Source: Limisphaerales bacterium
Lineage (GTDB): Bacteria; Verrucomicrobiota; Verrucomicrobiia; Limisphaerales; JADLHS01
NCBI GenBank assembly: GCA_020848635.1
Contig: JADLHS010000426.1
Location: forward strand, 1-39,512
DNA: 39,512 nucleotides
Direction: 5' to 3'
Below are positions 1 to 39,512 of this stretch, in pieces. The translations under genes and the position numbers were made by a program. The notes beneath the pieces were generated by a model. The model saw nothing but the letters and a program-made list of their open reading frames with translations. It made no database searches and had not been told where the DNA came from. Each line of letters starts with the position of its first letter. Position 1 is the first letter of the stretch.

Positions 1-251
1 AGCACGATGGCATCGGCAGGCGCGGGTGCCGGCGGGCCGGCCGGGCCGGGGCTGATGCGCTTGGGCGCAGGCCGGTCGGGATCATGCACCAACCAGTCGC
101 ACCACGGCAGCTTGGGCGTATCCTTATAGCCAATCACGCCGGAGCCGTCTTTGGCTTTGACCAAGTCATCGGCACGTACAACCGACTGGGTTAGCGCTGC
201 GAGGCAAACAGTCGCGGTAATTGAGGGAAGGAGGAGGAAGTGGCTTTTCAT
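1..251 (-). CDS. DUF1080 (3-keto-disaccharide hydrolase-like) secreted protein, 3' part outside window
   Basis: Only the first 83 codons lie in the window; the gene runs off the left edge. It starts at ATG 251-249 with a signal peptide (basic MKSH, a hydrophobic stretch, then a likely cleavage before ADD near residue 27). The next segment contains GVIGYKDTPKLPWCDW followed by LVHDPDRPAPKRI, which I recognise as the N-terminal part of many Planctomycetes/Verrucomicrobia DUF1080 proteins, a family linked to 3-keto-disaccharide hydrolysis. The visible part ends in a Pro/Ala/Gly linker before the expected beta-sandwich domain. It is divergent from the glycosidase gene that starts at 423, which suggests a shared carbohydrate role. 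No Shine-Dalgarno sequence is visible. The catalytic domain itself is not seen, so function is inferred from the N-terminus only. Confidence 0.7.
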   Translation of the reverse strand, partial: MKSHFLLLPSITATVCLAALTQSVVRADDLVKAKDGSGVIGYKDTPKLPWCDWLVHDPDRPAPKRISPGPAGPPAPAPADAIV

Positions 252-340
252 GTTAAGCGGCGGTTGGCATTTGGTCGTTCACGATCGGCGCGAAATGAGA
301 CGGTTTTCCGCCTCGCGCATCAATTCTAAACTTTGGCTTT

Positions 341-356
341 CTTCTGCAAGCAGAAG
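341..356. promoter_or_regulatory. Short perfect inverted repeat in a divergent promoter region
   Basis: CTTCTGC and GCAGAAG flank a 2-nt centre in the 171-bp region between the divergent DUF1080 and glycosidase genes. Its location fits an operator, but it is short and no regulator can be assigned. No convincing -35/-10 pair was found. Confidence 0.25.
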
Positions 357-422
357 CTGCTTGGGTTTGGCATTGTCGTTCCGGGCGATGACAAGCTCAA
401 GACCGTACAAGACACTTTTGAT

Positions 423-3400
423 ATGCGCACGATTCGGATTCTGATCCTCAGCCTTTTCGCAACGGCGGCCAACGCGGCGGTGGTTTATGACTGTTATACC
501 CCGATCCCGGGCGGCTGGGAAATCCACCTGACGGGAAACAAGAACGCCCTGCACGGCGACCCGACCAAGACCATCGGGGTGGTTTCGGCGAACGGCGGCT
601 ACAACGGTGACCCACGTCAGCATCGTCGCCCGCTGTTTCCAGACTGCGACCGCGGCATGCTCTTTTCAAGCGCGGAACTGAAGCGACTCGAGCGGGTGCC
701 GTTTCGTCCGCTCGTGCTCGCGTACAACGTGCCGCGGTTCCTGTTTGATTATCATGCTGCGGGTGGCTTGCTCGGACACCTGATGCTGGGGTTGCTGGCA
801 AAAGACGGTACCAGCAAGTGGTTTCACCAGTGGTCTGAAATTGACCTCCGGTACGTGGAGGGACGCATGGAATATGAATTGCGCGATCCGTCATTTCCGG
901 GCGTGCGGGTGCGGCTCTCGGCCATCGCGATGTCCGGCTCGGCCGGCTTGCTGGTCGAATTGGCGATTGAAGGATTGCCGAAAGGCACCTCACTGGTCTG
1001 GATGTATGGTGGGGCTTCCGCGTATTTCACCAACTGGGCCATGAATGCTCCGGAGTTCGCGTTTGCGCCAACGCAATGTGGGAAGGATTGGGTTCGTTGG
1101 GAAGACGGCGCGTTCACCCTGACCCGCGCCTTCGACAAGAGCGACATCGTCATGAACGAAGTGTTCGCGGTGGCGCGGCGGCTGCCCGAATGGAAAGCGC
1201 TGATTCAGGGCGGATGTTCCTGGAAAGGAAAGGCTGGCATCGGCGACCCACAGGCGGTGTTGCGTTCACCAGCGGACTTGATCCGGGCGACTCGTTGGCA
1301 ACCACCGGGCGAGCAACCGAATTGTGTCGCGGTGTATCAAGCGGAATTGCCTGCGCGCCGGGCCACCGGTTTCGTGGTGGTGGGAATGGGCGGCAATATC
1401 AAGGAAGCCATCCGCCATCCGCAGGCGGCCAAAAAGGCCGCGCTGGCGAGAAACCGCTCGATCGCCGGGCGAATCGCAACCAAAACTCCGGACGCGCTGC
1501 TGGACGCCGCCATGCCGATGATGGCATTTGCCACGGAGGGCACCTGGGCAGATCAGGCTTACGTTCACGGTGGCTGGTCGTGGCGTTTCGCTTACCTCGG
1601 ATGGCGCAGCCTCTACGGCCCCACTTGCTACGGCTGGACCAATAACGTTGAGAAAACGCTGCGCAATCATGCCCGGTTGAATCGGGTGCCGAAAGGTCCG
1701 GACAAGAGCGCGCTCGGCAGCATGCTCGAATACGACCCCGGCGTTTTCTACAACATGAACGAAGTCTTCCTGGACCAGGTTCGCCACTATTTCGATTACA
1801 CCGGCGACCTGGAACTCATGCGCGAGTTGTATCCCGTTTGCGAAGGCATTCTGCAGTGGGAGGATCGGCGGCTTCGTCCAGGCGAGGAGCCGCTTTACGA
1901 AAACGCGCTCAACACCTGGATCAGCGACCAGCACTGGTACACCCGCGCGCAATGCACCCAAGCCTCCGCCTACATGCTCGGCGCCAATACGTTCATGGCG
2001 GATCTGGCGACCCGGCTGGGCAAAGACCCAACGCCGTTCCGCGAACGCGCCGCCGCGATCCGGGACGCCATGCAGCGCAAGCTGTGGCTGCCCCAGCAAG
2101 GTGTGTTTGCCGAATACCTCGACACCTTGGGAGACCGCATGCTGCATTCCGAACCGGAATTACCGACCATCTACCATTCCGCCGAGTTTGGGGCCGCCAG
2201 CCCCACGCAGATCTTCCAAATGCTGCAATGGGCGCACAACCACTTGCCCAGCGTCTCGACTCCCAATCGTGGAAAACTTTATTTCAGCTCGAACTGGTAT
2301 CCCAACATGGCGCGGTCCTACACCCACTCGACCTATGAAATGGCCTACGCCGAAGAGCTAAACTTTGCGCTCACGCATTATCTGGCCGGCCTATCCGATG
2401 ATGCTTACGCAATCATTCGGGCCTGTCTCTGCGGGATTTTCAACGGCCCGACGCCCGGCGGTCTGGCCTGTCACTCTTATACCGACGGCCGGCAGCGGGC
2501 GAACGACGAATTCGCCGACGCCATCAGCATGTGGGGGCGAACGATCACGGAGGGCTTGTTCGGCATTGTGCCGCAGCGCGCAGATGGGATCGTCACCTTG
2601 TCACCGCAGTTTCCGGCAGACTGGCCGGAAGCAGCCATTCGCACACCGCAATTCTCCTACAAATGGCGGCGGGGGGTAAGCGAAACCGAAATCGAATGGA
2701 CTTCGCCGGTGACCACGAAAGTGCGACTTCGTTTGCCATTCCGTTCCCGTGAGGTCGAGGGCGTCCGTGCGAACGGCCGGAAAATTGATTTTGCCATCGA
2801 GACCGGCAACGGCTTGAACTGGTTGATGCTGCAAACACCACCCACGCGCAAAGGCTCGCTGGCGATCAAATGGAAACCCTCAACTCAAGGCTCGGATGCG
2901 CTACCCGCCACGCTCGCCCTGGCACAACTCACGACGGTATCGCCGACCGATTCAGCCAGCGGACTGACGCCGACCAAAGTGTGGTCCGCACCGAAGGTGC
3001 CCGCCCGCGATTTGAACTACTGGACCGCGCTGGACCTGCGCCCGCTGTTCAACGCCTCCGTGCCGGAGGTGATGCAGCGGGTTCATGCGGCCGTCAAGCC
3101 GCCAGCCGCACCCGCTAGTCCTGTGAACACGGCCTATTACAAGGACCATCTGGTCGCACCGTTTGTCAGTCCAAAACCGTCCGATGATGCGTGGCGCAAA
3201 AAGGTCGAGGCCGACGGCATGGCTTGGACTGCGGACGGGATTCCGTTCCTCAGCTCGAAGGAAGGTCCGAACATTGCCGTCGTCACCCGTGCGGCCGTCT
3301 TCCCTCAAACGCTGACCGTGCCCGTAAGCCAATCCGGCAAGACTTTGTACTTAATGATCAGCGGCACGACGTTCGCGATGCAGAGCCACGTTCCCAACCT

Positions 3401-3713
3401 GCGCGTGACGCTGCGGTATGAGGATGGAAAATCTGAATCCCTCGAACTCGTCAATCCCACTGGCATCGGTGACTGCTGGAACCAATATCGCTATCACGAC
3501 ACCGCGGCGAACGGGTTTGAAAACATCGGCGGACGATCCGGACCAGCGGGTTCTGCCGCGGTTCCGGACCTGACCAAGCCCGTCGCGGTGGATACCGAAG
3601 CACATCTCGTCGCGCTCGATTTGCAGCCGGGCAAGGCATTGCGGGAATTGGTGCTGGAGGCGGTCGCGAACGACGTGATTTTCGGCCTCATGGGCGCCAC
3701 GATCCTCAAATAG
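423..3713 (+). CDS. Secreted DUF4450-type six-hairpin glycosidase-like protein
   Basis: This is a 1096-residue exported protein. I chose the ATG at 423 over an upstream in-frame start at 333 because it opens a clean signal peptide (MRTIRILILSLFATAANA, AxA-type cleavage). The middle of the protein (about residues 360-760) reads like an (alpha/alpha)6 barrel of the glycogen-debranching/rhamnosidase kind, with aromatic-rich segments such as HGGWSWRFAYLGWRSLYGP and WISDQHWYTRAQC and paired acidic residues. The N-terminal part is a beta-sandwich and the C-terminal 250 residues look like accessory beta domains. The layout matches DUF4450 proteins, which often sit in polysaccharide-use loci. It faces the beta-helix gene convergently, with 36 nt between the stops. 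The substrate cannot be read from sequence. No Shine-Dalgarno sequence is visible. Confidence 0.75.
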   Translation: MRTIRILILSLFATAANAAVVYDCYTPIPGGWEIHLTGNKNALHGDPTKTIGVVSANGGYNGDPRQHRRPLFPDCDRGMLFSSAELKRLERVPFRPLVLAYNVPRFLFDYHAAGGLLGHLMLGLLAKDGTSKWFHQWSEIDLRYVEGRMEYELRDPSFPGVRVRLSAIAMSGSAGLLVELAIEGLPKGTSLVWMYGGASAYFTNWAMNAPEFAFAPTQCGKDWVRWEDGAFTLTRAFDKSDIVMNEVFAVARRLPEWKALIQGGCSWKGKAGIGDPQAVLRSPADLIRATRWQPPGEQPNCVAVYQAELPARRATGFVVVGMGGNIKEAIRHPQAAKKAALARNRSIAGRIATKTPDALLDAAMPMMAFATEGTWADQAYVHGGWSWRFAYLGWRSLYGPTCYGWTNNVEKTLRNHARLNRVPKGPDKSALGSMLEYDPGVFYNMNEVFLDQVRHYFDYTGDLELMRELYPVCEGILQWEDRRLRPGEEPLYENALNTWISDQHWYTRAQCTQASAYMLGANTFMADLATRLGKDPTPFRERAAAIRDAMQRKLWLPQQGVFAEYLDTLGDRMLHSEPELPTIYHSAEFGAASPTQIFQMLQWAHNHLPSVSTPNRGKLYFSSNWYPNMARSYTHSTYEMAYAEELNFALTHYLAGLSDDAYAIIRACLCGIFNGPTPGGLACHSYTDGRQRANDEFADAISMWGRTITEGLFGIVPQRADGIVTLSPQFPADWPEAAIRTPQFSYKWRRGVSETEIEWTSPVTTKVRLRLPFRSREVEGVRANGRKIDFAIETGNGLNWLMLQTPPTRKGSLAIKWKPSTQGSDALPATLALAQLTTVSPTDSASGLTPTKVWSAPKVPARDLNYWTALDLRPLFNASVPEVMQRVHAAVKPPAAPASPVNTAYYKDHLVAPFVSPKPSDDAWRKKVEADGMAWTADGIPFLSSKEGPNIAVVTRAAVFPQTLTVPVSQSGKTLYLMISGTTFAMQSHVPNLRVTLRYEDGKSESLELVNPTGIGDCWNQYRYHDTAANGFENIGGRSGPAGSAAVPDLTKPVAVDTEAHLVALDLQPGKALRELVLEAVANDVIFGLMGATILK

Positions 3714-3749
3714 CAGCGAGCGGGCGGCGGGCGTGTCTTGCGAGTTGCG

Positions 3750-5687
3750 CTACCTGTTCAGGATCCGCACATCCGCTTCCTGAACTTGGTTGGTTTCCGC
3801 CTGCACCAGATTACCTGCAAGAGTCGCGGAGGTTGCTCCGCGAAACGAAAGCCCCGTCTGGCTCGCAGCGATCGTGTTGCCCGTCAGACTGACGCCCCCC
3901 GTGTCGCGACACTCAATGGCGCAGCGGGCGCCCGATATGGAGTTGGCGCTCAGCGCGATTCCCTCGCTGCGGGTTACGGTGATTCCATTGGCGAAGCAGT
4001 TCACGATATTGCCGGTCACGGTTCCGGTTTTGACTCCCTGCAGCACGATACCGGTCCGGTTGTTCTTTTGCAGGCCGCGGAGCGTGTTGCCTGTGATACT
4101 GACATCTTCGCAATCCTGGGCCGCGAGGCCCCACCCAACCGTCTCGTCGAAAGTATTGCCGCTGATCGAGACCTGACGGCAGCGGTTCAGATACGCGTGG
4201 GTCAATCCGATGCGGGTGACAGATTCTTCCTGCATGCTCTGATTATCGGCGATGATCACCCGCTGGATGAAGGCCGCGTCGTCATCGCAACCGCGCGCGA
4301 TATTCTTTTCCGCCAGTTCAGACCGGGCGGGATCATTCCTGTCGCCGCCAAGCGTGATGGGGGCGCGCCAGTTGCGAAAATAGTTTCTGGTGATCTTCAC
4401 GTCCCGGATCGCGACATCACTCTGAGCCAGCGGATCCGATGACGCGACCGGCTCTCCTGGCCGGATGTAAATGCATTTGTCGGCCCCGGCGCAGGAAATG
4501 TCATTTTCCGAAAAAGTGATGCCCCGGCAGTTGCCTTCCGCATAAAAAAATGCCCCGCGTCCGGGCGCCCGCCCCGTGCAGGAATTGTTCGTGAACCGGA
4601 TATCGCGCGAGTAATTTTTCCGGGGGCCACTGGCAACCAACGGAGGCAGGTTCAAATATATTCCGGAATACACCTTGTCCGGCAATTGGGCTTCCGGCGC
4701 CTCCATGGTGTCGTAAACGTTGATGTAATTATGGTCAATGATCATGTCGTAGGCCGGCGAGTTGCCCGCGGAGTTGGTTGCGGGCCGGCCGTCCATCCGG
4801 ATGAATTGTGCTCCAATGAAAGTGCAATGAATCAACTCGACCTGCTCCATGAAATGGCCGGTGCTGCGGAAGAAGGTGGTCCAGGCCTTGGACTGGCCCC
4901 GGGCTTCGATGCAGTAGTGATTAATGTCGATGAATTTTGCCGGCCCGGCCATCACCGGTCCCTGGTCAATGTCTATCGCGGTGAACGTGTCCGTGATCCA
5001 CAGGGTGTGCGCGTAAACGTTCAGCCAGGCGCCTTTCACCTCTAGCCCGGTGCGGAAAGGCCGATAAAAGGACTTACGTTCGATTGTGTTGCCGGGGCTG
5101 TTGATGTTGACTTTACGAACCACAGGATCCGCCGACCAGCGCCCGGCTTCGCTGGCAGCCGCATCCAGGAAGATCGCCGTCTTCAAGGGCTGCTGCTCCC
5201 ATTCCGGGTGGAATGTCGTGTCATAATCTGACGCGCCGATGAACAGGTCGCGCACGGTACTGCCGGTGTGCCGAAGACGCACGGTGCTCGCCACCTCACG
5301 GTTCAGTTGCAAAATGCGCGTGGCATTCAGGTCGGCCCCGGCGATGGTTTGATGGGAATGAGTCGTCTCAATGGACGCCTGCCACTCTGGCGCCGCCCCA
5401 TCGAAACAATACTGGCCCGGCGGGAAGTAGATCAGGCATTTCGGTCCGGTGTTGGTGGACGTCATGATGGCCTTCATGCGCAGGCTGTTCCGCCGGGCGA
5501 TGGCCGGTTCAACCGCCGCGGTGGCAGTGATGGGCTCGCGGACGTACACGCCGTCCGCTTGCGTCACATTGATGAACGCGGGCGAGTTGGATTGCAGGAC
5601 GGATGGGCTGATGCTCAGGTTATCGGCTGCCTCGGATCGTGTTACGGTCAGGCTTGTGAATAGAAGAAAGCAAAAAAGGGATTTCAT
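3750..5687 (-). CDS. Secreted right-handed parallel beta-helix protein (pectate-lyase-like fold)
   Basis: This is a 645-residue exported protein. The ATG at 5687 gives a good signal peptide (MKSLFCFLLFTSLTVTRSEA) and is preferred over an in-frame start 30 nt upstream. From about residue 200 the sequence is built of irregular 20-25 residue coils with Asn ladders typical of PbH1 repeats: ITGNTLRG, SITGNT, VTGNIVNCFANGITV, LTGNTIA, LAGNLV. The N-terminal segment has a pectate-lyase-superfamily feel (YFPPGQY). Proteins of this fold are often polysaccharide lyases, epimerases or glycosidases, but no catalytic set is obvious, so the exact activity is open. It is convergent with the DUF4450 protein, and together with the DUF1080 gene this suggests a small carbohydrate-handling locus. 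Confidence 0.75.
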   Translation of the reverse strand: MKSLFCFLLFTSLTVTRSEAADNLSISPSVLQSNSPAFINVTQADGVYVREPITATAAVEPAIARRNSLRMKAIMTSTNTGPKCLIYFPPGQYCFDGAAPEWQASIETTHSHQTIAGADLNATRILQLNREVASTVRLRHTGSTVRDLFIGASDYDTTFHPEWEQQPLKTAIFLDAAASEAGRWSADPVVRKVNINSPGNTIERKSFYRPFRTGLEVKGAWLNVYAHTLWITDTFTAIDIDQGPVMAGPAKFIDINHYCIEARGQSKAWTTFFRSTGHFMEQVELIHCTFIGAQFIRMDGRPATNSAGNSPAYDMIIDHNYINVYDTMEAPEAQLPDKVYSGIYLNLPPLVASGPRKNYSRDIRFTNNSCTGRAPGRGAFFYAEGNCRGITFSENDISCAGADKCIYIRPGEPVASSDPLAQSDVAIRDVKITRNYFRNWRAPITLGGDRNDPARSELAEKNIARGCDDDAAFIQRVIIADNQSMQEESVTRIGLTHAYLNRCRQVSISGNTFDETVGWGLAAQDCEDVSITGNTLRGLQKNNRTGIVLQGVKTGTVTGNIVNCFANGITVTRSEGIALSANSISGARCAIECRDTGGVSLTGNTIAASQTGLSFRGATSATLAGNLVQAETNQVQEADVRILNR

Positions 5688-5987
5688 GCTGCGTCCCCAA
5701 AGGTGTGTGGTTTGCATTCGTCACGGCGGCGAAAACCACAACTTGCGAAATTCGGGCACTGCGGGTCAATGATCAAACCCTCGCCCAGTGGCGTGTTCCT
5801 GCTTTGCGGCCTAGACGCAGTTCTTCGTGTACCCCAAAAGTCGAGCAGCCTTGAGGGGGGACGCGACATCCAATCGGGCCGGCAAATCACCCGGTGCGAA
5901 TGGCCCGAACAAATGCAGCTTGTTGTGGTGGCCTCCCCGGCATACCCCAATGGCGGCGCCCCTAGAAAGTGGCTTCGGCAGTCGGCT
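5688..5987. other. 300-bp intergenic stretch
   Basis: This lies between the start of the beta-helix gene and the stop of the D-Ala-D-Ala carboxypeptidase gene, both on the minus strand. Frames are open in places on both strands, but none gives a gene-like product. I see no tRNA, clear terminator or strong repeat. It presumably contains the beta-helix promoter. Confidence 0.5.
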
Positions 5988-6989
5988 CTACTTCTTCTTG
6001 GCGGCGACTGGCGCGGCGGGCGGTTGGATAACCAGCGCCGCGTTTCCCGACCCGGCGGCCGGCAATGCGGCAAAACCCTTGGCCAGCAGTTCGGCCGCTT
6101 TGGCGTCGCGCACCTTCAAAGTGGCGCTGTCGAAAACAATCGCAATGACGCGCTGGCCATGCCGCGCCGCAGTGACCGCAATGGAAAACCCCGAGGCCAT
6201 GATGTAACCGGTCTTTAATCCATCGCAGCCCTCCACGTGTCCGAGCAGATGGTTGTGGGTGCGCATGATCACCGTCTTGCCGGCGACATTCGGGCGAAAG
6301 GGTCGTTCGCGGGTGGCGGTGTACCGCAAGGTTTCGGGGTGCTTGAGCAACTGGTGGCACAGGATCGCCAAGTCGCGCGCCGTGGTGACGTCATTTTCCT
6401 GTCCCTTGCCCGGCGGTAACCCATGAACCGAGTGGAACACGGTGCTGTTCATGCCCAGCTCCTTGGCCCGTTGGTTCATGAGTTCGACGAAGGCATCCGT
6501 GCTGCCCGCAACTTTTTCCGCCAGCGCCACCGCCACGTCGTTGGCCGACTGGATCATCAACGCGTACAACATCTCATCGACGGTGAAACTTTCCTTGTCC
6601 GCCAGCCACACCCGCGAGCCACCGGTATGCGAGGCTTTGGCACTCACAGGCACCTGGTCTTCCAGGGAAAGTTGCTTTTGTTCAATCTTTTCAAGGATGA
6701 TCAGCAGGTCCATCAGTTTCAAAACACTGGCCGGATAACCCTTCGCGTCCGCCTGATCTTCGTAGAGGACCTTGCCGGTGGCGGCATCCAAAACAATGGC
6801 CCCCAGCCAGGGATCACGGGAAATGGGCTGGCGGCGCACGGACTTAGCCGGCGGCGCGGTGGCGGCGGGTTTGGCGGCGGCTTTGGCGGCGGGTTTGGGG
6901 GTGGTCGCGGCGGCAACGTTAGCGGTTGGTTGGTTCGCCAAGAGCAGCACCAGCAGGCCAGGGATAAACCAATTCGTGGGCTTCATCAT
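5988..6989 (-). CDS. D-alanyl-D-alanine carboxypeptidase (S11 family)
   Basis: This is a 333-residue periplasmic penicillin-binding protein that trims the terminal D-Ala of peptidoglycan stem peptides. All three family motifs are present: SxxK as SVLK (Ser88/Lys91), SxN as SAN (148-150), and KTG in LKTGYIM (about 259-261). The start is ATG 6989, or the adjacent ATG 6986; a GAAG lies just upstream. A signal peptide (KPTNWFIPGLLVLLLA) is followed by an Ala/Pro/Lys-rich spacer before the catalytic domain. The longer in-frame reading to 7292 has no signal-peptide logic. The protein ends soon after the catalytic domain in APVAAKKK, without the C-terminal beta domain and amphipathic anchor of DacA/PBP5, so it is closer to short DacF/PBP7-like enzymes. 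It is divergent from the sugar dehydrogenase gene. Confidence 0.9.
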   Translation of the reverse strand: MMKPTNWFIPGLLVLLLANQPTANVAAATTPKPAAKAAAKPAATAPPAKSVRRQPISRDPWLGAIVLDAATGKVLYEDQADAKGYPASVLKLMDLLIILEKIEQKQLSLEDQVPVSAKASHTGGSRVWLADKESFTVDEMLYALMIQSANDVAVALAEKVAGSTDAFVELMNQRAKELGMNSTVFHSVHGLPPGKGQENDVTTARDLAILCHQLLKHPETLRYTATRERPFRPNVAGKTVIMRTHNHLLGHVEGCDGLKTGYIMASGFSIAVTAARHGQRVIAIVFDSATLKVRDAKAAELLAKGFAALPAAGSGNAALVIQPPAAPVAAKKK

Positions 6990-7254
6990 TTTCTTCAAAG
7001 CTAAAATCAAAACGGCCGCCAGCATCTGCGTGCCCACAGTAACGGTCAAGCCCGCAACGCGCTTTTCAATGTCCAAGCCCGATAATCCCCGACCGCGTTC
7101 AGGCTTCGCTTGAAAGGAACTTCCCGGCGCGCTTGAAAAAACGGGAACCTTTCCGTTGGTTATTCCTCCTACCCACATGCGATTAATCACGCAATGCCGG
7201 CGAACTGAACGAAGGCGACTGTCTATTGGTTGGAACAAACCCGGAGGTGGAATC

Positions 7255-8862
7255 ATGAATTCCGCGTTTGGCACCCTCTCGGTCTCGCTCATGCTAATTG
7301 CCTGCCGCGTGGCCCAAGGGGGCCTCTACCTGCCGTCCATTACGAACGGCGACATCGCCATCCTCCTGCAACCCATTGCGACCGGTTTGGCCGCACCCGA
7401 TTACGCCATCAGCCCACCAGGCGACCCCAACCGCCTCTTCGTAGTGGAGCAGAACGGGTTGCTACGCATCATCCAGAACGGAACATTGCTGCCCGGGTCG
7501 GCGCTCGATCTGCAGAACCGCGTACAACCGCCACTCAACCCTGCCAACGCCAATGACGAACGCGGTTTCCTCGGTCTGGCCTTCCATCCCGGCTTCAACA
7601 CCCCGGCCAGCCCCGGTTTTCGTACGCTCTACACCTATAACAGTGAGATGATCCCGGCTGGAACGACGCCCACTTACCCGGCGCCGAATGCGGCGCCGAA
7701 CAATTACAAAAACGTCGTCAACGAATGGAAAATTTCCGCCACGGACGCCAATGTTGTCGATCCGGTTTCCCGCCGGGAGGTGATCTCGTTCGGCAAGAAT
7801 GCAAACAATCATAATGGCGGCACCATAACTTTCGGACCCGACGGCTATTTGTATCTTGGCTTGGGCGACGGCGGCAACGCCAATGATGTCGGAGCGAGCC
7901 ATATCGAGCCGGGCGGCAACGCCCAGAACCTGAGCACTCCGCTTGGCAAAATGTTGCGGTTCGACCCGCTGAACCCAGCCCTCACGGCTGCCAGCCCCGA
8001 TCTGGTGAGCGCCAACGGCCAGTATCGCATCCCGGTAAGCAATCCGTTCCAAGGGGCCGGCCAGGTACCGGAAATCTACGCGTACGGATTGCGCAACCCC
8101 TATCGCTTTTCGTTTGACCGTGCCAGTGGCGACCTGATTCTGGCGGACGTTGGCCAGAACAACATCGAGGAGATTGATCGCATCGTGCTAGGCGGCAACT
8201 ACGGTTGGGCAATTAAAGAAGGGGAGTTTCTTTTCGATCGAATGAACGGCACCATTGGGTCGCCTCCGGGTAATCGCAGCCCAGGGAGTCCGGCGGGGCT
8301 CAACGATCCGATTGTCGGCAGCTTCGGGACCCTGGAGTACGATCACGGTGATGGCATCTCCATCACCGGCGGATTCATCTATCGCGGAACCGCGATCCCG
8401 GCGCTGTATGGGAAGTACGTTTTCGGCGATCTCGCGATTCGGAACGCCCCTCCGCGTGTGGATGGCCGGCTCTTTTACGCCGACCTTCAGACCGGGCTGA
8501 TCAAGACGATTCCCCTGCCCCAGTTCACAACGGGCATTTTGCCGAACGGCCTTACCGTGCACGGTTTTGGCGAAGACGCGCAGGGCGAACTCTACGCGCT
8601 GGTGACCAACACATCGGCCAACGGGACCGGCGGAATCGTTTACAAGTTCGTTGCGGTGGGCCTGGCTTTGCAACCGTCGGGCAACGTGTTGGACATTTCC
8701 TGGCCGGCCACCGGTGCCAGACTGGAAACACAGACCAACAGTCCGAGTACGAGTCTTGGGACAAACTGGGTCACCGTGCCGGGTTCGGCGACGACCAATC
8801 GGGTCGTCGTGCCAATTGACCCGGCCAATGGCAGCGTGTTTTATCGGCTGGCCTTACCATGA
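7255..8862 (+). CDS. PQQ-dependent sugar (aldose) dehydrogenase-like secreted protein
   Basis: This 535-residue protein belongs to the soluble glucose/sorbosone dehydrogenase family (six-bladed propeller, YliI/GSDH type). The start ATG 7255 has a strong GGAGG 7 nt upstream and opens a signal peptide (MNSAFGTLSVSLMLIACRV). Diagnostic segments are LFVVEQNGLLRII, RGFLGLAFHPGF, the likely active-site region NNHNGGTITFGPDGYLYLG, LGDGGNANDVG, YAYGLRNPYRFSFD and DVGQNNIEEID. Family members oxidise sugars in the periplasm with bound PQQ, but many relatives are uncharacterised. The last 70 or so residues leave the propeller and form a separate module ending VFYRLALP, resembling the C-terminal module of the neighbouring secreted protein at 8983. 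No c-type haem motif CxxCH was seen. Confidence 0.85.
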   Translation: MNSAFGTLSVSLMLIACRVAQGGLYLPSITNGDIAILLQPIATGLAAPDYAISPPGDPNRLFVVEQNGLLRIIQNGTLLPGSALDLQNRVQPPLNPANANDERGFLGLAFHPGFNTPASPGFRTLYTYNSEMIPAGTTPTYPAPNAAPNNYKNVVNEWKISATDANVVDPVSRREVISFGKNANNHNGGTITFGPDGYLYLGLGDGGNANDVGASHIEPGGNAQNLSTPLGKMLRFDPLNPALTAASPDLVSANGQYRIPVSNPFQGAGQVPEIYAYGLRNPYRFSFDRASGDLILADVGQNNIEEIDRIVLGGNYGWAIKEGEFLFDRMNGTIGSPPGNRSPGSPAGLNDPIVGSFGTLEYDHGDGISITGGFIYRGTAIPALYGKYVFGDLAIRNAPPRVDGRLFYADLQTGLIKTIPLPQFTTGILPNGLTVHGFGEDAQGELYALVTNTSANGTGGIVYKFVAVGLALQPSGNVLDISWPATGARLETQTNSPSTSLGTNWVTVPGSATTNRVVVPIDPANGSVFYRLALP

Positions 8863-8982
8863 CAAATGCCCCGATTCGCCGGGCAACACCACGGAAACGG
8901 CGGGCCAACGAGTAGGCTCAACCAATGGGCCGTGGTCTTTAGCCAAGTTAACCAACCTAGTCACTCTTGGCTTGGCCAAATC

Positions 8983-9651
8983 ATGAACAACCACGACTTC
9001 TCAATTCACCTAGCGAAACTGGCCCTGGGACTGACGGCATTGGGGCTCGCCATTGCATCTCAGGCAAACTCCGCGACGGTCTGGACGGGGCCCATCATGA
9101 CGTTTTCCGAAACGACCACTGACCCGACCCAACCCGCAAACCAAGACCGGTTAACGGAGAGTGTTTGGATTACGCGAGGCGGTTCGCAGGGAATCTTCAA
9201 TGCCAAGACCGAATCGCTTTTCACCCATTTCCTCAGTCCAGCGGATACCGAATGGGCCAACGGCAATCTCGCCAACTACGCGGCGCTGGCTTACACGAAT
9301 TGGAACTCTTGGGCTAAAGAGGTGAATCCGGGACCGCCCGGCACGGTTGGCGTGGAGGCCGTCTTGCATTTGAAAAGTGATGATATCTACGTGGGAATTA
9401 CCTTTACATCCTGGGGCGGGAGCGGAGGGCTTTTCGCCTACCAGCGGACCACGCCGAATGCCTCCGTTTCACCGATTCCGCTAAGCATTGACCAAATTGG
9501 GCAGTCAGTGGTGCTGACGTGGACGAACGCCACTTTCCACTTGCAATCGGCCACGAACATTGCCGGCAGTTACGTGACCATCACGGATGCCACCAGCCCC
9601 TACACGAACGTGGTAAGTGGTGCCGGGACGTATTACCGGCTAATTCATTGA
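8983..9651 (+). CDS. Secreted protein of unknown function with C-terminal beta module
   Basis: This is a 222-residue protein. ATG 8983 is chosen because it opens a signal peptide (LALGLTALGLAIASQANSA); an in-frame start at 8866 would precede it with unstructured sequence. The mature N-terminal domain contains DPTQPANQDRLTESVW, SPADTEWANG and LHLKSDDIYVGITFTSW, a pattern I associate with a family of uncharacterised bacterial secreted proteins; I do not know its function. After FAYQRTTP a linker leads to a short C-terminal module (VVLTWTN, FHLQSATN, GTYYRLIH) of the kind found at the end of many Verrucomicrobia exported proteins. It lies 120 nt downstream of the sugar dehydrogenase on the same strand, so the two may be co-transcribed. 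Confidence 0.65.
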   Translation: MNNHDFSIHLAKLALGLTALGLAIASQANSATVWTGPIMTFSETTTDPTQPANQDRLTESVWITRGGSQGIFNAKTESLFTHFLSPADTEWANGNLANYAALAYTNWNSWAKEVNPGPPGTVGVEAVLHLKSDDIYVGITFTSWGGSGGLFAYQRTTPNASVSPIPLSIDQIGQSVVLTWTNATFHLQSATNIAGSYVTITDATSPYTNVVSGAGTYYRLIH

Positions 9652-9796
9652 ACCACTGCGAAGCCAAGTTCGCTACGTTTGGATGTTGGATGCGTCCGTC
9701 CAAGCCACCCATAGCAATGGCAGCCCAAAGCTCGGCAGCAGCAGGCCCTCCCCGACGAGGTATAACGGGAAAAAGCTCGCGAGACCTCGAGGCCGC

Positions 9797-10828
9797 TTAG
9801 GCCCCCATGCCGTCCTCAAAGGACCCAGCCGCGATCGGGAAGCAGAGATGGTCGCGCACATATTGGATACCGTTGGCGCTCGTCGCATCGAGATCGCGGA
9901 AGGCGCTCTCTGCTTCGACGATCAGCGGCGCAGTCTTAGTGCCCATCACCTCGCAATAACGCTGTGGATAGCCCACGTTGATGAGCAGTTCGACGTAGCG
10001 CGTCATGTTCAAATCGCCCGACGGGATGTCCACGAATTGCATCGCGCGGTCCGGCCAGTTCGGAGCCATCAACCGCAACGGCAAGCCGGGGCGGATGACA
10101 TAATTCTTCACATGGCACGCGTAAATGCGGGGGCCGACCTTGCGAAAGCGCGTTTCCCAGTCTTCGCCTTCCCAGCAATGCGACGGATCCGCATTCACGG
10201 CCAGGCATTTGTCACCGCCGCAAATCTGCACGAGCATGTTGAATTCATCGGCGCACATCGCCGCCGTGCCGGGATGAATTTCGTGCGCCAAGTAGAGGCC
10301 TAACTTGCGCGCGTGGGTACGAAGTTTGCCGGTTTTTTTCACAAATCGCTCCTGTCCCTCCTTGAGCAGGTCAAAATCTCCGCCTTTCCAGAAACCCCAC
10401 GGATATCCGGTGGCCAGTTCCCAGCCAAAAGCCACACCCCAGAACATGGGCATGATCTTCACGCCCAGCTCGGCGCACAGGTCCATCAGACGCAGACAAT
10501 AGTCCTCCGCCCAGCGCTCGATGTCAGCAGGCGATTTCTTGGCCACGTCGGCAGGTATGAACGGGCGAACAGTGGGACTGCCCGTCCATGCGGTGGTGTG
10601 AACCCAGAACGCCGTGTGGGAAGAGACGCCATCCAGGTTGAGCTTGGCCTTGGCGAAAGCGTCCTTGATTTCCTTCGCCGTCTTAAAGCCTTTGTCCGTC
10701 TGCAACATGTAGTTCGACGGCTGCGCACCGGCCGCGCCGGACTTGCGGGCGTAGTCGAGAAATTGCGCGAGGGACTTGGCGCCGTGTTGCGCGCCTTCGA
10801 CACTGGGATGATAGCAAGGTTGGCTCAT
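9797..10828 (-). CDS. Sugar phosphate isomerase/epimerase family (xylose-isomerase-like TIM barrel)
   Basis: This is a 343-residue cytoplasmic protein starting at ATG 10828, with no signal peptide. The pattern is that of the AP-endonuclease-2/xylose-isomerase-like TIM barrel: metal-ligand candidates occur in AHEIHPGT, NADPSHCW and YACHVKN, with a late Glu in YCEVMG. Family members isomerise or epimerise sugars or inositol derivatives, often in Planctomycetes/Verrucomicrobia sugar catabolism; the substrate is not readable. It is a single gene, 127 nt downstream of apt on the same strand and convergent with the secreted-protein gene ending at 9651. The 145-nt convergent gap holds only weak inverted repeats. 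Confidence 0.8.
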   Translation of the reverse strand: MSQPCYHPSVEGAQHGAKSLAQFLDYARKSGAAGAQPSNYMLQTDKGFKTAKEIKDAFAKAKLNLDGVSSHTAFWVHTTAWTGSPTVRPFIPADVAKKSPADIERWAEDYCLRLMDLCAELGVKIMPMFWGVAFGWELATGYPWGFWKGGDFDLLKEGQERFVKKTGKLRTHARKLGLYLAHEIHPGTAAMCADEFNMLVQICGGDKCLAVNADPSHCWEGEDWETRFRKVGPRIYACHVKNYVIRPGLPLRLMAPNWPDRAMQFVDIPSGDLNMTRYVELLINVGYPQRYCEVMGTKTAPLIVEAESAFRDLDATSANGIQYVRDHLCFPIAAGSFEDGMGA

Positions 10829-10955
10829 AGATTAGAAAATTTCTTTGTTCCCGGTCAGAATAGTAGGGCCGCAGATTTTTACAACGGAAATTCTTCGATC
10901 CGCGCTGGCAAGGGCCGCGCCACATCCATACCCCGCCGTGAAACCGCGATTCGGA

Positions 10956-11498
10956 TCAATAAACCACCAGCGAACGAATGGGAACGCCCGCCAGTTTCGC
11001 GCGCCCGTTGAGAAATTTGAGTTCAATGAGAAAGGCGGCTTCCAGAATGCGGGCCCCGAGCTTTTTTACCAACGCCGCTGCCGCCGCCGCCGTGCCGCCC
11101 GTGGCGAGCAGGTCGTCAATCAGCAGGACCCGGCTGCCGGGTTTGAGGGCGTCCACATGGATGGCCACCGTGGCGTAGCCGTATTCGAGCGCATACTCCT
11201 GTTCGTGGGTCTGGTAGGGCAGCTTGCCTTTTTTCCGGACGGGCACGAAGCCTGCCTGCAGCCGGACGGCGGCCGCCGCCGCAAAAATAAAGCCCCGGGC
11301 ATCGATGCCCACCCCGGCATCCACGCTCCCCGGCTTGAATTTTTCGGTGAGTAGATCAATCGCCCCGGCAAACAGCCGTGCGTCGGCCAGCAGCGGCGTG
11401 ATGTCTTTGAACTGGATGCCCGGCTGGGGAAAATCCGGGATAGTACGAATGGCCCGTTCGATTTCGGCAACGGTGGGACGGGATGAATTCATGGGCAT
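10956..11498 (-). CDS. apt: Adenine phosphoribosyltransferase
   Basis: This 180-residue enzyme makes AMP from adenine and PRPP (purine salvage, cytoplasm). The family signature is clear: an N-terminal IRTIPDFPQPGIQFKDITPL, then GIDARGFIF, and the PRPP-binding loop VLLIDDLLATGGTAAAA near residues 122-138. Length matches typical Apt. Three closely spaced starts are possible (TTG 11501, ATG 11498, ATG 11492); I give ATG 11498, but 11492 with GAAG 9 nt upstream is just as plausible. It lies 17 nt downstream of the sigma-factor gene on the same strand, so the two are probably co-transcribed. Confidence 0.95.
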   Translation of the reverse strand: MPMNSSRPTVAEIERAIRTIPDFPQPGIQFKDITPLLADARLFAGAIDLLTEKFKPGSVDAGVGIDARGFIFAAAAAVRLQAGFVPVRKKGKLPYQTHEQEYALEYGYATVAIHVDALKPGSRVLLIDDLLATGGTAAAAAALVKKLGARILEAAFLIELKFLNGRAKLAGVPIRSLVVY

Positions 11499-11515
11499 CA
11501 ACTTCGGGGAAGGGG

Positions 11516-12697
11516 TCAGCGCCGGGTGGCTTCGAGTTTTTCGATCATTTTCCGCATTTTGCGGAGGGCGATGTTCTGGATCTGCCGGACGCGCTCGCGG
11601 GTGACATTGAACTTCTCGCCCACCTCTTCAAGCGTCCGCTCCGTGCCGCCATCGAGCCCAAACCGAAAACGCAGGATCGTGGCTTCCCGCGGGTCGAGCT
11701 TCGTCACCATTTCCGCGAGCATTCCGGTGACGGTTTTGTCCTCGAGCATTTCGTAGGGCGTCTCGGCGTTGTCGTCCTGAACCACCTCGGAGTAACTGTT
11801 CGAGTCGTCGTCGCCAATCGGGGCATCGAGCGACGTCGGGCGGACGGACGCCATGCGCATCTGGGCGATGCGGGAGGCTGTGGTCTGGAGGGCTTCGGCC
11901 AGTTCGTCATCCGTCGGTTCGCGGCCAAGCTCCTCCTGCAACTGCATTCCCGTGCGCCGCATTTTGGAAATTTTGTCCACCAGATGCACGGGCAGGCGGA
12001 TGGTCTTGGACTGGTTGGCTAGCGCACGCTTGATGGCTTGTTTGATCCACCAAGAGCCATAGGTGGAAAGCTTGCCGCCCTTGGCCGGATCGAACCGCTC
12101 CACCGCCTTCATTAAACCAATATTGCCCTCGCTGATCAAATCCAGCAACGGCAGGCCAATGCCTTCGTAATCGCGGGCGATCTTTACGACGAGGCGCAGG
12201 TTGGCCTTGATCATGTGTTCGCGCGCGCGCTTGTCACCCTTCTTGATGCGGGCGGCGAGCTGAATTTCCTCCTGCGGCGTCAGCAGTTTCACCTGGCCGA
12301 TCTCGCGAAGGTAGAGTTTGATGGCCGTGTCCCCGTCATAGCCGGCGCGTTCGCGCTCGGGCGGAGTTGCGGTACCGGTGGCATCCGCCTTCTTAAAAAA
12401 TGCGGTATCCAGGTCACTCTTGCCTTTCTTTAGAAACGCCGTGTCGGGGCCGGCCTTGCCCCGACGCAAAATCTCCGTGTCCGAGGCGCCAGCCAGCTTC
12501 CGCAAGAAGTTGGTATCCAGACCGGCGTCTCCCTTCTTGAGGAAGACAGTGTCCGAATCCAGCTCCGGCTTCTGCGAAGCGGCGTCCTCCGCGCCGTGGT
12601 CGAGCGATGACGGCGAAGCCTTGGCTTTCCGGGCAGATATACGTTGGCCCCGGCCCGAGGTGGTTGCGGCGGCGCGTTTTTTGATTTTAGCCGACAT
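11516..12697 (-). CDS. Primary-type sigma-70 factor (RpoD/SigA-like) with repeat N-terminus
   Basis: This is a 393-residue RNA polymerase sigma factor. Region 1.2 (AIKLYLREIGQVKLLTPQEE), region 2 (NLRLVVKIARDYEGIGLPLL, LISEGNIGLMKAVERFD, STYGSWWIKQAIKRAL), region 3 and region 4 (ATILRFRFGLDGG, TLEEVGEKFNVTRERVRQIQ) are complete, so it is a group 1/2 factor. The first 110 residues lack a recognisable region 1.1. They carry a basic head followed by five 12-residue repeats of the form DTxFLKKGxAxx (Asp at 49, 61, 73, 85 and 97). Whether it is the housekeeping factor or a group 2 paralogue cannot be decided without the rest of the genome. It is divergent from the M48 protease and followed by apt. 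Confidence 0.9.
   Translation of the reverse strand: MSAKIKKRAAATTSGRGQRISARKAKASPSSLDHGAEDAASQKPELDSDTVFLKKGDAGLDTNFLRKLAGASDTEILRRGKAGPDTAFLKKGKSDLDTAFFKKADATGTATPPERERAGYDGDTAIKLYLREIGQVKLLTPQEEIQLAARIKKGDKRAREHMIKANLRLVVKIARDYEGIGLPLLDLISEGNIGLMKAVERFDPAKGGKLSTYGSWWIKQAIKRALANQSKTIRLPVHLVDKISKMRRTGMQLQEELGREPTDDELAEALQTTASRIAQMRMASVRPTSLDAPIGDDDSNSYSEVVQDDNAETPYEMLEDKTVTGMLAEMVTKLDPREATILRFRFGLDGGTERTLEEVGEKFNVTRERVRQIQNIALRKMRKMIEKLEATRR
12374..12553 (-). repeat. Five 36-nt tandem repeats inside the sigma-factor gene
   Basis: The region codes for five consecutive 12-residue units with exact spacing (DTVFLKKGDAGL, DTNFLRKLAGAS, DTEILRRGKAGP, DTAFLKKGKSDL, DTAFFKKADATG). The units have diverged at DNA level but keep the 36-nt period with no length change. 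Confidence 0.8.
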
Positions 12698-12897
12698 GAG
12701 CGAGGGAAGACGTTAAAGACTAGCCGCTGTGCGGCAAGCAAATTAACCACCAATGAATGTCCGGAGTTCCAACGCACCCGAAGAATGCTCCAGCCGTAGC
12801 CCACAGAAAAGGTCGCTCCGACCGGCGCCCGGATGCGCTCCGGCGGGTTTGTTGGTTTCGAGATTGATAATCGCTGGAAGTCTGGTTGGCTGTGGCC

Positions 12898-13725
12898 ATG
12901 AATGAGAATCGTGTGGTTGGCGTTAGGAATTTAAGGTACTCGCTCGCGATCCTCGGAATAGCCCTTGGTGCGACACTGGGCAGCGGTTGCACCACCGTTC
13001 CGGTCACGGGCCGCTCGCAGCTGAATTTGATGTCACCCGGTCAGGAAATGCAGCTCGGCCTGACCAGTTTTGAAGCGACCAAGCAGCAGTTGCCGATCAG
13101 TCAGGATGCCACCGCGAAAGCCCTCGTGCAGAAGGTCGGTCAACGGATCGCCGCGGTCGCGGCGGGCGACATGCCGAATGCGCAGTGGGAATTCGTGGTC
13201 TTTGAAAGCCAGGATGCCAACGCGTTTTGTTTGCCCGGTGGAAAAGTGGGTGTCTATACCGGCATCCTGCCAATCACAAAGGACGAAGCGGGGCTGGCGG
13301 CGGTGCTGGGTCACGAGATCGCGCACGCGGTGGCGCGGCACGGCGGCGAGCGGATGAGCGAGGCGATGGTGGTCCAGACGGGCGGAAGTTTATTGGGAAT
13401 CGGCCTGGCGAATTCAGATCCGCGCTTGCAGGCGGCCGCCCAACTGGCGTATGGCGTCGGCACGAAAGTGGGCGCGGAGTTGCCGCACAGCCGCGCTCAA
13501 GAATCCGAGGCGGACCACATCGGGCTGATTTATATGGCGCGGGCTGGTTACGACCCGGAGCAGGCGGTCAAATTCTGGGAGCGGTTTGCGGCATTCAACC
13601 AGCAATCGGGTGGCGAAACGCCATGGTTCTTGCGCACGCATCCGCTGGATGAGGTCCGCATCCGGCAGCTCAAGGAATGGATGCCGGCCGCGCGCGCCCA
13701 AGTTCCGGCCGCCGGGGCGAAGTAA
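12898..13725 (+). CDS. M48 family zinc metalloprotease, predicted lipoprotein
   Basis: This 275-residue protease starts at ATG 12898; a TTG 12 nt upstream is also in frame. The N-terminus is a lipoprotein signal (YSLAILGIALGATLGSGC, lipobox Cys about residue 31), so the protein should be anchored in a membrane on the periplasmic side. The zinc site is visible as HEIAH (His139, Glu140, His143) and ESEAD (Glu202 to Asp206). It matches the LoiP/YcaL-like single-domain M48 lipoproteins thought to handle envelope protein quality control, rather than the multi-pass HtpX. It is divergent from the sigma factor and convergent with the M24 peptidase, 12 nt between stops. Confidence 0.9.
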   Translation: MNENRVVGVRNLRYSLAILGIALGATLGSGCTTVPVTGRSQLNLMSPGQEMQLGLTSFEATKQQLPISQDATAKALVQKVGQRIAAVAAGDMPNAQWEFVVFESQDANAFCLPGGKVGVYTGILPITKDEAGLAAVLGHEIAHAVARHGGERMSEAMVVQTGGSLLGIGLANSDPRLQAAAQLAYGVGTKVGAELPHSRAQESEADHIGLIYMARAGYDPEQAVKFWERFAAFNQQSGGETPWFLRTHPLDEVRIRQLKEWMPAARAQVPAAGAK

Positions 13726-13737
13726 ACCGTCAGCACC

Positions 13738-14871
13738 TCACAATTCCAAGGCCTTCTCGAACTGCGTGAGGTTGCGGGCACCGGTTTGCGTAACGAGCGC
13801 CACATCCTCGAGCCGGATCCCGCCCAATTCGGGGTAGTAAAGTCCCGGCTCTACGGTCACGACCTGGCCGGCCAGGAGGTTGCCGGTCGAATGTTGCCCC
13901 AAGCGGGGTGCTTCGTGGATTTCCAAACCCACTCCGTGCCCCGTGCCGTGAAAAAAACCTTCCATGCGGCCAAGCCGCCGTCCGGTTTTGTAACCTTCCT
14001 GGGCGAAGTAATCCAAAACGGCGTGATGGACATCCGCCGTGGGCACCCCTGCGCGAACCCGGTCAAACCCGATCTTCTGCCCCCGCCGCACCGTGTCGTA
14101 CAATCGCCGCACGGCCTCGCTCGCCCGCCCGCGCACCACCGTGCGGGTGATGTCACCAAAGTAACCGGTGGTTTGGGAGCGTGGAAAAATATCAATTATG
14201 ATGGGCTCCTGCGCCCGCAATGGCCCGAATCCGCGCTCGTGGGGATCGCAGCCTTGCTTGCCGCCGGCGACGATGGTATTGGCCGCCAAGCCGCCCGCCT
14301 GCAGGATCGCCGTGTCAATCACCGCGCGCAATCGCTCCGAGGTCAGCGGAATATTGTGGTGCAGCAGGCGCCGGTCGCGTCCGATCTTCGCGCTCCGTAA
14401 AACCTGCATGGCCTCGGACATGCCCACTTCCGCCATCATGAGCGCGGCGCTGATCTTCTTAACTTCCGCGGGCGTCTTCTGTTCGCGCTGCGGGAAGAAA
14501 TTCCCGCGCGTCGGGCGTACCGCAATGCGCAGCCGTTTCAATTCGTCAGCCAGACCGAGCGGGAAATTGGGGGGCACGAGCACGCGCCGGATCCTCCGCT
14601 CGCGCAACAGGCTGGCAATAACCTGGGCATGGCCGGGTGATTTCACGCCGGCTTTACGCAATCTATCCTGGCACCTGCTCAACGGGAGCGGTCGGCAATG
14701 CGGGGCATCCCGCCGGGCGCGGTCAATTTCCAAATCGCTCAACACGATGCTCGAACGTCCGCGCAGACGCAGGTAGATGAACGGGTCAGGCACAAACATG
14801 CCCACGGCGTAAAGCATGTTTGCGTCATGCTCGCTGTCGGCGACCATCAAAAGATTCTCGGAGGATTTCAT
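13738..14871 (-). CDS. M24 family aminopeptidase (Xaa-Pro aminopeptidase-like)
   Basis: This 377-residue cytoplasmic peptidase has ATG 14871 preceded by GAGAG; a longer in-frame reading to 14988 runs through a repeat element and is rejected. The C-terminal pita-bread domain shows the dimetal ligands in order: Asp in IIIDIFPR, Asp in YFGDITRTVV, His in FFHGTGHGVGLEIHE, Glu in VTVEPGLYY and Glu in IRLEDVALV. The N-terminal creatinase-like domain is present but divergent, so the family is certain and the Xaa-Pro specificity is only likely. Confidence 0.88.
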   Translation of the reverse strand: MKSSENLLMVADSEHDANMLYAVGMFVPDPFIYLRLRGRSSIVLSDLEIDRARRDAPHCRPLPLSRCQDRLRKAGVKSPGHAQVIASLLRERRIRRVLVPPNFPLGLADELKRLRIAVRPTRGNFFPQREQKTPAEVKKISAALMMAEVGMSEAMQVLRSAKIGRDRRLLHHNIPLTSERLRAVIDTAILQAGGLAANTIVAGGKQGCDPHERGFGPLRAQEPIIIDIFPRSQTTGYFGDITRTVVRGRASEAVRRLYDTVRRGQKIGFDRVRAGVPTADVHHAVLDYFAQEGYKTGRRLGRMEGFFHGTGHGVGLEIHEAPRLGQHSTGNLLAGQVVTVEPGLYYPELGGIRLEDVALVTQTGARNLTQFEKALEL

Positions 14872-14927
14872 AGGCTCTCGTTGAAAGAGGGTTGATTTCT
14901 GATTGGAACCTTGGCCGGAATATCCCG

Positions 14928-15070
14928 TCAACCCGGCCCTCTCCCATTCCGAGAGGGCGAGCGAGAATCGGCACGAGTCGGTCGGCAAAGCGGATGCCTT
15001 CGAGGTGTTCGTCTCGCGGGCATTGTTCTTCCCCCTCCGATCTCGGAGGGGGAGCGGGTCGGGGTGAGGA
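14928..15070. repeat. REP/BIME-like intergenic repeat with inverted ends
   Basis: The left end (14928-14957) and the reverse complement of the right end (15031-15070) are about 80% alike over some 29 nt, sharing the pattern TCAnCCCG..CC..CTCCC..TCCGAGA. The right end contains a perfect 10-bp stem (15031-15040 with 15043-15052). The left end has its own 7-bp stem (CCCTCTC/GAGAGGG). The core of about 70 bp has no coding signal. This resembles the CCCTCACCCC..CTCTCC-type dispersed intergenic repeats of many GC-rich bacteria. It fills the gap between upp and the M24 gene. Confidence 0.55.
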
Positions 15071-15102
15071 GGTGAGCTGGCATAGTTGCAGGGAATACGT
15101 TT

Positions 15103-15726
15103 TCAGACGCCGAACAACCGGTCGCCCGCATCACCCAAGCCCGGAAGGATGAACCCGTGCCGGTTCAGTTTGGCATCAATCGCCGCCGTGAAAATGCGCA
15201 GCGTGGGACAATGCTGGCGCACATGACGGATGCCTTCCGGCGCGGCGACGAGATTTACCAGGCGCACGTTACGCGCACCCAGTTCGGCCAGCAGCGCCAT
15301 CGCCGCCACAGTGCTGCCGCCGGTGGCGAGCATGGGATCAATGAGGATCACTTCACGCTGGCGTAAATCCTTGGGCAGGCTCTTGTGATAAAACTGCGCG
15401 GCCAGGGTTGTCTCCTCGCGCTTCAATCCAATGAAGCCAACCCGGGCCTTCGGGATGAGTTGCAGAATGGAATCCAGCATCCCCAGCCCAGCCCGCAACA
15501 CCGGCACGAGGACAACCTCGCGGCGGAGTTTTAGTCCGCGCGTGGTGGCGAGCGGGGTGCGGACGGTCACTTTGTCGGTGGCAAAGGTGCGGGTGGCCTC
15601 GTAAATCATGAGCGCCGCGACCTCGCTGAGGACGCGACGGAATTCCTGGGGTTCGGTGCGCTCGTCGCGCAGCCGCGTGAGGTTGTGCTGCACCAGCGGG
15701 TGCGTGATGACCGTCACGCCTTTCAC
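15103..15726 (-). CDS. upp: Uracil phosphoribosyltransferase
   Basis: This enzyme forms UMP from uracil and PRPP (pyrimidine salvage, cytoplasm). I place the start at GTG 15726, giving 207 residues, the usual family length. The alternative is a much longer frame read through sppA. The start is supported by the conserved opening VTVITHPLVQHNLTRLRD and by its position 1 nt after the sppA stop (TGA-C-GTG), implying translational coupling. Other signatures are VPVLRAGLGMLDSI, GFIGLKREETT, the PRPP loop VILIDPMLATGGSTVAA and the C-terminal IDAKLNRHGFILPGLGDAGD. Confidence 0.95.
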   Translation of the reverse strand: MKGVTVITHPLVQHNLTRLRDERTEPQEFRRVLSEVAALMIYEATRTFATDKVTVRTPLATTRGLKLRREVVLVPVLRAGLGMLDSILQLIPKARVGFIGLKREETTLAAQFYHKSLPKDLRQREVILIDPMLATGGSTVAAMALLAELGARNVRLVNLVAAPEGIRHVRQHCPTLRIFTAAIDAKLNRHGFILPGLGDAGDRLFGV

Positions 15727-15727
15727 G

Positions 15728-16867
15728 TCAGTGCAGGAAAAGGGGCGATAGAAAGTACATCCGCCCGGCCTGGAGTTTGGGCAGGTCCAGGCCAAGGTCC
15801 ACCTTGAACGCCCGGCTCTCGCTCTGCCCAAACATGCTGAACAACTCGGCGAAATCATTGCGCTGGCGGTACTCGATCAAATTGGCCTGCTTCTTGACGC
15901 CGCCCAGCTCCTCGGCCTTTCCCACCGCATCGTCGAAGGAGCCCAGTTGATCCACGAACCCCAGGTTGAACGCCTCTTTGCCCGACAACACGCGACCATC
16001 CGCGTAATCAACCCAGTCGGACGCGAGGACCTGGCCGTCCTTGTTGCTCTCGTGCGCGTTCTTGCGGCCTTCAGCGACCACGCTCTTGAACTTTGCAAAA
16101 GTCTCGTCAATCAGCTTTTGCACCATGGCCCGTTCTGCCGGGGTGATGCTGCCCGGCTCACGTGAACCGCTCATCATGTCCTTGAATTTTCCGCTCTTAT
16201 AGACTTCCGGCACGAGTCCGACCTTGTCCATTAATCCTCGATAGTTAAAGCCGTGCATGATTACCCCGATGCTTCCGGTGATGGTAAGTTCATTCGCCAC
16301 GATCCATTCGCACGGCGCGGAAACGTAATAACCGCCCGAGGCCGCCAGACTGCCCATCGAGACGATCACGGGCTTGCCCGCATGACTCTGAAACTCGGTA
16401 ATCGCCCGGGCAATGTCATCCGACGCCATTACCTCGCCCCCGGGTGAGTCAACCTTGAGAATAACCGCTTTCACCTTCTTGTCCTCCTCGGCGCGATCCA
16501 ACTGCGCCTTCACCACGTCCACCAGACTGTATCCGCCGCGACCGCTCAACTCGCCGCTGATGATCCCCTCAATTGGAATAACGGCGATTTTGTCTGAAGC
16601 ATCGTTATCCTCCAACACGACTTCATCGAGGCGCGGGCCACCGGAGCGTTGATGGCCGCTACTGATGCCGCTGAGATGGGTGAACGATTTGAACAGGCCG
16701 CCCAAGTTGGCCAGCACACTCACGGTCAACAGTAAAAATAGAATAATCGAGACAATCATCCAGCCCCGACTTTTGCGCGGTGGTGTGGGCCGCGGCGGCA
16801 CGATGATGGGTGGCGGCGATTGAGACGGCGGCGGCGGAACGAACGGCGGCGGTGTGGTGCTTTCCAT
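15728..16867 (-). CDS. sppA: Signal peptide peptidase SppA, short form
   Basis: This 379-residue membrane serine protease degrades leftover signal peptides. It has a Pro-rich cytoplasmic head (residues 5-30), one transmembrane helix (about 36-54, GWMIVSIILFLLLTVSVLA), then the S49 domain. The Ser/Lys dyad is visible: Ser177 in SLAASGGYYVS and Lys229 in YKSGKFKD. The 52-residue spacing equals that of the Bacillus enzyme, and the single S49 domain is the Gram-positive/short type rather than the tandem E. coli type. LKVDSPGGEV precedes the active site. The ATG at 16867 fits. upp follows after 1 nt. Confidence 0.93.
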   Translation of the reverse strand: MESTTPPPFVPPPPSQSPPPIIVPPRPTPPRKSRGWMIVSIILFLLLTVSVLANLGGLFKSFTHLSGISSGHQRSGGPRLDEVVLEDNDASDKIAVIPIEGIISGELSGRGGYSLVDVVKAQLDRAEEDKKVKAVILKVDSPGGEVMASDDIARAITEFQSHAGKPVIVSMGSLAASGGYYVSAPCEWIVANELTITGSIGVIMHGFNYRGLMDKVGLVPEVYKSGKFKDMMSGSREPGSITPAERAMVQKLIDETFAKFKSVVAEGRKNAHESNKDGQVLASDWVDYADGRVLSGKEAFNLGFVDQLGSFDDAVGKAEELGGVKKQANLIEYRQRNDFAELFSMFGQSESRAFKVDLGLDLPKLQAGRMYFLSPLFLH

Positions 16868-17164
16868 AACGAACGCAACCTAGCCAAAGCGCTCGGGCCG
16901 GGCAAGCGGGATTGCGCGAATCACGGAATGCGTGCCCATCCGTTTAAACCCCGTTTTTGACCCTTTCCTGCCGAACAACGGTTTCCAGGAATTGGGGTGA
17001 TCCATTACGCCCGGCTGCATTTGCACATGAGGGCAATCTCCGGAGGAGACGATTCTTGGATCGCCAAGGCAAACGAAACGGTCGTTATCAAACAAGAAGG
17101 CCCGTTGCGTTTGCGTACTGCCCCCGATCTGCGCTCCAATCGCACTGGAAACGCAGTTCAGGTA

Positions 17165-17422
17165 CTGGGTGCTGATGCGAATAAACTCTGTCGGCGCGCT
17201 GCACCCGGGCAGAACGAAAGTCTTCGTGTTTCCGTCACCGAGAATGTTGGGGCGATCACTCCAGCCACCCACCGCCAGGTTGGCACGGGCCTGGACCGTA
17301 TTGGTTGTTCCAGTTTGCGAGCGGAACTGGAATTGGAAGCGGCTGCCGGCCGTCTGCGGATTGAGGAAAGTCACCGGCAAGGTCAGCGCAGACAATGCCT
17401 CCTTGTCGGTGATTTTGGGCGG
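17165..17422 (-). pseudogene. Relic of a secreted-protein C-terminal module
   Basis: The minus strand reads KITDKEALSALTLPVTFLNP, FQFQFRSQTGTTNTVQARAN, LAVGGWSDRPNILGDG and APTEFIRIST. I recognise this as the beta module that closes many Verrucomicrobia exported proteins (compare the ends of the proteins at 7255 and 8983). It has no catalytic domain, no signal peptide and no ATG upstream: a stop at 17423-17425 precedes it. The frame stays open beyond the expected module end down to 16880, but that tail looks like untranslated sequence. It is most likely a truncated remnant. Confidence 0.45.
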
Positions 17423-17454
17423 CTAGCCGCTGCGGTGATAGGCAAGTCCAGGAT

Positions 17455-18048
17455 TTACGCAGCTCGGCCTGGCACTGGTTTCGGCCAGGCGTCCAACTCC
17501 TCCCGCACGCGCTCCACGGGCAGCCCCACAACGTTGCTGTACGATCCGGAGATTTCCTCAATGACAAGTTCGCCATGCTCCTGGATTGCGTACGCACCCG
17601 CCTTGTCCAGCGGGTGAATCCGCGAAAGATAATTCCGCACCTGCGCCGCATTCAGCGCACGAAACCGCACATCCGTGCTCACCGTAAAAATCCGTTCCCG
17701 ATGCGCGCGCAAGTGTATCAGACTCACACCGGTGACAACCTGATGGGTGGATCCTTGCAACCGGGCCAGCATCCCCTGCGCTTCCGTTAAATTCGCCGGC
17801 TTGCCAAAAACCTCCCGCCCGCGAAACACCAACGTATCCGCCCCGAGCACCAGAGCATCCGGAAACCGTTTGGCCACCGCGCGCGCCTTGCGATGCGCAT
17901 TAAGCTGACACAACTCGTAAGGCGACAACTGCCCCTCCACCAGCTCCGCTACCCCACTCGCCACCACCTTAAATCCCCCCACCACCAGCCCCAACAACTC
18001 CACCCGCCGCGGCGACGCGGACGCCAAAATCAAAGCCGGCAAATTCAT
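17455..18048 (-). CDS. maf: Maf-like nucleoside triphosphate pyrophosphatase
   Basis: This 197-residue cytoplasmic house-cleaning enzyme hydrolyses non-canonical or excess NTPs such as dTTP/UTP. The family marks are complete: ILASASPRRVELL at the N-terminus, VLGADTLVF with the catalytic Asp, STDVRFRALN, DKAGAYAIQEHG and GSYSNVVGLPV. ATG 18048 is chosen because the SASPRR motif must lie near the start; upstream in-frame sequence to 18183 is unlike Maf. It is divergent from the Wsp-like MCP gene. The stop codon lies inside a short repeat-like sequence (17441-17463) also seen in linkers of the chemosensory genes. Confidence 0.93.
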   Translation of the reverse strand: MNLPALILASASPRRVELLGLVVGGFKVVASGVAELVEGQLSPYELCQLNAHRKARAVAKRFPDALVLGADTLVFRGREVFGKPANLTEAQGMLARLQGSTHQVVTGVSLIHLRAHRERIFTVSTDVRFRALNAAQVRNYLSRIHPLDKAGAYAIQEHGELVIEEISGSYSNVVGLPVERVREELDAWPKPVPGRAA

Positions 18049-18132
18049 CGCTCCATCATAATACCCTGCCGCGGAGAACAAAGCCAGCCCCGCGCAAGCC
18101 CATCCCGGACATACGCCATCCCCACCCGAGTT

Positions 18133-18154
18133 GAAAACAAACCTGCTTGTTTTC
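18133..18154. promoter_or_regulatory. 22-bp inverted repeat, candidate operator for maf/MCP divergent promoters
   Basis: GAAAACAA and TTGTTTTC form perfect 8-bp arms around a 6-nt centre. It lies in the 140-bp gap between divergent maf and the MCP gene, 34 nt before the GTG chosen for the MCP. Position and symmetry fit a regulator site for the operon; the regulator is unknown. Confidence 0.4.
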
Positions 18155-18188
18155 CCCTCAAAAAAGTCCCACGCTTCCCCCACTAACT

Positions 18189-19793
18189 GTGCCCAACACC
18201 ACCACCATCTGGAAACGCCTCAACACCACCCGCGTCATCCTCATCACCCTGCTCCTCGTCGCCAGCGGCCTCGCTTGGTGGATGGAACGTACGCGCTCCG
18301 AAGGCCAACACACCAGCGACCGCCTCACCCGCGACACCACCCAACTCCACTACTACTTCAGCGAAATGAGCGACGCCCTCCAAGCCCTGCTCGCGGACCC
18401 CCGCAGCCGCCTCGACAAACAACGCCTCGAAGTCACTGAACGCAACCTGAAAGAACACCTCGACAGCCTCCTCAAAACCAGTGAATTCGCCACCGAACCC
18501 CAACTCGCCACCCCCCTCAAAAGCCTGAGCGAATACCTCCGCCTCACCCTCGACCCCTTTCAAGCCAAAGTCCAAGACCTCCTCACTATCGACCCCCAAA
18601 CCGGCCGCGACTACTACACCAAAGCCCAACCCGAAATCACCCGGCAACGCAACGAGCACCTCAAAGAACTCACTCGCCAAACCGCCGACCACAGCCAAGC
18701 CGCCCTCAACCGCGGCCAATACACCGCCGTCATCGCCTGCACCGGCATGGCCGCCGTCCTCGTGTGCGCCATCCTCGTCCTCCGCGCCCAAACCAGCGCC
18801 GTCACCCTGCCGCTGCACCAACTCACCACCGCCATCGAACACATGCGCCACGGCGACTTCACCCACCGCCTCCACCTCCCCCGCCGCGACGAATTCGGCC
18901 TCCTCGCCGACGGCCTCAACCACCTCGCCGACGACCTCTCCCACCTCGTCAGCCAAGTCCAACAGTCCGGCATCCAAGTCAACATCACCGCCACCCAAAT
19001 CGCCGCCTCCGCCAAAGACCAACAAACCACCACCACCGAAATCGCCGCCACCACCGCCCAAATCGGCGCCACCTCCAAACAAATCTCCGCCACCACCCAG
19101 GAACTCGACCACACCATGAACGAAGTCGGCGGCGTCGCCCAAGACACCGCCGCCCTGGCTGGCCGGGGCCAGACCGGCCTCACCCGCATGGAAACCACCC
19201 TGCGCCAGATCATGGACGCCGCCGGCGCCATCACCGGCAAACTCGCCGTCCTGAACGAAAAAACCACCAACATCAACACCGTCGTCACCACCATCACCAA
19301 GGTCGCCGACCAAACCAACCTCCTCTCCCTCAACGCCGCCATCGAAGCCGAAAAAGCCGGCGAATATGGGCTCGGCTTCGCCGTCGTCGCCATGGAAATC
19401 CGCCGCCTTGCCGACCAAACTGCCGTCGCTACCTATGACATCGAAAAAACCGTCAAAGAAATGCACACCGCCGTCACCGCCAGCGTCATGGGCATGGACA
19501 AATTCGCCGATGAAATCCGCCGCGGCGTCGAAGACATCCGGCAAGTCAGCAGCCTCCTGGCCCAGATCATCCACCAAGTCCAGACTCTCACTCCCCGTTT
19601 TGCCACCGTCAGCGAAGGCATGCACGCCCAAGCCACCGGCGCCGCCCAGATCAGCGAAACCCTCCTCCACCTCAGCCAGGCCGCCGCCCAAACTGCCGAT
19701 TCCCTTCGCCACTCCACCCTCGCCATCGACCAACTGAACGCCGCCGCCCGCGGCCTCCAAACCGGCGTCGCCCGCTTCAAACTCGAAGCCTGA
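18189..19793 (+). CDS. wspA: Methyl-accepting chemotaxis protein, WspA-like
   Basis: This is the sensor that clusters in the membrane and controls the CheA kinase. There is no ATG start: I use GTG 18189 (534 residues). TTG 18147 is in frame but lies in the inverted repeat. Layout with that start: TM1 about 16-33, a helical periplasmic domain of about 140 residues, TM2 about 178-198, HAMP about 199-252, then the cytoplasmic signalling coiled coil with the tip near VADQTNLLSLNAAIEAEKAG. There is no C-terminal CheR-tethering pentapeptide (it ends RFKLEA). It is first gene of the operon, matching the Wsp order. Base use is odd: the coding strand is very rich in C and poor in G (31 C against 10 G in 18781-18840), unlike the CheW/CheR genes downstream. 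Confidence 0.9.
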   Translation: MPNTTTIWKRLNTTRVILITLLLVASGLAWWMERTRSEGQHTSDRLTRDTTQLHYYFSEMSDALQALLADPRSRLDKQRLEVTERNLKEHLDSLLKTSEFATEPQLATPLKSLSEYLRLTLDPFQAKVQDLLTIDPQTGRDYYTKAQPEITRQRNEHLKELTRQTADHSQAALNRGQYTAVIACTGMAAVLVCAILVLRAQTSAVTLPLHQLTTAIEHMRHGDFTHRLHLPRRDEFGLLADGLNHLADDLSHLVSQVQQSGIQVNITATQIAASAKDQQTTTTEIAATTAQIGATSKQISATTQELDHTMNEVGGVAQDTAALAGRGQTGLTRMETTLRQIMDAAGAITGKLAVLNEKTTNINTVVTTITKVADQTNLLSLNAAIEAEKAGEYGLGFAVVAMEIRRLADQTAVATYDIEKTVKEMHTAVTASVMGMDKFADEIRRGVEDIRQVSSLLAQIIHQVQTLTPRFATVSEGMHAQATGAAQISETLLHLSQAAAQTADSLRHSTLAIDQLNAAARGLQTGVARFKLEA

Positions 19794-20032
19794 ACCATGG
19801 AGGATTAAAATTCAAAAGTGCAATATCCAAAATCAGCAAGGCCGGCGTCCGCCCCGTATAAGTTTCACGCCGGAGCCACCGGTGGCTTAGGCTTTACGTG
19901 ATTCGCGCGATTTCAATTTGCATTCGTAATTATTTTGACCGTCACGGCGAGGGTTTCGCGACTCATTTTTGACGCTTAGTTCTGAATTGAATCGGCCTAT
20001 GAAGTTATTAATTGTACATTTTTGAATTTGAA
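19794..20032. other. 239-bp intra-operon spacer with two hairpins
   Basis: This spacer between MCP and CheW is AT-rich at both ends. It holds a stem CCGGCGT (19842-19848)/ACGCCGG (19867-19873), followed at once by the 14-bp perfect palindrome AGCCACCGGTGGCT (19874-19887). The sequence 19842-19856 recurs almost exactly inside the downstream cheW gene (20387-20401). No gene-like frame is present. The hairpins could be an mRNA-processing or attenuation site, or part of a dispersed repeat. A second promoter for the rest of the operon is possible, but I cannot point to a convincing -35/-10. Confidence 0.45.
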
Positions 20033-20563
20033 ATGCTCTTTGTGCTCTTCCAACTCGGCCAGGACCGGTACGCGCTGGAAGCCCGTCGTGTGGTGGAAGT
20101 GTTGCCGCTGCTGGCGCTGAAACGCCTGCCCGCCTCGCCCCGGGGCGTGGCCGGTGTTTTTGTCTATCGCGGCCAGCCCGTACCCGCGCTCGACCTGTGC
20201 GAACTCACGCTAGGCCGCCCCGCCCGCGAACAACTCAGCACCCGCATTCTCCTCGTCCAACACCGCCAAACCGCGGGCCCCAGCCAGTTGATTGGGCTGG
20301 TCGCGGAGCGCGTGACCGGCACGTTGCGGCGGGAGGAAAAGGATTTTGTGCCGGCGGGCCACGTAAGACCTGAGCGACAGGCATCTCCGGCGTCCGCCCC
20401 ATACGTGGCGGGCATGAAACGGGCAGCGACCCCGTTTCTCGGGCCCATTTTGATAGACGATCAGGGCGTCATTCAACTTCTGGACGCCCAGGGCCTTTTG
20501 GACGCCGGCGCGCATCAACTGCTCTTAACCCAATCCGTGGAGGTCAGCGATGCGCCTCATTGA
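20033..20563 (+). CDS. wspB: CheW coupling protein, WspB-like
   Basis: This 176-residue protein couples the MCP to the CheA kinase. ATG 20033 opens the typical CheW strand MLFVLFQLGQDRYALEARRV; a TTG 21 nt upstream is also in frame. Later CheW marks are GVAGVFVYRGQPVPALDL and a GLVAERV strand. Between VPAGH and TPFLGPILIDDQG there is an insertion of roughly 20 residues (RPERQASPASAPYVAGMKRA) not expected in CheW. Part of its DNA matches the intergenic hairpin at 19842. The gene ends 14 nt inside the next gene (cheR). Position after the MCP matches WspB. Confidence 0.88.
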   Translation: MLFVLFQLGQDRYALEARRVVEVLPLLALKRLPASPRGVAGVFVYRGQPVPALDLCELTLGRPAREQLSTRILLVQHRQTAGPSQLIGLVAERVTGTLRREEKDFVPAGHVRPERQASPASAPYVAGMKRAATPFLGPILIDDQGVIQLLDAQGLLDAGAHQLLLTQSVEVSDAPH

Positions 20564-21797
20564 AGCCCTGCTCCGCCGCCACATCGGCCTCAATGCGGCC
20601 TCCATCGGCTCCGCCCTGATCGAGCGGGCGGTCCGGGGGCGCATGCAAGCGCACGGGTTGAAGAATTCGGACACCTACCATGACCTGCTCGCCACCTCCC
20701 GCCAGGAGTTGGAACAACTCATCGAAGCCGTGGTCGTGACCGAAACGTGGTTTTTCCGGGACCAAGAATCGTTCGACCGTTTCACCCAAATCGCCCTGCA
20801 CGAATGGCGGCCCCGCCATCCAGCGGCCCCGTTGCGCGTGTTGAGCATGCCCTGCGCCTCCGGCGAAGAACCTTATTCCCTCGCCATGGCGCTGCTCGAA
20901 GCCGGCCCCCCCGCGCCCGGCTTCACCATCGACGCAGTGGACATTTCCGCCCTCGCCCTCGCCCGAGCGGAACGAGCCGTCTATGGAAAAAACTCGTTCC
21001 GTGGACGGGAGCTTGGCTTCCGCGACCGGCACTTTCTGCCCACCATGGAGGGCTATGCCCTCAGTCCGCTCGTGCGTCGCTGTGTAACATTTGAGCAGGG
21101 CAACATCCTCGATGCTAGTTTGCTGGCCGGAAGACCCCCGTATGATTTCATTTTTTGCCGCAACTTGCTGATCTACTTCGACCGCGCCATGCAAACCCTC
21201 GCCTTGGCGAAACTCCATCGCCTGTTGGCCGACGACGGCCTTCTCTTCGTGGGCCCGGCGGAATTAGCGCTGGTGGTGGAAAGCGGCTTTCACCACGCTG
21301 GTTTGCCGATGGCGTTCGCCTGTCGTAAGGCGGCCGGAAACACCACGCCAGCGGAAACTCCGCCCCCCCGACCGAGCCCTGCCACCTTGACCGAAACACC
21401 ACGCCAGCCGCACACGGGTGACCCCGCCCCGCCGCGGATAGCGGAACCCTCCTCGCGCGAGCAGGTCCAAGATCTACGCGACCCGACCCCGGCGATGGTA
21501 GATCTGGAGATCGCGTGCCAGCATGCGAACGCCGGTCGCCTCGCCGAAGCCGCGGCCATCTGCGATGCGTATCTCACCCTTGAAGGCCCGGCAGCGCAGG
21601 CGTATTATCTCCTGGGATTGGCCAGCGACGCCAGCCACGATCCAGCGGCGATCACTTACTATCGCAAAGCCCTTTACTTGGAGCCGAATCACTATGAAGC
21701 GCTGACCCACCTCACGCTTGCCTTGGAAAAATCGGGCGATGTGGGGGCCGCGCGGATCTTCAAGCGCCGCGCCGAACGTGCGCAGCCCAAACCGTGA
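20550..21797 (+). CDS. wspC: CheR methyltransferase with C-terminal TPR, WspC-like
   Basis: This 415-residue enzyme methylates glutamates on the MCP using S-adenosylmethionine. The start ATG 20550 has GGAGGT 5 nt upstream and overlaps cheW. The CheR N-terminal helical domain contains VTETWFFRDQESFDRF. The SAM-binding site shows MPCASGEEPYSLAMAL, IDAVDIS and FIFCRNLLIYFD. A Pro/Thr-rich linker (about 265-310) leads to TPR-like helices (AYYLLGLASDASHDPAAITY, YYRKALYLEPNHYEALTHLT). The CheR-TPR fusion is the hallmark of WspC. The linker DNA holds a 16-nt direct repeat (21337-21352, 21393-21408) and a 55-nt sequence shared with the CheA linker. It overlaps the next gene by 1 nt (TGATG). Confidence 0.93.
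   Translation: MRLIEALLRRHIGLNAASIGSALIERAVRGRMQAHGLKNSDTYHDLLATSRQELEQLIEAVVVTETWFFRDQESFDRFTQIALHEWRPRHPAAPLRVLSMPCASGEEPYSLAMALLEAGPPAPGFTIDAVDISALALARAERAVYGKNSFRGRELGFRDRHFLPTMEGYALSPLVRRCVTFEQGNILDASLLAGRPPYDFIFCRNLLIYFDRAMQTLALAKLHRLLADDGLLFVGPAELALVVESGFHHAGLPMAFACRKAAGNTTPAETPPPRPSPATLTETPRQPHTGDPAPPRIAEPSSREQVQDLRDPTPAMVDLEIACQHANAGRLAEAAAICDAYLTLEGPAAQAYYLLGLASDASHDPAAITYYRKALYLEPNHYEALTHLTLALEKSGDVGAARIFKRRAERAQPKP
21337..21408 (+). repeat. 16-nt direct repeat in the CheR linker
   Basis: GAAACACCACGCCAGC occurs at 21337-21352 and again at 21393-21408, inside the Pro/Thr-rich linker between the CheR and TPR domains. The 56-nt distance is not a multiple of 3, so the two copies are read in different frames. 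Confidence 0.7.
21431..21485 (+). repeat. Linker repeat copy 1 (CheR)
   Basis: This 55-nt stretch aligns without gaps to 22951-23005 in the CheA gene, with 41 of 55 positions identical by eye. Both are read in the same frame and both lie in an interdomain linker. Confidence 0.45.
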
Positions 21798-22522
21798 TGG
21801 AACCGCACGCCAGAGCCAATCCGACGGTCATCACCGATTTCTCGGTGACGCCCCACGACGACCAACCGGCGGAAGTCTCCGATTGCTGGAATCAGATTGG
21901 CGTGAGCGGAAACCAAACTTGCCGCGAACTGTCGCGGCACATTCATTGCCAAAACTGCCCCGTTTATTCCGCCGCCGCCGTCCAGTTACTTGATCGCCCG
22001 CTCAGCGCGGAGGATCGCCGCGCCTGGACCGAACATTACGCCCACGAGAAGCCGCTCGGGGCCCCCGCCAAAACCTCTGCGCTTCTGTTCCGCCTGGACG
22101 GGGAATGGCTCGCACTCCCCACCACGGCGTTTCAGGAAATTACCGAGCGCCGCGTCGTCCACAGCCTGCCCCACCGGCGCCTGGCGATAGTCCTTGGTCT
22201 GGTCAACGTGCGCGGAGAATTGCTCATCTGCGCCTCGCTCGCCCGTCTGCTTGGCCTCGAATTCCGCCCGCCCGCCAAGCCTGTGCGCGCCGTGTTCGAT
22301 CGCCTGCTGGTCGCGGACTGGAACGGCGAGCGCTTTGCATTCCCGGTGGATGAGGTTCACGGCGTGCATCGGTTTCATCAGAGCGACCTGCGCAAACCGC
22401 CCGCCACCATTGCGCGCTCCGGCCTGAACTGCGCCCGAGGGGTGTTTCCCTGGCGCAACTTCGCGGTGGGTTTTCTGGATGCCGACGCCGTGTTCGCCGC
22501 GCTCAACCGCAATCTCGCGTGA
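21797..22522 (+). CDS. wspD: CheW-like coupling protein with Cys-rich head, WspD-like
   Basis: This is a 241-residue second CheW. ATG 21797 overlaps the cheR stop by one base; GTG 21794 is also possible. The head holds DCWNQIGVSGNQTC and IHCQNCPVYS (Cys30, 42, 51, 54), a pattern I associate with WspD. The spacing could bind a metal or be redox active, but that is not established. The CheW domain follows from about residue 90 (ALLFRLDGEWLALPTTAF, LGLVNVRGELLICASLARLL, FPVDEVHGVHRF). Its stop overlaps the CheA start by 4 nt (GTGA). Two CheW proteins flanking CheR is the Wsp arrangement. Confidence 0.9.
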   Translation: MEPHARANPTVITDFSVTPHDDQPAEVSDCWNQIGVSGNQTCRELSRHIHCQNCPVYSAAAVQLLDRPLSAEDRRAWTEHYAHEKPLGAPAKTSALLFRLDGEWLALPTTAFQEITERRVVHSLPHRRLAIVLGLVNVRGELLICASLARLLGLEFRPPAKPVRAVFDRLLVADWNGERFAFPVDEVHGVHRFHQSDLRKPPATIARSGLNCARGVFPWRNFAVGFLDADAVFAALNRNLA

Positions 22523-24837
22523 ACAAGCGCCTACACGAGAATCCCCGCGAGCTGTCCATGCAGGAATTATTTCGCGTGGAAGCGGAAAATCAGACCGCGC
22601 TGCTCACCAGCGGCCTGTTGGAACTGGAACGCGCGCCTGCTTCGCCCGCGCAACTCGAAGCCCTCATGCGGGCCGCGCACTCGCTCAAAGGGGCCGCCCG
22701 CATTGTCAATCTACTCCCGGCTGTCCACATCGCCCACGCCATGGAGGATTGTTTCGTCGCCGCGCAAACGGGCCGGCTCGTCCTGACACAGCGCCACGTT
22801 GACTTGCTTCTGCGCGGCGTGGATTGGCTCGCCGGGGTGGCCAAGCACGACGAAGTTTCCATCCTGCGGTGGCAGGCCGATCAGGGTGCGGACTGTGACA
22901 CCTGGTTGCGCACCGTTGGCACCTTCCTGACGCCGGCGCATTCCTTGCCCGCCGCGAATAGCGAGCCCTCCCTTGCGCAGGCAGGCCCAGAATTTACGCG
23001 GCCCGCCCGCGCGCCAGGGAGTCCTGCCAGCGTCGGCAGCGTGGCCCTCCAACCCAGCGAAAACCATCCGCCGTTTACCGCCGAAACCGACGCTGGCGAC
23101 CGCGTCCTGCACCTGACCGCCGAGAATCTTAATCGCCTGCTGGGGCTCGCTGGTGAGGCGCTCGTTGAATCACGCTGGTTGCGGCCGTTTGCGGAATCCC
23201 TGCAACGCCTCAAACGCATGCAGACGGATTTGGAACGCACGCTCGATGAGTTGCGCCAATCGTACAGCGACGAACGCCGCGCGCCACAAACACGGGAAAC
23301 GATCAACGGTCTGTATCAACAAGTCACTGAGGCACAGCAGCATCTCAACGGTCGTTTGCTGGAACTGGATTTGTACGATCGGCGCGCGGCCAGCCTGTCC
23401 AACCGGCTTTACCTCGAAGTGCTGCGCACGCGCATGCGGCCCTTTGCCGACGGCGTCCAACGTTTTCCGCGCATGGTGCGGGACCTGGCCCGCGCCCTGG
23501 GCAAAGAGGTCCGGCTGGAAATCCTGGGCGAAAGCACGCAGGTGGATCGCGATATTCTCGGTCGCCTGGAAGCCCCGCTCGCCCACCTGCTCCGCAACGC
23601 GGTGGATCATGGCTGCGAATTCCCCGACGCGCGGCGCCGCGCCGGTAAACCAACTGAAGCCACCATTCGCCTCGAAGCCCGGCACAGCGCCGGCATGCTG
23701 CAAGTCATCGTGGCCGATGACGGGGCGGGACTGGACCTCGACCAACTCCGGCGCGCGATCGCGGAACGACAACTGACCACGCCCGCGGTGGCGGAAAAAA
23801 TGAACGAGGGAGAGTTGCTGCAATTCCTATTTCTCCCCGGCTTTACCCTGCGGGACCAGGTGACGGAGTTTTCCGGTCGCGGCGTGGGTCTCGACATCGT
23901 TCAGACCATGACCCGCAGTGTCCGCGGCGGGGTGCGGGTAACGAACCAGGCGGGGAACGGCATGCGGTTTCAGTTGCAATTGCCGCTTACCCTCTCCGTC
24001 CTGCGCACCCTCCTCGTCGAAATCGGGGGCGAGCCCTATGCGTTTCCCCTGGCCCAGATCGCCAGCACCCTCATACTGCCACGACCCCGCATCGAAACGC
24101 TCGAAGGCCGGCATCACTTCCGACTGGCGGATCAACACGTCGGACTGCTCGCGGCGCACCAGGTGTTCGAGTGTCCGGAGGTGATCCTCCCCGACCCTGA
24201 TCTGCCCATCGTGGTCATCGGCGATCACAGCTGCCGTTACGGCTTGCTTGTGGACCGTTTCCTTGGCGAACGCGAACTGGTGGTACAACCGCTCGATCCG
24301 CGCCTGGGCAAAATCAAGGACATTAGCGCGGCCGCGTTGATGGAGGATGGCGCCCCGGTGTTGATCGTGGACGTGGACGATCTGCTGCGCTCGATCGAAA
24401 AGCTAGTCACCAGCGGGGCGCTGGAAAATGTGGCTCGCAGCGTGTTGGCCGCCCCCGTCCCGCCGCGGAAACGCGTGCTCGTGGTGGACGACTCGCTCAC
24501 GGTGCGGGAATTGGAACGGAAATTACTGGAAAGCGCCGGCTATACCACAGAGGTGGCGGTGGATGGTATGGACGGTTGGAACGCGGTCCGCGGGGGCGGG
24601 TTTGACCTGGTGATCACCGACGTGGACATGCCCCGGCTCGACGGCATCGAACTCGCCATCCTCATTAAACAAGACGCCCGACTGAAAGCGCTGCCGGTTA
24701 TGATTGTCTCTTACAAAGACCGGGAGACGGATCGCCTGCGCGGTTTGGAAGCCGGGGCCGACTATTATCTGACCAAAGGCAGTTTCCATGATGAAACCCT
24801 GCTGCGCGGGGTGGTGGATTTGATTGGCGAAGCCTAA
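22519..24837 (+). CDS. wspE: CheA histidine kinase fused to receiver, WspE-like
   Basis: This 772-residue hybrid kinase is the core of the chemosensory complex. I use GTG 22519, coupled to the wspD stop; ATG 22558 would also keep the HPt domain. Layout: HPt with the phosphorylated His54 in AAHSLKGAARIV; a Pro/Ser-rich linker; dimerisation helices (about 225-300); HATPase with HLLRNAVDHGCE, VIVADDGAGLD and FSGRGVGLDIV; CheW-like domain (about 490-620); and a C-terminal receiver with Asp701 in LVITDVDMPRLDG and acidic residues in LVVDDSLTV. There is no separate P2 CheY-binding domain. In Wsp, this kinase phosphorylates WspR and CheB (WspF). Here the likely partner is the WspR-like receiver at the start of the last operon gene. 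Confidence 0.94.
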   Translation: MNKRLHENPRELSMQELFRVEAENQTALLTSGLLELERAPASPAQLEALMRAAHSLKGAARIVNLLPAVHIAHAMEDCFVAAQTGRLVLTQRHVDLLLRGVDWLAGVAKHDEVSILRWQADQGADCDTWLRTVGTFLTPAHSLPAANSEPSLAQAGPEFTRPARAPGSPASVGSVALQPSENHPPFTAETDAGDRVLHLTAENLNRLLGLAGEALVESRWLRPFAESLQRLKRMQTDLERTLDELRQSYSDERRAPQTRETINGLYQQVTEAQQHLNGRLLELDLYDRRAASLSNRLYLEVLRTRMRPFADGVQRFPRMVRDLARALGKEVRLEILGESTQVDRDILGRLEAPLAHLLRNAVDHGCEFPDARRRAGKPTEATIRLEARHSAGMLQVIVADDGAGLDLDQLRRAIAERQLTTPAVAEKMNEGELLQFLFLPGFTLRDQVTEFSGRGVGLDIVQTMTRSVRGGVRVTNQAGNGMRFQLQLPLTLSVLRTLLVEIGGEPYAFPLAQIASTLILPRPRIETLEGRHHFRLADQHVGLLAAHQVFECPEVILPDPDLPIVVIGDHSCRYGLLVDRFLGERELVVQPLDPRLGKIKDISAAALMEDGAPVLIVDVDDLLRSIEKLVTSGALENVARSVLAAPVPPRKRVLVVDDSLTVRELERKLLESAGYTTEVAVDGMDGWNAVRGGGFDLVITDVDMPRLDGIELAILIKQDARLKALPVMIVSYKDRETDRLRGLEAGADYYLTKGSFHDETLLRGVVDLIGEA
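22951..23005 (+). repeat. Linker repeat copy 2 (CheA)
   Basis: This is the partner of 21431-21485, located in the linker between the CheA HPt and dimerisation domains. Its 3' half (22980-23002) also aligns with 17441-17463 at the end of maf, 19 of 23 positions. Confidence 0.45.
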
Positions 24838-24840
24838 ACC

Positions 24841-24939
24841 ATGCAAAATGAAGCATTACAACGAAAGGCCAGCCCGGTGTGGGTTGATTGGTTGTCCATT
24901 TTGAGTTTAGCCGGCTTAAGTTTCGCATATCGAACATGA
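24841..24939 (+). CDS. 32-residue small ORF between cheA and cheB, possible coupling ORF
   Basis: ATG 24841 lies 3 nt after the cheA stop. The frame runs 32 codons and ends in a TGA that overlaps the cheB start as ATGA (24936-24939). The product begins MQNEALQRKASP and continues with a hydrophobic stretch, WVDWLSILSLAGLSFAY, that could be a short membrane helix. The tight fit at both ends resembles translational coupling and would explain how ribosomes cross the 98-nt gap to cheB. Base use is more AT-rich than in the neighbours, and I recognise no family, so it may be a leader without a product role. Confidence 0.4.
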   Translation: MQNEALQRKASPVWVDWLSILSLAGLSFAYRT

Positions 24940-25940
24940 AAATCGGCATCGTCAACGTTGGGGTGCTGGCCGCGGAGGCCATCCGCCGCGTGATCGTGCG
25001 CAGCGGCAAACATGACGTGGCCTGGATCGCCCGGGATGGCGCGGAAGCAGTCGCACGGTGCCACCGCGACCGGCCGGATCTGGTGTTGATGGACTTGTTC
25101 ATGCCGCGCTTGGACGGCGTGGAGGCGACGCGCCAAATCATGGCGCAAACGCCGTGCGCCGTCATTGTAGTCACCGCGAAGGCCGAGGATCATCCGGGGA
25201 AGATTTTTGAGGCGATGGGGGCGGGGGCGCTCGACGTCGTGAACCTCCCCGTGCTCAGCGACGCCGCCCCGCTCGAAAGCGCGCAGGCGTTACTGGCGAA
25301 AATTGAAATCATCAGCCGGCTGATCGGGTCGGAACCTCCACCGGCATCCCCACCCGCGCCAACGAAGTTGCCTTCCGAAGGCCTCGTCGCCATTGGCGCC
25401 AGCGCCGGCGGGCCGACCGCGCTGGCCGCGATCCTGGCCGCCCTGCCGGCCCATTTTCCCGCCGCCGTGGTCATTGTGCAGCACTTGGACAAACAATTTG
25501 CGCCGGGCCTGACCGCGTGGTTCAGCACCCGCACCAAGCTGCCGGTGCGCGTGGCCCAGGAAGGCGACCGCATTGAATCGGGAACGGTTTTCCTTGCGGG
25601 CGGCGATCAGCATTTGATCTTGTCCGGCCCGCGGCAACTCGGCTACGCCGCCCAGCCCGGCGAGGCTTCCTACTGTCCGTCGGTGGATGTTTTCTTTCGG
25701 AGCGTGGTGCGCCAGTGGCGAGGCGCGGTGGTGGGGGTAATCCTCACCGGGATGGGCCGTGACGGAGCGGAGGGACTTAAACTCCTGCGCAATGCTGGAC
25801 ATCCCACCATAGCCCAGGACAAAAACACCAGCGCCGTCTACGGGATGCCCCGGGCCGCCGCCGACCTGGACGCCGCCAAGGAAATTTTAGCGCTGGACAA
25901 AATCGGCCCGCGCCTCACGAATATGTTCCGACTGAAATAA
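24936..25940 (+). CDS. wspF: CheB methylesterase/deamidase, WspF-like
   Basis: This 334-residue enzyme removes methyl groups from the MCP and resets the system. ATG 24936 begins the receiver strand [20 protein letters not shown]; an in-frame start at 24888 adds only unlikely sequence. The receiver phosphorylation site is Asp53 ([12 protein letters not shown]). A Pro-rich linker leads to the esterase domain with catalytic Ser156 ([11 protein letters not shown]), His183 (VQHLD) and Asp276 ([10 protein letters not shown]). In Pseudomonas, loss of the equivalent protein locks the Wsp system on, so it is the likely negative regulator here. The stop is 7 nt before the output gene. Confidence 0.95.
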
Positions 25941-25947
25941 CAACACC

Positions 25948-28578
<2,631 letters not shown>

Positions 28579-28660
28579 TCCATGACGGGCGGCGTTCCGG
28601 CGAGTTTCCGCTTCGATGTTCGAGGCTGGCGGTTCCGGGTAGGCTGATTACCTTGGGCGC

Positions 28661-29629
28661 ATGCTTATCCGGCCCCAACATCTTTCGCCCGGCGCCACGC
28701 TCGGCCTCATCGCCCCCGCCAGCGCGCCGCCCGATCCTCGGACCATTGATCGCTCGATTGGGGTTCTCGAACAACTCGGCTTCAAGGTCAAACTCGCGCC
28801 CAACGTCCGCAGCCGCCACGGCTACCTGGCCGGAACGGATCGGGACCGCGCAAACGACCTGATGCAAATGTTCAGGGACCGCCGCGTCCACGGCATTCTC
28901 TGCGTGCGCGGCGGCTACGGCACAGCCCGCCTGCTGCCTTTGCTCGACTATGGCGTCATCCGCGACCACGCAAAAGTCTTCGTCGGCTACAGCGACATCA
29001 CCTCGCTGCACTGCGCGTTTCTGACCAAGGCAAATCTGATCTCCTTCCATGGCCCGATGCTGAATTCCGATCTCAACAGCGCGGAACTGCCGGACTTTAC
29101 GCGGCAAAGCTTTTTGCGAGCCCTTTCCCGCCCCCTCACGCTAAGGGAGCGATCACCGGTCAGCATCTCGCAGGGTTATCGTCGCAAGACCGTGAAAATT
29201 CTGCGCGGCGGGGTGGCGCGTGGGCAACTCATCGGGGGCAATCTCACCCTGCTCGGCACCACCATCGGCACGCCGTGGCAACCCCCGTTCCGGGATCGCA
29301 TTCTATTTCTGGAAGACCTGAGCGAGCAACCCTATCGCTTCGACCGCATGCTCACGCATCTCCTCAACTGCGGCTTGCTGCAGCAGGTGGCCGGCATCGC
29401 GATCGGACTCAATGCCGATTGCGAGGATCCGAGAGCGAAACGAGCCAAAGAGTACCGCCAGACTTTGGAAGATGTGTTGAAGGAACGGTTGCTCCCGCTG
29501 AAAATCCCCGTGGTCACGGGCTTGCCCTTCGGTCACGTACCGCATAACGCAACCCTGCCCGTGGGCGCGCAAGTCACCCTCGACGCCGAGCGTGGCGATC
29601 TGCTGATCTCCCAACCGATTGTATCCTAA
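28661..29629 (+). CDS. ldcA: LD-carboxypeptidase (S66 family, LdcA)
   Basis: This 322-residue cytoplasmic enzyme removes the terminal D-Ala from tetrapeptides during murein recycling. Family marks are all visible: LGLIAPASAP at the N-terminus, ILCVRGGYGTARLLPLLDY, the nucleophile Ser in VGYSDITSLHCA, the catalytic Glu in FLEDLSEQPYRFDRML, and His in GLPFGHVPHN. ATG 28661 fits the family start. It lies 82 nt after the chemosensory operon on the same strand, but its job is unrelated. It is convergent with aceE, and the two stop codons overlap (TAA at 29627-29629, TAG on the other strand at 29628-29626). Confidence 0.93.
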   Translation: MLIRPQHLSPGATLGLIAPASAPPDPRTIDRSIGVLEQLGFKVKLAPNVRSRHGYLAGTDRDRANDLMQMFRDRRVHGILCVRGGYGTARLLPLLDYGVIRDHAKVFVGYSDITSLHCAFLTKANLISFHGPMLNSDLNSAELPDFTRQSFLRALSRPLTLRERSPVSISQGYRRKTVKILRGGVARGQLIGGNLTLLGTTIGTPWQPPFRDRILFLEDLSEQPYRFDRMLTHLLNCGLLQQVAGIAIGLNADCEDPRAKRAKEYRQTLEDVLKERLLPLKIPVVTGLPFGHVPHNATLPVGAQVTLDAERGDLLISQPIVS

Positions 29630-32334
29630 ACAATCTGCGGCTGCACTTTCTCAGGGTCCACACCCAAGTCCTTGATCGCTTTGGCGACGACTTCCCGTTC
29701 GATCTCGCCGCGCTGCGCCAGCGCGTAGAGCGTGCCGATCACGGTGCTTTCCGTGTCCACCTGGAAGAAGCGGCGCAACCGAGCGCGTGTATCGCTGCGG
29801 CCGAAACCGTCCGTGCCCAACGTCATCAAACCTCCCGGCACCCAAGGCGCGATCTGGTCCGGCACGGTGCGGATGTTATCGGACACGGCCACGAACGCGC
29901 CTTTTTCGCGCGCCAGCAACCGCTCGACATGGGATTTTTTCGACGCTTGGGTCGGATGCAGCATGTTCCAGCGCTGGCAGCGAATGGCCTCCATGCGCAG
30001 CAGCTTGTAACTCGTGGCGCTCCACACATCGGCGGACACGCCGTAGCGTTCCGCGAGAATTTCCTGCGCCTGGAGCGCGGAGTTGATGATCGGACCGCTC
30101 CCGAGAATGTGGGCTTTGAGCTTCTTCTTTTCCGCGCCGGCTTTGAATTTATACAGCCCCTTCAAGATGCCGTCCTCGACGCCTTCGGGCATCGGCGGCA
30201 TGACGTGGTTCTCGTTGTAGAGGGTGAGATAATAAAAAACATCTTCGCCTTCGACAAACATGCGGCGCAAACCGTCCGTGATGATGACGGCGATTTCGTA
30301 GCCGAACGCCGGGTCGTACGCCAGCACAGTGGGAATCGTGCTTGCGTGCAGCAAACTGTGACCGTCCTGGTGTTGCAGGCCCTCGCCATTGAGCGTGGTG
30401 CGGCCCGAAGTGGCGCCGAGCATGAAACCCTTGGCCTTGATGTCGCCCGCGAGCCACATCAAATCACCGATGCGCTGCGGCCCGAACATGGAATAATAGA
30501 TGTAAAACGGAATCATCGGCACGCCATGGGTCGCGTAGGCCGTGCCCGCCGCGATGAACGACGCCATCGAACCCGCCTCGGTAATGCCCTCTTCGAGAAT
30601 CTGACCGTCCTTTGCTTCGTGGTAGAACGACAACGTCTTGCGGTCGACCGGCTCGTAAAGCTGCCCTTTTGATGAATAGATTCCGATTTCCCGAAACAAA
30701 GGATCCAGCCCGAACGTCCGTGCTTCATCCGGGATGATGGGCACGAGATTCTTGCGCACGCCCTTATGTTGCAGCAACAGACTGAATAGCCGGCCAAACG
30801 CCATGGTCGTTGAGATTTCGCGCGTGGAGCCTCGGAAAAATTCCGCAAAATGATTCAACGCTGGCACTTCCAGTTTCACCGGCTCGACCGTGCGCGCCGG
30901 CACGAATCCGCCCAGGGCGCGGCGGCGTTCGAGCAAATACTTGATCTCCGGACTGTCGGCGGGCGGACGATAGAACGGCGTTTCCGCAATCACGTCATCG
31001 CTGACGGGGATGTTGAAGCGTTCGCGAAATTCGCGCAGCTCCTTTTCGTTCATCTTCTTCTGCTGGTGCGAAATGTTGCGACCCTCGCCCGCTTCGCCCA
31101 GGCCGTAACCCTTCACGGTTTTGGCCAGAATCACCGTGGGCTGACCCTGATGTTCGGTGGCGGCCTTGTACGCGGCATAAACCTTCCGTGTGTCGTGGCC
31201 CCCGCGTAGCAACTTGCGAATCTGCTCATCGGTGAGGTGCTGCACGAGCTTGAGGAGCTCGGGATATTTGCCGAAGAAATGTTTCCGCGTGTAGCTGCCC
31301 GGCTCGACGACGTACTTCTGGTAATCGCCGTCCACTGCCTCTTCCATCCGCTTGAGCAGCAGCCCACTCTTATCGCGCGCGAGCAAATCATCCCAATCGG
31401 ACCCCCAAACCACCTTGATGACGTTCCAGCCGGCACCACGGAACAGCGCTTCCAACTCCTGAATAATTTTCCCGTTGCCGCGCACCGGGCCGTCCAAACG
31501 CTGGAGGTTGCAATTGATGACCCAGACGAGGTTGTCGAGGTTTTCGCGCGCAGCAAGCGTGAGCGAACCCAGCGTCTCCGGCTCGTCGCTTTCGCCATCG
31601 CCAATGAAGCACCAGACCTTCGGATCGTGATCGCCGATGAATTTGCGGGCTTGCAAGTAGCGATTGAACCGCGCCTGGTAGATGGACATGATCGGGCCCA
31701 GCCCCATCGAAACCGTCGGGAACTGCCAGAAATCCGGCATCAGATACGGATGCGGATACGACGAGAGCCCGCCGCCCTCCGCGAGTTCCTGGCGGAAATT
31801 CTGTAGGTGCAGCTCGGTCAAGCGCCCCTCAAGAAACGCCCGGGCGTAAACGCCCGGCGCGGCGTGACCTTGAAAATAGACCGCGTCGCCCGGGAAATCT
31901 TCGGTTCGGCCGCGGAAGAAATGATTAAACGCCACCTCGTAAAGTGTCGCCGCCGAAGCATACGTTGAGATATGCCCACCCACGTTCGTGGTATGGTTGG
32001 CCTTCACGACCATCGCCATGGCGTTCCAGCGCATCAGGCTCTTCAGACGTACCTCCGTTTTCCAATCGCCGGGATACTCCGGCTGCTGCTCGACGGGGAT
32101 GGTGTTGGCGTAGGGGGTGTTGAAGCCGCGCGGCAATTCGTGCTGGTTGGCACGCAACCGGTCGGCAAGTTGTTCCAGCAATTGCGCCGTGCGCTCCGGT
32201 CCCTGGCTGGCGATGGCCAGGTCAAAGACCGATTGGACGGAGTTGGCGAGCTTGTCGCCCTTGGCCCCATTCGCACCCCCGTCCGGCAGGGCCGACGCGC
32301 GCGAACCGTAAACTTCTTTTTTCTCAGGTTTCAC
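29626..32334 (-). CDS. aceE: Pyruvate dehydrogenase E1 component, homodimeric AceE type
   Basis: This enzyme decarboxylates pyruvate with thiamine diphosphate and passes the acetyl group to the lipoyl domain of E2. The start is uncertain: there is no ATG. I give GTG 32334 (902 residues, close to the usual 890); TTG codons further upstream are also in frame. The family is unmistakable: GHISTYASAATLYEVAFNHF, SYPHPYLMPDFWQFPTVSMG, the TPP motif beginning GDGESDEPETLGSL (about residue 245) and ending VINCN, then AKTVKGYGLGEAGEGRNISH, EAGSMASFIAAGTAYATHG, TTLNGEGLQHQDGHS and GTDGFGRSDTRARLRRFF. E2 and E3 are not in the window. It is divergent from a lipoate-ligase family gene, which fits because E2 needs lipoylation. 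Confidence 0.95.
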   Translation of the reverse strand: MKPEKKEVYGSRASALPDGGANGAKGDKLANSVQSVFDLAIASQGPERTAQLLEQLADRLRANQHELPRGFNTPYANTIPVEQQPEYPGDWKTEVRLKSLMRWNAMAMVVKANHTTNVGGHISTYASAATLYEVAFNHFFRGRTEDFPGDAVYFQGHAAPGVYARAFLEGRLTELHLQNFRQELAEGGGLSSYPHPYLMPDFWQFPTVSMGLGPIMSIYQARFNRYLQARKFIGDHDPKVWCFIGDGESDEPETLGSLTLAARENLDNLVWVINCNLQRLDGPVRGNGKIIQELEALFRGAGWNVIKVVWGSDWDDLLARDKSGLLLKRMEEAVDGDYQKYVVEPGSYTRKHFFGKYPELLKLVQHLTDEQIRKLLRGGHDTRKVYAAYKAATEHQGQPTVILAKTVKGYGLGEAGEGRNISHQQKKMNEKELREFRERFNIPVSDDVIAETPFYRPPADSPEIKYLLERRRALGGFVPARTVEPVKLEVPALNHFAEFFRGSTREISTTMAFGRLFSLLLQHKGVRKNLVPIIPDEARTFGLDPLFREIGIYSSKGQLYEPVDRKTLSFYHEAKDGQILEEGITEAGSMASFIAAGTAYATHGVPMIPFYIYYSMFGPQRIGDLMWLAGDIKAKGFMLGATSGRTTLNGEGLQHQDGHSLLHASTIPTVLAYDPAFGYEIAVIITDGLRRMFVEGEDVFYYLTLYNENHVMPPMPEGVEDGILKGLYKFKAGAEKKKLKAHILGSGPIINSALQAQEILAERYGVSADVWSATSYKLLRMEAIRCQRWNMLHPTQASKKSHVERLLAREKGAFVAVSDNIRTVPDQIAPWVPGGLMTLGTDGFGRSDTRARLRRFFQVDTESTVIGTLYALAQRGEIEREVVAKAIKDLGVDPEKVQPQIV

Positions 32335-32458
32335 TGTGTTACTCAATTCCAAGGTGTTCGCCGGGATTAGGAAGAGCAGGTTGCGCCCCCGGCTAGAGCG
32401 GCAGATTAAACCCAAAGTGGCCGCCGAACGCCAGCGAAATTAGCACCCAACAACGCGC

Positions 32459-33196
32459 ATGAAACTCCTCGACCTCACCCTGCCCTCGCCCGCTGAAAAC
32501 CTGGCGGGCGATGAAGCCTTGTTGGCGACCGCCGAGGCGGGGGCCGGCGGCGAAGTCCTGCGCTTCTGGGAATCACCCAAGCCCTTCGTCGTCGTCGGCT
32601 ACGCGAACAAGGTGGCCAGCGAAGTCAACGTGGCGACGTGCGCCGCCCGGGGGATTCCGATCCTGCGCCGCTGCTCGGGCGGCGGCACGGTGGTGCAAGG
32701 CCCGGGTTGCTTGAACTACGCACTCATCCTGCGCATTCAGGCGGACCGTCCAACCGGCAGCATCAGCACGGCGAACCAGTTCATCATGGAACGCAATCGC
32801 GCGGCCCTCGCTCACGCGGCTTCCGCCTTGCTCCATCCGCCGTCCGAATTTCGGGTCCAGGGTCATACTGACCTCACGCTCGACGGCCTGAAGTTTTCGG
32901 GCAATGCCCAGCGCCGGCATCGCCAGTTTCTGCTTTTTCATGGAACGCTGCTCCTGGATTTCGATCTGTCCCTCGTGAGCGAACTCCTGCTGATGCCGAC
33001 GCTCCAACCCACCTACCGCGACCGCCGCAACCACGATCACTTTCTCACGCAGTTGCCCGTTTCGCGCGACCAGGCAAAAACCGCTCTCGTACACGCCTGG
33101 CAGGCAGACGCACCGCTGAGCGATTTGCCCCCGCTCCGCATCCGCGAGCTGGTTGCCGAAAAATACTCGCGCGCGGAGTGGAATTTCAAATTCTAA
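32459..33196 (+). CDS. Lipoate-protein ligase A / lipoyltransferase family protein
   Basis: This 245-residue cytoplasmic protein belongs to the BPL/LplA fold family that attaches lipoate or octanoate to E2 and GcvH lysines. It starts at ATG 32459. Key segments are NLAGDEALL, FVVVGYANKVASEVN, the signature RRCSGGGTVVQGPGCLNYAL and DLTLDGLKFSGNAQRRH. It lacks the small C-terminal domain of E. coli LplA, so it may be a short ligase or an octanoyltransferase-type enzyme; sequence alone does not decide. It is divergent from aceE, supporting a role in pyruvate dehydrogenase maturation. Confidence 0.85.
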   Translation: MKLLDLTLPSPAENLAGDEALLATAEAGAGGEVLRFWESPKPFVVVGYANKVASEVNVATCAARGIPILRRCSGGGTVVQGPGCLNYALILRIQADRPTGSISTANQFIMERNRAALAHAASALLHPPSEFRVQGHTDLTLDGLKFSGNAQRRHRQFLLFHGTLLLDFDLSLVSELLLMPTLQPTYRDRRNHDHFLTQLPVSRDQAKTALVHAWQADAPLSDLPPLRIRELVAEKYSRAEWNFKF

Positions 33197-33222
33197 CGCC
33201 AGCCAGCGGGCCGTTCATTTTC

Positions 33223-33255
33223 GGCCGACGTCCTGTTGGCAATTAGCCGTCGGCC
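33223..33255. terminator. Inverted repeat between convergent genes, possible bidirectional terminator
   Basis: GGCCGACG (33223-33230) and CGTCGGCC (33248-33255) form a perfect 8-bp stem with a 17-nt loop, in the 103-nt gap between the convergent lipoate-ligase family gene and acs. There is no T-run on either strand, so a classical intrinsic terminator is doubtful. Confidence 0.3.
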
Positions 33256-33299
33256 AGAGACCCGTTGGATGATAGACGTCGCATGTTCTCGCTTTGGCG

Positions 33300-35282
<1,983 letters not shown>

Positions 35283-35419
35283 AATGAGTTGGTTATTCGG
35301 TTGCGGCGGTAATTTCCACAAAATCAGCGCGCGGTGTCAATCGTCGGGAGCGCCAAATCTTCTTTGGCAAGCAGCCGGAGCAACCATTCCGACCGCGCGA
35401 TTTTGCGGGTCCCGGTGAA

Positions 35420-35722
35420 TTAATCGCCCAACAAATTCCTCAACTGGTTGCGGGCCTTGTCGGCGCGGAACTTCTCCTCCGCGGGAGCGACAAATACCCG
35501 GCGGGCCAGTTCGAACCATTCGCAATAATTCGCGTGTTGCTTTTCCTCGACGGGATCGGCCCGGCGATCGCGACATTGGTAGGCCACGGTGCGATCATAG
35601 CTCGCGCAGTTCAGGCAGACCTTGAGGTCCGCGCCGCAGTCGCACGTTTCGGATCGGCCCGGCGAACTCCGATTCTTGTATTCCGTTCCACACTTCCAGC
35701 AGTGCCGTGTACCTACGCTCAT
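35420..35722 (-). CDS. Small Cys-rich (zinc-ribbon-like) protein of unknown function
   Basis: This is a 100-residue protein starting at ATG 35722. It has paired Cys motifs: CWKCGTEY near the N-terminus, ETCDCGADLKVCLNCASYD in the middle, then YQCRDRR and NYCEWFEL, so probably one or two zinc sites. The C-terminal third is charged and helical and ends LRNLLGD. I believe relatives occur as small conserved proteins in several phyla, but I cannot name a function. It is 137 nt upstream of acs on the same strand and divergent from the dehydrogenase gene. Confidence 0.7.
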   Translation of the reverse strand: MSVGTRHCWKCGTEYKNRSSPGRSETCDCGADLKVCLNCASYDRTVAYQCRDRRADPVEEKQHANYCEWFELARRVFVAPAEEKFRADKARNQLRNLLGD

Positions 35723-35824
35723 ACTTCCAATTTACAATATCCCGCGCTCCAGCCAAGCAATTCACACCCGCCAACTTGATTAGATTGAGTAGCGAGAGGC
35801 CAGACTGGCCGTTATGCTCCGGAC

Positions 35825-36775
35825 ATGAATATTTGCGTCCTCGACGGCTACACCCTCAATCCCGGCGATTTGAGCTGGGACGATCTCCACCAGCTCGGCC
35901 ATTGTGAAATCCATGATCGCACGCCACCGGCGGAAATTGTCCCCCGTGCCAGGAACGCGGAGATCGTCCTGACCAACAAAGCACCCCTGATGCGGGCAAC
36001 TCTCGCCGAATTGCCAAAGTTGAAATACATCGGCTTGCTGGCAACGGGGAAGAATGTGATTGATCTCGCCGCCGCGCGGGAACGGGGGGTTCCGGTCACC
36101 AACGTGCCCGCCTACGGCACGCGGACCGTCGCGCAGGCCACGTTCGCGTTGTTGCTCGAACTTACCAATCGTGTCGGCCACCACGCGGAACGCGTGCGCG
36201 ATGGCGGGTGGACGGGCGCGGCGGACTGGTGCTTCTGGGATTCGCCGCTCGTCGAGCTTGACGGGTTGACGATGGGCATCGTGGGGTTTGGCGGCATTGG
36301 AGCGGCGGTGGCAGATATTGCTACCGCGTTTGGGTTGCAAGTCATCGCCTACAATCCCTCACCGAAGGCGGCCCCGCCGTTCGTGCGCTTTGTGGATCTC
36401 GAAACGCTTTTTCGCACCAGCGATGTTGTCAGCCTTCACTGTCTGCTCACGCCGCTGACCCAGAATCTCGTGAACGCCGAGCGCCTCGCCTCGATGAAAC
36501 CGTCCGCCTACCTGCTCAACACCAGTCGTGGCCCTTTGATTGACGAACCGGCGCTCGCGGCAGCCCTCAACGCCGGTCGCCTGGCAGGCGCCGGGCTGGA
36601 TGTGCTGTCAGTCGAACCACCGCCGGCAACCAACCCATTGTTGACGGCCAGGAATTGTATCATCACCCCGCACAATGCCTGGGGCACGCGCGCGACCCGC
36701 GGCCGGCTCCTGCACATTGCGGTCGATAACGTGCGCGCCTTTCTCGACGGCAAAACGCAAAACGTAGTCAATTGA
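35825..36775 (+). CDS. D-2-hydroxyacid dehydrogenase (NAD-dependent, glycerate-dehydrogenase-like)
   Basis: This 316-residue cytoplasmic oxidoreductase reduces a 2-keto acid such as hydroxypyruvate or pyruvate. ATG 35825 fits the family start. The Rossmann motif is GIVGFGGIGAAVADIA (about 151-166). Catalytic residues are Arg235 (LLNTSRGPLID), Glu264 (LSVEPPP) and His283 (TPHNAWGT). The region ANVPAYG-like segment TNVPAYGTRTVAQATFALLL is typical of the HprA/glycerate-dehydrogenase branch. The exact substrate is not determined by sequence. It is a single gene, facing the secreted-protein operon on the other strand. Confidence 0.92.
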   Translation: MNICVLDGYTLNPGDLSWDDLHQLGHCEIHDRTPPAEIVPRARNAEIVLTNKAPLMRATLAELPKLKYIGLLATGKNVIDLAAARERGVPVTNVPAYGTRTVAQATFALLLELTNRVGHHAERVRDGGWTGAADWCFWDSPLVELDGLTMGIVGFGGIGAAVADIATAFGLQVIAYNPSPKAAPPFVRFVDLETLFRTSDVVSLHCLLTPLTQNLVNAERLASMKPSAYLLNTSRGPLIDEPALAAALNAGRLAGAGLDVLSVEPPPATNPLLTARNCIITPHNAWGTRATRGRLLHIAVDNVRAFLDGKTQNVVN

Positions 36776-36777
36776 AC

Positions 36778-36953
36778 GTAGTGGAGATTACCATGGTGGC
36801 GACGAGATTCGGATGGAGGAAATCGAAGCGGTTTTAGGGTTTGCGATCGGGTACCAGACGACCAAAGCGAGGCGATCACGACCGCCAGGCCCACGGCGAC
36901 CAGCAGGCCCATCGCGAGTGCGACGCGGGCGAGGGGCGGCGGGGGGGGTTCAT
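36778..36953 (-). pseudogene. Frameshifted start of a small membrane-anchored/secreted protein
   Basis: ATG 36953-36951 lies 8 nt after the stop of the secreted-protein gene upstream. As read, the frame stops after 25 codons. If the run of eight G (36941-36948; C on the coding strand) were one longer, the frame would read PPPPPLARVALAMGLLVAVG followed by LAVVIASLW: a transmembrane or signal segment similar to the PLARVAFVAAFGVAAVALC signal of the upstream gene. The corrected frame then runs into the antisense of the dehydrogenase gene without a convincing domain. It could be a phase-variable gene, a sequencing error or a decayed paralogue. Confidence 0.35.
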
Positions 36954-36961
36954 GGTTGGGT

Positions 36962-37981
36962 TTAGGGGGACCGTTTACCGTCGAGCAATTGCTGCGCACT
37001 CAAGGTTTTTCCCTCGGGTGCGGAGAATTTGTAGGTGGAGTACTCAGTTCGTGACCCGGCATCAGGATACCGGTAGTCAATGACCTGAGAACGCTTGGGA
37101 AGAATGGAGGCCAGATTGGTGCGTGGCTTGCCGACAATGTAGGAGTGCGCTTCGCCAACCATCCGGTAGGCAATGGTTAGTTTCTTTTCGGTCGGGCTGG
37201 CGAGATCCGGTTGCAGTTTTACGAGTTCGAATTTCCGCGGGAAGCGCAGCCCCATCACATTGGTCCATTCCAGCGTCCGGAAAAAGGCATTGGTAAACCC
37301 GGTGTCATACGGTGCGGGCAACCTTTTTGGCGTGGCTTTACCGCCCGGCTCGTAAGTTTTCCCGTCAGAAAACTCGGCCATGAACTCAAGGAGTCCTGGT
37401 GGAACGGCTTCGACGGTCCATTGCGATTCTGTCTTCCGTTGTGATTCTCTAAATCCCTTTTCAATGAAGACGACGGGATCCACCGCACCCTGGCCCGTCG
37501 CCGGAAAGTGGGAGCGCGAGCCAAACGCGAGCCATACCGCGGTGAGATGCTCGAAGCCATAGGGAGGGAGCGGATCGGGCCGAACGAAGATGGTCGCCTG
37601 ATTCCAGGACCGCTGGGGCGTCTTCAGCTTGACCGTCTTTTCAACGCCACCGCTGGTCGTGGTGATATTGGTGACCATCAGATCGTCGGGAAGTCGAATG
37701 AGCAATGTGCTGTTGGAACCTTGCGAGCAATACTCATAGTAATCTGCAATACTATCCGGGTCACTCGTCTGCAACCGGGTTCGAATGAGCGTGGTGCTTC
37801 CGGAAACGGTCGCATGAAACTGGCTGGAATAAGTGTTGGTCACCCCTGCCTCCATCGCACTGCATTGCACTTCGCCCTCGGCCTCGAATGAATCGTCTTG
37901 GGCATGGCAGAGTGCGACGGCGGCAACGCCAAACGCCGCCACGAACGCGACACGGGCAAGGGGCGACAAGGTAGTTTTCAT
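36962..37981 (-). CDS. Secreted protein of unknown function
   Basis: This is a 339-residue exported protein. ATG 37981 opens a signal peptide (MKTTLSPLARVAFVAAFG, cleavage after CHA). I do not recognise the family. The mature part begins QDDSFEAEGEVQC and reads as a beta-rich lipoprotein-localisation-like or barrel-like protein, with a Tyr-rich repeated segment (DYYEYCSQGSNSTLLIRL) and a C-terminal region ending LLDGKRSP. It probably belongs to an operon with the carboxypeptidase-regulatory-like gene upstream, which as read overlaps it by 221 nt in another frame. The neighbouring gene start at 36953 repeats its leader sequence (AACCCAACCATGAA). Confidence 0.7.
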   Translation of the reverse strand: MKTTLSPLARVAFVAAFGVAAVALCHAQDDSFEAEGEVQCSAMEAGVTNTYSSQFHATVSGSTTLIRTRLQTSDPDSIADYYEYCSQGSNSTLLIRLPDDLMVTNITTTSGGVEKTVKLKTPQRSWNQATIFVRPDPLPPYGFEHLTAVWLAFGSRSHFPATGQGAVDPVVFIEKGFRESQRKTESQWTVEAVPPGLLEFMAEFSDGKTYEPGGKATPKRLPAPYDTGFTNAFFRTLEWTNVMGLRFPRKFELVKLQPDLASPTEKKLTIAYRMVGEAHSYIVGKPRTNLASILPKRSQVIDYRYPDAGSRTEYSTYKFSAPEGKTLSAQQLLDGKRSP

Positions 37982-39512
37982 GGTTGGGTTCGAATTCTTT
38001 GCCACCGCCGGTCGGGTTTGGGATCGGAATGGTGTATTTCCTCAACTCAACTTCACCCCAGTCCACGGACGAATCGTCATCCTTGTCTTTCGCTTCCGGC
38101 ACGAGGAGTTCCTGGGGCGTGGTGAACATGGTATAGGTTCCACTTTGCATCGTCGGCTGGCGCGAATGAAAGTTGACCTGATACTTGCCGGGCACCAAGT
38201 CGTCGGCATGGAACGAACCGTCCGGCAGCAGGGCTGCGGAAAAGATCCGCCGTTCTTGCGTGGCCGCCTGGACGGCTGCTGCGGATTGAGAAAAGGCTTT
38301 CCGCTCCTCGTCGGTCTTTAACTGACTCGCTTGCTGCATGAATTTGTTCGGCGGTGTAATCAGGGCGACGGATCCATTTTTGAAGTCGGGGGCCGCGCCC
38401 GCGACAAATTTCACCTTGCCGGTGACGGTGCGGCCGGTGCCCCCGACATTCGTCACGGTGGTTTCGCCGGGCTTTACCTCCACGATGGCCAGTTGGCTGT
38501 GCGTCCAAGAGCCTTCGCCGGTCGACACCATCCGTGCGATAGTCTGCTGGCCAGGAGGAACGAACGTGATGGCAAACCGCCCTTGATCATCGGTTTTGGC
38601 CTGGAAAACATTGAAGTCATAGATCGGAGATGGAAGCGAAAGCGGGTTGGCATTGGTGATGGCGACCGCATTGGTGGATTGACCCACTTTGCGGAGGCCC
38701 AGGTTGGACCAGCGCGGCTGAAGGGCGGACAGGACCACCCGTTCGTTCGTGCCGACGCGATGTCCGACGCGGAGCGTGCCTTCGACCTGGCCCCATTTTT
38801 GCAACGTGATTTGCGGTGATGCTTTTAACTGGTCCAGGGAAACTTGCGCATAGCCTGCCTCATTCAGGGCGATGACGGATTTTGCCCCTTCATACATCGG
38901 TAAGGTGAAACTGCCGTCCGGACGGGCGCTCACGAGCAATCCTTCTTCGCGCAGTCCGCTCGGAGCAAAGGCCGCCTTGCCGAGGGCAAGGTACTTTCCC
39001 TCGACCTGCAAGGCGACATCGGCGTCAGCCGCGGGTTTGCCGTTGGGCAGAAGAACGACGCCTTTGACCTCGATCCCGGGAACGGATTTGAGTTGCGATG
39101 GTTGGAATGAAGTTACGGCATTTGTCGTCGCGCGGTCGGCGGCAGTGAGGTCCACTGCCAGCGTCTGACCGGGCTTTAAATCAATTTCTTGAAGAATCTC
39201 ACTCGACCAAGCTTGCGGGTTTCCGGGCATTGGAATGCGGCAATAAACCTGCAAATGCCCAGCGGGCACATGGTCAAACGTGAAACGGCCCTCGGCATCG
39301 GTGGTGGCCTGTTGCGACAAATTGATGCGCGGCGCATTCACGCCGGCAAACATCAAACCCAGACTCTCGTTCGTGCCGGGCCCGGACGTGCGTTCCAAGG
39401 TGCCAGTGACTTTGCCAAACGGTTCGAGCACAATCTTTGAGCGGCTTGCGAACGCTTCCAAGCTCAGGTTGGCAAAGCCATTGGATGACGCGGCCGCCAC
39501 GAATTTAATTCC
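37761..39512 (-). CDS. Carboxypeptidase-regulatory-like repeat protein, 5' end outside window
   Basis: The frame is open to the right edge of the window, so the true start is missing; 583 codons are visible. It consists of repeated beta-sandwich units of the carboxypeptidase-regulatory type: KIVLEPFGKVTGTLERTSGP, EGRFTFDHVPAGHLQVYCRI, VKGVVLLPNGKPAADADVAL, ITLQKWGQVEGTLRVGHRVG, QGRFAITFVPPGQQTIARMV and RTVTGKVKFVAG. Similar units form the C-terminal part of Verrucomicrobia/Planctomycetes proteins whose N-terminus is an M56 protease or sigma factor, but the N-terminus is not visible. The last 73 residues, from about position 37981 down, are an out-of-frame reading of the next gene (Cys/Arg-rich) and are probably not native. 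Confidence 0.7.
   Translation of the reverse strand, partial: GIKFVAAASSNGFANLSLEAFASRSKIVLEPFGKVTGTLERTSGPGTNESLGLMFAGVNAPRINLSQQATTDAEGRFTFDHVPAGHLQVYCRIPMPGNPQAWSSEILQEIDLKPGQTLAVDLTAADRATTNAVTSFQPSQLKSVPGIEVKGVVLLPNGKPAADADVALQVEGKYLALGKAAFAPSGLREEGLLVSARPDGSFTLPMYEGAKSVIALNEAGYAQVSLDQLKASPQITLQKWGQVEGTLRVGHRVGTNERVVLSALQPRWSNLGLRKVGQSTNAVAITNANPLSLPSPIYDFNVFQAKTDDQGRFAITFVPPGQQTIARMVSTGEGSWTHSQLAIVEVKPGETTVTNVGGTGRTVTGKVKFVAGAAPDFKNGSVALITPPNKFMQQASQLKTDEERKAFSQSAAAVQAATQERRIFSAALLPDGSFHADDLVPGKYQVNFHSRQPTMQSGTYTMFTTPQELLVPEAKDKDDDSSVDWGEVELRKYTIPIPNPTGGGKEFEPNHENYLVAPCPCRVRGGVWRCRRRTLPCPRRFIRGRGRSAMQCDGGRGDQHLFQPVSCDRFRKHHAHSNPVADE

Follow-up and report, generated by a model that had tools for sequence, protein, structure and literature searches.

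A putative four-copy spaced direct repeat confined to the chemotaxis locus of a Limisphaerales bacterium

Background

Spaced and close direct repeats of bacterial genomes, arising as short local duplications, have reportedly been described by Achaz and co-workers. Another kind of short repeated sequence is the heptanucleotide repeat array, which is of the cyanobacterial STRR type. Extra DNA inside protein genes is exemplified by the Rickettsia palindromic elements (RPE), which are 105-146 bp in length, are bounded by terminal inverted repeats, form long stem-loops and are found both in spacers and within numerous genes (PMC2229807).

The window analysed here is a stretch of 39,512 nt from a Limisphaerales bacterium (contig JADLHS010000426.1), which includes a region encoding CheR, CheW, CheA, CheB, MCP and Maf (Pfam assignments). 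A preliminary description of this DNA had noted similar sequence in the linkers of CheR and CheA and proposed a dispersed GC-rich repeat inserting in tolerant linkers, comparable in principle to the Rickettsia elements. In this study, the repeat was delimited, searched for in the same genome and in relatives, and compared with the corresponding loci of congeners.

Results and discussion

Four related stretches in the chemotaxis region

Four stretches of the window, designated copies a to d, have an alignable length of approximately 62-65 nt, and all lie on the forward strand, starting at about 17411 (c), 18065 (d), 21428 (a) and 22948 (b) and spanning 5.6 kb. Copy a (21428..21492) is located in cheR (20550..21797, forward strand; PF01739, E = 1.5e-38), in the linker between the methyltransferase domain and the C-terminal part. 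It corresponds to CheR residues ~295-312, the methyltransferase domain ending at residue 240 (domain limits from Pfam, residues by arithmetic). Copy b (22948..23012) is located in cheA (22519..24837, forward strand; Hpt, HATPase, CheW-like and receiver domains, PF01627, PF02518, PF01584 and PF00072), past the Hpt domain; by the same reckoning it corresponds to residues ~145-163, and Hpt ends at residue 99. The earlier placement of both stretches between protein domains is thus confirmed. Both copies lie within intact ORFs whose reading frame is preserved.

The other two copies lie outside the interdomain linkers. Copy c (17411..17472) overlaps the 3' end of maf (17455..18048, reverse strand; PF02545, E = 4.3e-52) and spans its stop codon; the TAA (17455-17457, minus strand) is inside the copy, which supplies both the stop and the final residues of Maf. 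Copy d (18065..18129), a fourth member absent from the preliminary description, lies in the intergenic spacer that separates maf from the divergently oriented mcp and was grouped with copies a and b by a repeat finder (18065-18128, family D3). In addition, a 16-nt exact direct repeat read off the sequence of the CheR linker (21337-21352 and 21393-21408, forward strand) adjoins copy a.

The ungapped alignment of 21431-21485 with 22951-23005, identical at 41 of 55 positions, was reproduced and extends to 48/65 over the complete copies. The two stretches had been described as being in the same frame, which proved to be wrong: the alignment begins at the third codon position in the CheR ORF (21431) and at the first in the CheA ORF (22951). 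The reported recurrence at 17441-17463, across the maf stop codon, was also recovered (19/23 identical to copy b and 17/23 to copy a), and the alignment of this copy runs on to 17472. Over the 55 bases, copies a and b differ at 14 positions, 13 of them by transitions, against an expectation of 33% derived from random pairs with at least 27/55 matches, and their purine/pyrimidine pattern is the same at 54/55 positions. Within the 23-nt core, transitions account for every difference of copy c from copy a (6/6) and from copy b (4/4). Such a preponderance of transitions is the pattern that would be expected from recent common descent of DNA. Copy d is identical to copy a at 42/65 positions; their differences comprise 10 transitions and 9 transversions over 55 bases, and over the 65 bases 11 of the 23 are transversions. 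On this evidence, copy d and copy c, of which only the right half is well preserved, are to be regarded as the weaker members. The four stretches are a repeat related at the level of DNA, and not the product of convergence in Pro/Arg/Ser coding.

Search for further copies

The genome assembly comprises 5.85 Mb in 706 contigs and is 92.6% complete. BLASTN searches of it with copies b, a and c returned, beyond the query itself, short GC-rich noise (best E = 0.038, 0.003 and 0.22, respectively). A 20-nt pattern allowing up to three mismatches gave 12 matches, among them copies b and c at no more than one mismatch and copy a at three, compared with 25 matches for the reversed pattern used as a control. 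Profile R1, built from copies a, b and c, recovered these three at 49.8-54.5 bits, the next match scoring 14.2 bits (E = 0.37); profile R2, built from all four, recovered the four at 41.8-51 bits, scores that are not independent of its construction, and the next match reached 14.1 bits (E = 0.42). Copy d received only 7.1 bits from R1 (E = 0.45), which is probably explained by the left half of the repeat, present in copy d but missing from copy c. At the sensitivity of BLASTN, the pattern and the two profiles, no copy was found in this genome outside 17.4-23.0 kb of contig C450, an absence that is not absolute given the completeness and fragmentation of the assembly.

Searches of other genomes gave a similar picture. 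With copy b as the BLASTN query against 57 genomes (this one and relatives), short matches were obtained in four others (best E = 3.3e-4). Profile R1 matched 19 of 195 relatives at E <= 0.05, with a best score of 20.8 bits; the ten best alignments consisted of scattered, chance-like matches, and no convincing copy was recognized in the 195 genomes. The exact core pattern had 0 matches in viral contigs, no match was obtained in plasmids, and no Rfam family matched 17000-25000.

Comparison with congeners

Two genomes of the same genus, G001 and G002, harbor cheR-cheW-cheA in identical order, and maf is also present on the examined stretch in G001 as well as in the relatives G003, G004 and G005. 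Protein and linker alignments showed that the CheA piece is absent from both congeners and that the CheR linker is shorter in G002; the CheR linker of G001 contains unlike sequence. The stretch 17400-25000 was aligned unguided with the two congeners, and all insertions of at least 12 bases specific to the window were listed. Relative to G001 these were 18069-18117 (49 nt), 19793-20022, 20351-20404, 21388-21470, 22950-22979 and 23017-23040, of which 20351-20404 is offset by an equal deletion nearby and is probably an alignment artefact. Relative to G002 they were 17400-17508 and 17532-18132, both of which fall past the end of the G002 contig, and 19794-19827, 19925-20032, 20350-20403, 21401-21496 and 22960-23013 (54 nt).

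Three of the copies fall on or overlap these insertions. Copy d coincides with 18069-18117 (relative to G001), which supports this copy independently of the profiles; copy a overlaps 21388-21470 (G001) and 21401-21496 (G002); and copy b overlaps 22960-23013 (G002), the insertions at its site relative to G001 being 22950-22979 plus 23017-23040. For copy c, the DNA past maf is not alignable with the congeners, and Maf is shorter in G001 and G003. The 230-nt insertion in the spacer at 19793-20022 relative to G001 (extending to 20032 relative to G002) contains no copy of the repeat. The sites in G001 and G002 that correspond to those of the copies are too diverged for the ends of the insertions to be defined and checked for target-site duplication.

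Of the two outcomes that the preliminary description expected of a repeat family, absence from the same sites in relatives was thus borne out by the insertions at copies a, b and d, while the additional genomic copies were not found beyond the locus. At four-fold sites in cheR and the initial portion of cheA, the window and G002 share 84 bases and differ by 18 transitions and 62 transversions. These sites are much more diverged than copies a and b are from each other, so the copying that links a and b is probably younger than the split, and the two copies probably arose after this lineage separated from G001 and G002.

Local copying or relics of a mobile element

Four copies in direct orientation within 5.6 kb, together with the absence of others elsewhere, point to local copying. 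We therefore favor, with a probability of roughly 60%, the explanation that a single segment of about 60-65 bases was duplicated locally and in direct orientation within the 5.6 kb and was tolerated where it did no harm. Likely routes would be template switching during replication, or duplication at a distance with later loss of part of the duplicated DNA. Copies would then have been retained where extra sequence is harmless, namely in the two flexible interdomain linkers, at the end of maf and in the maf/mcp spacer. The mechanism, the identity of any source copy and a lack of function in the copies are matters of inference.

The alternative that survives best, though it is considerably less probable, is that the four stretches are remnants of a small mobile element of the non-autonomous kind, or of a dispersed family, whose other copies have mostly been lost, have decayed or are unassembled. 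Insertions at tolerant places, as seen in the comparison with congeners, would fit such relics, copies could be missing from an assembly of 706 contigs at 92.6% completeness, and genome-wide short repeats, in the form of heptamer arrays, exist in other genomes of the family. However, 5.85 Mb yielded no further copy by sequence, pattern or profile, the matches in 195 relatives are weak and chance-like (at most 20.8 bits), and it is very unlikely that four random insertions would fall within one 5.6-kb region. Furthermore, the copies show neither inverted repeats nor a stable fold: the DNA folds of a, b, c and d were no better than those of shuffled sequences (z = 0.14, -0.03, 0.64 and 0.32, respectively), and none of the 25 longest among 250 inverted pairs forms an arm pair at the copies. 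Thus, the confinement to one locus, the single orientation, the lack of a palindrome and the lack of copies in 195 relatives do not support a dispersed family of the Rickettsia type. What stands of the preliminary proposal is a repeat located where extra DNA is tolerated (in two linkers, at the end of a gene and in a spacer), with copies a, b and d on or overlapping insertions; its dispersal is not supported, as no copy was found outside this locus, and neither is the likeness to Rickettsia palindromes, given a length of ~60-65 nt, a single locus and no fold beyond that of shuffles.

Local copying has a parallel in the relative G011, in which a segment of approximately 56 nt from the cheW-cheA spacer is found again 982 nt upstream in an insertion in CheR, with a core of 29/30 identical positions. 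Short local non-paralogous repeats were counted on sampled stretches as pieces that are not coding in the same frame, by an automatic procedure that overlooked several pieces visible by eye. There were 3 in 232,798 nt of the genome studied here and 1 in the 39,512 nt of the window, compared with 5 in 634,638 nt of control loci (48 of 80 loci, chosen as proteobacterial), so that the stretches sampled reveal no clear excess of such repeats in this genome over proteobacterial loci. Among relatives, the counts were 2 in 200,000 nt for G004, 8 in 200,000 nt for G010 (6 of them from a single cluster in stretch L246), 2 in 179,691 nt for G011 and 7 in 151,064 nt for G002; the G002 and most of the G011 stretches were chosen from contigs with heptamer matches and are biased accordingly, and the pieces counted in G002 include hairpins. 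A more far-reaching reading, of low probability, is that in this Verrucomicrobiota family segments of 50-60 nt are repeatedly copied from a locus and pasted into its own nearby linkers and spacers. If so, the four copies and the independent spacer/CheR pair of G011 would be two outcomes of such copying, and the interdomain linkers of chemotaxis proteins would consist in part of non-coding scraps whose frames are arbitrary.

Sampled stretches elsewhere in the genome also contain short local copies. In stretch L202, a piece of tRNA-Val lies ~1.15 kb from the tRNA gene. Stretch L198 contains 3'-terminal pieces that, by their motifs, we take to be the ends of trpE and hisF.

Chance, convergent coding and function

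Chance resemblance, or convergence of GC-rich Pro/Arg/Ser coding in two linkers, was the explanation to which the preliminary description would have fallen back had no more copies been found. Both linkers are indeed GC-rich and weakly constrained, and copy c taken alone is marginal on a genome-wide scale (first null model, P ~0.004 per window, E ~0.6 when scaled to the genome). However, convergence on similar linker coding does not explain two copies that are read in different frames and differ by transitions at 13 of 14 positions, an excess over random pairs, and two of the four copies lie outside linkers altogether. In 197 windows shuffled by dinucleotides inside 300-base blocks, the best 55-mer pair per window had 34 to 40 identities and 41 was never reached (0/197); the Gumbel estimate for the observed pair is P ~5e-4, and in a smaller set of six shuffles the best pair did not exceed 37. 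In addition, the held-out copies fall within the same 5.6 kb. A matrix made from copies a and b only gave leave-one-out scores of 29.1 for copy d and 25.7 for copy c, against best scores of 22.0 over 464,060 positions of the same genome (12 stretches), 21.5 over 1,456,390 positions of relatives (40 stretches) and 24.9 over 200 simulated windows. Taken together, these results make chance or convergence highly improbable.

Slightly more improbable still is a functional cis element, either a protein binding site or a DNA element with a structural role, recurring along the chemotaxis locus. The single locus, the single orientation of all copies and a purine/pyrimidine pattern shared by a and b at 54/55 positions would suit such an element; against it, the sequence is absent from the linkers of congeners that share the gene order, it has no fold and no Rfam match in 17000-25000, and its conservation weakens in copy d and in the left half of copy c.

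The least probable origin is the decay of a heptamer array like those in the CheR linkers of relatives: the same linker carries 7-base arrays in G001, G003 and G011, a weak one in G002 and an array of 8-base units in G007, and 21 is the best lag in copies a, b and d, but the period-7 z scores of copies a, b, c and d (2.4, -0.4, -1.5 and 0.2) are far from the 7.4 to 13.4 of G011, G001 and G003. Individually, the CheR linkers gave z = 13.4 in G003, 12.2 in G001, 7.4 in G011, 3.3 in G002 and 2.9 in G005, and period 8 gave z = 14.1 in G007. The acceptance of other repetitive DNA by this linker in relatives supports the view that it is a tolerant site. Template and variable repeats of a diversity-generating system were also considered and set aside, since the differences among the copies are not confined to one base.

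Implications

One sequence of ~60 bases is translated in one frame in CheR and in another in CheA, terminates maf with a stop codon and lengthens a spacer. This small locus shows how conserved signalling proteins can acquire linker sequence from DNA that is not maintained for coding. It also calls for caution, in that local similarity between the linkers of unrelated proteins need not imply a mobile family or a common function.

Comparison with known systems

The locus resembles the Rickettsia palindromic elements in that short extra DNA is tolerated within conserved protein genes; it differs from these elements of 105-146 bp in that its copies are ~60-65 nt long, form no palindrome and occupy a single locus (PMC2229807). 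A MITE or other small mobile element would be expected to have terminal inverted repeats, and none were seen in the folds of the four copies or among the 25 longest inverted pairs. Heptanucleotide arrays occur at the same CheR linker in relatives, whereas the copies in the window have no 7-base periodicity. The closest likeness is to spaced direct repeats, which are likewise short, few in number, in the same orientation, a few kb apart and decaying by point mutation; unlike these, the present repeat has four copies instead of two, at least two of which lie inside coding linkers and in differing frames. The repeat is best described as a spaced direct repeat in four copies that is restricted to this locus.

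Repeat arrays in the CheR linkers of relatives

The CheR linker, the segment that follows the methyltransferase domain, was compared among relatives in stretches L143-L149; it carries arrays of 7-base repeats in four of their genomes (G001, G002, G003 and G011) and an 8-base array in a fifth, G007. In G003, the linker array and a second array downstream of cheA share 26 of 30 positions. When matches to the heptamer pattern were counted genome by genome, they stood well above the reversed controls in G001, G002, G003, G006, G007, G008 and G011, were not clearly above the control in the bacterium's own genome (5 versus 4), equalled it in G010 (4 versus 4) and fell below it in G009 (10 versus 21).

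The G001 CheR sequence (L144) runs out of frame past the linker in the translated stretch, and tblastn recovers it as two pieces in differing frames. We attribute this break to a frameshift or to misassembly, located within the heptamer array or close to it.

Other local repeats

Short repeated pieces were also found elsewhere in the own genome. In stretch L198 (7892-8100, 9673-9788, 13472-13730 and 16965-17890), these are gene 3' ends repeated nearby, which we take, from their motifs, to be those of trpE and hisF; in L202, a piece of a tRNA-Val gene (14554-14593) lies approximately 1.15 kb from the tRNA-Val gene at 15700-15774. In G002, long near-perfect hairpin elements of approximately 130 nt are present as two copies and a related piece (L239:11516-14652). 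A non-palindromic sequence of 45-60 nt occurs four times within approximately 3 kb in G010, between small genes (L246:1520-4546), with 87-96% identity to the query copy and no match elsewhere in that genome at E < 0.7; these repeats possibly form a small cassette array.

A near-palindrome between maf and mcp

Within the window, a near-palindrome lies between maf and mcp (18133-18155). It is present in 4 of 12 family genomes, the own genome included, at a single site per genome, with 1 to 3 mismatches in G001, G002 and G004; a string resembling it, as judged by eye, is found in G003. It looks like a conserved regulatory element, either an operator or part of the promoter, of mcp, which encodes the chemotaxis receptor.
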